From positions 27,595,001 to 27,659,000 of the forward strand of contig NC_091972.1 of assembly GCF_036711975.1 (NCBI RefSeq): 64,000 nt of DNA, given 5' to 3'. The notes under the pieces were generated by a model. That model saw nothing but the letters and a program-made list of their open reading frames with translations. It did no database searches and was not told where the DNA came from. A program made the translations under genes and the position numbers. The stretch is from Onthophagus taurus. Taxonomy: Eukaryota; Arthropoda; Insecta; Coleoptera; Scarabaeidae. Position 1 is the first letter of the stretch; every line of letters begins with the position of its first letter. Of the stretch, positions 1-64,000 are shown piece by piece.

Positions 1-430
1 AATATGGATTAGAAACAAAATTTTACACCAAAACCAAAAATGGCGAACCAACCAAAATTTCTTTAACACTCGAAAGCACATATTGCTCTGGTAATATAGT
101 AAGAAAGAGAGAGATCAAGAAGAAAGTTGAACGGTCTTTTATACCCAAAAATCGAAAATATCAAAAAAAAATTACGTCTGCGCAAGATAGAACATGAATT
201 TACGACACCCTCTCAAAAGCAAAAAGGAGAATTTTAAAGTGATAGGAGTTAAAAAGAAAAAAAAAGGAATACTCAGAATATGTTGCTGAAAGAGAATATA
301 ATAAAATGTTATAAACAAACAAAATGTAAACAAAGTAAATAAAAATAATAAATATGTTTCCGAATGTATGCAACTCATAACCCATTACACATAAACAAGT
401 CACCCACACATAACATAAAAATTTCGGAAT
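1..430. other. AT-rich DNA, no gene seen
   Basis: This stretch is AT-rich with many homopolymer runs. Short open frames on the minus strand are low-complexity (Phe/Leu/Ile-rich) translations of A/T tracts and show no recognisable domain. I see no repeat end or RNA gene here. Confidence 0.5.
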
Positions 431-432
431 GT

Positions 433-1490
433 AACAACATTTTTCCAAATATCTTAAACACTATTTACAGTAAAGCGCTGAAATTTGGTACAGTATAAAT
501 CAATGTCATGTAAAATTTGTGAAGCAATTTATGAGTTGGATCCGTCCACTGGAACAATGCTATACAGACTGTTCCTAAAGTTTGTTTGCCCAGAACTTTT
601 TTATTCTGTCATAACCCTACATTTATTTTTGCAGTTTCTAATAGTAAATTTAGTTTAGAAACGTTTATTACTCTTAGATAATATTGATAAAAATCACCAT
701 TTCTGTGTTAAATGCAAAAGTGTTCTGTTCCGGTTTCAATAGTAGCACTAAAACAAAAGAAATCTAAGTTTTTGAACATTTCCTTTAGTATTTTTTATTA
801 CTTATCTTGTTATTTTATGTACTTTTTTTATTATTCTTGTTAGTGTTGTCGTTTTTTTGTTTATTTTTTGTTGATTTTTAATTTATTGTTTTTGGATTCT
901 TTTATTAAACCAACTAAAAGAAATTAAAAATGTGATTTATCTAAATCTACACTTGGACATGTTGCATACATAATAGTTATGACAGCTGAGTTCGATTTTC
1001 ACTTCTCATTGCCAATTCAGATTCAGATTTATTTATTTATTTTTTTTAGTGTTATTGAATTCGGAGCCTAACATTTTTGCATTTAATACGAAAACCGTGG
1101 TTTTTATCAATATTCTCTACGAGTGATAAAAGTTTCTAAACTAAATTTACTATTAGAAACTGCAAAAATAAATGTAGGGTTATGATAGAATAAAAAAGTT
1201 CTGAGCGAATAAACTTTAGGAACAGCTTGTATAGCATTGTTCCCGAGTACCGATCCAACTCACAAATTGCCTAATGATTTTCTGTGATATTAGTTGTTAC
1301 ACTGTACCAAATTTCAACGCTTTACCATAAATAATGTTTAAGATATTTAGAAAAACGTGTTAAAATTTCCTAACTTTGATAGTCTGTATCTTTGAGGACT
1401 TTTACTAATTCTTTTTTACATGAATTATCATCCTTTTCACTCTACTATATGTGGTTACATTTGTTCCCCCAGTCACCGAAACACCCCTGT
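433..1490. mobile_element. Foldback (long inverted repeat) element, copy 1
   Basis: Two long arms are inverted copies of each other: about 433-742 on the left and about 1058-1370 on the right. Runs such as TTTGGTACAGT and CATAACCCTACATTTATTT appear in one arm and as their reverse complement in the other. The right arm continues to about 1488, where it ends next to a GGGTGTTTCGGTGACT-type terminus when read on the minus strand. That same terminus begins a second copy at 63848. The left outer end is eroded. No transposase is present, so this is probably a non-autonomous foldback element. The superfamily is not clear. Confidence 0.75.
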
Positions 1491-1794
1491 ATAATGTTAC
1501 TGCTGTGCAATGGCCTGATAGTGAAAAACTTCTCCCAAAACAATTGTTATGTGCTGTGTGCTTAGCTTCAGTAGTAACAAATTGGAAAGGAAAAAAAGCC
1601 AGCAGATTAGAATTTTTATATAAACTTTATGCATTGCTTTTTTTTGTTTTTATTTAAGAATGTATTAGTTTTTAGTTACCAGATTTTGATTTTCATTTCT
1701 CTTTTGATTTAAATTATTGATTGATATAAAAAAATTACTTGTTTGAAAATTCTAGAGGCGAGAAAACATTATAGAAATTGCATACTGAAAATTA
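1491..1794. other. No gene seen
   Basis: The stretch is AT-rich. A 68-codon plus-strand open frame starting at 1451 begins inside the foldback element and has no recognisable domain, so it is not called as a gene. Confidence 0.4.
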
Positions 1795-1827
1795 AAAATT
1801 TAAAAAAAAATTATATTTAATACATAC

Positions 1828-2383
1828 CACTTGATAATAAACAAGACTGAATAAAAATCCTTTCTTCACTGCATTGGAGATGTCCAGAAATACATGTAGT
1901 ACGGTTTCATCACTTGATCTACTAAAATAACAAAAACATTCATAAAATATATTTATAATTAAACGTGATGATAAAAACTTGGAATATTGCAATCTTACTC
2001 TCAAGTTGCGTTGGATGATCGCTTGAAAATATCCTTTTTACTTCCTTTTTGTTCGGATTTATGTAAAGGCTGAGGTCATCTTCTTTATCCAGGCATCCTT
2101 CTTAATCAATAAATAACCAGAATCCTTTTAAAAATAAATAATTAGATGGAGTTATAATTTAAAAGAAATAAATTATTACCTCAACATTTCTTTATCATAC
2201 ATTATATGTATGTACATCAGCAAAGAACTGTATCATTTCAGCAGTAGCTGCTTTCTCGTCCAATTCATATTCACTCGTCTCAATTATGGAAGTGGCCAAT
2301 TCTTTTTAAATAAACGTAATAAAATCTAACGTAATTAATTACGCAGTAAGAAGCGTACTCACCTCAACACAATTTGGATCCAT
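1828..2383 (-). pseudogene. Exon-like blocks of a decayed intron-containing gene
   Basis: On the minus strand four blocks (2363-2383, 2180-2301, 1999-2124, 1828-1921) are separated by spacers of 61, 55 and 77 bp that start with GT and end with AG, the usual size of insect short introns. The first block starts with ATG (residues MDPNCVE). Blocks two to four contain stretches that read like protein (for example SEYELDEKAATAEM, then DKEDDLSLYINPNKK), but the frames do not join without stop codons. I do not recognise the family. It could be a relic of a cellular or transposon gene, or a chance arrangement. Confidence 0.25.
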
Positions 2384-3003
2384 TATTACAATAACAATAA
2401 TAAACGCGGTTTAAAGAAATTGAATTCCTCTCCGGTGTTTGGAGTTGTAAATACTCTTTGAGGTTCTAAATGAAGATTAAAAAAAATTGTTTGAAAAATT
2501 GAATTATGTAGAACAACCTGTACAAAGAAAACTGTCATCCATTTGCGACAACACAAATCAAAGCAATGATACCAACCGTAAATAAATAAAATTACCAACC
2601 TCAACAGAATTTATAAAAAGATTTAAACCCTTTTAAACGTTTTAACGCGTTTTAACTCACCATTTTTTCTTCAAATGGTGACCTTCTCATTTTCGTTTAA
2701 ACTGAAAATACACGAAATCTCCGAAGGATTTCAAACTTGTCTGTTGTGTGAGTGTTTCGCCATCGGACATTATTTTACTTTATTTTTCTTTGTTATCGTC
2801 CTAGAACCTTGTATTCTATTATCTTCTTTTCTTAAAAGAAAAACACTTACTTTTTTACTTTACTTATTCAATATTATTATCATCATTAGTTTTGATTTTT
2901 TTGTAAGTACATCGGTTGCTCGACCACACCATTGCCACCAAATTCATTTCAATTTACATCCATTTATATTTTTTGTGCTCTACATCAACTATTATTATTA
3001 ACT

Positions 3004-3855
3004 TTTGTTTTTCAAATGGCTGAGTATATTTTTCTTCACGTCATTGGATACAGATTGTTTTTCTGAATCCATTGATGTACAATACATCCATTTTGAATAT
3101 AATTTTAACAGAGAACGTTAACCTGTATATACAGGTTGTCACACAAGAACGCCGCAAGCTTAACTCTGTCATTTACCTTCCGATTTTTATGAGCGAGTTA
3201 TCAAATGAAATGGTTTGATGAATATTATGATTCATGCTACAAATAAACTTTTTCCAACGCCAGCTTCAATTTCAAGCGTTATCAAGTTTTGATTTTCAAA
3301 TTGCTCGGTATGTTTTTCTTCACGTTATTGATAGAGATTTTTTTTCTGAACCCATTGCTGTACAATACATTAACATTAATTGTAATTTTAGCAGAGAAAA
3401 ACAATTAAAACATTTTCCGAACATTATCTTAGTCACTTCTGCAATACTGTAGTGTGCCATAGAAAAAATAGTATTCATCACACCTTTTCATTTGATGCCA
3501 CCCTCATGAAAATCGGAATGTAAATGACAAAGTTACAGCTTGCGGCATCCTTGTGTGACAACCTGCATATACAGGTGTCTTTTCTCTGTTAATATTACAT
3601 TTAAAATGGATGTATTGTACATCAATGGATTCAGAAAAGCGAACTCTATCCAATGACGCGAAGAAAAATATACGCAGCCATTTGAAAAACAAAAGTTAAT
3701 AATCGCTTGAAATTAAAGATGGCGTTGGAAAAAATTTATTTGTAGCATGCATCATAGTATTTCTCAAACCATTTCATTTGATACCTCGCTCATGAAAATC
3801 GGAATGTAAATGACACAGTTACAGCTTGGGGCGTTTTTTATCTGACACCTGTATA
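3004..3855. repeat. Nested MITE / inverted-repeat cluster
   Basis: Arms at about 3004-3250 and 3470-3710 are inverted copies of each other. A third partial inverted copy lies at about 3716-3855, and a diverged direct copy sits in the centre (about 3255-3400). Inner termini carry TACAGGTTGTCACACAAG-type ends at about 3131 and in reverse complement at about 3579. No coding frame is supported; short open frames here are translations of the repeat. It looks like a Tc1/mariner-type MITE that has inserted into itself or been rearranged. Confidence 0.7.
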
Positions 3856-3860
3856 TTATA

Positions 3861-6002
3861 TACAGGTGTCCCGTTAAGCGTACGGAGCGGCTGTATCTCT
3901 AGAACGGTAAGGCCAAGAGGTTTGGGAAAAAAATCCTTATAAGCAAAGTGACCAAGAAAAATAGCTGGAAATTATTTTGAAGTTCGTAATTCGACAGCTA
4001 GGGGGCGTAACTGCCATTGAGAAACATAAAATTCCCGCTATCTCAGAAACTTAGACGATGAGCTATAACTTTGACAACATCATTTAATAGCTTGGATAAT
4101 ACCGCATCGCTTTTGTTTTGCGATATTTCTCATATCTGTCATAATAAGGGAGGGGGAGGCCAATGCGTTTTCATATGTTTACATTTTACTATCTCCTAGA
4201 CCATTCAACCGATTTGAATGTTTTCGGTGTTGTTTGAAAGAGCATTTTATACTCTTTTTAAAGATATTTTCAGTAAGACCGTCTGCTTTAAAACAAATGA
4301 GCTAGAGGACGTTATCTGCAGCGATTACATATTTTTGTGATTTTTGAAGAAAAGTTAAATGGAACGATACTATTTACTTCACAGACCCTTAGTCACCTTC
4401 AAATTTGCAAAATTTTAGTGAAAACCGCATCTCGATATCGCCACCCGTTCTCGAGTTATAGAAGAAAATGTTAAAAACTCGAGTGCCATCAATCTGATCC
4501 AGTTACCTCATCGAGAAAAACAAATCACATTACCATGGTAACTGTAAACATGTCATTTACTAACGCCGAAGCGTATGATAGAGCGTATGATGATTTATTT
4601 TCAATGTTTCGGATACGATGCAACTGCATGGCAAAAATGTGCAATGCAATTACGACAAAGAAAGACATTTTTCTCTAGAAGTGTTTTTAAGATTGACTTA
4701 GCGATTACGGAAAACTGGCAAAGTGTAGCCCATTCAGACATCTCTATGAATTCGTAAATCATATTGGTGCGCAATGTGATCCCACATAATCTGGGAACTC
4801 CGTAAACAATTGTCCACAAGAGTTCTCAAGAGAATAATATCTCCACCACGTTGTTTTACATCAGGCCTTAACAGATACCGATTATGATAATAGACTGAAC
4901 TATTACCATCGACTTTTAAATATGATTTGGGCAAATCCAAACCTTTTATCACAAATGCTATGGATGCATGAAGCATATGTCCACAAGCTGATGTAAACTT
5001 GCATAATATGCATTCTTGGTTCGAGCAAAACCCACATTGCTTTCACCCCTTTATCTATTGGGTAGACTAAACGACCTGACTTTTCAAGAAAAACCAATGA
5101 CCAGGGAAAATATGACAAAACACTAAATACCAGTAAAAACGTGTCCAGGGAAAAGACTTAGCAGCGCTTTTTTTTCGTCGAAACTAGATTAAATAAATGC
5201 ATCGAGGTTTATGTAAGACATTTCGAACATTAGTGAGTTATTTTTGCCAAAAATTTAAGTTGTTCTAAGTGTTTCGGTTTATTTTGTTTTATTATCATTG
5301 TTGATGTTTCATTGATCCGTTGGCTTTTCAACTCGCCTCAAAAATAGTTTTGAAGCAGTTCTAAGCTTGGATAAAGTATGAAGGAATTTTTAACATTTTC
5401 TTTTATAATTCGAGAATGGATGGAGATATCGAGATGCGGATTTCACTAATATTTAGCAAATTTTATGGTGATTAACGGTCTGTGAAGTAAATAGTACCGT
5501 TCCATTTAACTTTTTTTCAAAAATCACAAATATGTAACCGCTGCAGATAACGCCCTCTAGCTTATTTGTTTTAAACCAAGCGGTCTTACTGAAAATATCT
5601 TTTAAAAGAGCATGAAATGCTCTTTCAAACAAGACCAAAAATATTCAAATCGGTTGAATGGTCCAGGAGATATTAAAATGTAAACATTTGAAAACGCATT
5701 GGCCTCCCTCTCCCTTATTATGACAGATATGAAAAATATTGCAAAACAAAAGCGATGCGGTATTATCCAAGCTACTAAATGATGTTGTCAACGTTATAGC
5801 TCATCGTCTAAATTTCTGAGACAGCGGGAATTTTATGTTTCTCTATGGCAGTTACGCCCCCTAGCGGTCGAATTACGAACTTCAAAATAATTTCCAGCTA
5901 TTTCTCTTGCCCACTTTGCTTATAAGGATTTTTTTCCCAAACCTCTAGGCCTTACCGTTATTGAGATACAGCCGCTCCGTACGCTTAACGGGACATCCTG
6001 TA
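3861..6002. mobile_element. Tc1/mariner-like element with ~570-bp inverted repeats
   Basis: The element begins TACAGGTGTCCCGTTAAGCG at 3861, and the reverse complement (with one change near the tip) ends at 6002. The inverted arms cover about 3861-4440 and 5430-6002. The TA dinucleotide at each end fits a Tc1/mariner target duplication. The interior (about 4500-5160) holds a heavily decayed transposase on the plus strand. The right-hand TA is shared with the next element, so the two abut with no spacer. Confidence 0.85.
4530..5150 (+). pseudogene. Decayed DUF4817-type mariner-like transposase
   Basis: The gene is shattered by stops and frameshifts, but the colinear pieces follow the order of DUF4817-type insect transposases. 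They are a helix-turn-helix start near 4540-4680 (FTNAEAYDRA, then in another frame MMIYFQCFGYDATAWQKCA), a linker near 4830-4890 (LHHVVLHQALTDTDYDNR), the block before the first catalytic region (LLNMIWANPNLLSQMLW near 4910-4970, where the expected W-S/T-D-E has become W-M-H-E), and MHSWFEQNPH near 5000-5030. The assignment rests on remembered family patterns. The gene is dead: the first catalytic Asp is not preserved. Confidence 0.6.
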
Positions 6003-7477
6003 CAGTATGTCCCCGGATCGAGTTACAAAGAGGAAAAAAAATGTTATTACTGCTTTTTCAAACTTATCTCAGCATAAATAATGCGTCGGATATGTTCAAA
6101 CCACTAAATCGCACGAAATTTATATTCTAACTATAGAAGTTAACTAATTATTCCCATTTTTATGTAAAAATTAGAATTTTCCTAAATTAAAAATTTTTTA
6201 AGTTCAATTTACGATATGTAACCATAGAAACCATAAAAGTTACAACTTATGTTATTGAAAAAACAGACAAATCAAATTAAAATATGGCTAATTTATATAA
6301 TAACACACTATGTAAGTAATAAATATTATTTATTTGTAAGTGAACAAATCAACTATTCATTCAAACAAATCACCTCCTAATGCGGCACACATTTGAAGAC
6401 GAGTGCTAAATTCTTTATAAGAATTGCGAATTTCCGCCAGTGGTAGAGATTCTATCGCATTAATTATTCTTAGCTTTAATAGTTCTGCATCGTCTTGTAA
6501 TGGTTCACTGTAAACAAATTGTTTCAATCGTCCCCAAAAATAAAAATCCATAATTGTAAGATCAGGACTACGTGCTGGCCATCAAATAGGACCATTTCAT
6601 CCGATCCATTTTTGACGAAATTGTAAATTTAACCATTTGGCACAATGTGTGAATGGTAAGCTGGGCACTGTCTTGCTGAAAGTACATTGACTGTATGAAA
6701 TGTAAGGGTAATTTGATTTACATCACTCCAATAACGACAATGCTGGGAAGAAACAATGTCATTTATTGAAAAGGTGCTTTCACCCGAAAATATCATAAAT
6801 TTATGAAAATTTCGGTTATTTAATATTTCATTACCAATCTCAAGACAGAAATCCAAACGTTTAGCATCATCGCCGGCATCGAAAGTCTGTCTAAATCGTA
6901 GTCTAAATGGTACAATTTTGTAAATTCTGGAGAGGTGCGATTTACTAATTTCAGTTTGTAACGCTCTTCTTCGGAGTGATAATTTTGGAGTTTCTTGAAC
7001 GGAATTTAATGCTATTAGAGAAGCAGCGTCTTCCTCATTTAGTCCCTTTGTCTGCTTCTTTATGGATAATACAGAACCCGTTTCCAAAAATATTTTCATA
7101 AGTTTGCGAGCCCCAACATGAAATATTTTTGTGACCGGGTATTGATTCACTAGTACCATAGCACAGTACTAAATAAATTCTCTCTTTCATGGTTAGCATC
7201 GCATGAAAAGACTTAATCTCACTGACATAAGTTGTAACTTTTATGGCTTTTATGGTTACATATCATAAATTGAACTTGAAAATTTTTCAATTTAGAAAAA
7301 AGTCCAATTTTTACATAAAAGTGGGAATAATTAGTTAACTTCTATAGTGAGAGTATAAAATTCGTGCGATTTAGTAGTTTGAACATATCCGACGCATTAT
7401 TTATGCTGAGATAAGTATGAAAAATCAGTAATAAAAATTTGTTTCCTCTTTGTAACTCGATCCGGGGACATACTGTA
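6001..7477. mobile_element. Tc1/mariner-like element with ~250-bp inverted repeats, copy 1
   Basis: The left arm (6001-6246) starts TACAGTATGTCCCCGGATCG. The right arm (about 7219-7477) is its inverted copy and ends in TA at 7477. The body carries a broken transposase on the minus strand. A second, 3'-truncated copy of the same family lies at 55009-56605. Confidence 0.9.
6357..7159 (-). pseudogene. Broken mariner-like (DUF4817 family) transposase
   Basis: The minus strand encodes 176 residues (7159-6629) followed, after in-frame stops, by 64 residues (6551-6357) of one transposase. The order matches the family: ETGSVL linker, a second helix-turn-helix with KLSLRRRALQTEISKSHL, a RLDFCLEIGNEI helix, then the first catalytic region. 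There the usual S-D-E is S-G-E (FMIFSGESTFS), so a catalytic Asp is lost. The tail keeps the SPDLTIMDFYFWG block, which normally carries the last catalytic acid. The N-terminal helix-turn-helix is missing. It cannot encode an active enzyme. Confidence 0.85.
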
Positions 7478-8115
7478 TACATATTATGTATTTTTTTCTG
7501 TATTTACGCGTTTTTTTTTCGTCACACCAACTGCTGCAGTTGACAATATTATTATTGAATAAAATTATTCAAGCAAAATAAACCTTTTACACAAACTATT
7601 TACGCTATAAAAACATAAAATCATTTCCAACACACATTTCTCCATAACCCCATTCCTGTAAATTTTAACCTTCTATTTTAGGGTTTTATGACATAACAAT
7701 TTTACATGTACAAAGAACTTTATACCTCAAATACCCTTTTTCAAATCCATTACATTTGTGTGTTAAATGGGATTCTTATTTTCGGTCAGAGGAAGTATTA
7801 AATAGAGAAGTTGTGAAAAATGACAACAGAGATTACAGAGATTAAGTCAGTCAAGTCGTAGAACCCTAAAACAGATGTAAAAAATTTACAGTTGAGATTT
7901 CCATACTAACAGAAATCTTTCCTGAACCGTTGAGAGGCTAAAGCACGCCAGCCAATTGATTAAATTTTAACCAGTGACGTATCCAAAGAACATGCAAGGT
8001 TCATTTCAAGCTTAAACGCAAATGCGCCCACCTCCACTTTAGTTTTAAATAATCGTATAAAGCTAATAATTTTAGTAATACTGCTTTCTCCAACTCTGAA
8101 TTAAAGATCCTAAAC
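7478..8115. other. Upstream flank of PLE-A, no gene seen
   Basis: The stretch is AT-rich and has no supported open frame. The left boundary of the Penelope-like element that follows cannot be placed; part of this stretch may be its decayed 5' portion. Confidence 0.35.
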
Positions 8116-9418
8116 ATGAGTCATAAATTAGCATCACCAAACAAGGTAAAGTCCGTTGACTTTGCAATTCATATGGAAGCACAACTTTCCAAAAATCCCA
8201 ATATTAAACATATCTTTGATTCTAACCACGAAGCCATTTTGAATCTAAATCTGACACAAACTATACCTGTATGTCCACAGATCACAAAAAACATAAAATC
8301 CATAAGAGAAAAGGTCAAAAACGATGACCTCATAATAACGTTTGGTGACAAAAATTCAGGTCTTGTTATCTTGGACAAGTCTACCTACGTGGACAAATCC
8401 ACGTAGACGATATACTTATCGATTATGAGGGTAACGCTGCTAAACTTAGGGCATTGTACAACATCTTCAACAACATCAACAACTTAGAATTCACTATGGA
8501 AAAGGAACTAAATAAGAGCATTAACTTCCTCGACTTCAGTATCTCCAGAGATCATAACGACCATCTGTCTTTTAATATATATAGAAAACCTACAAACATC
8601 TACAGATTCGATAATTCCGAAGAATTCTTTGAATCCAACGTCACACAAAGAAGCTGTCTTCAGATTCTACTTTAATCGGTTTAACACCATACCACTCAAT
8701 GATTCAAACTACATTTCAGAACTTAAAACAATTCTTAGTATCGGAACAAATAATGGTTATAGTTTCTGGGACATGCAAAACATATACAACAGAGTTCACT
8801 CATCGTTAATTAACAGAATGGTATATCCCCGACACAACAATAGAGACAAGATAATCTCCCTTCCATTTGCGCCCTCCATACAGCATAAAATCACTAAACA
8901 CCTCAAAAAGTTTAACGTATCTACGGCGTTCTCTTCCAATAAGAAATTAGGTCATATGCTAACTAATAACAAACACCGTTTTAAGTCCGAGTTAAGTGGA
9001 GTATACAGGATCGAATGCGAACGGTGAACTTGACGGGCTTCTTGAGGTTCCTGGAAATCTTCCTTAACCCTCTTCATCGGATCTAAAACAGACGGAAAAT
9101 ATATTAGTTAATATTCGCTAAATTAGCGATATCGAATGCGAAGATTGTGATCGGTTTTATATAGGACAGACAAGCAGGAACATCCAAACCAGGTTTAAGG
9201 AACATCTTAAATGTAATAACTCGGCAATATACCAACACCCAAAAGAAAATAATCATAAAACCAGTCTCAATTGTACAAAAATACTAAAGAATATTAAAAA
9301 ATCCAAACTTTTCGATTTATACAAGGAACTTCATATCTACACTGGTAATTTAGAAAACAAACTTATTAACAACATAACGGATATCAACAATTTTAGATTT
9401 TTTATAAAATACATTTAA
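8116..9418 (+). pseudogene. Penelope-like RT / GIY-YIG endonuclease, broken
   Basis: The first piece (8116-8406) reads DLIITFGDKNSGLVILDKS, matching the N-terminal RT motif of Penelope-like proteins. It then jumps directly to the palm motif HVDDILIDYEG (about 8399), so the RT core between them is deleted. The short repeat ACGTGGAC / ACGTAGAC sits at the joint. The following frames carry the RT thumb and connector (NFLDFSISRDHND, then FRFYFNRFNTIP after a frameshift near 8650). The endonuclease follows: GVYRIEC at 8998, interrupted by the LINE insertion, then FYIGQTSRNIQTRFKEHL, the GIY-YIG nuclease core with the conserved R and E/H. It stops at 9418. It is inactive because of the deletion, the frameshift and the insertion. 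Confidence 0.85.
9022..9130 (-). mobile_element. 3' tail of the Jockey-like LINE, 5'-truncated insertion
   Basis: This 109-bp piece matches the 3' end of the LINE at 42278-47080 (GGTGAAC, then the GACGGGC..CTTGAGGT block and TTAACCCTCTTCATCGGA). It is flanked by 12-bp direct copies of ATCGAATGCGAA (9010-9021 and 9131-9142). The uninterrupted PLE-A copy at about 25303 has this 12-mer once. The 3' end of the LINE lies on the left, so the insertion is in minus orientation and retains only about 0.1 kb. Confidence 0.9.
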
Positions 9419-9763
9419 TTTCTTCGCGCGCAAGTCTATTATTCACAACGATAGGTTTTTTATTCTTTGTTAAACACCTGTATAGCACGCGTCCCATTCT
9501 TGTTTTTCCTTATTTTTAAGACCAGTCGTTCTTTAACTGTTGTACTTTCGCGTTTATACTTTTAGATCAACTGACATTCTTTGAACATTTTGTTAGTATT
9601 GTTTTTCGTCCTTTTCAAGTAAGTTACATAAACTCTGTTCATTAAGTTAAGTTTTAAGTTTTTCAAATTCACTTGTAGTGGTTCGACCCTTTTGTTTTTC
9701 TGAAGGATTTTAACATGTTCTGTGAGTGACCTTTTCTAATTTACTTCAATGAAATGATTTATA

Positions 9764-11590
9764 TACAGGATGTCTCACGTAACTGGTCGTTAGAACTTTT
9801 TAAGGTTCCACCATTCGTAGTGGTTTGAAATTTTGGTAGCATGGGTTGTTCATTCTAAACTTTCGATCTAAAATATTTTCAAGATGGCCACCCCTTCTGG
9901 TCTACCGGAAGTAGACCACAACTTCGTTATTTTAAATGGAATGCTATAGTTTTTATTACACCTTTCAATTATACGTAAAAAAATATGTTGACTTTGATAA
10001 AAGTTGTTGGTACCTAGCGTTTTTTGTTTTCGAGTTATTTTGATTTTATGTTTTTTTTTGACAAATTTCACCATGGTCTTTAAAAGCCCATATCTCAGCT
10101 AACGATCATTCAAAAAAGCTCTGCATTGGCACGACTACTCTACAGATGCTGCCAAATAGATTGTCATTTGTTGTATCAGAGAATCTTATACAGGCTGGTC
10201 AAAAATTGAATTATTGTTTCTCAATATTCAATTGCGAGAAAGTCGAAAATTTTAAATGGAACACTCCATATTTCTTTACCCTATCAGGAAAGGGAATTTA
10301 ATTCTCTACAAATTATCTATAAACATTCCTATACCTATTTATTGTAGTTTCTCTGATATTGGAAAATTAATCAAAATCAGACATAAAATCCCAAAGCCCG
10401 TTTGTGTTTTTTTTTAGCAGGCCAAGACATTTTGACAGTTCATCGTTTAATTTATTTAAATTATTATTGGTATTATTTCTACAATTAACTATGGTTGAAT
10501 AACATTTAGCTTGCTCGCTTTTATTTACCAAAAGTAACCAACAGAAAAACGAATAAATGAAACAATGAAAAACAACAATTTAATAACAGAAATTAGAATG
10601 AATAACATATAAAAAAACAAAAACTTAAAATTATAAAAAAATTAAAACTGTTCGATATGCTGATCATTCACCATTAAACATTTTTCAACTCTTCTTTCGA
10701 CTTCTACGGTTGTGGCCCGTAGAAGTTGGTCGCCATCAATAGTACGTAGTGCACGCATCACTATATCACGCAACTCTTGTCGTGTGTTGATCGCTGAATT
10801 GTACACTTGATTTTTTAAGTGACCCCACAAATAAAAATCCAATGGTGTTAAATCTGGAGATCGTGGAGGCCATTGCCATGAATATAAAACAAATTTAAAA
10901 TATCGGCGTTGGAATAATTTGCCATGATATACAATGACTTTCACTCGTGATCAAAAGTAAGTAACAACAACAATAACACAAATATGGACCAAAAACTGTC
11001 AAAATTCCATTGCCTTCTAATAAAAAAATCAAACGTTTTCCCGCATTCCGTGCATGCTTTGATTAATGTCCCAATATCAGGGAAACTACAATAAATAGGT
11101 ATAGGAATGTTTATAGATAATTTGTAGAGAATTAAATTCCCTTTCTGATAGGGTAAAAAAATACGGGGTATTTCATTTAAAATTTTCGACTTTCTAGCCA
11201 TTGAATATGGCTAGATACTCTGATACAAGAAATGACAATCTATTTGGCAACATCTGAAGAGTAATCGTGCCAATTTAGAGGTTTTTTTTAATAAACGTTA
11301 ACTGAGATATAGGCTTTTAAAGAGCATGGTGAAATTTGCCAAAAAAAGCTTAAAATCAAAATAACTTCAAAACAAAAAATGGTAGGTACCAACAACTTTT
11401 ATCAAAGTCAACATATTTTTTTATGTATAATTGAAAGGTGTAATAAAAACTATAGCTATCCATTTAAAATAACGAAGTTGTGGTCTACTTCCGGTAGACC
11501 GGAAGTGGTGGCTATCTTGAAAATATTTTAGATTGAAAGTTTAGAATGAACAACCCATGCTAACGAACCAGTTACGTGAGACAGCCTGTA
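9764..11590. mobile_element. Tc1/mariner-like element with ~600-bp inverted repeats, inside PLE-A
   Basis: The ends read TACAGGATGTCTCACGTAAC at 9764 and its near-reverse complement ending in TA at 11590. The inverted arms reach about 10425 and start again at about 11018. The empty target is visible in PLE-A copy 2 near 27256-27275, a run of alternating T and A. The centre keeps only the C-terminal part of a transposase on the minus strand. Confidence 0.9.
10642..10944 (-). pseudogene. C-terminal fragment of a mariner-like transposase
   Basis: The 100-codon minus-strand frame contains WPPRSPDLTPLDFYLWG, the block around the last catalytic acid of the DUF4817-type Tc1/mariner group, followed by the helix LKNQVYNSAINTRQEL and the usual C-terminal tail. 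The first residues of the open frame are not family sequence; homology starts at about 10900. Everything upstream of this block, including the first two catalytic residues, is missing, so it is non-functional. Confidence 0.85.
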
Positions 11591-11695
11591 TATATATACG
11601 ATTTCCCGATTACTCATATGTGTACCACATTGACGGTAACTATTCCGTTTTTTATATCAATTTTTTTTACCAACTGTTTAATTTTAATTTCAGTT

Positions 11696-11736
11696 GTACC
11701 TGAAGAAGGCTACTTGTTAGCCGAAACATGTTGTAC
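11696..11736 (+). ncRNA. Hammerhead-ribozyme-like motif, PLE-A copy 1
   Basis: The layout fits a minimal hammerhead. Stem I is GTAC (11696-11699) pairing with GTAC (11733-11736). The core CTGAAGA follows, then a stem II hairpin GGCTA/TAGCC, then GAA, then the six-base palindrome ACATGT as a very short stem III, and one U before stem I. Short self-complementary stem III helices that probably act as dimers are known for hammerheads of Penelope-like elements. One extra A lies between the core and stem II, so activity is not certain. An identical copy is at 27368-27408. Confidence 0.6.
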
Positions 11737-11884
11737 TGAATATTTATGGAAAAATCCCTGAAACGGGTCTAAAGATCTAAATTTTTTGCAATTTCTTCGT
11801 GTAGGATTTTTTCTGAATCTAGTGCAGTCAATTTTAATATTAAAAAAAATTTCAAAAACAGATAAAAACTTCTAAAAACATCTT

Positions 11885-12391
11885 TTGGGGAATATTGTAG
11901 CTTGGTACAGATATGTGGATGATATTTTTTGCATTTGGAGAGGCGATATCAACATTCTTAACAACTTTCATGATTATATTAACAATTTACATGCTAAACT
12001 GAATTTTACTCTAGAAATTGAAAAACATAAAATGATTAACTTTTTAGATTTAACTTTAACTAGAAATCCTGTTGGTCTAATCGAGTATAATATCTTAAGG
12101 AAACCCTCCACTATATCAACTACCATTCCTTACGATTCATTACATCCACATCAACACAAATTTGCTAATTTTCGTTTCTTAATTAACAGAGCTTTTGATT
12201 ATCCTTTATCTGAACGTAATAAAATTAAAGAAATTAACTTCATTTACAAACTGGCTCGCGACAATGGCTTTCCTATACACAAAATTAATCAACTGTTTAA
12301 TAAAATTCGTATTCAAAAGAATTTATATACATTTTTAGTGTTTCACAATTTTATAACATTCAACGTTTCGCACTTTTGTAACTTTAACTAA
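11885..12391 (+). pseudogene. Penelope-like RT fragment (PLE-B)
   Basis: The frame of 168 codons starts within the RT palm, WYRYVDDIFCIWRG, with the catalytic Asp pair. It continues through the FLDLTLTRNP and ILRKPSTIST blocks of Penelope-like RT thumb regions to KIKEINFIYKLARDNGFP. RT motifs upstream of the palm are absent, and no GIY-YIG endonuclease follows before the stop at 12391. It is therefore a truncated copy; the reading frame itself is not otherwise broken. Confidence 0.85.
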
Positions 12392-12606
12392 GATTTTAAT
12401 TTCCATCGTTCAATTTAATTTAACTTAACTTTTATAACAACTTAAATTTTAATTTTGCGATTCGACTTTAAAAAATATTTTTCTTTAACAACAAATGTCA
12501 TCATTAAATAAATCTCTTCTCGCCTATTAGTTTCTCTGACAGTAAGTTGTTGTTCTATTTTAATATTAGTTTTTGTTTTAATTATTTTTTTAATTCTTCT
12601 TAGCTT

Positions 12607-12646
12607 TCGGCTGATGATGGAACGTTGATTCCGAAACCGGTTCCGA
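12607..12646 (+). ncRNA. Hammerhead-ribozyme-like motif, PLE-B
   Basis: Stem I is TCGG (12607-12610) with CCGA (12643-12646). The core is CTGATGA, the exact hammerhead consensus. Stem II is GGAA/TTCC with a six-base loop, GAA follows, stem III is the palindrome ACCGGT, and one U precedes stem I. This is the same architecture as PLE-A with compensating sequence changes in every stem, which supports real RNA structure rather than chance. Confidence 0.7.
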
Positions 12647-13222
12647 TTTATATATTACAATAAAGCAAGTTAGAAGTTTTTATCTGTTTTTGAAAATTTT
12701 TTTATATTTTTCACTTGCAACATGGATAATTGGTTAAATTTTAATATTGGTTACATAAGAAAATTTAAATCTTCTCCTTCGAAACGACTTTTAACAATGT
12801 TTATTAAAAATTGATTTATAGAATTATGAGGGTTTACTCTATCATAATAATTATTTAAAAAATGTTCACATAATTCGATAAACATTGGAAGTACTCCTTT
12901 CAATTTTGGAAATATATTTACTACGGTTTGAGTTATGGAGGCTCTTGTCCTTATACAAGAGCGAATTGATTTGAATTTTGAGTTGCCATCAATTTTATTG
13001 TCCTGGAAATGTGATCCATGGACTAGGAATTGGCTGGAAGTCGGCCAATACAGTCTCCAATCTTGTTACAGCTTCATTCCGAGTCTCACGGTTCTTCTAC
13101 TAATCTTATCATATTAGTTTCTTAAATGCTATCGGGATGCAGCTGCATAATTCCCGTTTCAGGGATTTTTTCATAAACCGTTTATAATGATTTTATCCGC
13201 TACTTACGGACACACTGTATGT

Positions 13223-14734
13223 GATTTCATATGTAATTACTTTCATTTGATTTTCTTTCCTTAATCAGCTTATTATGATTTTAATGGATATCTGATTTTT
13301 ATTAATACACTCGCGGGGTATCTTAATTTATTTTTGTTGTTGATTATTAAAGGTCATTGAGCGTTCGTTGGTGAATTTATCGATATTTTTAAGATCTATT
13401 AATGTTAGGGGTGGGGATGCGGATATCGGTCGCCCGTACCGCGTTTCCTCTTCCCACCACTTCTTCTTTTGCTATCGAGCCTTAGTGTAGTACGCTTGTT
13501 TAATTTTTGGTAAAGTTTGGTCCGGCTTTCCTGGTTCCGCTTTAATCAACATGTGCAGTCGAATTAAATGAAAAAAGAAGGAACAGGATATCCAGATAAG
13601 GTTTGAATATTTTTGTATAGAATCATAATTATTAATAGTTTATTTTCTTGTTTTCGACCTGTTCGCTCGAGTTTTTTTATTATTTTATTTTTTTGACACT
13701 AAAGGATTGTCTCTTACAATATTGACTCAGCCGACTCAATTTTCGTATTATTTTTTTTCTTTTGAGGTTATAATTTTGTTTAAATTCTTTTTTTGAGGAG
13801 AATCTTTTTGTAGATTTGTTATACTGTAATACCCCGTAGTTACGCGATAGGTGGGATTGACAGTAGCCGCGTAAATCGAAAATCGTGTAAGTCGAAATTC
13901 GATGAATACATATTATAAAATCAAGGATTAATAAACATTAATTTTGTTAAAAAAATGTATGTACGGGTGGTTCAAATTCGATGTCCGAATGGGCTATCTC
14001 GGAAACTGTAAGAGTTAGAAAAAAGCAGCTAACATGTCTAGATCTGACATATTATGAGGGTTAAATAAATTCCAATTTCGAAAACCTAAAAGCGCTACCG
14101 TTAAAAAAACCGCGTAAGACGGGGTCGCGTAAGTCGAGGTTTTACTGTACTAATTTTTTTTGTTTGTTACTATAGACAGTCATTAATTTAACCAGTATAA
14201 GACCTTCTGCACACGGAGCTGCTCGTCGTAGACGAGTATTAGACGCAATTGTAGGAAGACGTACGCTTCACTGCATCTCACGTGTTTTTAAATAAAAATC
14301 TGCATATGGCGACGCAGCGTCGCGACTTCGTCTAAACATGCGACTCGCAGTGTTGCCAACATGAGGGATATATCCCGATTCGGGAGATTTTCCAGTATTC
14401 CTAGAAACAAACGGATATTCGTCTATTTTGAGAGATTTTTAATTTCTCAAAATTATTATATTATAAAATTTAAATATGTTTTTGTAATTTAACATTTGCT
14501 TTGCACTATCTTCTAATTATAAGACGATCAATATTTAGTAATAGCGCCATCTATCAGAGATTTGCCGAACGTAATAAATTTGTCCGAAACAATTCGGGTA
14601 TTTACCGCATCGAGGTTACTTCATGTTATGTCATATTCAATAATTGATTACGAGAGTAAACTGCGTAGAATCGTAGACTGTGTAGAGTACCGAGTCGGAT
14701 TGTGTGTACTGTTTAGAGTGTATTGTTTAAAAAA
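13223..14734. other. Non-coding 5' part of hAT-like repeat, copy 1
   Basis: This stretch matches 32724-33789 almost base for base (copy 2), apart from an inserted MITE at 13822-14149 and a segment of about 130 bp at 14538-14669 present only in this copy. No open frame is supported. It carries a TTTTTATTATTTTATTTTT-type AT tract and leads straight into the hAT coding relic. Confidence 0.6.
13822..14149. mobile_element. Pogo/Tigger-like MITE with visible empty site
   Basis: TA dinucleotides flank an insert whose ends read CTGTAATACCCCG on the left and CAGTAAAACCTCG (minus strand) on the right, both followed by TTACGCG. The second copy of the surrounding repeat has a single uninterrupted TTATACTAATT at about 33321-33331, so this is a clean TA-flanked insertion. 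The CAGT..ACCTCG-like end resembles pogo/Tigger termini. It contains no gene. Confidence 0.85.
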
Positions 14735-15600
14735 ATGGAAGATTCTTCATCAGATACGGAACATTTAGAACCTGCTCAAAAAAAGTTCCACCAAGAAAAA
14801 GGAATCAAAGTTTTCCAGGAATGTTGGTTGCAGGATCCCCATTTTAAAAACTAGTTAAAAGCGGATAAGAAAAATAGAAATAAATGCAGGTAGTCGCACT
14901 TCCTTTAATCAATAAAATTAAATTAATTATAAAATAATTTATATTTCTGTGTGAACATTATTAAATTTTAGATGTTCCGTTTGTAATGTAGAATTGACAT
15001 GCGGCAAGAGTGAGTTATTAAGGCATTCTAATAGACAAAAACTTCTGAAAATATGTCAGCGGTTAAAACGACAAAACCATTGGCTAATTATTTTGTTAGT
15101 AATGATAAAGATATACATGTTGATAATATTAAAAGAGCTGAAATTAAACTTTCTGTATTTTTCGCGGAGAACAATGTTGCTACCCAAGTTGTGGATCATT
15201 TAGTAGCTCTGTTAAAATGTATCAGGAAGTGCGAAACGATGCGCTGTTTTAGCGGAGTTGCAAGATTACTTTAACCAGAGCAAACAAACATTTTTTTAAT
15301 TAGCAATTACACGTTGGTTGAGTCGGCACGACTGTGTAGTAAATAATTGGAATGTGTTAGAACATTTCTTTTTGCTAGCAATAACTGAGGATAAATTAAA
15401 AAGTGCAGAAACTATCCATAATGACATGAAAAATATGTATTTAAAAGGGTATTTATATTTCATGAAGTATGCTCCAAGTTTTTTAAATTCCCTAAATTCA
15501 TTATTTCAATCAAATAGTTAGCATATTAGTTCATAAATTACAAGGGCACTGTAATACTTTATTTATACAACTATGCACTAATTATTTAAAACCACATGTC
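14735..15600 (+). pseudogene. hAT-like transposase relic, copy 1
   Basis: An ATG at 14735 starts MEDSSSDTEHLEP. After FQECWLQDPHFKN an in-frame stop appears, then the frame continues into a GT-AG intron (14890-14971) and a zinc-finger block CSVCNVELTCGKSELLRHSN. A frameshift near 15040 leads to LANYFVSNDKDIHVDN and AEIKLSVFFAENN, typical of hAT transposases after the finger. Later pieces include NWNVLEHFFLLAITEDKLKS and YLYFMKYAPSFLNSLNSLFQ. The C-terminal dimerisation domain is lost: similarity to copy 2 ends at about 15703. Copy 2 shares the same stop and frameshift. Confidence 0.75.
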
Positions 15601-15703
15601 AAACTGAACATTTGCCATTAGATAAGATTAAATTAGGTGGTGAATGTGAAAGCTTTATAAAATCTTTACCGCTGGACGGTCAACAGGAGATTCGAAAAAA
15701 TGT

Positions 15704-15937
15704 TTATAAATTTTCAAATCGTGTCGAGCGGTTAAGGTTTTTAAAAAGAGTTTATTTTATTTAAATTCAAATTAAATCAAAACAACTTTTAAACTTGAAA
15801 CTTATTTGTTTTATTTTATTGGAAAATTAACATATGACCCGACGCGCACGGTACAGCGATTAAAAGTAGACTTAATTAATTGTAGTGGTGCATCTAATTA
15901 TATAGAAGCTACTTATCTCTAACTCCTCTTTCTTATT
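15704..15937. other. Flank between hAT relic and env relic
   Basis: No gene is seen. On the minus strand, just after the env relic, AAGAGGAGTTAGAGATAAG is purine-rich and followed by AGTTAG, so it could be the polypurine tract and start of a 3' LTR of the errantivirus-like provirus. No second LTR is visible to confirm this. Confidence 0.35.
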
Positions 15938-17452
15938 TTATTGCAACCCTACAGGATTGGCGAATGTAACTCCTCCTTGCCTAGATTGAGGATCCTCCTG
16001 GATTCTCTTAACTTTAAAATTTTTGCTTTTAAAGAACTTTTTCATGAAATACACAATTAGTACGAAAACAATTATAACAATAATTATATAGAGTATATAA
16101 CTATGGGTTTTGCCAAAATTTTTAATAGAATTCAATTTTTCTAAATTATTACTGTTAACAAATGTAAGATTCTCCAATTTTAATTTATTTTCATCAAATG
16201 TTATATTTAATACATTTTTATTTATAATTGGTATTGATATTGATGGCGTATCCATACTAACAGTATAAAAATTACGAATCATAATATCAGCTATCTTAAA
16301 AATACATTGATTTTTTCGATTAATTAAATATGTGCATTTTAATTTATGAATTTTTATCATTTTATTACAAATTTCTGACATTTCTGTTTCTTTAATTAAT
16401 ACAATTACCGTACCAAATTCATATTCAATTATTTCAAAATCTACTATCATTAAATTTATTAATTTACAATTTTCATTTACAATATTTCTGACTACTAACT
16501 GATATTCGCAACTTTGCAAATTTTTACTTTCAATCTGTTGTTTACACAAATACTGTTCTTCAAATAATTTTTCACAAATAGTATTACCAGTAATGTATTT
16601 ATTTTCGTTTGATGCTATAAACTTAAATTGATTTTCAATTTGAATTAAGGTATCATTGACAATAGTTGGCAATGGATGAATTTCGTAATACTGAAATATT
16701 TCATTACTTATCAAAGGTATCTGTAAAATGATCGTGTATTTATCGTTCAATATCGTTCAATTATATCAACTTGTTCTAGTAATAAATCGAAAGAAAATTT
16801 GTGGTTATCATCCAAGTGTATTAATTTAATTTCTTCTATCAATTTTGAAGGAGTTATTAAGAGAGGGTGTACAATTCTCCTTTTCGCATAATTTAATACG
16901 TCTAAGTTCGTTCAAATTTCTTGCTGTCATTTCGTAGCATTCAATAATTTCATTTACATTTTTATCGAGCCATAATAACCCTAATTTATCGTCTAATCTT
17001 TTGATTTTATTTATAATCAGATCGAAATTATTTTGAACTTGAATATTAGTTTTATTTACCAATTTTGCCAAATAATGTAAACTATGATCAAGTTTTTCTT
17101 GATTTTTATCTAATTTTGTTATCAAATTGTCATACCTTTCTGCATCTGAATCATCAAGATTGCCTGTAATGGCTTTTATTAATTTCCCTGCTATATTTAT
17201 TAGTGCTCTTTTATTTCTTTCTTTTAAACTCAAAATTTCCAATTTATCGCGTATTTCATTATGTAATTTAAAAATTAATTCTGCACTTTGGTTGCTAAAT
17301 CTTACGTCTGAATTAATGAAATTAAAATTAGTGTTTATAGTATTAATAACTTTTCTTAAATCTATTTCTAATACTAATTCCGCGTTTGAATGACTGTTAT
17401 ATGCGATTATTAACTGATGTATAATCGCTCCATTAGAATCTTTCAACCCCAT
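15938..17452 (-). pseudogene. env: Errantivirus-like envelope (F-type fusion) gene relic
   Basis: Two minus-strand frames (17452-16826 and 16750-15938) form one envelope gene. The first contains a furin-type site RNKR followed by a hydrophobic, Gly/Ala-rich segment and then a coiled-coil-like stretch (KLDKNQEKLDHSLHYLAKL). This is the arrangement of Gypsy/baculovirus F-type fusion proteins. The second ends in a membrane anchor (about 20 Ile/Val/Leu/Tyr residues near 16100-16040) and a basic cytoplasmic tail. The break between the two coincides with a perfect 10-bp tandem duplication at 16741-16760. The N-terminal surface part is missing: a minisatellite starts at the 5' end. It probably belongs with the pol at 22653-25218, which has the same strand and order. 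Confidence 0.75.
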
Positions 17453-17713
17453 CTGTTGAACAGGGGTTGAACCGGTCGGTTGAACAGGGCTGTTGAACAG
17501 GGGTTGAACCGGTCGACCGGTTGAACAGGGGTTGAACCGGTCGGTTGAACAGGGCTGTTGAACAGGGGTTGAACCGGTCGGTTGAACAGGGGTTGAACCG
17601 GTTGAACAGGGGTTGAACCGGTTGAACAGGGGTTGAACCGGTCGGTTGAACAGGGGTTGAACAGGGCTGTTGAACAGGGGTTAAACCGGTCGGTTGAACA
17701 GGGGTTGAACTCA
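17450..17713. repeat. Minisatellite of GTTGAAC-based units
   Basis: About 260 bp are built almost wholly from the words GGTTGAACAGG and GGTTGAACCGGTC in changing order, giving units of roughly 11-24 bp. It is GC-richer than its surroundings. A minus-strand open frame across it (Thr-Pro-Val-Gln repeats) is only a translation of the repeat. It sits exactly at the upstream edge of the surviving envelope sequence. Confidence 0.9.
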
Positions 17714-17908
17714 ATATCGTGAAATAATATTAATAATAATAATAATACTTACCTTAAAATAGGTTCTCTATTACTGATTGAGGGTAGGAGGAGGAGGAAG
17801 AGAAAATCACAAAAAATTAAAGTTAATACATATATTAAAAATTTAAATTAAACATACTCAAAAAATGATACTATTTTCTACTTAACCTACTTAAATATAT
17901 TTAAACCA
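17714..17908. other. Spacer with TAA tract
   Basis: This contains a (TAA)n tract at about 17727-17748. On the minus strand it holds a strong splice-donor-like AAG|GTAAGT at about 17748-17756. No gene is seen. Confidence 0.3.
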
Positions 17909-19469
17909 TTACGTTTCCGCAATTTTCATCTTACCTAAAAGCGCTTTATTTTGCAAGGGGATGTCAAACCGATTATCGAGACTGTAGTTAGATGTATCAA
18001 ATTTATCTAAATTTAATTTAATATCGTTATACACATCGTCAGACTTAATTAGTACGGTGAAACTGTCGGTATCCATGTAACACAACTGAACGTCCTCGCC
18101 GTATTTAGGTTTTAAAAAATCATAATAAAAATCATACATTAATAATTTTGACAGTTCTAAAACTGTAAAACCAACGTATAGAGGCTTATCGTAGGATACA
18201 TGAAGACGCTCCATTTGAATTGCCGAAAACGTTTCTGTGAATACTTTAACATTTTTAAAATTTAATTTAGCGATTAAACTCCGAGCTCCAAGTCTAGGTC
18301 TACCTGCGGTTTTGCCAGACCTGATATCATCCCAACTGGTTACTAAGCGGATGTCAACTCGCTTATCAACATTTTCCATGGTTTTACCGAAAACTGCGTT
18401 GTTCATTAATTTAAAAAAATCCTTTTCAAAATCATTTTTACCCGATTGGCGTAACTCTGTATTTTTACCGATATATGACTTTTCCCCTTAATTTGGAAGG
18501 GGATTGTTTAAACGATAAAACTCTGTTAACGTTACTTATAATTAATCCGTGCGCAACGGCTTGTTTTAAATTTCTGTAATGAATTACATAATTTGTCTTA
18601 TCAAATAAATTTGGAATTAATCGTTTATCGCTCTCGCATTTACAGTTAGGGGGGATTAAATTCTCGGCTAAGAAAGGTAGATCATTATGTAGGTTGTGCA
18701 AGTGTTCGGGATACGCAATATCCACGTCTAAAATATATCCGAAATCGGAATCATCGGGTATATTATTAAAATCTAAATTTTGAATTTCGTTTTCAGTCAA
18801 CCATTTAAAGTCGGAAACGGGTAAATATTGAGACATTGCCCACCCATACAAATTGTTAGCGTCTCAATACATTAGAAATTTAGAGGGCGAATTAGCATCA
18901 TAATTTTCCATGTATTTATTATTTGCTTTAGCATGACGTAGGGAGCATTGGGAAATGCCCCCACGGATACCTTTTTTAATGAAATGAACTTGATCAATAT
19001 CCGTCAACAATTCCAATTTAATTTTAGTGAATTTCAACATGGCATCCCAAGATAGCCCCGGTGCCGTATAATAATGCGCAGGATCTAAACCGTACGTTTT
19101 AAAACAAACTTGCCTGAATTTTTCAAATACATCAGCTAATAAAAGAACATCAGTCTTTAAGTACAAGTCGGAATATTGTTTCAAATTTTGACAATTAAAT
19201 TTTTCCCACACACATTGAGCGTGCAAATATTGGTCATCGCTTATATCTTCTAAATTTAATTTGTTGTAAAACATGCTCTTAGGTGGTAGTGATGTATCAT
19301 TTAGTTTATCGAAAGAGGTTATATAATTATAGGGAAATATACCCTTTTTCGTTAACAATTTAAAATGTTCCGGGTGTGGAAAGAATTTACGTATATTGTT
19401 AAAGTCATATATTTCGAGGTTGCCGGCTAAAGAATCTAATGAAGATGCCATAAATCTAAATGAATCCAC
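17909..19469 (-). pseudogene. Polinton-type DNA polymerase B, fragmented
   Basis: Three colinear minus-strand frames (19469-18864, 18851-18465, 18406-17909) make one polymerase. The first has the FMASSLDSLAGNL motif before the exonuclease-III region, YLKTDVLLLADVFE, and DPAHYYTAPGLSWDAMLK at the start of the polymerase domain. The second has YILDVDIAYPEHLH, the palm motif A region. The third has KTMENVDKRVDIRLV and the catalytic YMDTDSFTVL of motif C. The N-terminal exonuclease part and the very C-terminus are missing. Breaks lie at about 18855 and 18410-18465. The palm residues are intact but the gene is broken. Confidence 0.85.
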
Positions 19470-19564
19470 AAATCTTAATTTAAAAAAGATATTTTAAAGA
19501 CTATCACGAAGCGATCACGTGATCCGATAGGCGCGGCTGACAATATCATGAGGTGATCACGGGA
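19470..19564 (-). promoter_or_regulatory. Palindrome-bearing spacer upstream of the PolB frame
   Basis: This short gap between two minus-strand frames carries the perfect palindrome GATCACGTGATC at about 19513-19524 and a related GGTGATCACGGGATCA about 35 bp away. The spacing and repetition suggest a binding site or a small inverted-repeat relic. There is no direct evidence of function. Confidence 0.3.
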
Positions 19565-20233
19565 TCAAATAGAAGCTGTTGTAGCGGAGTTTATAATTTC
19601 CAAGTATTCCATCACATAAAAATTAATTTCCGATAAATTATTTAAACAGAATTCATCATCATCATCATCTTCGTCGTCAACTAGCTGTAGGGATTTAATG
19701 TATTCCCAAAAATTTAATCCATCCAAAAGGTTCATTTTATAGGTAATTAGCTTCTCCATTGCCAAAATCTTATCGACATCCGTTGAATGAAGTAAAATCG
19801 GTATGAATACGCCACTTTCAGAATCCTCAATCACATACGTTAGATACAGGTAATCTTCATCGTCAAATTCAACCTTTAGATTACCCTCGGCCAATGGTAG
19901 TGTCTGTGAGGAAACCTTTACATTGAAACGTATCAGTTTAAGGGTAGAAATTAGGTGCTCCCAATCTTGACGTAAAAATGTAATTTGATGTGACTGAGAT
20001 TCCAAACCTTTACATGTTCTTACTACGAACTTTACACAGGTTGTACCCTCTCTAGCGACGCTAATCCCAACTTTAATGTTGAAAGATTCGCTTGAAAATT
20101 GCGTTTCGCCGATAAATTTAGTCTCCTTTTTTATTAGTTTAAGATACCGTTTCCACTGCGTACCGACTGAATTCCAATAATCCAAGTCCGTCTCTTCGCA
20201 GACGTCGCTCACTCCTTCGATGTCCATTTCCAA
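19565..20233 (-). CDS. Uncharacterised Polinton-associated protein (222 aa)
   Basis: This is an intact minus-strand frame of 222 codons. It starts MEMDIEGVSDVCEETDLDYW and contains WNSVGTQWKRY, a mainly beta-strand-like middle (SFNIKVGISV, TTCVKFVVRTC) and an acidic Asp-rich run (DDEDDDDDE) near residue 190. I recognise no domain. Position and strand next to polymerase B suggest it is a gene of the Maverick/Polinton element. A TATA-like pair of repeats lies about 120-150 bp upstream. It could be a DNA-binding or structural protein; function unknown. Confidence 0.6.
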   Translation of the reverse strand: MEMDIEGVSDVCEETDLDYWNSVGTQWKRYLKLIKKETKFIGETQFSSESFNIKVGISVAREGTTCVKFVVRTCKGLESQSHQITFLRQDWEHLISTLKLIRFNVKVSSQTLPLAEGNLKVEFDDEDYLYLTYVIEDSESGVFIPILLHSTDVDKILAMEKLITYKMNLLDGLNFWEYIKSLQLVDDEDDDDDEFCLNNLSEINFYVMEYLEIINSATTASI

Positions 20234-20344
20234 TGTAGAACTGAATTTAAATGTATGCAGCGAGTACGTATAATTAATTACCCCCTCCCCATCTCAATAA
20301 TTTACGGGAATTGAGGGATTGGTCGAAATTATTGCGGAGAGGAG

Positions 20345-20390
20345 GGATTTCTACTGGCGTATATATACTAGCGTATATATTAAAATAACT
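20345..20390 (-). promoter_or_regulatory. Possible promoter of the 222-aa ORF
   Basis: Two tandem copies of GCGTATATATA-like sequence, about 17 bp apart, lie upstream of the minus-strand ORF that starts at 20233. Read on the minus strand they give TATATAC/ATATATAC boxes. They could serve as a TATA region. This is inferred from position only. Confidence 0.3.
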
Positions 20391-20513
20391 CTCGCAAAGT
20401 ACATGTTTGCGTGATGGAGGTTAGACAGTGAATGCGTGAAGGATGTATAAGGATTCAAAAATAAATACAATAAATAAAAGTTAATATATGTATTATAAAA
20501 ATTTAACAAATTC

Positions 20514-21032
20514 TTATATAACACGTCTATGTAAATTACATAAAAAATTCTTTAAAATTATGGCGTTATTTTGCGAGCAAACTGCGGGAGCATCGTTGTG
20601 GAACCAGCATGGATTGGAAGTTGCCGTCAATTTAGTATCTTCTTCAACCTCCTTCTCGGAAAACTCCGAGGCAATATCCCTGACCGTTAAATTCCGATGA
20701 CATCGGAACCGACAATAGGGTCTGCTTTCCAAAAACTCCCTCTTCTGGCTGCCCTTCACATACACCTCATCATAGAACGACAGTATATCATCCAGTAAAT
20801 TTAACCTCATCGACAGATCCATCCATCCTCCAATGTACGATAGTTTATGGTGATTTCGCTCTAAATACCTGGCGGAACGTTGATCTTGAACCGATAAGCA
20901 TCGAAAGGGTCTGTCGGCCTTGAAGTGGAGATGTACGGCGATGATCAGGTCCAGAAGCGTGAATTCTTTAACTATGAATTCAGAGTCAATATAAAACCCC
21001 TGAATATCAACTACCGCTCTACGTGACTCCAT
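20514..21032 (-). CDS. Uncharacterised protein of a transposon-associated type (172 aa)
   Basis: This is an intact minus-strand frame of 172 codons beginning MESRRAVVDIQGFYIDSEFI. The pattern VVDIQGF..xFIVKEF, then FKADRPFRCL, RYLERNHHKL and VYVKGSQKREFLE resembles, from memory, a protein repeatedly found in arthropod Maverick-type elements and thought to have an exonuclease-like fold. I cannot name the family with certainty. Its start lies only 15 bp from the truncated integrase on the other strand, which suggests a rearrangement there. Confidence 0.5.
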   Translation of the reverse strand: MESRRAVVDIQGFYIDSEFIVKEFTLLDLIIAVHLHFKADRPFRCLSVQDQRSARYLERNHHKLSYIGGWMDLSMRLNLLDDILSFYDEVYVKGSQKREFLESRPYCRFRCHRNLTVRDIASEFSEKEVEEDTKLTATSNPCWFHNDAPAVCSQNNAIILKNFLCNLHRRVI

Positions 21033-21047
21033 AACTCAGACTATGAC

Positions 21048-21838
21048 GTGCGATCGAAATTGATTCAATTAATAACGATTGAGACCTCCCCACTCAACGG
21101 TTTATGGGTATACATAGATTCCTGTATTAGGATACAGTATGACTTCGTGACCGACGGTCGCGTACCTCGAAATCTTCAAACCGACCAGGGCAAAGAATTC
21201 TACAACAGCCACTTTAAGCGGTTAATGTCGGATTTTAAAATTAATCATTTTTCAACGTATAGCGTTATGAGAGCGTCGATGGCTGAACGTGTAATTCGAA
21301 CCGTTAAACAGAGGATATACAAGTTCTTCAGTCTATATGGAAATCATAAATGGGTTGGGTTGGGTTGGGTTGGGTGCACCTATTAAAAGATATAACATCT
21401 CGATATAACAGTACGAAACATTCGACTACGAAAATGAAGCCATCGGAAATAAATTCGAAATCCGTAGAGAAAACACTTCTCGATACGGTGTACAATCATA
21501 TTAAAATTGCTGGCAGAGGAAAGTTTAGAGTTGGAGATACCGTTCGTATCAGTAAATATAAACATGTGTTTGATAAAGGATATCTACCCAACTGGACCGC
21601 TGAATTGTTTAAAATCGTTAAAGTGAAAATAACAGATCCAATTTCATATTTATTGGAGGACGTGCGTGGCCAGCCGATTAAAGGTGCTTTTTACGAATTC
21701 GAACTTCAAAGGACCGCTCTACCCAACGTTTACCTCGTTGAAAAGGTGTTGAAAAGGAAGAAGGATAAGTTGTACGTAAAATGGTTGGGATTCGATTCAT
21801 CGCATAATTCTTGGATATCAAATAAAGATATATCATAA
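21048..21838 (+). pseudogene. Polinton-type integrase with chromodomain, N-truncated
   Basis: The surviving part has the second catalytic region (NLQTDQGKEFYN) and the glutamate region (MRASMAERVIRTVKQRI), then an SH3-like segment (RGKFRVGDTVRISKYKHVF) and a C-terminal chromodomain (YLVEKVLKRKKDKLYVKWLG). The zinc-binding N-terminus and the first catalytic Asp are absent. The frame is also broken at about 21352-21378, where repeated GGGTT units replace the expected W-V-H joint. It is not functional. Chromodomain integrases are characteristic of Maverick/Polinton elements, hence the assignment. Confidence 0.8.
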
Positions 21839-22182
21839 AATTTCTCTATATCGTTGTGAATTATTTTTTAAATAAAATTTAATTTTTAAACATCTATTTT
21901 ATGGAATTTTACTCGAGTTTCCTTTTCCTTAAGTAACCACATTTGATAAGGGTTTGCTGCATAAGAACGTTGCAGCCAAGTTCTTTCCTTAGGAAAACAA
22001 ACACTTGATAAGGGTATACTGTAAAGGGTATAAAGCCCTATGCAATACCGTTTTACCGCATTTTCTCTTATACAATGTATAATAAAAGAGGTGAGCTCTA
22101 AATTGTTAAAGTTTAGTTTAAGTTTTGAGTTTAAAATTCATATTTTTTTTTTTTCAGTCAAAATAATAATAAAGGAGTTAGC
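21839..22182. other. Non-coding spacer with short repeats
   Basis: No gene is seen. Two imperfect direct repeats containing TTGATAAGGGT lie at about 21945 and 22007, each followed by a TGCTG/ATACTG word. A TTGCTGCATAAGAACGTTGCAGC hairpin-like stretch lies between them. A long T run followed by CAG at about 22142-22157 looks like a splice acceptor on the plus strand. Confidence 0.35.
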
Positions 22183-22384
22183 GGGGAGGCTTCTACTTCC
22201 CCATTTAAAAGTAAGTCTCCCTTCGGGGTTTAATTTCATTGATTTAATTCATTTCTATCTTTAATTTTAGAAGGTGCCAAAAACGATTTTCGCGTCGAGG
22301 CTGCTACCTCGATACAAGTGTCCGAGGGGTTATACGTCCCTCGGACCAGGATTATTTTATAAAGATAGGGAGACGTATGTCTCC
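22183..22384. other. Cluster of five hairpins, possible structured RNA
   Basis: Within 202 bp there are five consecutive potential stem-loops: GGGGA/TCCCC (22183-22202); CCC-TTCG-GGG, a UUCG tetraloop (22219-22228); TCGAGG/CCTCGA with a six-base loop (22295-22312); GTCCGAGGG/CCCTCGGAC, nine perfect pairs (22320-22346); and GGAGAC/GTCTCC (22369-22384). The first and third share the pattern GAGGCT-CTAC-TC. Stems are GC-rich in an AT-rich setting. Nothing here codes for protein. The nature of the cluster is unknown. Confidence 0.55.
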
Positions 22385-22652
22385 ATATTATATAAATTAG
22401 AAAGTGTGTTTAATCTTTTTACATTGTTATTATATTTATATTAATTTTCATTTTTTAATTTATCTAGATTAAAATGCCCTGACCTGAATTTAATTTGTTT
22501 TATTTATCAAATTTCCATACCCTACATATAACATTATTTAAAAATAGTAGTTTCGGTTTACACTAAATCTACAAACATGTTCTTAATGATACTTTTGTAT
22601 ACTATTATAATATCCTTATTTGAAATGGTTTAATAACGAGCTACTTCTACTA
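22385..22652. other. No gene seen
   Basis: This AT-rich spacer lies between the hairpin cluster and the pol relic. No repeat end is recognised. Confidence 0.4.
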
Positions 22653-25218
22653 TTAAGAATTTGTAACCATGCATTTATCAGCTAAAAATCGATGAATCAC
22701 TTCAGAACATTCTACTCTTAAATTTAATTTAAAATTTGGGCGCTTCAAGCAGAACTCGCACCACATTTCCTCGCTTTCCACTAACTCTATTAATTCATTC
22801 TTAAAGATACTTTTATGTTCCGTTCTAATGTTCCCTCGATTTTTTTGGTGATTGTATCGAAATCCGTCTTTAGTTTCTAAAACATCCATTTCTATTAGAA
22901 GCAAATGCGTTTCAATTTCTCTTTTATTAATATAGATGTTTAAAATTCTTTTGTTTTCTTTCACTTCTTCTTGTACTTCAGTTGGTTTCTCATGTAGATA
23001 GATAAAAAGTTGATTATTTTTATTGTCTATTGGTTCTTCAGTAATTGGAATTGTGTTAATTATTTCGGAATTTTGATTGCTATTTAAACTTTCATTATCA
23101 TCATCTAAGTTTATTGATCCGTTGTTTGCCAAAATACTTTCATTATCAATGTGATTTATTTGGATTCTACTTAGTGCATCTGCATTAACGTTCATTTTAC
23201 CTTTTTTTGTATACGACTTTGTAGTTAAATTCCTGGAGATAAATCTTCCAACGTTGTAACTTGAGGTTATTGTCTTTTAAATTATGTATCCACAATAGAG
23301 GTCGATGGTCGGTTACAAGAGTGAATTCTGTTCCATAGATATACGGACGGAACTGCTTACAAGCATAAACGACTGACAATAGTTCTTTCTCTTCAGTAGA
23401 ATATTTTAATTCTGTTTTAGATAGGGTTCTACTTGCGTAAGCTATTGGTTTGTCTTTGCCAATTGTTCCTTGACTCAGCACGGCTCCAATTGCGACGTTG
23501 CTTGCATCTGTGGTGATTATGAATGGTCTTGTAAAATCAGGATATTGTAAAATGGGATCGTTGCACAATAAATTTTTACACATTTCGAAACAATTTTTAT
23601 ATTCGGATGTGAATTCAATTTCTTTATCCTTGGCCAAATATTGTGTTATTGGTTTTAATAATTTCGCATAGTTTTTAATGAATTTTCGATAATATCCCAA
23701 TAACCCAGTGAATGATTTTATTTCACGTTTAGTTCTTGGTAAGGGAAATTTTTGTATTGCTTCGATTTTCGAAGGATCAGGTTTTATTCCTTTTTCGGTT
23801 ATTAAGTGTCCCAAATACTTGATCTCCTTTTTTAAGAAATCACACTTGTCTAAAGATACCTTAACTCCATTCTGCTTTAGTCTTTCAAATACCTTTTGCA
23901 ACCGTACTTTGTGTTCTTGCAATGAGGTACTGAATATAATAATATCGTCAAGATACACGTGACATATATCCTCGGTGAGTCCTCGTAACATACTGTTCAT
24001 CGTCCTTTGGAAGGTTGAGGGTGCGTTACTTAACCCAAATGGCATTCTCTCGAGCTCGTATTGACCTTGATTTGTAATAAACGCAGTTTTATATTTATCT
24101 GATTCTTTTAGTTCAATTTGATGGTAGCCACTTGGTAAATCTAAACAGGAAAAATAGTTTGCTCTTCCCAATTTATCTAATATCTCGTTAATATTAGGCA
24201 AGGGATACCGATCTTTTATTGTTTTATCATTGAGACGTCGATAATCGATTACCATCCTCCATTTAGGAATTCCGGATGCGTCTAATTTCTTTGGTACCAA
24301 CGCTATTGGACTTGCCCATGGGGAACAACTATCTCTGATGATCCCTTGTGATTTTAAATTTTCAATTTGCCTTTTTGTTTCTTTTTGTTGAACATATGGT
24401 TGTCGATATGGCTTCTGGTAAACAGGTACTTCATCTGATAAATTTATTTCGTGTTTTATTTCCGAATGAAATGTTAAAGGAATTCTTTCATCATGTATAA
24501 TTTCTGGATATTGATGTAACAAGTTCTTTATCACCGATTTTTCTTCGTTGTTTAGATGATCTAAACGTAACTTTTTACTAATGTTTTCTCTTTGAATTTT
24601 AATTACTTGTTGTTTTGTAAGTGTTTTGTTTGTTTCATATTGTTTTACGTCAAGTTCTTCAAGTTCGACAGGATTACAATTTAGTTGTACAGGATATTCG
24701 TTAAAGTTTGTTATTTCTACTAAACATTCGTAGTTATTAACACTTACTAATGCATTAGGTATTTCTACGTTCTTTATTATTTCGCAATGATTTATTAAAA
24801 ATTGTCCTTCCTCGTTAGTTGCAGGTATTTTAACAATTTGTCGTGTTCGTTGGGGTAGATTAATTACAGTTTTATTAAAATAAAATGGTATACTCGCATT
24901 TTTAGTTTGTAACGTTTTTGATTGATAATCTAATTTAGCTCTCATCATTTCTAAATTATCGCTACCTAGGATTCCATCGAATTTTTCAGAAAAATCTATT
25001 ATATTGAAACAATAATTGTTTTCGTAATCATTAAAAGTTTTAAAGCTGGGTAAATTCAATTTATAATAGTGTTTTGTTAATTCATGCATAGTTTTTACTA
25101 CATATGGTTCATAATAATGATACTCTTGAAAATAACTTTTTGCTAATTTTGAAGATATAGCCGAATGTGTTGCACCAGTATCGATTAAAATTTTGACATT
25201 ATCTAACTCTGGTAACAT
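22653..25218 (-). pseudogene. pol: Errantivirus-like Gypsy pol (PR-RT-RNase H), broken
   Basis: A minus-strand frame of 673 codons (25218-23197) carries an aspartic protease (ILIDTGATHSAIS near residue 10), reverse transcriptase (VIDYRRLN and the catalytic YLDDIIIFS near residue 425) and RNase H (TTDASNVAIGAVLSQ, then TDHRPLLW). The frame breaks at 23197 in a run of seven A's. The remaining 180 codons (23195-22653) continue the RNase H tail (NVNADALSR) into the tether before the integrase, which is missing. Sequence type resembles the 17.6/297/errantivirus branch of Gypsy, which agrees with the env relic on the same strand. The 5' side is cut by the PLE-A copy at about 25296. Confidence 0.85.
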
Positions 25219-25299
25219 GATATAAGGTAATTTTTGAAGAGTTTTGAAAATTTACTTCAACTACGGATTCTGATGTGGTGAGGCTGTTATAGGAAAATT

Positions 25300-25588
25300 T
25301 ATAGGATCGAATGCGAAGATTGTGATCGGTTTTATATAGGACAGACAGGCAGGAACATCCAAACCAGGTTTAAGGAACATCTTAAATGTAATAACTCCGC
25401 AATATACCAACACCTAAAAGAAAATAATCATAAAACCAGTCTCAATTGTACAAAAATACTAAAGAATATTAAAAAATCCAAACTTTTAGATTTATACGAG
25501 GAACTTCTACACTGGTAATTTAAAAAACAAACTTATTAACAACATAACGGATATCAACAATTTTAGATTCTTTATAAAATACATTTAA
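25300..25588 (+). pseudogene. GIY-YIG endonuclease fragment (PLE-A copy 2)
   Basis: The plus strand reads IECEDCDRFYIGQTGRNIQT, then RFKEHL and NNSAIYQHLKENNHKTSL, the GIY-YIG nuclease of Penelope-like proteins. A small deletion near 25505 shifts the frame before the normal stop. The RT part is absent. Confidence 0.85.
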
Positions 25589-25659
25589 TTTCTTCGCGCG
25601 CAAGTCTATTATTCACAACGATAGGTTTTTTATTCTTTGTTAAAAACCTGTATAGCACG

Positions 25660-26980
25660 AATTATAAACAATAAGATTCGGATACCGTTTTTAAAAAGTT
25701 TTATTTCTTGTTGTTTTAACTACAATAGTTTCGTACAGACTAAATTAAAAAATGAATAAACGTAAATTGAAACAAATAAAGAAAAATTTAACTAAGCATA
25801 TAAAAATAATAGTAATCTTAATTCTAGGAATCGTCGGGTGTCTGTCATTCCGGGAACAATATACCGATTGGTAACTTTAATTTTAGGAGATACACCCAAC
25901 ACGGACGTACGTATAAGTATACTTGAATCGCAAGAGTAGTGGATCGGAGAGCAGTCAGTCGTTTGACATCGTTCAATGATAAGAAATATTATAAAAATAA
26001 TAACTAATATAATAAATGAAATTCAAATAAGACAAAGCAAATTCTTAATTCTAAAAATAAAAACAATTCGTAAGTAACTGAAATAAACTTTGTAAAACAA
26101 CAAATAAAACAAAAAACTATAAAAATAAAATATTTTTTATATTAGGTGTTCAAATAAACCACCATTCTGTGCTAAACAATAGCCCAATCTATCGTAAAAA
26201 CACTAAGCCAGCCCAAACATTTCATTTTTGGGGATATTGTGTACGAGCCGCATAAACTTTGTGTTCATTGTCACGACTCCAATATCGAGCAACGCTGGGA
26301 TTATGCCGACCATGCAAAGGAAATGTAGATTCATCGGTAAATAAAATGTTTTTTATAAAATCAACATTTCCGTTGGCCATTTCCATCATAGTAAAGCAAA
26401 ATTCCGCCCTTGTAATTCCTGACTTTTTTGTACCTTGTACGACCTGTACTCGTGTTTCTTTAATGTTTTTAGGACGGCAACATGGCTGATAGCAAACGTC
26501 TCCGCAACTTGTCTGCTTGACTGATTTTTATCGCGTTCAACATCAGCACATATCATCGTATCACGTAACTCATCTCTTTTACCCCTTCGTAATTTGTGTT
26601 TCTGTGGAGACACACATCCATGTCGCTCAAAGTTTTTAATAATATTTGAAATTGTTCCGCGACTAGGAATTGATCTGTTTTCATAGGCCACAGGAAACAA
26701 ATTAATTATTTGGGCTACAGAATTGCCACCATAAAACCATTTTATAATCTGTACCTTTTCCGCTACAGTAAACATCTTAGTTTTACTTTGCTAGGGTTAA
26801 CTGCAAAGCGATGCGACCAACTTCGCCTCTCAACAATCTATGAACGATTCAATTTGTGCATTACCCCTACGCTTGTTTATCCCCCACTTAACGACACCGA
26901 ATATACACACACACGTATACTTATACGTACGTCCGTGTTGGGTGTATCTCCTAAAATTAAAGTTACCAATCGGTATAACT
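25660..26980. mobile_element. 1321-bp insertion in PLE-A with CACG duplications
   Basis: Copy 1 of PLE-A is continuous here (about 9475-9481), so the boundaries are exact: CACG at 25656-25659 and at 26981-26984. The insert begins AATTAT and ends ATAACT. On the minus strand this is AGTTAT..ATAATT, which resembles LTR ends of errantiviruses, and a 4-bp duplication also fits a Gypsy LTR. Inside, a 62-bp sequence (25861-25922) recurs inverted at 26915-26976, and a transposase relic lies between. It may be a solo LTR into which a DNA element jumped, or one composite element. Confidence 0.65.
26170..26775 (-). pseudogene. DUF4817-type mariner-like transposase, C-truncated
   Basis: An open frame of 129 codons (26775-26386) starts MFTVAEKVQIIKWFYGGNS, the N-terminal helix-turn-helix, then a second DNA-binding helix region (TISNIIKNFERHGCVSPQK) and SSRQVAETFAISHVAVLKTL. 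In shifted frame to about 26170 it continues with NILFTDESTFPLHGRHNPS, which keeps the first catalytic Asp, and YWSREN. The remaining C-terminal half is gone. The family is related to, but clearly different from, the elements at 3861, 6001 and 9764. Confidence 0.8.
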
Positions 26981-27367
26981 CACGCATCCCATTCTTGTTT
27001 TTTCTTATTTTTAAGACCAGTCGTTCTTTAACTGTTGTACTTTCGCGTTTATACTTTTAGATCAACTGACATTCTTTGAACATTTTGTTAGTATTGTTTT
27101 TCGTCCTTTTCAAGTAAGTTACATAAACTCTGTTCATTAAGTTATGTTTTATGTTTTTCAAATTCCCTTGTAGTGGTTCGACCCTTTTGTTTTTCTTAAG
27201 GATTTTTACATGTTCTTTGAGTGACCTTTTCTAATTTACTTCAATGAAATGATTTATATATATATGTATACGATTTCCCGATTACTCATATGTGTACCAC
27301 GTTGACGGTAACTATTCCGTTCTTTGTATCAATTTTTTTTACCAACTATTTAATTTTAACTTTAGTT

Positions 27368-27408
27368 GTACCTGAAGAAGGCTACTTGTTAGCCGAAACA
27401 TGTTGTAC
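27368..27408 (+). ncRNA. Hammerhead-ribozyme-like motif, PLE-A copy 2
   Basis: This is identical to the motif at 11696-11736: stem I GTAC/GTAC, core CTGAAGA, stem II GGCTA/TAGCC, GAA, palindromic ACATGT. The flanking sequence has several differences between the two copies but the motif has none. Confidence 0.6.
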
Positions 27409-27412
27409 TGAA

Positions 27413-27813
27413 AAAGATAAATAAAGAAATCTTTTGGAAAATTACTAATCTATCTCTTGTTTTAATAGATAGAATTTTTGGCCAAGAACCTGGATCGTTT
27501 GCATCAAAACTTAAAGTAGACATTGATAGCATGGATACATTAGAACAGGAAGCTACATTTCTTTCATCTTCAACTGTGTTTGTTCCAGCTTCTGTTTCTT
27601 GCGTATCTACTTTTCCTATTTGTTCGGATTGCTCTGATGTTAGTGTAGCATCAGTTTGAGTTGAAACTTTTTGTTCTTTTTTTTTGTGAATGTGTTGATT
27701 CTGTAAAAAATTTATTTAACGAACCAGCCAACGCTTGATCAATTTCTAATTGTCTGGCTTTTCTTTTTTAGTACTGAGCCCCCGACAAAGTTGTTGGCTT
27801 GTTCTTTTCCGAC
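27413..27813 (-). pseudogene. N-terminal relic of a hAT/ZMYM1-like transposon protein
   Basis: On the minus strand an ATG at about 27813 gives MSEKNKPTTLSGAQY, then a stop, then KRKARQLEIDQALAGSLNKF. This is the typical Lys-rich opening of hAT proteins of the ZMYM1/TTF-finger type. A Ser/Thr/Glu-rich linker follows in shifted frame and then NDPGSWPKIL, matching the conserved D-P..W-P block. The sequence is cut by PLE-A at 27413. The assignment rests on remembered family patterns. Confidence 0.55.
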
Positions 27814-28097
27814 ATCTACAAAGCCGCAACATGTTATTTAATGGTCGTTAAAACTCGGAACAACTGCATTTACTTGATTCTATTTGACATTTCAAACACG
27901 GTTGGAGACAGAGTCGTAGTACAGTCACGACAAGGATTCGCGAATTTAATGATGCAAATTACTCGATATGATTTAAAAAAGAATAAGAAATAGGCAAATA
28001 GCTTACGTTCTATGCTTGATCATTAAACTTTTCATATACAAAAATGTTTCACAAAACTGTTTCTTTTATTTAGGTTTTATCTTGTTTACATACATGC
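27814..28097. other. No gene seen
   Basis: This is the spacer between the hAT-type relic and the second TIR element. A 64-codon plus-strand open frame starting at 27799 shows no recognisable domain. Confidence 0.4.
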
Positions 28098-28387
28098 ATA
28101 CAATGTGTCAATGTGTGATAAAATCATTTTAAATGGTTTATGGAAAAATCCCTGAAACGGGTCTAAAGATCTAAATTTTTTGCAATTTCTTCGTGTAGGA
28201 AGAATCCAAGTGCATTCTGAATCTAGTGCAGTCAATTTTAATATTGGTTGCATAAGAAAATTTAAATCTTCTCCTTCGAAACGACTTTTAATAATGTTTA
28301 TTAAAAATTGATTTATAGAATTATGAGGGTTTACTCTATTATAATAATTATTTAAAAAATGTTTACATAATTCGATAAACATTGGAA

Positions 28388-28835
28388 TCAATGAATTTGA
28401 CGTCGACCTCAACACACCTCTCGGAAGTTCAAAAACATCGCACCACAAAAACACCACCACACGACGAACTACTAACAACAATCCAAAATCTGACGTTAAC
28501 GTGTCAAGCACTAGTGACTACCATTACACAACAACAACAACAACAGGACAAAAAATTTGGAAAATCAAATAAATTCTTTGACTACCCAATTTCAAAACAT
28601 ACCAACAAATACGTCGAAGAATTGTAATTGTAATTGTTTTCACAATTCTCGAGATAGACATCGTTCTTCGTCACGTCACTCGCGGAATAGATCTAATTCT
28701 ACGAGTTATTCGACTATTTGTTGGTATCACCGTAAATTTGGAGACAACGCGGTTAAATGTGGAGGAACATATTGCAAATTTTATAATTCCTTCACCGACA
28801 AAAACAAAAATTTTCCATCGACATCAAAAAACTAA
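28388..28835 (+). pseudogene. gag: Gypsy gag fragment with C-H-C-C knuckle
   Basis: The sequence opens in frame with SMNLTSTSTHLSEVQKHRTT and a Gln-rich run. A shift in the A-rich stretch near 28553 leads into NSLTTQFQNIPTNTS, an Arg/Ser-rich basic segment and the knuckle CWYHRKFGDNAVKCGGTYC, ending at 28835. Gag of this branch should be longer; the N-terminal part and most of the capsid region are missing. The basic segment and knuckle would bind nucleic acid. Confidence 0.7.
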
Positions 28836-28879
28836 TAAAGGTTTCAAAAGAAAAACAAAATTTTTCCAAATTCAAAATT

Positions 28880-31800
28880 TTGACAAAAAGTCAACCTCAA
28901 TTTACGGTAAATTCTGTCAGTTCGCGACTTTTCATTTTTGACAATCAAAATAACCTAAATTTTTTAATTGACACTGGAGCTGACATTTCGGTTCTACCTC
29001 ACAAATTATATCCGAAACGTAACCAAGATACCAACTCACACCTTTCTGCCGCTAATGGTACTACAATTACTACATACGGTAAAAAAATGCTTACAATTTC
29101 ATTAAATCTAAGAAGGAATTTCCCATTCGTATTTACTATAGCTAATGTTAGTAAACCAATCATTGGTGCGGATTTCCTTCATGCGTTTGGTATCTTGGTG
29201 GATATAAAAAAGAAGCGATTGGTAGATTCGAAAACCAATTTGTTTTCAATTGGTTCCATTGTCAAAAATACTATTCCAACTCCCAAAATTTTTTCTTTTG
29301 AAACCAAATATACAACACTCTTAAAAAAATTTCCAAAATTAACGTCTACACCGGACTTTACAAAACCAGTTGGACATAACACTCGACACAGAATTGTTAC
29401 CAACTCACACTTACCGTTTTGTCGTCCCCGACGTTTAGACGTGCACAAACACAACATTGCAAAGAAAGAATTCGAACAAATGGTGGCATTAGGAATCTGC
29501 CGACCCTCTTCTTCTTCTACAGCGTCGCCTCTTCACATGGTTCCTAAGAAAGATTCCAACGATTGGAGACCATGTGGAGACTACCGACAACTCAACAACA
29601 TCACAGTTCCAGATCGTTATCCTCTTCCGCACATTCAAGATTTTAACTTACATTTACACAATTGCAAATTTTTTTCAAAATTAGATCTGGTACGAGCTTA
29701 TCACCAAATTCCTGTAGAAGAAGACGATATTCCTAAAACGGCTATCACTACACCGTTTGGTCTGTTCGAATTCACGAGAATGCCTTTCGGTTTACGTAAT
29801 GCGGCACAAACCTTTCAAAGATTTATAAACGAAGTTCTATCTGGCTTAGATTTCCTATTCGTATATCTAGATGATATTCTAGTAGCCAGTCGCAATGAAG
29901 AAGAACATTATCTTCATTTACAACAATTGTTTGAGAGGTTAAGCTCTTGTAATATTAATATACAACCAACAAAATGTGTTTTTGGAGTTACAGATTTAAA
30001 TTTCCTAAGTCATCAAATTTCTGCTGAAGGCGTTCGCCCTTCGCAATCTAAGGTTAATGCCATAACTGAATTTCCAAAACCAACCACACTAAAACAATTA
30101 CAGCGATTCTTAGGAATGATAAATTTTTATCACAGATTTTTACCAAACATCTCAAACATTTTAGCTCCTTTACATCATTTATCAAAAACACTTTATTCAC
30201 AAAAACTTAAATCAATCACTTCTTGGACACACCATCACGACATTTCTTTCACTACAGCCAAAGAACTTTTATCAAAATCCGTCACTCTTGCACACCCATC
30301 ACCACAAGCAACTCTTTCACTGACGACTGACGCCTCAAGTAAAGGTATAGGAGCAGTTTTATCACAGACTATAGACAATAAAACACAACCTTTAGCGTTT
30401 TTTTCTCAAAAATTATCTTCAAGCCAAATAAATTATTCAACTTTTGATAGAGAATTGTTAGCAATTTACACTAGTATCAAATTCTTTAAACATTTTTTAC
30501 ATGGACATCAATTTGTAGTTTACACTGATCACAAACCTCTAATCAACACAATTTTTTCTAACACAGAAAGAACTCCACGTCAGACACGATATCTTACTTA
30601 CATAACACAATTCACATCAGATATCAGGTACATTACAGGAGAATCAAACATTGTAGCGGACACGTTGTCCAGAACAAATATTGATTCTCTAAATTCACAG
30701 TACCCTGACACACAAACCTTAAAAAACGCGCAATTTAACGATACAGAATTAACACATTTACTAAACAAACAATACTCAAAGACACAAACTACTAAATATA
30801 ACCTATCGCAACAAACAACATCACATTCAGATGTAAAGCTTTGGTGCGACATTTCAACAAACAATCCTCGAACATACATACCACAAAAATTTCGTAAAAC
30901 AATTTTCAACAAATTTCACAACTTAACACATCCTGGTATTCGCGCTACTACACACATCATCAAAACACGATTCTTGTGGCCTCACATGACAAAACACATT
31001 CAGTTATGGACAAAAACCTGTTTGCGATGTCAACAAACAAAAGTTCAAAAGTACACAAAATCACCTATTAGTAAAATTCCGATACCAAAATTAAGATTCG
31101 ATCATATCCACATTGATTTGGTCGGTCCTCTCACTCCGTCCCTTGGCTGCACATATGTGCTCACCGTAATAGATCGTTTCACGCGTTGGCCAGAAGCTTT
31201 TCCTCTCAAAGATATTGGTTCTTCTTCTATTGCGGATACTTTGTTTCGGCATTATTTCAGCCGATTTGGCATTCCTAGCACTATAACCCATGATCAGGGA
31301 CGACAATTCGAATCAAAACTCTTTTCAAAATTTCACACCCTTCTAGGAACACGTCAAATTCATACATCCACCTTCCATCCCCAAAGCAACGGAATTTTAG
31401 AAAGGTTTCACCGTTCTTTAAAAACAGCCATAACTGCCAGAGGTAACACTACGAGGTGGAACAATGATCTTCCCTTGGTTCTCCTAGGCCTCAGATCATC
31501 TCTTAAGGAAGACCTAGGTTGTTCATCTGCTGAACTTGTATACGGTCAACCACTTAGGCTTCCAGGAGAATTTTTTGTTAATATTCAACACCCTTTGGAA
31601 TCTGATCCATTGCTATCTAGTTTACGAGAAACATTCTCTTGTTTGAAACCAGTAAACACAGTTTTTCATTCCAACCAAAAACCATTTATTCATAAAGATT
31701 TATTCATTTCAAAATTTGTTTTTGTCAAAATTAATGGGATTCAAGCCTCTTTAACACCAAGATATGAAGGCCCATTTAAAGTGATAAAAACATTTCCGAA

Positions 31801-31957
31801 ATATTTTGTAATTTTCAAAAATAACAAGGAAGTAGCTGTTAACATCAACAACCTTAAACCAGCATTTCTTTTAAAAGAAAATTCAACTTGTCACCACAGC
31901 GAGGCAATCAATTCTCATGATATAAAAATTCAAAAAAAAGTTACTTTCAATTTTTAA
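28880..31957 (+). CDS. pol: Gypsy pol polyprotein, intact (1025 aa)
   Basis: This is one open frame without breaks. Residues 31-37 carry the protease motif DTGADIS. RT follows (PCGDYRQLN, catalytic YLDDILVA near 328), then RNase H ([14 protein letters not shown] near 482, YTDHKPLI). The integrase has a zinc region H-x4-H..C-x2-C ([15 protein letters not shown], 677-710) and catalytic Asp near 744, Asp near 803 ([10 protein letters not shown]) and Glu near 841 ([12 protein letters not shown]). A GPF-type C-terminal module (RYEGPFKVI) follows. All catalytic residues are present, so the protein could be active if expressed. The start shown is the first ATG. In this branch pol is normally made by frameshift from gag, so translation probably enters upstream. 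A decayed relative of its RT lies at 38223-38400. Confidence 0.92.
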
Positions 31958-32015
31958 ATATGATTTATTTTTTCTTTAACCACCATATTCCTCTTTTTAT
32001 TAATCTTTTTATTAT

Positions 32016-32195
32016 AGGAGGGGAAGTGGCTGTAGCATGCTGTGCACACGACATGTACAAAACAAAGGAGAACGTTACTATATAAAATTATTAATATTAT
32101 TATCATTCAAAATAATCAATCGATTTTATCAGTCCTGTGAATGTAGTTCGTATTATTATTTATTAAAATATTAATTTATATTGTGGATACATACA
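32016..32195 (+). repeat. Polypurine tract and partial 3' LTR
   Basis: AGGAGGGGAAGTGG at about 32018-32030 follows the pol stop by 60 bp and is a good plus-strand primer. The next bases TGTAGCATGC would start the 3' LTR. The LTR end cannot be placed because no 5' LTR exists for comparison and a MITE begins at 32198. Confidence 0.55.
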
Positions 32196-32197
32196 TA

Positions 32198-32376
32198 CCG
32201 TATTTTCTCGAATCTTATCCGCACTCGAATCTAATCCGCACCTCGATTTTAAAAATGCAATGATGGTAAAAAAAGTTGGTTTTCCAATGTAATCCACATC
32301 CGATTGTAATCCGCATTTGATTTTAGAGCATACAAAATTTGTAAAAAGGGTGCGGATTAGATTCGAGAATATACGG
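32198..32376. mobile_element. 179-bp MITE with CCGTATTTTCTCGAA ends
   Basis: The ends CCGTATTTTCTCGAATCTTA (left) and its near-perfect inverted copy (right, finishing ATACGG) are each flanked by TA. Inner copies of AATCCGCA recur three or four times in both orientations. A minus-strand open frame across it is just the repeat. It is a Tc1/mariner-type MITE, the youngest insertion here. Confidence 0.9.
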
Positions 32377-32723
32377 TATATATCCACAGTACTCCTTTCA
32401 ATTTTGGAATTATATTTACTACGGTTTGAGTTATGGAGGCTCTTGTCCTTATACAAGAGCGAATTGATTTGAATTTTGAGTTGCCATCAATTTTATTGTC
32501 CTGGAAATGTGATCCATGGACTCTTTGGAATTGGCTGGAAGTCGGCCAATACGGTCTCCAATCTTGTTACAGTTTCATTTCGAGTCTCACGGTTCTTCTA
32601 CTAATCTTATCATATTAGTTTCTTAAATGCTATGGGATGCAGCTGCATAATTCCCGTTTCAGGGATTTTTTCATAAACCGTTTATAATGATTTTATCCGC
32701 TACTTACGGACACACTGTATGTG

Positions 32724-33789
32724 ATTTCATATGTAATTACTTTCATTTGATTTTCTTTCCTTAATCAGTTTATTATGATTTTAATGGATATCTAATTTTT
32801 ATTAATACACTCGCGGGGTATCTTAATTTATTTTTGTTGTTGATTATTAAAGGTCATTAGGTGTTCGTTGGTAAATTTATCGATATTCTTAAGATCCATT
32901 AATATTAGGGGTGGGGATGCGGATATCGGTCGTCCGTACCGCGTTTCCTCTTCCCACCACTTCTTCTTTTGCTATCGAGCCTTAGTGTAGTACGCTTGTT
33001 TAATTTTTGGTAAAGTTTGTTCCGGCTTTCCTGGTTCCGCTTTAATCAACACGTGCAGTCGCATTAAATGAAAAAAGAAGGAACAGGATTTCCAGATAAG
33101 GTTTGAATATTTTTGTATAGAATCTAAATTATTAATAGTTTATTTTCTTGTTTTCGACCTGTTCGCTCGAGTTTTTTTATTATTTTATTTTTTTTGACAT
33201 TAAAGGAGTGTCTCTTACAATATTGACTCAGCCGACTCAATTTTCGTGTTATTGTTTTTTCTTTTCAGGTTATAATTTTGTTTAAATTCTTTTTTTGAGG
33301 AGAATTTTTTTGTAGATTTGTTATACTAATTTTTTTTTGTTTGTTATTATAGACAGTTATTAATTTAACCAGTATAAGACCTTCTGCACACAGAGCTGCT
33401 CGTCATAGACGAGTATTAGACGCAATTGTAGGAAGACGTACGCTTCAGTGCATCTCACGTGTTTTTAAATAAAAATCAGCATATGGCGACGCAGCGTCGC
33501 GACTTCGTCTAAACATGCGACTCGCAGTGTTGCCAACTTGAGAGATATATCCCGATTCGGGAGATTTTTCAGTATTCCTAGAAACAAAGGGATATTCGTC
33601 TATTTTGAGAGATTTTTAATTTCTCAAAATTATTATATTATAAAATTTAAATATGTTTTTGTAATTTGACATTTGCACTATCTTCTAATTATAAGACGAT
33701 CAATATTTAGTAATAGCGCCATCTATCGTAAACCGTGTAGAGTACCGAGTCGGATTGTCTTTACTGTATAGAGTGTATTGTTTAAAAAA
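32724..33789. other. Non-coding 5' part of hAT-like repeat, copy 2
   Basis: This is the near-identical counterpart of 13223-14734 without the pogo-like MITE and without the ~130-bp segment at 14538-14669. No open frame is supported. Confidence 0.6.
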
Positions 33790-35218
33790 ATGGAAGATTC
33801 TTCATCAGATACGGAACATTTAGAACCTCCTCAAAAAAAGTTCCACCAAGAAAAAGGAACGAAAGTTTTCCAGGAATGTTGGTTGCAGGATCCCCATTTT
33901 AAAAACTAGTTAACAGCGGATAAGAAAAATAAAAATAAATGCAGGTAGTCGCGCTTCCTTTAATCAATAAAATTAAATTAATTATAAAATAATTTATATT
34001 TCTGTGTGAACATTATTAAATTTTAGATGTTCCGTTTGTAATGTAGAATTGACATGCGGTAAGAGTGAGTTATTAAGGCATTCTAATAGACAAAAACTTC
34101 TGAAAATATGTCAGCGGTTAAAACGACAAAACCATTGGCTAATTATTTTGTTAGTAATGATAAAGATATACATGTTTATAATATTAAAAGAGCTGAAATT
34201 AAACTTTCTGTATTTTTCGCGGAGCACAATGTTGCTACCCAAGTTGTGGATCATTTAGTAGCTCTGTTAAAATGTATCAGGAAGTGCGAAACGATGCGCT
34301 GTTTTAGCGGAGTTGCAAGATTACTTTAACCAGAGCAAACAAAAAATTTTTAATTAGTAACTACACGTTGGTTGAGTCGGCACGACTGTGTAGTACGAAT
34401 TTTAAATAATTGGAATGTGTTAGAACATTTCTTTTTACTAGCAATAACTGAGGATAAATTAAAAAGTGCAGAAACTATCCACAATGACATGAAAAATATG
34501 TATTTAAAAGGGTATTTATATTTCATGAAGTATGCTCCAAGTTTTTTAAATTCCCTTAATTCATTATTTCAATCAAATAGTCAGTTCATAAATTACATGG
34601 GCACTGTAATACTTTATTTATACGACTATGCACTAATTATTTAAAACCGGATGTCAAACTGAACATTTCTTGCCATTAGATAAGATTAAATTAGGTGATG
34701 AGTGTGAAAGCTTTATAAAATCTTTACCACTGGACGGTCAACAGGAGATTCGAAAAAATGTTTATCATTTTACGTAACCGCCACTACTGAAATTTTAAAA
34801 CGATTTCCACTTAACACTTAATAATCACATTTTTAAAGCAATGGAATTTTTAAATCCCCAAGTGGCATTTTCAACTAAGAAGAATTCTGATATTGATATA
34901 GTTGGATTGGCTGTTGATTTTTTTAATTTCATTGCCACTGACATATCAAATGAGTGGCAGAAACTAGCTACTTCATTCGATGAAACTGAAATCGATGTGG
35001 CTTCAAATTGGATGAAAAAAAATTTTAATAACGACCACTTATTTACAAATTTAGGAAAACTTGCCAATATTATTTTAACATTGCCTCATACAAATGCTGA
35101 AGCAGAAAGAATTTTTTCCATGGTAACAGATATTAAAATGAAAAAAGGAAATAGAACGGGCGAGGAAACATTAAATGCAATGTGCGTTATTCGTAACGCT
35201 TTACAACAGAATAATTAA
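33790..35218 (+). pseudogene. hAT-like transposase relic, copy 2
   Basis: This starts MEDSSSDTEHLEP at 33790 and carries the same in-frame stop after DPHFKN as copy 1. It has the same GT-AG intron (33945-34026) and the same frameshift near 34095. The body reads LANYFVSNDKDIHVYN, AEIKLSVFFAEHN and NWNVLEHFFLLAITEDKL in three frames. From 34841 an open frame of 125 codons encodes the hAT C-terminal dimerisation domain (NLGKLANIILTLPHTNAEAE, RIFSMV). Shared defects show that copies 1 and 2 descend from one already dead sequence. The gene is not functional. Confidence 0.85.
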
Positions 35219-35610
35219 ACATGCGTTGATTATCCCACCCCAAACGACTTATTACAAAAATATGTATATAAAGAATTTTATAGTTTTAAGGACTGATTAG
35301 TACTATCGGAAAACATATTTATATGATTTCTAACTTAATATGTTTGATTTTAAATATATTTTTTATTAAGTTTTATATTTTATAGGAGTATTAGTATTAG
35401 TAGTTAAAAACTACTTACTTTGAAATTTTATGTTAGTCTTTTCTATTTAAAAAGAAATTTTAAATTTATTTGTAGTTTTTTTTTTTGCTTAATAGATGGG
35501 ATTTTTAAAGCACTGCGCATGGGACTTTTTGTTGCATTGTGTTGGTAACGCTGCATGCGAGCTGCATTTTGCCCGGCGCGGCGTACGCAGTATAAATAAT
35601 AACAGTAAAG

Positions 35611-35727
35611 ATGGATGATAAAAGTGGTCAAATGGTGAAATTTGTTCAATTAATTGAAAATTACCAATGGTTATACAATCATACTTTACTAGAATACTCT
35701 AGAAAGGATCGTACCGAAAAAGCTTAG
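35611..35727 (+). pseudogene. MADF-domain start, broken by a stop
   Basis: A TATAAATA box at 35591 precedes an ATG at 35611. The 38-codon frame reads MDDKSGQMVKFVQLIENYQW, LYNHTLLEYSRKDRTEKA and then TAG where MADF domains have Trp (the next codons give SAIGPK, as expected). MADF proteins are found as cellular regulators and as accessory proteins of PIF/Harbinger transposons; in this context the latter is more likely. The rest of the domain is not recognisable. Confidence 0.55.
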
Positions 35728-36185
35728 TCTGCAATAGGCCCAAAATTGAAATAGACAGAAAATTTCAAAATTGTTTAATATATTACTTCAATTCGATAAA
35801 AATTCGGGCGATATTCTTCTAGAAAAAAGGCTTAGGTTATATTTTTGAACGCGCATTTTTTGAGATAAAATTGAAATGTACAGGTATCCCAAAATTGAGA
35901 TACCATGCTTAAGTTGACATTTTTAAATAGGAACCCCATCATTTTTTTGTTGCATTTATGGATTCTACGTAAAATTCAGAGTATTTTTCATGTTACACGT
36001 AATTCAGCTGTCTTCGAAAAAAATGGCAATTAAAAAAGAACTGCTATTTTATTTCGGATAAATAAAATTTTTGGAAATTTTCAATTACTAAAAGTAAGTG
36101 GTAACTACTGCGAATGGAACTAAGATGCATACTGCCAGAGTACATACATTATGTATAGATTAAAATTATGTTAGAATTCTTTTTC
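35728..36185. other. No gene seen
   Basis: This is an AT-rich spacer downstream of the MADF fragment and before the H1 3' end. No repeat ends are recognised. Confidence 0.4.
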
Positions 36186-36199
36186 GTTATACCATTATT

Positions 36200-36215
36200 G
36201 GCCCTGAGAAGGGCC
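36200..36215 (-). terminator. Histone 3' stem-loop of H1
   Basis: On the minus strand GGCCCTTCTCAGGGCC lies 50 bp downstream of the H1 stop. This is the conserved six-pair, four-base-loop signal bound by SLBP for replication-dependent histone mRNA 3'-end processing. Confidence 0.9.
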
Positions 36216-36265
36216 TTTGTGTGGCGGCTTGTGAGAAAGCCCTTAATTGTAATAAATTGCAGAGC

Positions 36266-37051
36266 TCATTTTTTTTTTGGTAAACCTCTCTTTTTCGTGG
36301 ACGACGATTTCAATTGTGCAGCACCACCAGCGACTTTCTTGGCGGTTTTGGGTTTCGGCGCTTTCGGCTTTTTCGTTGGTCCCTTGGTAACTTTTTTAGC
36401 TTTTGATGGTGCTTTTCTAACCGTGGTGGTTTTTTTGACTGCGGCAGTAGTAGAGCTGGTTACTTTCTTTTCTCCGACCGTTGGCGACTTTTTGGCTTTT
36501 ACTGCAGCCTTCTTTTTGCTTTCAACAACAGGGGAACCGGACACCGGCGTTGTTTTTGCCTTCGCAGGTGAGGAGGATTTCTTCGTAGAGGCAGCTCGAG
36601 CTTTGGCCCTTTTAGATACGGCGGCGGCAGGTTTCTTTTTAAGGGAGGAAGTCGTTACTCTGCCTGACTTTTTTGCAGAGGCCGATGCCAGTTTAAACGA
36701 TCCTGACGCACCTTTACCTTTAGTTTGGACAATACCGCCTGCAGCGATGGCGGTCTTCAGGAATTTCTTAATAAACGGAGCCATCTTCTCAGCGTCAACT
36801 TTGTAATTAGAAGTCATGTACTTTTTAATAGCTTGAAGCGACGAACCGTTGCGTTCCTTAAGGGTCTTAATCGCGTTATTCACCATTTCGGATGTGGGTG
36901 GATGGGTGGCTTTTGATCGTTGGCTTTTCTTTTTCTTCGTCGACGAATCGGAGGAGGAACCACCGCCGGCAGCTTTGTTTTTTACGGGTGAAGTGTTTTC
37001 CGTTTCGGAAGATACGGGGGTTTGCTGTTCCGTTTGTTGTACATCCGTCAT
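36266..37051 (-). CDS. H1: Histone H1
   Basis: Linker histone of about 261 residues. The Ser/Thr/Glu N-terminal tail is followed by the winged-helix globular domain ([57 protein letters not shown]) and a long Lys/Ala/Pro-rich tail with SPAK-type sites. It binds linker DNA and compacts chromatin. I chose the ATG at 37051 (MTDVQQ) because the seven codons from an in-frame ATG at 37072 look like 5' UTR; if used, the protein is 268 residues. The frame is intact, and the 3' stem-loop at 36200-36215 marks it as replication-dependent. A frame on the opposite strand (36168-36806) is its antisense shadow. Confidence 0.97.
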
Positions 37052-37072
37052 TGTAGCGGCAGTTTGTAACAA

Positions 37073-38222
37073 AAATATTTTTTACAAAAACTCACGTGCA
37101 CGAATGTCAACTTCGTACAAGTTATTCACAAACATTTTCCTCAGAAAATTGAACCCAACGTTGAATGTACATACCGAAGCCGAAAACCCGTCCAAAGTCG
37201 ATTTTCCTCCGTTCGCACTGCTGGCATCACAACGGCGGTCTCGTGTTCGCAACTTTCTAGAAAAAGGAACCCGCTTGTGTTGGCGTCGCGACGTAAATAT
37301 TCCCGTTAGGTATTTCAGTATAGTGGAAGAAGTTAACTCGTCGTCTACGTAAAAATTTTACTTGTGGGGGTACGATTTCGTTGTGTAGCGACGGTTGAAA
37401 GTATAAGATGTCATTGACGTGACCGTCGTCGTAAACTTTAGCGTCGTCGAATTTCGCGCGTATGTAAAAACGGACTGAATTTTCAATGAGAATAGCTTTC
37501 TTAAACGTTTTAAAACCACGAGGTGTGTAAATTTTATCAATATGTCTAAGCTTTTATCCTTAAAACGAGGACGATGCGATCGGCAATTCCACATTGGTCG
37601 CGAGTTTTCTCGTTGTTTCGAACATTATTGCCGACGTCGAGGACGCGAGAAAAGTGGTATATTGCGGCTCTAATTTAGGGATTACGTTTTCGTGTAAGCG
37701 TCGTATCATGCAAATACTTTCACGTGAGTGAAAAGTGAAATATTCGAGTGTTATATTCACACCGCCAATGTCGGTCGTTACGCATTTACTCAAGTCATTC
37801 ATTCATTGCTATTAGTTTTTAGGTTCATATGGTCAATATGATACCAATTATGTATATCAAATCTAATTTCTATTATTCTATACTTAATAGTATAATATAT
37901 GCATATATTTTTCCTTTCACACACTTTATCATATCTAAGTGTTGTGTAAACTTATTTAGACCTGGTTAATGTTGTTAAGTGTTGTGTTTTATATTGATTA
38001 TGTTTTAGCTTATTGACGAAACTTGTTTTGACCGTTATTAAATAATATTATTTTAATTCAATGGATTATTTGGAGTTTCCCTTTAGAGAAGAATGTCACA
38101 AAACATGAAGCAGATACTGCGACATGAGATTTATCCCGCAAAAATGTTTTGAATACGTTTTAAAATCAACGTATTTAGGTTAATTAGGTAACAATAGCGA
38201 TTAAACATGAAGGCAACTTATA
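37073..38222. other. H1 upstream region, no gene seen
   Basis: This contains the H1 promoter on its left side, but I see no clear TATA element other than AT-rich ATATTTTTTA near 37075. The part at 37160-37800 is GC-richer with many CG dinucleotides; open frames there have no recognisable domain. The segment 38100-38215 recurs in diverged direct orientation at about 38826-38950. Confidence 0.4.
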
Positions 38223-38950
38223 CTCAAATAATTGTTGTAAATGATGATAATGGTCTTCTTCATTGCGACTTGCTAGTCTTGCTACGAGAGTATCGTCTAG
38301 ATATAAAAAAGGAAATTTAAGCCAGAAAGAACTTCGTTTATAAATCGTTGGAAGGTTTGTGCAGCGTTGCGTATTCTTAAGGTGGTAAATGAGAGTACTC
38401 TTCGGCTGGAGTCCGATCGAAAACTACGTAGAAAGGAACGACCGTTAGTACAGTCGTTACAATGTGGAAGCTTTCGGAAATAACTATATTCCTACTGCAG
38501 GGAAAACAATTTAAATGACAAGGTTAAGCCTGGCTGGTTGGTCTTCTGGCATTAACACAACAAACTAACAAAATCCATATTAAAGTTATTGAAATTGAAT
38601 TAATGAACAGAAAGACCACGTTAAAAGTTAAAAACCTGAAGTAGGTCGATTTTCCCAAGAGTTTTCTACAGTTCCTACATTGTAACAACTCGACCCCCAC
38701 GACGGTATCCCTTTCTACCCTCTTTCAAATGGGTTCAATTGTTAGAGACAAGGTTAACACCACGTTAGTCAAGCACACGTCAAGAATGGCATGAAAAGCG
38801 TTATTTCCTTGCCGCTTTAATTGATTATTTGAAGCAAATACTGCGACAGGAACAAAAACAAAAATGTTTTGAATACGGTTTGAAATCGACATAGGTCATT
38901 TAAGTAATAATATCGATTATACATAAAGGCAACTTGGTTTATACAAAGTT
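38100..38950. repeat. Diverged direct repeat pair
   Basis: About 38100-38215 and 38826-38950 share, in the same orientation, the order ACTGCGACA, AAAAATGTTTTGAATACG, a TTTAGGT/GTCATTT block and AAGGCAACTT. They flank a Gypsy RT relic and could be eroded ends of one element or a local duplication. Confidence 0.55.
38223..38400 (-). pseudogene. Gypsy (CsRn1-like) reverse transcriptase fragment
   Basis: The minus strand reads [20 protein letters not shown], then after a frameshift YLDDTLVARLASRNEEDHYH and HLQQLFE. It matches the RT of the intact Gypsy at 28880-31957 block for block, including the catalytic YLDD. The rest of the element is unrecognisable. This is an old copy close to the histone genes. 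Confidence 0.8.
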
Positions 38951-39152
38951 TTTGTAGTGAAATTTAAATGCGGTCAATAAAAACTCTGAAGAATTCTACT
39001 TAGAAAACCAAATCGGAGGATTACTTACCAATTATTATTTCTGTCTTGGAAATATATCAAACCCTCCTAAAACATGAGAGCAAATTTAAGTACAATGGAA
39101 ATAATCAATTATAATTACTATCGCAATAGTTGTTTTTCAGAAAATAATCTCT

Positions 39153-39170
39153 TGGTTCTGCAAAGAACTG
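39153..39170 (-). other. Degenerate histone-type 3' stem-loop
   Basis: The minus strand reads AGTTCTTTGCAGAACC, which differs from the H3/H2B stem-loop GGTTCTTTTCAGAACC at two positions. No histone gene remains directly upstream of it, so it is probably a relic of a lost histone unit. Confidence 0.5.
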
Positions 39171-39179
39171 ATCTTATTG

Positions 39180-39727
39180 AGGAGGAGGCCTTTCGGTATG
39201 CGGCTACTCCTCCACCCAACTACCGAATCCAACCCACCAAAAACTAGCACTACTCCCCTACATAATCGAACACAGCTCCTGCCGCTAACCAGTTCCAATC
39301 ATTCATATGGATTTATGGCTGTCATCCATAATCCTATTCAATTCTCCTTTACCTTCTGTCTCTGTCTTCTCCTCCCTTTCGGACACTCCTGCAAGATATG
39401 CTGCAGGGTGTCCTCACTCACCTCACACAGACACATCCCGTTCATATCCCTCTCAAAGATACATTGAATGGACCATGCTCCGTCATCAGCGGAATGCCCT
39501 TACCGAACATGGCCACACTCTACACTTACTCCCTTGACTCTTACCGTCTTACCCGCTCTCCTCATCCCTACATCATCTCTAAACTCTCATCCCAATTCCA
39601 CTATCTTACCCATTTTCTTCGCCCTCTTAAATACTTTCACAACATCATTCACCTCCACACTTCTTCTTTTACTCATTATCAACCACTCTACCGCTGTCAT
39701 ATTGTCGTTACACACCATTAAAGGCCA
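39180..39727 (-). pseudogene. Possible LINE ORF2 C-terminal relic
   Basis: The minus strand has a long, twice-interrupted frame ending in GMCLCEVSEDTLQHILQECP, the C-x-C..H-x3-ECP pattern found at the C-terminus of many non-LTR retrotransposon ORF2 proteins. Upstream sequence (EWLIMSKRRSVEVNDVVKVF) is not diagnostic. Plus-strand frames over this stretch are C-rich shadows. The clade cannot be named. Confidence 0.4.
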
Positions 39728-40080
39728 AAGCTACGGAGCTGTTAACGAAAAAGGCGAAGATTCAGAAGTCGAAACCACCGACATCAGAAATGGTTAACGG
39801 CGCTATTAAGAATCTAGGTGAGCGCGGCGGTTCTATCAAAAAGTACACCGTTTATTAAGAAAATTCTTCAACGCTGCCATTGTTTGGGGTGCTCTTATCC
39901 AAACCAAGAGCAAGGGAGCGTGGGCGACATTATGACCGGCGAAATCCTCCGCGAAAAGAGCACAACAGCCAAGGCGAAAATGACTCCGATTGACGAAAGA
40001 AACGAGACGAACCCCCCTGTTACGTCACCCAAAGCAACATCAAAAGCGCAAAAGACCACCAAAAGTCTTTCAATGTGTGC
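39722..40080 (+). pseudogene. Histone H1 pseudogene
   Basis: Colinear pieces in three frames match H1 at 36266-37051. They are [19 protein letters not shown] with IKKYT, PFIKKILQR, GALIQTKSKGAWATL, and an Ala/Lys/Thr/Pro-rich tail (KMTPIDERNETNPPVTSPKA). Part of the globular domain is deleted (the NYKVDAEKM region of the intact gene). It lies on the opposite strand from the intact H1 and has no stem-loop of its own, being joined directly to a pogo-type transposase fragment. It shows that the histone unit was once duplicated here. Confidence 0.8.
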
Positions 40081-40082
40081 AA

Positions 40083-40275
40083 AGATAGTTTACCAGTGAT
40101 GTGGCGCTGTAACGCTAAGGGATGGGTAACTCGCGATGTGTTGTCGTTCTCGATAACCCACCGGCACATTCACCAGATTTAGGAGCAGAAGTTGGATGGA
40201 TTACGATGACATATCTGCCACCTAAGACCACCTCCCTTATACAACCAACGGATTAATTGGTGATAGCCAATTTCA
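40083..40275 (+). pseudogene. Pogo/Tigger-type (DDE_1) transposase fragment
   Basis: In one frame SLPVMWRCNAKGWVTRDVL and in another VVVLDNPPAHSPDL then YLPPKTTSLIQPTD and VIANFKK follow the DDE_1 pattern. The second catalytic Asp in LDN and the TSLIQP-D motif are kept. The segment between the two pieces is shortened, and a stop replaces the residue after QPTD. It is a relic attached to the H1 pseudogene. Confidence 0.8.
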
Positions 40276-40429
40276 AAAAATCTACTATAGTATTTATAAT
40301 ATATAGAAATATATTTATATACAGAGTGGCCCATTGAAAACGAGCTGAAGGCCTGAAACACGTCAAGTTTGTTTCTCAGGAGGGCCACTTCTGAAGCAAA
40401 ATTATTCCCCAAACTTTACCCTCCGAAGC

Positions 40430-41095
40430 GGGGTGTCGGGGAACATTATAAAGCAACCAGAAGCGTACGATTTCTGCCGTGTCCTTGGGATTATTGTCTT
40501 GTTAAAAAGTAAATGATCTCGCTATCCAAAAATATCTAGCACTTTCTAATCAATTATTTTTTAAATATCAAGGTAATATCGTTTATCCATGATACCATTT
40601 ATAAATGTCGTATTGCCTGCACGAGCAGCTGACATATATGTACACCCACAACATAGCACTACCACCTCTATATTTTACTGTTGGGCACAAATTTTCTCGT
40701 TTTGAATGCTTCGTTACGTTTTCGCCAAATTTTGGTGCGCGAATCACAATTAAATAAATCAATTTTTTCAAGTTTCATCACTAAAAATCACGTAACAACT
40801 TAAGGCATGGTGTGTGACACGGGCGACTGACACCGGCAGATTTTCACGTGCCCGTGTCTGATACGGGCGCTCTTGTTATATCTAAAAAAGTCGATGATTT
40901 AAATAAATAAGGCATGCCTTAAGTGGTTAATTTCCAAAATTCATCGTCTTTAGAAATGTGTAATGTACTGCACTGACGAACGAGCTTTTTTTACAATTTG
41001 GCTAATTTCACCTAGTGATATCCTATCTTTTCATAAACTAACAATCAAATCTCGAATCCTTTGTGAAATTTGGCGGTTTCTTATACTCATTTTTA
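40430..41095 (-). pseudogene. Tc1-type transposase relic
   Basis: On the minus strand the N-terminal paired-type helix-turn-helix appears as MSIRNRQISQRIRDLIVSL and ISLGEISQIVKKARSSVQYI. A TTAA-flanked MITE and a deletion follow, then VIFSDET with the first catalytic Asp, PTVKYRGGSAMLWG, FINGIMDKRYYLDI and a degraded second Asp region. Many stops and shifts are present. The left end at about 40317 (TATACAGAGTGGCCCATTG) may be its terminal sequence. Confidence 0.75.
40800..40922. mobile_element. TTAA-flanked hairpin MITE
   Basis: TTAA at 40800-40803 and 40919-40922 flank an insert with GGCATG / CATGCC ends and an internal inverted pair (ACACGGGC, GCCCGTGT). The TTAA target suggests a piggyBac-type MITE. 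It interrupts the Tc1 relic. Confidence 0.7.
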
Positions 41096-41099
41096 ATAA

Positions 41100-41740
41100 A
41101 TATCCAAACATTGAATGGCACTAATACGAGATCAAACTACAGTAGTCTGTTTGCAAGAACATACGCGTCTAGGGAATTAAGACAGTTTAAGAATGGAATT
41201 AAGAATCTAAGGTAGTCGGTGTGTGTAAAATTTACGCCTTTTCTTGTATTTACTTTTTTTATAAATCCCAAAAACGTTCAATTTGGAAATAAATGTTACA
41301 GTTCGGATTCCTTATATTTCTTTATCAATCCCAACAAGTTTTTGATTACCTTAAAGAAGATACACCTTCATCTTCTTTAACTTTTATTGTACAAGTTTTA
41401 AAATTTAATTCGTACGGAAGCTTTCGTTGTAATCATCAATATTTGAATGCATATGGAAGCAAATTAAGTTTAAATTATTTAAACATCATAATCTTTTTTT
41501 TAATTACTAAAATCTTATATGAAATAATTGAATTTATTTTATATAAATTAAAAAAGAACTTAATTTTTTTTTGATTAAATCAAATCTTAAGTTCACATTG
41601 AAAATTTTACACGCTATTACGTTTAGAAATTAGAAAATGCACATTATCCGAAGTCCATACTGAAAGAGCATTTTTGCTTTCATAATAAACACCGATTGAA
41701 GGGAAGCAAAACGAAAATTCTTTTTCATAAAACAAGTGAT
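41100..41740. other. No gene seen downstream of H3
   Basis: This AT-rich spacer contains a plus-strand open frame of 93 codons (41293-41574) that is Phe/Tyr/Ile-rich and has no recognisable domain. I do not call it as a gene. Confidence 0.4.
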
Positions 41741-41741
41741 T

Positions 41742-41757
41742 GGTTCTGAAAAGAACC
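41742..41757 (-). terminator. Histone 3' stem-loop of H3
   Basis: The minus strand reads GGTTCTTTTCAGAACC, 36 bp after the H3 stop. It is the perfect SLBP-type stem-loop, identical to that of H2B. Confidence 0.95.
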
Positions 41758-41792
41758 GGTCTTGTTGGGAAGGTTTGGTTGATTGATGCAAA

Positions 41793-42209
<417 letters not shown>

Positions 42210-42444
42210 TTATTATTAACGAGATACGTACCGTACGACAACAAAGATATAGTTAGTCAAAGTAAACTGAGAGATCGGGTGAACGGTGAACGGTGAACAT
42301 GACGGGCCTCTTGAGGTACCTGGAATTTCTTCCCTAACCCTCTTCATCGGACCTAAAACAAACGGAAAATATATTACAAAATTTTCACCAATTAATAGTG
42401 ACATCGGAAGTGGAATTGGGAAGGACAGTCGGACTCCTGGATCG

Positions 42445-45172
42445 TCAGACGAGAAACAGCCTTGGCCGTTTGTGGCGAAGGTGTTCAACGTCGTAATCCG
42501 TTAATCCCGCTAGGAGGGGATTGGGGTGGTTTTCGAGCCGCGTAAACTCGGTACTGGCCTTGTCACGAATGAACTCCTCGATGGTCAGCATCTGGGAATC
42601 ATTGTGCAGTGTCGCATTACTGACAAACCAAGGTGCATCAAATGCCATCCTTAGGACCTTGTTCTGAACAACTTGGAGTTTTTGCACGTGCGAGTGCGCG
42701 GCGTAACCCCAGACGGAAGAGGCGTAAGTCATCGTAGGTCTGATAACCGCTTTGTAGAGTCGAATCTTCCGTAGAGGATCCAACTTACTTCGGCGATTTA
42801 TCAGAGCGTACAGATTGACCAGAGCTGCCTTCGCCCGGTTCGCCATCGACTCGATGTGACTTTTCCAAGTTAGTTTAGAGTCCAGAATGACACCCAAATA
42901 CTTGGCTTCAGAACGCCAGGGGAGCTCGTCCCCTTGCAGTACCATCGCATCGGGGGGTCTCTTTCTACGCCGAGTAAAAATTATTGCGGTACTTTTATCA
43001 GCGTTGATTTTGACCCGCCACTTTGCGAAGTAGGTAGTCTAGCAGTTCGTCCGATGCTGCCTGCAGTCTACGAGCGGCGACCTCGGGGGACCAAGATCTG
43101 CTGTAGATGCACACATCGTCGGCGTACATCGCTAACTGAGTGCCCTCAGAACGGGGTAGGTCGCTCACAAAGATACAAAAGAGTATCGGTGAAAGCAACG
43201 ACCCCTGAGGGACGCCTGCAGTTAGGATTCGCTCTCTCGAACGCGTACCTTTCAATTTGATGCGCGCCTTTCTACCGTCAAGGTAGGACGCGATCAATTG
43301 AACTAACGCCAGGGGCACGCCCGCTTCTAGCATTTTGAACAAAAGTCCTTCATGCCATACTTTGTCGAACGCTTTGGCAACGTCGAAAAACACAGCACAA
43401 GTGCTTTGATTTCGATTGAAGCCATCGGTTATGTGTTCGACAAGTCGCAGTACCTGGTGTACGGTCGAATGTTTGGGTCGGAAACCAAACTGTTCGTCCT
43501 GAATGAGGTTAAGATCTTGAACGGATCTTTGTAGCCTCGTCTGGACAACCCTCTCACATACCTTGCCGAGACAAGAAAGCAAACTGATGGGCCTATAATT
43601 TTGCGGGAACGTTGGATTCGCACTGGGTTTCGGTAACACGACCACGTCCGCGCTTTTCCACTTGGTGGGAAAATGGCGCAGCCGGAGCGTCGCGTTGATG
43701 ATCCCCGTTAGCGAAACGACCGCTTTTAAAGGTAGAGCCTTTAAAGCGGCGTTTCCTATTCCGTCCGGTCCCGATGCCTTGTTCGACTTACATCTCGCGA
43801 TTGCCTCTTTCACTTCGGTTGGGGAAGCGTGCTCGATGTGCCGATCATCTTCTACAGCCAGACGCCTGCTCACCACGCGCTCGACTCGATCGATGAAATC
43901 TTCATCTTCGTCATCGTCGCATAGCGGGCTGCACTGGTTTTCGAAGTTATCGGCATGAGCCTCCGCTTTCTCTTCGAGAGTGAAAGCCATTCCGGTTTCA
44001 CCGTGAATGGGCGGCATGCGTGACGTGTTCCCCTTCAGCACCTTGACCATCTTCCAACAGGAGTGATCGCCTTCGGTGTTCAGGGCGTCGAGTTTGGCGT
44101 CGAAAGACGCGTATCGGAACTCCGCGAGTTCCCTTCTCACTTCATCGCGCAGACGGTTATAGCGTCTTTTGAGATCGGGATCCCAATTTCGCTGATAAGT
44201 CCGTCTGACGCGATCACGCTCCCGCATAAGTTCCCTGATGCGCGCTGGTAGCGCCCATCGACGGTCCTTTACGGGAATCGTGTTGGTCGCGTATCGAAGA
44301 GAATCCTCGATAGCGACCGTGAGTCGTTCAACAGCCTCATCCAGTTCCTGAGCGTTGTGGATCGGTCGTATTTGTCCCATATTGTGGTGCATGTGGTCGG
44401 TAAAAGCCGGCCACGATACAGTGGAACGTTCAACCGGGACGCGAACGTCCGGGACGTCTCCTAGCTGCAACAGCACAGGGAGATGATCGGAACTAAGTTC
44501 GTTGAGCGTGGTAACTCTATGAACTAGTCTGACATCTTTCATTACAACCACGTCCAAAACGTCAGATCGTTGCCTTTCGTTCGACGGGTAATACGTGTGG
44601 TCGGCGGGGGCATCGGTGACAATGCCCGTCTCGTCGGTAAAACTCCGCAGTATTTTACCGTTCGCGTTTGCGATCCGACTGTTCCACGATGGGTGCTTGG
44701 CGTTTAGGTCGCCGGCGATAACCACGCCTTTGTCCGTATCCAAGACACCCGTTAGATCGTCTTCCAACAACCGCCGATTCGGCGGATTGTAGGCGGCGAC
44801 CAAGCGGACGCACCCCGATAGTGTTCGTACCACAATCGTAGTAGCTTCGAGATGTTGAAGAGGGGGAGTCAGATCCTCGTAATGATCCAAACTGGTCCTT
44901 ACGAAGATGGCTGTCCCGCCGCCTCTTGCTCCAACTCTATCGTTTCGATAGAAGCGATAATTGGGCAGCCGCGGCCTGTCGCCCGCTCGCAGATGAGTTT
45001 CGCAGATGAGTATCGCGTCAAGGTCGTACCTTTCGACGAACTCGCGAAGCTCATTCTGTTTACAGACAAGGCCGTTGGCATTCCAATAAGCCAACTCAAG
45101 CGAATGAGGTACTCTCGGTCTTCGATGAGTCATCATAAGAGTTTCATCATCTCGGACATGATTTGGAGGCAC
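42445..45172 (-). pseudogene. LINE ORF2: endonuclease and reverse transcriptase, one frameshift
   Basis: The first 724 codons (45172-42998) carry an APE-type endonuclease at about residues 25-245 (LAYWNANGL, ICETHL, VIAGDLNAKHPSWNS, SSDHLPVLL). RT follows at about 455-720 (RPISLLSCLGKVCERV, DVAKAFDKVWHEGLL, GVPQGSLLSPILF, catalytic MYADDVCIY near 684). A one-base shift near 43020 separates the C-terminal part, which is open again as 167 codons (42945-42445) with KYLGVILDSKLTWKSHI and MTYASSVWGYAAHSHV. No RNase H domain is seen, in agreement with Jockey. ORF2 overlaps the end of ORF1 by 40 bp. Confidence 0.92.
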
Positions 45173-46956
45173 AACTTAACTCGTGCGTCCCTATCGGATT
45201 TGTCGATCCGAATGACCTCGCTCATCATCGCCAGTATGTTGACGAGGGGGTCGGTTGGGGGTTCAACCGCCGCCTGTTCCGCAACATTGACCGGTGATGG
45301 TGTTTCAGCCACCGCGATCGACCCGCTTTTACGAAGCCTCCTATTGCGACGCCTCCTCTGCGACCTCGACAGCTTCGGAGGGTCGTCGGTCGCCTTTTGC
45401 TTCGGCTCGTTGAGCTTAGCTTTGGGCGCCGCGACCTCTTTCCGAACTACCTTGGTAGCTGGAGCGTTCGCTTTGGGGGCGACGTTAGCGTTGCCTTTGG
45501 GCTTTTTCGTCTGACTACTAACCGCTTTCACGGGTTTCGCCGCGACTACTGGAGCCTTTTTATCCCCCCTTTGCGCCTGAGTAGGTGCTTTCGGGAGAAC
45601 GGTCGCTTTGACCTTTGGGGCTGCCGCCGGCGCCCTCGTTTCCGCCGCCTTCGGGTGTTTTGGGCACCCTTTGTAGTTGGCGGTATGAGGGCCACCGCAA
45701 AGGACGCACTTGGCGGGCGCATCCTTTGCTTTGGAGCAGGAAGCCGTCGAGTGATCACCGGCGCACTTAACGCAACGAGGTGCACCATTGCACATTCGTT
45801 GGGAGTGGCCGTAACGCTGACAGCGATGACACTGACCAACTTCCGTCTTCTTTTTAGCGCTCTCGACGGTAATGGTTAATCCCTTTACCGTCTTGAGGTC
45901 GAAAATCCTCTTGGCGTCCGCGGTCTTTTTCAAGACGCATAGAACCAGGGGAATTGGCCTCCGTTCAGAGCCCTGGCGCAACCGCTTCACGGTTTCAGGC
46001 CAGAATCCCTGTTTTCTCAGGTCGGCAGCAATGCTGTCCTCCCCAATACTGGTAGGGACGCCTCTAAAGACAACCTTTAACGGCTTATCATCGGGGAGGG
46101 CAAATGTATGGTACTGGTGTTTACCAGCCATCAACATTTCCACCAGAGCGCGGTAGGCTTCCACGGTGGGGAGCTCTATCTTGATTCCTTGCGGAACCGC
46201 TCTGGCTTTCGAAAAGGCGATCCTAAGTCTCGCCATCTCCGCCGAAATCGAATCCCAGTTCTCCTTAGCGTGAAGGATTACCGGGGGGATCCGCTTGGAA
46301 ACTGGTTCCATGCGGGGACGCACCGCCTCCGAAGATTCTTCCTCCAAGTCGCTGCTCGCCTTCCTTTTCCCTGCGGATTTGGATGGGTCGACTGCTACAT
46401 CGACGTCCATTTCACCCGTTGGGACGGAAGTCAGCGCCTCAGCGAAGGACCTCGGTAGGGTGGTGGTCGCCGCCTCCACGAGGGAGGCGTTGCGGCCTGC
46501 CGCGCTGGTCGTCGCCTCCACGGGGGAGACCGTACGGCCTGACGATTTGGTTGCCGCCTTCAACGAGGAAGGCAGTCGGCCTGACGTAGTGGCTGTCGTC
46601 TCCATGGGGGAAGCGGAACTTACCGGGCGGGCTTTTTTTCACGTTCGGGAAGGCAGACGGCCTGACTTTTTGGCTGCCACCTCCGCTAGGGAGGCGGAAC
46701 TAACCGAACGTGGCGTTTTGGTCGCCGCCTTCAACGAGGAAGGCAGACGGCCTGATTTTTTGGCTGCCGCCTCCGCGAGGGAGGCGGAACTGACCGGACG
46801 TGGCAGTTTTGTCGCCGCCTTCAACGTGGAAGGCGGGCGGCATGACGTTTTGGCTGCCGCCTCCGCGAGGGAGGCGGAACTGACCAAGCGTGAAGATTTG
46901 GTCGCCGCCTTCAACGGGGAAGGCGGACGACTTGACGATTCGGTTGCCACCTCCAT
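45133..46956 (-). pseudogene. LINE ORF1: Gag-like protein with three zinc knuckles and N-terminal repeats
   Basis: The main open frame (46605-45133, 490 codons) has three CCHC-type knuckles at about residues 258-318 (CHRCQRYGHSQRMC, CVKCAGDHSTASC, CVLCGGPHTANYKGC) followed by a Lys/Ala/Pro-rich tail. This arrangement is typical of Jockey-clade ORF1, an RNA-binding chaperone. Upstream, tandem DNA repeats encode KAATK..R / SSASLAEAAAK units. These are in frame with each other (46956-46639), but a T-run near 46628-46635 breaks the join to the main frame. The original start was probably MEVATESSSRPP at 46956. Confidence 0.8.
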
Positions 46957-47025
46957 GGGGGAGGCGGAACTTACCGAGCGTGAGGTTTCGTCGCCGCCTC
47001 CAGCGGGGAAGGCGGACGGCTGGAA
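46450..47025. repeat. Tandem repeats in LINE ORF1 5' region
   Basis: Alternating units of about 42 and 48 bp, built on CGCCTCC..GAGGGAGGCGGAACT and CGCCTTCAACG..GAAGGC words, repeat about ten times. Each pair encodes one 28-30 residue Ala/Ser/Lys repeat. The plus-strand frames here are shadows. Confidence 0.85.
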
Positions 47026-47090
47026 TGAACAGGAACCAACTTCCCGTTCTTGTCAACAATGTGTGTGTCGACCAAGCTTGCTAGCAAGCT

Positions 47091-47549
47091 AAAGTCTTCA
47101 CACGAGACGGATGTGCCTTTTCCAAATTTAAAAGGCATTTCTGCCGATTAAAAATGAGGCAACAACTCACTTTCCCTTGCAGGAACAAACCCTAAAAAGG
47201 GCGCTCTTAGTTTCGAAAGAAACTTACCTACTCCGGATTACGCTTTGACGAGGTCACCCAAGTAGAATATGAACCTTCCTCCTTCCTTCGCTTTCGCAGC
47301 AGGTCGGACGAATTCTTCAACTTCTCTCCAGGCGATGTTGCACTCCTCAAGGCACTACACGGACTACTGACAGGAATTATTCCTGGAGTTATTGTTCTCA
47401 GAGCGAAATACAGGTTTTTCAAACACTTTATAAACGGTAAAGACAGGCCATTTTTATAACACTGTATACTTACTGCAGTGTACTACGCTGTGTACTGTCG
47501 AAAATCTTGTCACCGATAAGTTTTATTAACTAATCAACGAACAACAACA
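47091..47549 (+). promoter_or_regulatory. H2B upstream region
   Basis: This holds the 5' UTR and promoter of H2B. TATA-like words lie at 47428-47434 (TTTATAAA) and 47453-47459 (TTTATAA). The proximal part should also have served the divergent H3 gene before the LINE inserted. The left part (47091-47390) may be the 5' UTR of the LINE; the limit is not clear. Confidence 0.5.
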
Positions 47550-47921
47550 ATGCCACCGAAAACTAGTGGGAAAGCAGCCAAAAAGGCGGGTAAAGCGCAG
47601 AAAAATATATCGAAAACCGATAAGAAGAAGAAACGCAAGAGGAAGGAAAGCTACGCTATTTATATTTACAAGGTATTGAAACAAGTTCATCCTGATACCG
47701 GTATTTCGAGCAAAGCTATGAGTATAATGAACAGTTTTGTGAACGATATCTTCGAGAGGATAGCCGCTGAAGCATCCCGTTTGGCTCATTACAACAAAAG
47801 ATCAACGATCACCAGTCGAGAAATCCAGACTGCCGTCAGACTTCTGTTACCTGGAGAATTGGCGAAGCACGCTGTAAGCGAAGGCACCAAGGCTGTTACT
47901 AAGTACACAAGTTCCAAATAA
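47550..47921 (+). CDS. H2B: Histone H2B
   Basis: 123 codons, full length. The basic tail ([20 protein letters not shown]) is followed by the histone fold ([40 protein letters not shown]) and the C-terminal helix with the ubiquitinated lysine region (AVTKYTSSK). It pairs with H2A in the nucleosome. The frame is intact. Its start follows CAACAACAACA, a good insect context. It lies divergent to H3, with the LINE in between. The stem-loop and a downstream purine-rich element follow the stop. Confidence 0.98.
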
Positions 47922-47962
47922 ATGGCGAAATAAACATCCCCCCTCCCTACCAAACAACGACC

Positions 47963-47978
47963 GGTTCTTTTCAGAACC
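47963..47978 (+). terminator. Histone 3' stem-loop of H2B
   Basis: GGTTCTTTTCAGAACC lies 41 bp after the H2B stop, followed by AAAAATTAG and GAATAAAGAA, which fits the histone downstream element. The piggyBac element begins about 55 bp further on. Confidence 0.95.
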
Positions 47979-48353
47979 AAAAATTAGTATCTGAATAAAG
48001 AATATTATCGCAATTTACAATATTTTTAAGTTAACCCGGCGACAGTGTGGTGGGTTTTTTGCATACAACCTTTGTGGTGGGGTATGACATACACTAAAAT
48101 AAATTGACAGAATAAATAAAAATTCTGGTTTTTGTGTATATTTTAAGTAACTTTTATTCACTGTAGTATATCTTGATAAGGATATATATTTTCAGTTCAT
48201 AGTGACTAGATGTCAAAAAATAACGCAGTAAATCATTGACTATTAATTTTTGTAACTAAAAGAAACTTATTGTTAGCTAAAGAAATATTGATAAGTAGTT
48301 AAAAAGAAAGATGAAATATTGGAAAATAGAAAGCAGAAACTGATTTCCTTTAT

Positions 48354-49275
48354 TCATGCCCGAGCAGTCATACAGTCATCACACGATACCACAGAATGTT
48401 CTAAACAAACAGCTTTTTTACACTTTGCACATCTATAAAATGTTTTTCTGTCACTTTTCCTAGGATAAAATTCGCATCTTCTAGATAGTTTATGTCGTTT
48501 CCCCGGTGGTTCATAAACGTTCATTTCGTCTACTGGCCTGGGGAGTAGCAATTCACGTGGGAGCCTTTTATGCAGAGCTCTGATTGCTTTGTGCTCCGTC
48601 AACAGTTGTATGGCCAATGTTTTCCATCTTTTACTATTGCGAGGTACATCGTAGCTCGCCGACAGCTCATCAACGACATCTACGCCACCTTTTGTAGCAT
48701 TATAAAACGAAACTACTTCCGGTTTTCTTTTATCCCCAGTAGTTTCATCAATATCTGGAGTATGGTGTAAAGTAGACATAAGAAGTACAACTTTACCTTT
48801 TTGGAAACTAAAGTGATACCTTTTTGAAAATCAAATTTGCTGGAATGGTCTGGTCTGTTTTTCACTACTTGAAAATGAAGCTCTCGGGTATTTGCCGTTT
48901 GTTCTTCCTAACCGTCCCGACGGGTGTAATTCTGTGTTGTCTCAGCAGTGTTAGCATCAGATCATAATTGCTGAAACAATTATCAAACGTTACATTTCGT
49001 TTTGTGCCGGAAATTGGAGCTATAAGTCTAAGAACCACATCGTTTGGCTTATTGCTCAACTTGAATGGACCATCAGGTTGCAGTCCCACGTACAATTCTA
49101 AGTTGGGAACAAAGTATGATTTTGCATCTACAAGTGTAAATATTTTCAAACCATAACGTGCTGGCTTTTTGGGCATGTATTGACGAAAAGCACAGCGACC
49201 CCTGAATGCTTCTAACTTTTCGTCAATGGTGAGATATTCGCTTGGAGTAAACGAATCCTGGCATTTCCCTACCAA
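48354..49275 (-). pseudogene. piggyBac transposase, C-terminal two thirds, broken
   Basis: Frames 49275-48865 and 48779-48354 are one gene with a shift near 48880. The first has YLTIDEKLEAFRGRCAFRQY (first catalytic Asp), KIFTLVDAKSYF, SNKPNDVVLRL and FDNCFSNYDL (second Asp region). The second has SFYNATKGGVDVVDEL (third Asp region), RWKTLAIQLL and a Cys-rich tail (CEFYPRKSDRKTFYRCAKCK, CLEHSVVSC), the zinc-binding domain that recognises the ends. Catalytic residues look preserved but the gene is interrupted on its 5' side by a LINE piece at 49272. Confidence 0.9.
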
Positions 49276-49764
49276 GTGGAAATGCGCGGACGTCGTCGTG
49301 TTACCGAAACCCGGGGCGAACCTAACGTTCCCGCAAAGCTACAGGCCCATCAGTTTGCTTTCTTGTCTCGACAAGGTATGCGAGAGGATCGTCCAGACGA
49401 GGCTACAAAGATCAATTCAAGATCTTAAGCTCGTTCAGGACGAACAGTTTGGTTCCTGACCCAAACATTCCACCGTACACCAGGTATTGCGACTTGTCGA
49501 ATACATAACCGAAGGCTTCAATCGAAAGCAAAGCACTTGTGCGGCGCTTTTCGATGTTGCCCAGGCGTTCGACAAAGTATGGCATGAAGGACTTTTGTTC
49601 AAAATGCTAGAAGCGGGCGTGCCCCTGGCGTTGGTTCAATTGATTGCGTCCTATCTTGGCGGTGGGAAGGCGCGCATCAAATTGAACGGTACGCGTTCGA
49701 CAGAGCGAATCCTAACTGCTGGCGTCCCTCAGGGGTCGTTGCTTTCACCGATCCTTCTTAAGTA
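49272..49764 (+). pseudogene. LINE RT fragment inside piggyBac
   Basis: The plus strand encodes the RT core of the same family as 42278-47090: CADVVVLPKPGANLTFPQSY, RPISLLSCLDKVCERI, then after a stop DVAQAFDKVWHEGLL and GVPQGSLLSPILL. The YADD block and everything after are missing. The 5' junction falls in a short word shared with the piggyBac gene (TTTCCCTACCAAGTGGAAATG). Confidence 0.9.
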
Positions 49765-49766
49765 AT

Positions 49767-50521
49767 CCTTCTTCTATTGACAGTTCTTCCCTCTTTTCGA
49801 AAAAAGAATGTAAATCAGTTGGAATCTCTTTCTTTTCTGGCCAATGTTGGTAAACAAATCTAGATATTTTCTCAAATGTAGCATCCTTACTAGTGTCATC
49901 TTTTAATTTCCGCTTTTTCACAGCAAGATGTCGTAGTCTTAATCGTAATAGACGACCTCGTTTTGGCCCACCTATATTTTCTATTTCAGAAGGTTCGTCA
50001 TTATTAGTAGGTAGACGTGATAAAACATCTGTGGGTGCGTTGTCTTTTCCTTTCTGGTAAATGATTGAGTAATCGTAACTGTTCAAAATAATCGCCCATC
50101 GTAAAAGTCGGTTACTCGCTATTTTCGGTGTTTGACGATTTTCACCAAAAATCCTTTCAAGCGGTCTATGATCAGTGAATATTGAAAACTTACGACCATA
50201 GATATACTGGTGAAATGTTGTGACGGCGAAAATAATCGCCAATGCCTCTTTGTCTATCGTAGCATATCTTTTTTCAACATCTGTAAATTTTCTTAACGCA
50301 TATGCAATTGGACGTAATTTTCTATCAGGGCAATTCATGAAAAAGAACCGCACCTGCTCCTCTGTCACTCGCATCGCTCGTGATTATTATTCGCCATTGA
50401 GGGTTATAATGAATAAGAGTATCGGATGAAGACAGAACTAATTTTAAATCTTCAAAAACTTTTTTGTTCTCTTTAGACCAAATCCAATGTTGTCCTTTTT
50501 TTAAAAGTTCAATTGGTGTTT
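49767..50521 (-). pseudogene. Gypsy RT-RNase H fragment inside piggyBac
   Basis: The minus strand encodes the thumb and RNase H region: PIELLKKGQHWIWSKENKKV, IIITSDASDRGAGAVLF, then after a shift LRPIAYALRKFTDVEKRYAT, IFTDHRPLERIFGE and KGKDNAPTDVLSRLP. The sequence stops before any integrase. The type differs from both the errantivirus-like pol (22653) and the CsRn1-like pol (28880), so it is a third Gypsy family. Confidence 0.85.
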
Positions 50522-50829
50522 AGCATTCTTGGTTGTACTTTTTATGCCTGGTAGGTGTGTGATTATATTCTCTGTACGCGTGCGAACATTCTTGGGAAAA
50601 TCTTGTGAAGCCCATGTTGTACCATCCTTGCCTAAATATTTTCGACAGATTTTTGGTATTTCACTTTCAGTTACTTCTTCGCATCCTCCTCACCATCAGA
50701 GTTATGATTACTGTCACATACAAAATCAGATTCGTCTTCACTTTCGGAGCCAATGGGATTTTCGGCTTCTTCAACCTCTTCCCAGAGAGCTAATAATCGT
50801 GCCTATTCTTGTTCATAATGGCCTGCCAT
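50522..50829 (-). pseudogene. piggyBac transposase, N-terminal part
   Basis: An ATG at 50829 starts MAGHYEQE followed by a stop. The next codons give ARLLALWEEVEEAENPIG, SESEDESDFVCDSNHNSDGE and, in another frame, KDGTTWASQDFPKNVRTR and NIITHLPGIKSTTKNA. This is the acidic N-terminus plus the first conserved block of piggyBac transposases. The Gypsy fragment begins right after it. Confidence 0.85.
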
Positions 50830-50839
50830 AAAACTGAAG

Positions 50840-52520
50840 GCGAAAACAAATTACTTGTGAAATGTTATATCGACATTTGTATTCAGAGTCTGTATAGATT
50901 TTAGCAGAAAAATGTTAACCGTGTCGAAGCTGCAGTCAGTCATTTTCCACTTCTGTTTATGCAAATTTGTCAAATACTGTAGTGTTTTGATTGATTACAT
51001 ATTATATATTGCGGTTTCTTTAGCTATGAGACTCTTGTTAAACTCAGGGTTTCGGGCAAGTTCAAGTTCAAAAAAAAAATAATAAGGTTCGACAAAAAAT
51101 TCTTTTAATTAAACAAACAAAATTAACACGTTTTATGGATAAAGAAAATAAAATTGTTTTTCTAAATTTACTTTATCAACAATGCCTATTGACTAGAGGT
51201 AACTTTTAAATAAAATAGAAAACTGCGATAATCGACTGAAACATCGATCTGAGAGAGAACACGTTTATTCTTTCGAGAGAGAGAGAGAGAGAGCAGGATA
51301 AAAACTCGTTATATCCGTTCTTAGAAATAACAAATGGCTGACGCCTTAAATCGAAATCAAACTCGTTGGAAAAATAGTGTTAAATAAAAGAAAGTTATAC
51401 AAGACAAACTGAAAAATCTTTACCCACAAGTAAATATTGATAAAATTATAAGGAAACTCTTGTGAGGTGTCTTTTGAGTTTGATTCGTTGATTTTCCTTT
51501 TGTAGGTTATGTTAAATAAGAAAAATAAATTATCATCCAACTCACTGCGAAAAAGAAAGGATTGGAATTCAATGTGGTATCAGGATAATGGATTGTTTCT
51601 TGGTTTCGGAGCACGAACTAGTTTTCTGGATTGGTTACAGGATTCCTCGTAGTTTCCGGTCTCTCTTACGGATTATACGGGATTGTCTACAGGATTCTTC
51701 TGATGGAAAATTGGACTGCTGTTCTTCGGATTTCGGATGATCTCGAAGACGTTTCAGGAGTTCTCGGAATAAGTTGTAGGTTGATTCTTTTTTTATATCG
51801 TTGGTTAAATTGGCTTTATAAAATTATTTTAATTTTAAAGGTTATCTCTCTCGGAGATTAAAAATTTTTTTTTTTCTGACGACGTGGATTCGACGCTGGT
51901 CAGACGACGACTCTCTCGCTGCCTGTTCGCGATTTCTTTATATACCCCGGCACTCCAACTGTTTCTTCCTCGTTTCTGATTGGTTCTTAGGTTCGCGCCT
52001 TTTTCAAAATTCAAAATTCTTGCATCGAAACTAGCGTCATCTCTCGTATTTTTTCGGAACTAACCTTCAAAATTAAATTTTTTTCCGTTGATTTCTCCCT
52101 TATTCCTTTATTAATCGTAATAAAACTTCATATTCAACGTTGTCTTTTCTTGTTTTCAGACATACATTGGAGTACACGCCAAATATCATCAATGAGCAAA
52201 GTTAGAAAAATTCAATTTTAAATCAAGGATTTCCTCCTCAAAAAAACGTTAAAACATCAAAGGATGGATGAAAAATGTGCTTTAGGAGCTGGACTATATT
52301 AATTGATACTTTTGGAAGCAAACTAAACGGTTTTAGATAAGATTTCCACCAACAAAAAATCTCTCTGTCAAAATTTCTAGGTTATGTTCTCTCGGTGAAC
52401 TAAACGATGGTTAATTTTATCACAATACATAAGTAAAAGAAAATAAATAAACATCACAATATATATTGATAAACACTTACCTGTGCGGTGGGGTATCGAG
52501 TAAGATATTGCCTACTACAG
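50840..52520. other. piggyBac 5' non-coding interior
   Basis: No gene is seen. There is a (GA)n microsatellite at about 51276-51294, a region with repeated GGATT words (51560-51760), and a promoter-like CTTTATATACCCCGG at about 51938-51952. The last could belong to a solo LTR whose ends I cannot place. Confidence 0.35.
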
Positions 52521-52685
52521 ATGCTTTAAGCTATTAAAGGAAGGTATTGAGTTCCCTGGTGGAACATTTACACATCGAATTGAATGGCGCGCATTTTAAG
52601 ACGTCTGGGGTATATGATAGCCCAACACACTGTCGCCGGGTTAATAGTAGGTAATATAAGTGCGATCCATGTAAGTTGTCAAGAT

Positions 52686-53104
52686 CCTTCCTACGATGAC
52701 TCTTCCGTCTGGGGTTACGCCGCGCACTCGCACGTGCAAAAACTCCAACTTGTTTAGAACAAGGTCCTAAGGGTGGCATTTGATGCACCTTGGTTTGTCA
52801 GTAATGTGACACTGCACAATGATTCCCAGATGGCGACCATCGAGGAATTCATTCGTGACAAGGCCAGTACCGAGTTTACGCGGCTCGAAAACCACCCCAA
52901 TCCCCTCCTAGCGGGATTAACGGATTACAACGTTGAACACCTTCGCCCTAAACGGCCAAGGCTGCTTCTCGTCTGACGATCCAGGAATCCGACTGTCCTT
53001 CCCAATTCCACTTTCGATATCACTAAATTAGTGAATACAAAGTAACATATGTATGTATTTTCCGTTAGTTTTAGGTCCGATGAAAAGGGCCACGTTCACC
53101 GTTC
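52686..53104 (+). pseudogene. LINE 3' end (ORF2 C-terminus and 3' UTR)
   Basis: This reads SSVWGYAAHSHVQKLQLV, a stop, then AFDAPWFVSNVTLHNDSQMA and ENHPNPLLAGLTDY. It matches the C-terminus of the LINE ORF2 at 42445-42945, then the 3' UTR ending CGTTCACCG at 53104. It is a 5'-truncated insertion in plus orientation, just outside the piggyBac right end. Confidence 0.9.
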
Positions 53105-53148
53105 AAGATCTTTGATTTGTTTGTTAATATCCTCCCAATAAAGGTTGA

Positions 53149-54183
53149 TAATATAAGTACGAAGGCTTTCACGGCTGGTGTTAATTAAACTAAAACTAGA
53201 ACTAACACTAGACCTACTAGTCTTTTGAAAAAATGCTTGACGAAATGCCATGTAGCAACCTTCTTCAGAAACAAGTTCGAAGCGAAACACTTCGAACTTG
53301 TTCTGAAGTGTTTTTCTTAAATTTAAGTTAAGAAAACAAAATTTTCAGTGGATGATCACTCTACTACGTACATAGATATGCTAAAATAGCCCACCCAAAA
53401 ATTCCAAAATGTCGAACTAATAACTTAGCAAAAATTCACCCATGCTTCTTCTCTTTACGAAGTCTGGTGATAAAGAGGAAGACCTCCCGCTAAAATTTTT
53501 CCCAAACCGGAATTAAAAAAAAGTTCATGAATGACATAATATAATAATATTCCCTAAATTATTTCCTAATAAATTTACTTTACAAAACTAAAGATTGAAG
53601 AAGAAAAAAATAACAATTAAACTTTAAAATTTGAATCAACACGAAAAATTAAACTAATTAATAAAAATAAGTAAATGTGGTAACGACGGTAATGTACAGA
53701 TGGGGATTGTTTCAGATTCCGTTGCTGTAACAAAAAAATAAATAGAAAATTACCCTAAATAAAAAAAAATAAACCAACAAGATTAGTCGCTTGCAGAACG
53801 GAATAATTGTTTAAAATTTCTGCCAATTTTTCCAGAAATCTTCAACCATTCTTCTTAAAAGGTACAATTAGAAAATGACCTGGAGTTAAAACATCGTAAT
53901 AGTAGACCCTACTAATCGGAAACGGCACACATTAAGAACCGCATAAAAGAAAGAGAATAAATTAAGAATAAAAATTAACCTAACATTAAACTAAAATTAG
54001 AACTAACACTAGAAACTTTCGGGTTTCGCCGTGCGTCTTTTAATAAAAGGTTTGACGTTTCGGATGCCATGTTGCAACCTTCTTCAGAAACTGGTTCGAA
54101 GTGACTTCACTTAGTTAGTTCTAGTTTTAGTTCTAATTTTAGTTTAATTCACACCGGCCGTGAAAGCCTTCGTACTTATATTA
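53149..54183. mobile_element. Penelope-like terminal structure PLE-C with inverted arms
   Basis: Arms at 53149-53212 and 54115-54183 are inverted copies (ATATAAGTACGAAGGCTTTC and complement). Each is followed inward by a hammerhead-like block: intact near the right arm and decayed near the left (53225-53275). The middle (53300-53980) is non-coding. Paired pLTR-like ends without a coding region suggest a non-autonomous or gutted Penelope-like element. Confidence 0.6.
54050..54091 (-). ncRNA. Hammerhead-ribozyme-like motif, PLE-C
   Basis: On the minus strand: stem I GTTT (54091-54088) pairs with AAAC (54053-54050). Core CTGAAGA follows, then stem II GGTTGC/GCATCC with one mismatch, GAA, the four-base palindrome ACGT as stem III, and C before stem I. 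This is the same plan as in PLE-A and PLE-B. The inverted counterpart at about 53235-53275 has lost the CCGAA block. Confidence 0.6.
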
Positions 54184-54189
54184 ACCTAA

Positions 54190-55008
54190 CATTTATTCTA
54201 AAAGATACGTTTTGGTACAAAACAACATTAAAGAAACATTTCATTTCAAAAACCTTCACTCTGATATTGCCTTGTTTTAAAATAAATAAAATATTGTTTT
54301 TAAACATATTTTGTAACATTGAACGGAAACGAAAATCTAATATCTACTATAAACTACATAAATTAAAAACAAAACAACATTCTATTACGTTTCTCTTAAT
54401 CACCTTAGTTTCTATTAAATAATTTTAATTAAAATTTAATTATTTATTTATGTTATATATTTATTCTCTTATTGTTTTGTATGTTTCTAGCAACGGAATT
54501 CGAGATTCCTACTCCTTTCACTTTCCCTATTCGTTACGAGAGGTCGCGGATGATCGGCTAAAGTTTAGATTCCTTCTTGATATATTTCACTCACATCGTT
54601 TTGGTCAATTTTACGACAATTTGGGGGTTTTTAAAATTTTTGGGTCGGTTGTTGAACGCGATGTTCTTTGACTTATTGAATAAGAACCATATTCATTTTG
54701 TTATCTCTATCCATTTTATCCAACCCCAAAAACTCAAACGTCCATAAGTCCCTACAGATTGGGTACGTTCCTAAACACTCCCCCGCAATTTTGGTATTAA
54801 AGTTAAACTACAATTATTTTAAACGTATTCCCGTCTTAAAGTATTCTAATCTGTCTTAACCTTTAGTCACAACCTTTGTTAGTACATCTGGAAAATTTTC
54901 ATTTGTAGTATATTCCAACTTTGATTGTCTGTTAACAATACACTTCATTTAACTTTTGTAAGATTCCCTTCAAATACACTATCGCTCGTGCTGCTCTTGC
55001 TGCAGCTA
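54190..55008 (-). pseudogene. Copia element 3' end: RNase H tail, polypurine tract, LTR
   Basis: On the minus strand AARAIVYLKGILQKLNEVYC and, in shifted frame, NENFPDVLTKVVTKG resemble the end of the Copia RT-RNase H. Next come a G-rich tract (TTGCGGGGGAGTG near 54777-54790), typical of Copia primers, and TGTTTAGGAACGTACCC, which would start the 3' LTR running left towards about 54190. The left end of the LTR is not defined. The integrase part of the same element is at 56606-56774. Confidence 0.5.
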
Positions 55009-56605
55009 TACAGTATGTCCCCGGATCGAGTTACAAAGAGGAAAAAAAAATATATTACTGCTTTTTCAAACTTATCGCAGCATAAATAATGCGTCGGATA
55101 TGCTCAAACCACTAAATCGCACGAACTTTATATTCTAACTATAGAAGTTTTTTATTCCCATTTTTGTGTAAAAAATTATACTTTTCCTAAATTAAAAATT
55201 TTTCAAGTTCAATTTACAATATGTAACCATAGAAACCAATAAAATAAAATAAAAGTTACAACTTATGTTAGTGAAAAATATACGGACAAATCAAATTAAA
55301 ATATGGTCAATTGCATAATAGTATATTAAAAAACAAGTTTCGTAAGACACGTTTGAAGTGCACGAATTCAAATTGAAAAACGAGTGGCGAAGCCACGAGT
55401 TTTTTAATGAATGAGTGCTTTAAGTCTTATGAAACGTGTTTTTTATGCTATTTTTTGTAATTCTCGTTTCTATCCTTTTTTTTTCTCAAAAATAAAATAA
55501 ATTTTGACAAAGTAGGAAAATAGGTATGTAGCAGTTGGTAACACCGTAACACTTGAAAATAGAAATTTGAATTGACAATTAGAAACTGTCAAAACACAAA
55601 ATGTATTCACCTGACAAACATGTTTCATGTACACCTCCCAAAATAAGAGAAATTGCTCAGAGTTCAATGTCCTCATCATTGTGGACCTTCTATTCGATGC
55701 TAAGAACGTATTTAAACATCCATGGACAAACATTGTCACATTGACAACTAGAAAAATTAATGACCCAATGTCACCAACATGAACTGGTTCCATAAAATGT
55801 TACTAAAATCTCATTACAGCATCGGATGCTGTAAGGAGTCTCATTACAGCACCCGTTTGAGTACTGTTATAGCTTTCATTACCGTCGCGAATTACAAAAA
55901 ATATTTTACATGTAAATTTATGAGAATTTATGAAAATCACACTATGTTATTCCTCCCAATTCGGCACACATTTGAAGACGACTTCTAAATTCTTTATAAG
56001 AAGTACGAATTTCCGCCAGTGGTAGAGATTCTATCGCTTTAATTATTCTTAGTTTTAATAGTTCTGCATCATCTTGTTATGGTTCACTGTAAACAAATTG
56101 TTTCAATCGTCCCTAAAAATAAAAATCCATAATTGTAAGATCAGGACTACGTGCTGGCCATCAAATAGGACCATTTAAAAAAATTTAACCATTTGGCACA
56201 ATGTGTGAATGGTAAGCTGGGCAACTGTCTTGCTGAAAGTACATTGACCGTATAAAATTTAAAGGTAATTGGATTTACATCGCTCCTATAACGACAATGC
56301 TGGGAAGAAACAATGTCATTTGTTGAAAAGCTATCTGAAAAGCAGCGTCTTCCTCATTTAGTCTCTTTGTCTGTCTCTTTATGGATAAAACAGAACCCGT
56401 TTCCAAATTTTTTTTCATCAGTTTGCGAACCCCACATGAGATATTCTTGTGTCCGGATATTTTTGCTGGAATTTTTGTATAACTACACGAAAACATGATT
56501 CACTAGTACCATAGCACAGTACTAAATAAATTCTCTCTTTCACGGTTAGCATCGCATAAAAAGACTTAATCTCACCAACATAAGTTGTAACTTTTGTAAC
56601 TTTGA
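55009..56605. mobile_element. Tc1/mariner-like element, copy 2, right end lost
   Basis: The left end TACAGTATGTCCCCGGATCG and following 250 bp match the element at 6001-7477. The transposase relic on the minus strand (about 55950-56500) shows the same blocks in worse state, and sequence similarity stops inside the right arm at 56605. A foreign segment of about 610 bp (55322-55935) is inserted near the left side, absent from copy 1. It starts at TTAAAAAACAAGTTTCG and contains the hairpin TGGC-GAA-GCCA within ACGAGTGGCGAAGCCACGAG. Confidence 0.8.
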
Positions 56606-56774
56606 CATTTTGTACCGCTTCATCTTTACTTTTCAATAAGAATATAATTCCAAAATGAGAATAATCATCTAAAATTATTTGAAAATATTGATACCCTTCT
56701 TTAGTAATTGGGTTTATTGATTCAGTTTTTAATCGAGAAACTTTACTGGGATGTAGTACTTGCCAAAATAACAC
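56606..56774 (-). pseudogene. Copia integrase fragment
   Basis: The minus strand encodes ESINPITKEGYQYFQIILDD, then YSHFGIIFLLKSKDEAVQNV. This is the Copia integrase core with the second part of the first catalytic block (the first Asp has become Asn, where P-I-S follows D-V-C-G in typical members). It breaks off at the border of the mariner-like relic. The region between integrase and RNase H of this Copia element is missing. Confidence 0.75.
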
Positions 56775-56779
56775 AAGTT

Positions 56780-57115
56780 TTTAGCTATGAGCGATCAAAA
56801 AAAAATTTACATTTCATTTTTTATTTCGGCTAAAAGTAAACCGTAGAATTTGAAATTTTGTATGTATTTACTACTGGTTAAGACCTTATTTTCAAGCATA
56901 CCTTGAGCTTCGCTAGCGCCCTCTAAGGGGATGAAATTCACTACCTCTTTGATTCTTTTATAACAACTTTTTAACGCCATTGAATGTTAACATAAAAAAA
57001 TATGGGTTGAAAAGTTCATTCTTTAGTGGTTCTTTTTCGTCTCTTTAGTTTTTTCCTTAAAGATGTTTTTCCCTATGATAATTCCTATAAAAAATAATGT
57101 ATTAAATAATTTAGT
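56780..57115. other. No gene seen
   Basis: This is an AT-rich spacer between the Copia relic and the LINE RNase H region. Confidence 0.4.
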
Positions 57116-57119
57116 TATC

Positions 57120-58121
57120 TTGACAAAGGCCTGACTTGGAAATCACACATTAGTTGCAACAATTGTAGTCATCCAGTGTCGGAAGACAATTCAATGTGGG
57201 ATCTACACGTCTGTACTAAGATGGTAGCTCACGGAGCCATAGTTTGGTGCTCAGCAACGAGTGGCCTGCTTGTTAATCACGGGTGTCATGAGATCGACAT
57301 CCACCATCGCGCTGGAGACTATGCTGAACGTGCTGCCCCTAGATATTTTTATCAAGGAGGTGGCCGCGGTGGCGGATAATAAGCAGGTTGTAAAAATGGG
57401 AAAAGTCTGGAGCGAACTCTGGAGTGAGGCTGTTTGTAAACAACCCTTCCTTGAAGCTCGCGCAGACTACATCACACCTACTTTCTTAAACAGACCACAC
57501 TTTGGCATTGAAACGATACCCCGGAGTAACTTAAGCACGGGCAAATCGCTGACCATCTACACTGATGGATCAAAGAAGGCTGGAGACTCCGGCGCCGGAA
57601 TTTTCTCGCACGATCTCCAGCTACACCTATCCACTTCGCAAGGGTCCTACTGCACGACTGCTCAGACCGAAATAACTGCTATAAATATAGCAACCAATGT
57701 GATTATCGACACCAAAACAGTTGGCAGAAACGTTGTAATCTGCACAGATAGCAAACAGGCTATGCTGGAGGTTGGTAGGCATCGAACTACATCATCGTTT
57801 GCGAAGTCCTGTCGGCAATCACTTGAAGAGGCTAACGTTTATAACAATGTTACGATAAAGTGGCGGAAAGGATATACCGGAAATAAGGGACACGATCATG
57901 CGGACAGGTTGGCGAAACGGGCGGCTAAGAAGTCACCGGTCTCCCCTGAACCGTTTGTACCTCTGACTTTCAATACAGCATCAAATATGGGATGAGACTG
58001 CAGTAGATGTTTTTGCAAAGAAAACTCTGCTCTACCCTGACCGGAAGAGATCTACTCAGTTCCTGAGAAAATCAAAAAGTGACTTGAGGCTCCTCACCCA
58101 CTTCCTGTCCGGACACTGCAG
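57120..58121 (+). pseudogene. LINE ORF2 C-terminal part with RNase H
   Basis: The sequence begins DKGLTWKSHI and, after a small deletion and shifts, GAIVWCSATSG and LACLLITG. An open frame of 245 codons (57261-57995) follows, containing VMRSTSTIALETMLNVLPLD and an RNase H domain: TIYTDGSKKAGDSGAGIFS (first Asp), AQTEITAINIATN (Glu), VVICTDSKQAML (Asp) and GNKGHDHADRLAKRAA (last Asp). It continues as DLRLLTHFLSGHC to 58121, where an unclassified element interrupts it. The match resumes at 60183 with the R-L-R-K-H codons. An RNase H after RT is typical of I, R1-like or LOA-type groups, so this is a different family from the Jockey-like LINE. Confidence 0.85.
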
Positions 58122-60182
58122 CGAGGGGTAAACCGCTAGTTCAAATTTTGTACACCTACTTCCCCTTTGACAAATAATTCCTTATACTTCCTACTTATAT
58201 TCCTAGTATTTTCCTGTACTTCCGTGTATTTCCTCACAATTCCTTATACTTCCCCGTACTTCCGTGTACTTCCCCGTAATTCCTTTTACATACTCGTACC
58301 TCATCTCCCTTCGGACGGCATATCCACGTGTGTATTTAAGTAAAACACCCAAATAAAAGTCAATAAAAAGTAACATATATTCTTTGGCAAATAAAAACAT
58401 TGAGTTTTTCTATATAAAAACAGAAAATAATAATACTGACAAAACAGTATTAAAGTTTTTTATAATTTTGTTTGAAAGCTTTGTATAATTTCTTTATTTC
58501 TACATCATCATGTCTGCTAATTTGAAATATGCCGTTACCAAGTAAAGTTTGTTTAGTACAGAAAAAAAGTCTGTTATAAACAGTTGATTATTGTCAATAT
58601 TGTCTCTTTTGCGTTTAGATCTTTCACTTCTTCCGTACTTTTCTAATTTCCATTTTGAAGAGCTAGTCTGGGGAGAATTATTACGAGTAACAATTTTTCG
58701 TGTAGGAACTCGTGTAAGGGTGTCAGTCGAGATTTCGGTCTTTGTTGGAGTTACACACTCGGTTACGCCGACTGATACTTCTGAGGAAACATTTTCTTTA
58801 TCGGTTTCCGAGGCGGTTTCATTAAAGTAAATATTTTCAATACTCTTCAGACATTCATGATGAGATGTGTCAATACGGTCAACAGGTGTTACGGAAATAT
58901 TTTCTAGTATAATAATCTTTTGTGAATTATTTTCAACTGAAGAACTTGCACGTGAAGAACACGGATTTGGGTTCAACGTAAAATAATCAGTAATTGATGT
59001 TTCCCTGCGTTTACTTTCAACAATAGTTGCCGGCGCATTAATTTGATCGTTCGTATGCGCAGTAATATGTTTACTTAAAAAATGTTTATGAATATTAGCA
59101 TATATCCATCTTGGTTGACAAGTGTCTTTTTTGGACACCTTTTGGATTTTGCAACTTTGACCACAAAAGCAAGTCACAGTGCAAGAAAAATGTTTATCTA
59201 ATCCTTTTTGAATTTTTAGGCTTATACCATTACATTTTGATTCAAATATTAACCATTGTTCCTGACTAACTTTTGTTTTAAGCCAGCACTTTAGAGCTTT
59301 TAATATAACGCACTTTTCTGTTTCCTGATCTGTAGCTGCAGTCTCACTTAATGGTTGTGCTGAGGGGGGTGGTAATGTCTGCTCAGAAATGTTTTCAGTT
59401 ATGTCGGTTTGCGTAGACTGAGTCGATATTTTTCTCTCGTATTTGGATTTATAAAATTTGGAAATTAAAACTATTTGTTTTTTCGTGCCAGATAGCAATT
59501 TAAATTGCTGCGGATTATTTTTAAAAATCCCGTAAAACAAATTTTTTTCTTCCAAAGTTAGTAATTTATGGTAGTCATTTCTAATAAATGCTTCTATTTT
59601 TTCTAGATCATTTTCGTCAATCGTACCATGCAGCACCTCATTATCAAATCCGCTAATAGTAAGAATTTCCTTAACATTTTCATTTAATTGAAATTGTAGA
59701 AAATTTTCGGCCTCTTGAAAACAGCGATAGCGATTTGCCGTCATCCTGGCGCCTAATACAAAACAATTTACGAGCGAATTTAGTACCATTGACTCTTCAC
59801 GATATGTTAATATAAATTTAAATTTTAATATGATACTCATTCAATCTTACCTTTGAATGAAAACGATGCTTTTACCAGTAACAATTCACACACCCTTTAT
59901 GAAACAGAAACTGCGCACCTAATACTAGATCTAGCTTGTTTATGGAACATCGTAACTTCGATCGTTAGATATCGTGTTTAATCGTGTTCGATCGTGTTCA
60001 ATATATCCCCAAATTTCCCTAAATAATTTCCCGTACTTCCCCAAACTTCCTCGATAATTCCCCGTAATTCCTTGTACTTCCCCGTAATTACTCGCATCTC
60101 CCCATAATTCCCCAGACTTCCCCATAATTCCTCCGCATTTCCCCTATTTTGTACACCTACTTCCCCAGCGGTTTACCCCTCG
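58122..60182. mobile_element. Unclassified 2.06-kb DNA element with intact gene
   Basis: The ends are 16-bp perfect inverted repeats CGAGGGGTAAACCGCT (58122-58137; inverted at 60167-60182), flanked by an 8-bp duplication CACTGCAG / CACTGCCG with one mismatch. The host LINE frame is continuous once the element is removed. Just inside each end the 20-mer TTTTGTACACCTACTTCCCC (about 58147 and 60147) appears in the same orientation, followed or preceded by arrays of short TTCC/GTACTTCCCC words. The single gene (minus strand) shows no hAT, P, Merlin or other transposase motif that I recognise. Confidence 0.85.
58500..59840 (-). CDS. Unrecognised protein of the 2.06-kb element (446 aa)
   Basis: This is an intact minus-strand frame covering two thirds of the element. 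Residues about 30-130 are helical in character (FLQFQLNENVKEILTISGFD, DLEKIEAFIRNDYHKLLTLE) and end in FKLLSGTKKQIVLISKFYKS. Residues about 175-260 hold a possible zinc-binding unit (CTVTCFCGQSCKI, then W-I-Y-A-N..H-x3-H: NIHKHFLSKH). The C-terminal part is Ser/Thr/Glu-rich with a basic patch (RSERSKRKRD). The N-terminal helical block resembles, loosely, a domain seen in other transposon proteins. No DDE, recombinase or nuclease motif is evident. Earlier in-frame Met codons (residues 18 and 33) are alternative starts. Confidence 0.7.
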   Translation of the reverse strand: MSIILKFKFILTYREESMVLNSLVNCFVLGARMTANRYRCFQEAENFLQFQLNENVKEILTISGFDNEVLHGTIDENDLEKIEAFIRNDYHKLLTLEEKNLFYGIFKNNPQQFKLLSGTKKQIVLISKFYKSKYERKISTQSTQTDITENISEQTLPPPSAQPLSETAATDQETEKCVILKALKCWLKTKVSQEQWLIFESKCNGISLKIQKGLDKHFSCTVTCFCGQSCKIQKVSKKDTCQPRWIYANIHKHFLSKHITAHTNDQINAPATIVESKRRETSITDYFTLNPNPCSSRASSSVENNSQKIIILENISVTPVDRIDTSHHECLKSIENIYFNETASETDKENVSSEVSVGVTECVTPTKTEISTDTLTRVPTRKIVTRNNSPQTSSSKWKLEKYGRSERSKRKRDNIDNNQLFITDFFSVLNKLYLVTAYFKLADMMM

Positions 60183-60360
60183 CACTGCCGGTTACGCAAG
60201 CACGTCAAGTTTACCGTTCTATTAACGTTCATTAAAAACTTGGGCTGGTTTGGACTAGGTGGGATAGAGCCATTGGAGATGAAAAATGGCAAGAGTATAT
60301 AAGATAGCATTAAAGCCTTTCCAGTACTACTTATGCTTTTTCCCGTATCTTCTTAAGATG
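60183..60360 (+). pseudogene. LINE ORF2 end, continuation after the inserted element
   Basis: The codons for R-L-R-K-H-V-K-F continue GHC from 58121, matching the C-terminal G-H-C..L-R-x-H pattern of RNase H-bearing LINEs. The expected Cys-rich end is not seen. The reading frame ends shortly after (KNLGWFGLGG). Confidence 0.65.
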
Positions 60361-60396
60361 TACACAAAAATTAAAACCCAACACTTAAATTAACAA

Positions 60397-61312
60397 TAGT
60401 ATATTATTATATGTGAGTAGAAATTTTGACCACGACTATTGAAATTAATTCCATAAATTTATTTGTCCACGACTACCTTATAATATATACCTTATGAATG
60501 AGTTTTCTAAAACAAAATGGTAGTCATTTTTCACGGAGTGAATAATAGCGGTGAATAATAATCATTATTCACGGGTAGCCATCTTGACCAGACTAATAAT
60601 AATTATTTAAAACGTTAAAAGTTCAAAAAACGTCAATTTAATTCAATTTTTTAGGAGTTCCTAAATGTTTGACATTAAAAAAACCTAAACAAATTCCTTT
60701 TTTTGTATGATTTAAGCATAAATGAATTAATTTTCGTAAAGAAAACGACGTTTTATAAAACTGACACTTAATTTTGACAAATTGTTGTGAAGTTGGTTAC
60801 AGTTAGTAACATTGAATTTGTGTCACATTGACGTTTAACCTTTATTCAAAAATTTATTTAAAAAATAAATTTATGGAATCAATTTCAATAGTCGTGGACA
60901 AAGAATAGTATTCTACTCGCATATAATGAGCTATTATTCACGCAGGTTAATTACGCCACTCGCTACGCTCGTGACATAAACTTAACCTTCGTGAATAATA
61001 GCCCTCATTATATGCTCATATAATAATATACTAACATACTAAAATAACATAATAACATACTAAATGAAATATCAATTTTATAAAACGTTTTTTTACGAAA
61101 ATTAATTAATTTATGCTTAAATCATACGAAAAAAAGAATTTGTTTAGGTTCTTTTAATGTCAAACCTTTAGAAACTCCTAAAAAATTGAATTAAATTGAC
61201 GTTTTTTTGAAATTTTAATATATGATAATGATTGAATAATGATTATTCACCGCTATTATTCACTCTGTGAAAAATGACTACCATTTTGTTTTAGAAAACT
61301 CAGTTATAAGAT
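60397..61312. mobile_element. Nested foldback element pair
   Basis: Long arms at about 60495-60760 and 61050-61310 are inverted copies (TTTTCTAAAACAAAATGGTAG and complement). Nested within and beside them are further inverted pairs: GTCCACGACTATTGAAATT at about 60440 and 60875, and CATTATATG..GAATAATAG near 60920-61010. No coding frame is present. Confidence 0.7.
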
Positions 61313-61317
61313 ATATA

Positions 61318-61793
61318 TACAATGTGTCCCCGGATTGTGTACCCGTAACCCGAAAGGTATAATTGACAATAAATTTTTGAATTCAAATTCCATCTTTTGC
61401 AATTAAAGTCTGGATGTCATAAAACGAAATATAACCAAGTTTTACGTCAAATTTCCTCAAAGTACCACAGATAACGCAAGAAGTTTGTTAACCGTTGCAG
61501 GTAAAGTGGTCTTTCTGAGCAATGTACAACAAAAGTTGATTAAGATAAAATGTTTGTTATGTTAAATTATAGCGATATGCAGAATTTTATTAATTTAGCA
61601 TATAAAAGAAAAATGAGTTTTTTCTTGAAAATTTTTTTCTAATATTCCGTTTTATAATAAATACAAATGACCTAAGTGAACTAACAATTATCATTTGATA
61701 GCTTAGCTTTAGCCTATTGTCAAATATTAATTGGCCATGTTTACATTACAACATAAAATATTTATAGTGCAGTGCTATGGATTGGCCTCGTAT
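61318..61793 (+). pseudogene. 5' end of a mariner-like element with transposase start
   Basis: TACAATGTGTCCCCGGATTG at 61318 is a Tc1/mariner-type end. An ATG at 61737 (or two codons earlier) starts MFTLQHKIFIVQCYGLASYS, the opening of the DUF4817-type helix-turn-helix. Similarity ends at about 61793, so only the 5' end remains. Confidence 0.55.
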
Positions 61794-62185
61794 TCCAACT
61801 CGTTAACAACCACTTCTTCCTTATACTCTTTCAACTGTCTTAATGGCGTAAAAATTTCATTTTCCGTGGGAGGATGGAATTTTGTTAAAGCCGCTAATTT
61901 CGCTCCTTTCGGTAATTGGGCGTTATCGTTCCATGGACCATTTAAATCGGACTCATTTAAACTCGGTTATGCATTGAACTGTAGCTGAATTTTATCATTC
62001 GTGTTTTCAAATAATTTTTGATAAAGTTTAATCATTTGGTACAATTTATCGTGTAAGCTTGCGTTAAGCTTACGCCGCGCGCCGTTATAAGAAGGCAGTA
62101 TTTCATCAAGGATTTCAACGACCGATACCGGGTTATAAGTGATTTCTTTGGAATCAACTCTTGGTTTTAATGATGTTCCAGTCAT
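61790..62185 (-). pseudogene. Unrecognised protein fragment
   Basis: The minus strand has 72 codons from an ATG at 62185 (MTGTSLKPRVDSKEITYNPV, SVVEILDEILPSYNGARRKL), one stop, then about 58 more in the same frame (LPKGAKLAALTKFHPPTENE, IFTPLRQLKEYKEEV). Composition looks like real protein. I do not recognise the family. It abuts the mariner-like relic, so the element it came from is truncated. Confidence 0.4.
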
Positions 62186-62500
62186 TTTAATGATAACCGC
62201 ATGGGCAAAACAATATTTTAAATAATCTTGAATTAATTAATTTCAAGTAAAACACTTAGTTAATGGAAAATAAATGCGATAATTTATCATATCAATTAAT
62301 ATTCCTTCAACATGAACGTTGATTTTTCTCCGGGAAAGCATAAAACACCATTCTTGTTATACATTATGAGGAATAGTTTGGATCTGAGTTCTCCATGAAA
62401 GAATAGGAAATAGTCAGTATCTATGAAAACAATTAAAATTGATTTGTTAGTAAAAAAATAAAATTAAAATTACCGTTCCGTCTTAAGATTATCTCGGAAC
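62186..62500. other. No gene seen
   Basis: This is an AT-rich spacer up to the TA before the next MITE. Confidence 0.4.
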
Positions 62501-63604
62501 TACACAGGAAAAAATATAGAGTAAAAATCAACTCTAAAACATGGTTCAGATCGGTCCAATTTATTTAGAGTTATTTTTTTTGCACTATATAGTGTAGATG
62601 AATAGATTAAAAATTTACACTAAATAGTGAGAAGATGGTGTTTATTAAATAGTGTAAAATCGTTACTCTACAACAGTGTATGATATGTAATCTAATTAGA
62701 TGTTGTCGTGACTCTAATTAGATACATTTCTAATCTAATCAGTGTAAAATTAGCACTGTAAATTATTAAAGATTCGTTCTAATTTTACTCTATTAAGTGA
62801 CAAAATATCACTAAATAGTGTGTATCTTTCACTTATTAGTGTTAATTTTTAATAGGAAGTATAGAATATTTTTAGGAAGGTTTTAGGTTTGTAATAAAAA
62901 TCAAAATTATAAAATATTTGTTTTTATTTTTACTTGTAATAACTTAAATTTTAAAAAATTAAATTCTGTTTATATACATATGTATATATTTTAAAGTTTC
63001 CACCGAGTCACCATCAAAACTGCATCTAATGAGTCTTCTATAAGTTTCCTATATGTATAGTTGCACCAAGTTGCACATACTTACCAATCTTCACAAGGAA
63101 CTTGTATGTAAAATCTTCCGGAAGTTCCACTAATTTCACATCATGAATGTTTTATTTTGGCAAACATAATTAAAATAAAAATAATCGTTCTTTCTTTCTA
63201 TATCGCGTAAATCAGGTCTCGACACGGTATCGAGTTCCGACTCGTTTAGTAGATGACCGTTAAATTTTAGCTTGTATCACACCACATGTTGATCACGTGG
63301 TACCGACGAGTAATCCCGAGCAAAATAGTGCGGTGCCTACGAAGTACCCGAAGGAAAAGCACACGTCTAGTGTAAAATTTAATGTTTTATATATTACATA
63401 ACTTCACTAACATAAGTAAAAAAGAACTCTCCTTTAGAGAACTGTAAAAACTACTCTATTAAGTGAATAATATATGAACTCTATATTAATTTTAAATATA
63501 GTGTACATTAGAGTTATTTTTACCATGTGATATTACAATTTTTACTCTAATTCTTTTTACCAACTACTCTAAAATTTTTACACGACACGATTTTTTCCTG
63601 TGTA
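62501..63604. mobile_element. 1.1-kb MITE with ACACAGGAAAAAAT ends and repeated subterminal words
   Basis: The ends TACACAGGAAAAAAT and its inverted copy (finishing TTTTTCCTGTGTA at 63604) include TA. The subterminal 300 bp on each side are packed with ACTCTA/TAGAGT and CACTATTTAGTG-type words in both orientations, possibly binding sites for a transposase supplied elsewhere. The middle (62880-63400) holds no gene. Confidence 0.8.
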
Positions 63605-63847
63605 TCAACTTCATTCAATGTATTTCGCTCATCTTTTAACATCTTTGTTAATGATAACGTTATTTTATCGGTCTAAAGAAAAAATGAACTAAACAATTAA
63701 TGATGATTCGTAGAAGGAGAAAGTTGTGCTAAAGAAAGTTTATTAATCAAGAGATGCTTCACGCAGCCTTGTTTTTTAATTTAATATTTTTAATTAGGTA
63801 CAACTTTTTGAGACGATCATGTTCTCCGAGGAAGTTACATATATACA
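63605..63847. other. No gene seen
   Basis: This is an AT-rich spacer before the second foldback copy. Confidence 0.4.
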
Positions 63848-64000
63848 GGCAGGGTGTTTCGGTGACTCGGGGAATAAATTTAGCCACATATACCAGAATG
63901 AAAATGATGACGATTCATGTAAAAAAAATTAGTAAAAGTCTTCAAATTTCAAAGCTACAGGCTATCAAAGTTAGGAAATTTTAACACATTATGACGCCAA
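63848..64000. mobile_element. Foldback element, copy 2 (cut by window end)
   Basis: This starts CAGGGTGTTTCGGTGACTCG and continues through ACATATACCAGAATGAAAAT and AAAGTTAGGAAATTTTAACA. It is the reverse complement of about 1355-1490. The element runs out of the window on the right. Confidence 0.85.

What the first reader, a model, noticed from the sequence alone, without database searches (positions are those of the whole stretch)
58122..60182. Unclassified 2.06-kb transposon with one intact, unrecognised gene
The boundaries are exact: 16-bp perfect inverted ends, an 8-bp near-perfect target duplication, and a host LINE reading frame that closes when the element is removed. The 446-codon gene is unbroken, while nearly every other element gene in the window is broken, so the insertion is recent or the gene is under selection. 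The protein shows none of the transposase signatures I know. An 8-bp duplication fits hAT, P, Merlin or Zisupton, but the ends and protein match none of them from memory. It may be a new superfamily, or a non-autonomous element carrying an accessory gene.
Basis: partly seen in the sequence, partly recalled or inferred. Interest (0 to 1): 0.8.

Follow-up and report, generated by a model that had tools for sequence, protein, structure and literature searches.

The report
Internally deleted P-type jumping gene
The 2.06-kb insert is a shortened, non-self-sufficient copy of a DNA transposon distantly related to the fruit fly's P element, and its open gene is the front part of that transposon's own enzyme rather than a new kind of gene.

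The parts
58114..58121 (.). left target duplication cactgcag
58122..58137 (+). left terminal inverted repeat CGAGGGGTAAACCGCT
   Evidence: the 21-mer starting here has 18 matches in the assembly at up to 2 mismatches, reversed control 0
58145..58165 (+). 21-bp direct repeat shared by both ends, left copy
   Evidence: (D4)
58175..58299 (+). left subterminal array of about 10-bp units (TAATTCCTTA/TACTTCCCCG type); inferred transposase-binding region
   Evidence: function inferred
58500..59840 (-). 446-codon open frame: N-terminal ~430 residues of a P-type transposase plus 16 residues read out of frame after the deletion; the conserved start is probably Met33 (59742-59744)
   Evidence: start choice inferred from copies and homologs
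59415..59729 (-). residues 38-142: helical domain, SAM-like in the model
59043..59327 (-). residues 172-266: zinc-finger-like domain, C224-x-C226...H253-x4-H258
   Evidence: counterparts in 9 of 9 homologs whose region aligns; the other homolog rows of the 22-row alignment lack the region
58602..58658 (-). residues 395-413: conserved basic stretch SKWKLEKYGRSERSKRKRD
58546..58551 (-). internal-deletion junction with short filler (GTTT); the catalytic core is missing here
60006..60144 (+). right subterminal array of about 10-bp units, same orientation as the left array
   Evidence: function inferred
60146..60166 (+). 21-bp direct repeat shared by both ends, right copy
   Evidence: D4
60167..60182 (-). 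right terminal inverted repeat
60183..60190 (.). right target duplication cactgccg (one probable later change)

Best explanation
The insert is an internal-deletion derivative of a P-superfamily cut-and-paste transposon. A longer parent lost its transposase core, probably by interrupted repair after excision (inferred from the filler bases at the junction). The ends and about 430 N-terminal codons remained. The short form then moved to new sites with 8-bp duplications (shown by shared junctions at three sites); since it encodes no catalytic domain, a full P-type transposase must have acted in trans (inferred; the source enzyme was not found). One insertion landed in a LINE-like sequence and now exists as five copies through local segmental duplication. 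The leftover frame is open because the copy is young. If translated, its SAM-like and zinc domains could bind the subterminal repeats and interfere with transposase as the Drosophila KP protein does; that step is inferred, about one chance in four.
Against: No copy found holds the whole triad, so a complete transposase of this exact family is not shown; the catalytic evidence comes from relatives at about 45-50% identity. Pfam matches to P models are sub-threshold for P0046 (15.4 against 23) and absent for P0055, P0061, P0069 and P0105; in an earlier scan 7 of 22 rows matched Tnp_P_element and 4 of 22 TNP-like_RNaseH_N, best E 1e-4 and 0.0066. No THAP domain was found. Which D is the second catalytic one (620 or 622) is inferred. 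Expression of the frame is not tested.
Confidence: 0.93

Rival explanations
1. The truncated protein is a selected, KP-like trans-repressor kept because it damps the parent transposon.
For: It keeps the putative DNA-binding and oligomerisation parts and drops catalysis, as KP does (review PMC7776569, passages). Four of seven copies are open, and in L025 the native C-terminal frame follows the junction.
Against: pN is about equal to pS: 1 synonymous and 3 nonsynonymous differences between W and L022, 2 and 10 between W and L026; other pairs fall on both sides of 1. Three of seven copies are broken. No expression data.
Confidence: 0.25
2. A new superfamily or an accessory-gene cargo element.
For: The stand-alone 446-aa query found no homolog and no Pfam family above its cutoff.
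Against: That search admits only proteins up to 1.75 times the query length (about 780 aa), so it left out the 837-1033-aa relatives found otherwise. Fold and Pfam evidence points to P.
Confidence: 0.02
3. A hAT element, since hAT also makes 8-bp duplications (recalled).
For: 8-bp duplications; Hermes is among the fold matches.
Confidence: 0.02

Closest known systems
Drosophila P element and its internally deleted KP derivative
   Same: P-transposase fold (on a homolog), 8-bp duplications, internally deleted copies that moved, a truncated N-terminal protein frame left behind.
   Different: Ends of 16 bp rather than 31 bp; no THAP match; C-x-C...H-x4-H zinc motif and a SAM-like domain instead of THAP and leucine zipper; 446 rather than 207 residues; repression untested.
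Zebrafish P-like THAP9 element
   Same: Short ends (13 bp), 8-bp duplications and multiple internally deleted copies, as described in PMC7776569 (passages).
   Different: It is a THAP9 gene; no THAP match was found in this lineage.
Galileo (P superfamily, Drosophila)
   Same: P superfamily with repeat-rich terminal regions (abstract starts in the listing only).
   Different: Galileo has very long inverted ends; here the inverted ends are 16 bp and the inner repeats are direct.

Membership tests
P superfamily | 8-bp target duplication | tested here: met
   15 of 16 places scored: 14 perfect and one 7/8; L016 could not be scored (left end lost)
P superfamily | terminal inverted repeats | tested here: met
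   16 bp perfect in the window copy; seen across copies, with the left one damaged in L026 and lost in L016
P superfamily | RNase H DDE transposase with helical insertion resembling P transposase | tested here: met
P superfamily | P-type helix-turn-helix (Pfam PF12017) | tested here: met
   met in relatives only: above cutoff in 3 of 8 scanned (P0079, P0100, P0103), sub-threshold in P0046 (15.4 against 23), no match in 4 of 8. Deleted from the window copy
P superfamily | GTP-binding insertion domain | not tested
   the helical insertion lies within the aligned range, but GTP contacts were not compared
Canonical THAP-bearing P group (P, THAP9, Galileo) | N-terminal THAP C2CH zinc domain | tested here: not met
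   no THAP match (window frame, E up to 10) or (8 homologs, E up to 1); ligand spacing C-x(1-2)-C...H-x(3-4)-H
KP-type repressor element | internal deletion leaving an open N-terminal frame with a putative DNA-binding part | tested here: met
   DNA binding itself is inferred
KP-type repressor element | represses transposition in trans | not testable with these tools
   needs an expression or excision assay
hAT | transposase fold nearest to hAT | tested here: not met

The most novel reading that the evidence does not exclude
A P-superfamily lineage that replaced THAP and leucine zipper with a SAM-like oligomerisation domain and a different zinc finger, and that independently produced KP-like truncated repressors. 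In this genome it has overrun its own source: several deletion lineages moved, and no complete transposase remains.
Probability: 0.2. Interest if true: 0.55.

Novelty: new member of a known kind. Interest (0 to 1): 0.3.

Why it matters
It settles an apparently unclassified transposon. It also shows a common trap: an internal deletion leaves an open gene with no transposase signature. If the lineage is confirmed, it gives an independent setting, outside Drosophila, for asking whether internally deleted P-type elements stop their parents, as proposed for Drosophila in PMC12393704 (abstract).

Full report
What is there. The element at 58122-60182 has perfect 16-bp inverted ends, a 7-of-8 direct duplication and a 446-codon open frame on the minus strand. 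Removing it and one duplication leaves one frame open across the join; that this is a LINE is read from the sequence. Inside the ends lie arrays of about 10-bp units in the same orientation, at 58175-58299 and 60006-60144, and a 21-bp direct repeat shared by both ends.

Other copies. A whole-assembly DNA search (291 Mb, 33 contigs, unnamed host; 28 of 28 candidates scored) gave 40 matching pieces, which by position make 20 copies, the window's included. The right-end 16-mer occurs 36 times exactly, and all 36 fall at ends of these 20 copies. Eight more have one mismatch: six belong to a sister family, one is the left end of L021 and one was not followed; the reversed control gave 1. Five copies (window, L023, L024, L025, L027) share their 1.5-kb flanks at 99.7-100% identity and are duplicates of one insertion. 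That leaves 16 places. Duplications could be scored at 15: 14 are perfect 8-bp duplications (counting the window site from L023-L025) and L014 is 7 of 8. L016 has lost its left end. L026 was scored after allowing for a damaged left inverted repeat.

The window copy is a deletion derivative. In longer copies the DNA to the left and right of element position 425/430 is separated by further DNA: 1.3-2 kb in L012-L014, more in L009 and L010, which carry nested insertions. The parental left side reads ...CCAAGTAAA|TTAATGG and the right side ...TGCGTC|GTTTAG; the derivative reads CCAAGTAAA-GTTY-GTTTAG. Seven copies of this form exist, at three separate sites with duplications cactgcag, ctattatt and ttataaac, so the short form itself moved. 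Four of the seven have an open frame (446, 446, 450, 463 aa) and three are broken.

What the gene is. In L009 the frame of the window gene runs on past the junction point into KSVTGLLKILCEISLKNTKRSKYKHTF, and L012 carries that block on into EDATRI, SSDGDTRLL and QDEVHIGTKLRNRLL. Residues 40-437 of the window frame align with P0088, an 837-aa protein that continues into the transposase region though it ends before the E block (E 2e-38, 26% identity). P0052 (1033 aa, with the E block) and P0046 (943 aa) agree. The last 16 residues are the parent's C-terminal codons read in another frame. The stand-alone search found nothing because proteins over 1.75 times the query length are not candidates there. 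The transposase region has 44 homologs in a first search and 477 with the alignment, of 7993 candidates scored, 120 listed. Named sources among these are insects: fireflies, other beetles, a sawfly, a wasp, an ant, thrips and an aphid (groups by recalled taxonomy).

Is there a source? A protein search of the assembly with P0001 (25 of 25 candidates scored) gave 19 matches. Nine belong to five copies of this family and end at P0001 residue 445 or earlier; the E is at 450 and the first D at 119. Nine belong to a sister family (L028-L033) and begin at residue 153 or later, past the first D. One, at C2:23774050, covers 272-528 and was not examined further. So none of the 19 spans both residues. 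With homolog P0069, copies L009, L010, L012 and L013 all stop at residue 461-462, just before its E block at 463, and resume at 924-929; L014 stops at 441 and resumes at 944. At the DNA level L009 and L010 share one junction, and L012 and L013 share the same junction with a 14-bp repeat added. Introns and candidate limits mean an intact copy is not strictly excluded.

Selection. Nei-Gojobori-type counts over up to 397 codons give, for W against L022, 1 synonymous and 3 nonsynonymous differences; against L026 2 and 10; against L012 2 and 17; against L010 5 and 11. pN/pS falls on both sides of 1 across pairs. The open frame is explained by youth. Power is low.

Mechanism. Shown: internal deletion, transposition of the deleted form, 8-bp duplications, duplication of the carrying segment. 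Inferred: movement in trans by a P-type transposase, deletion by interrupted repair, binding of the N-terminal domains to the subterminal arrays. Speculative: KP-like repression. Short P elements encoding repressors such as the 207-aa KP protein are described in PMC7776569 (passages); zygotic repression by KP in PMC4938643 (abstract and start of the introduction); displacement of full-length elements by deleted ones in PMC12393704 (abstract).

Verdict. A new family member of the P superfamily, in a non-THAP lineage whose relatives stand in public data as uncharacterised insect proteins. Not a new superfamily.

Noticed in passing
L010:2556-5409: A nested element inside a longer copy with CACAGTGG...CCACTGTG ends, a near-perfect 5-bp duplication (CGCTG/CGCTT) and a sub-threshold RAG1 match (E 9e-4) in one of its frames; looks like a Transib-type element (label recalled).
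   Followed up: partly
L028-L033: A sister P-type family with right ends AACGGTTTACCCCTCG. Its copies match the homologs past the first D only, and those read keep the block with the catalytic E; the zinc region is fused straight to the DGD block in L028, L029 and L031. L030 has an 8-bp duplication CATTACCA.
   Followed up: partly
L009:2188-4908: A 906-codon non-LTR retrotransposon-like frame nested inside a longer copy, on the opposite strand; the label is from reading the sequence.
   Followed up: no
L011:3273-4364: A 363-codon mariner-like transposase frame nested inside a longer copy; the label is from reading the sequence.
   Followed up: no
window:56622-61682 and copies at C7 27.51-27.83 Mb: Five near-identical copies of this stretch within about 320 kb, 42-134 kb apart: recent segmental duplications.
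   Followed up: partly
L023-L025, C-terminal codons: Small differences near the junction leave the native transposase C-terminus in frame in these copies (463-aa frame in L025); in L023 and L024 another stop breaks the frame.
   Followed up: no
G000:C2:23774050-23774832: A further P-type transposase fragment in the assembly, matching P0001 residues 272-528 with no stops (L040); its family and ends were not examined.
   Followed up: no
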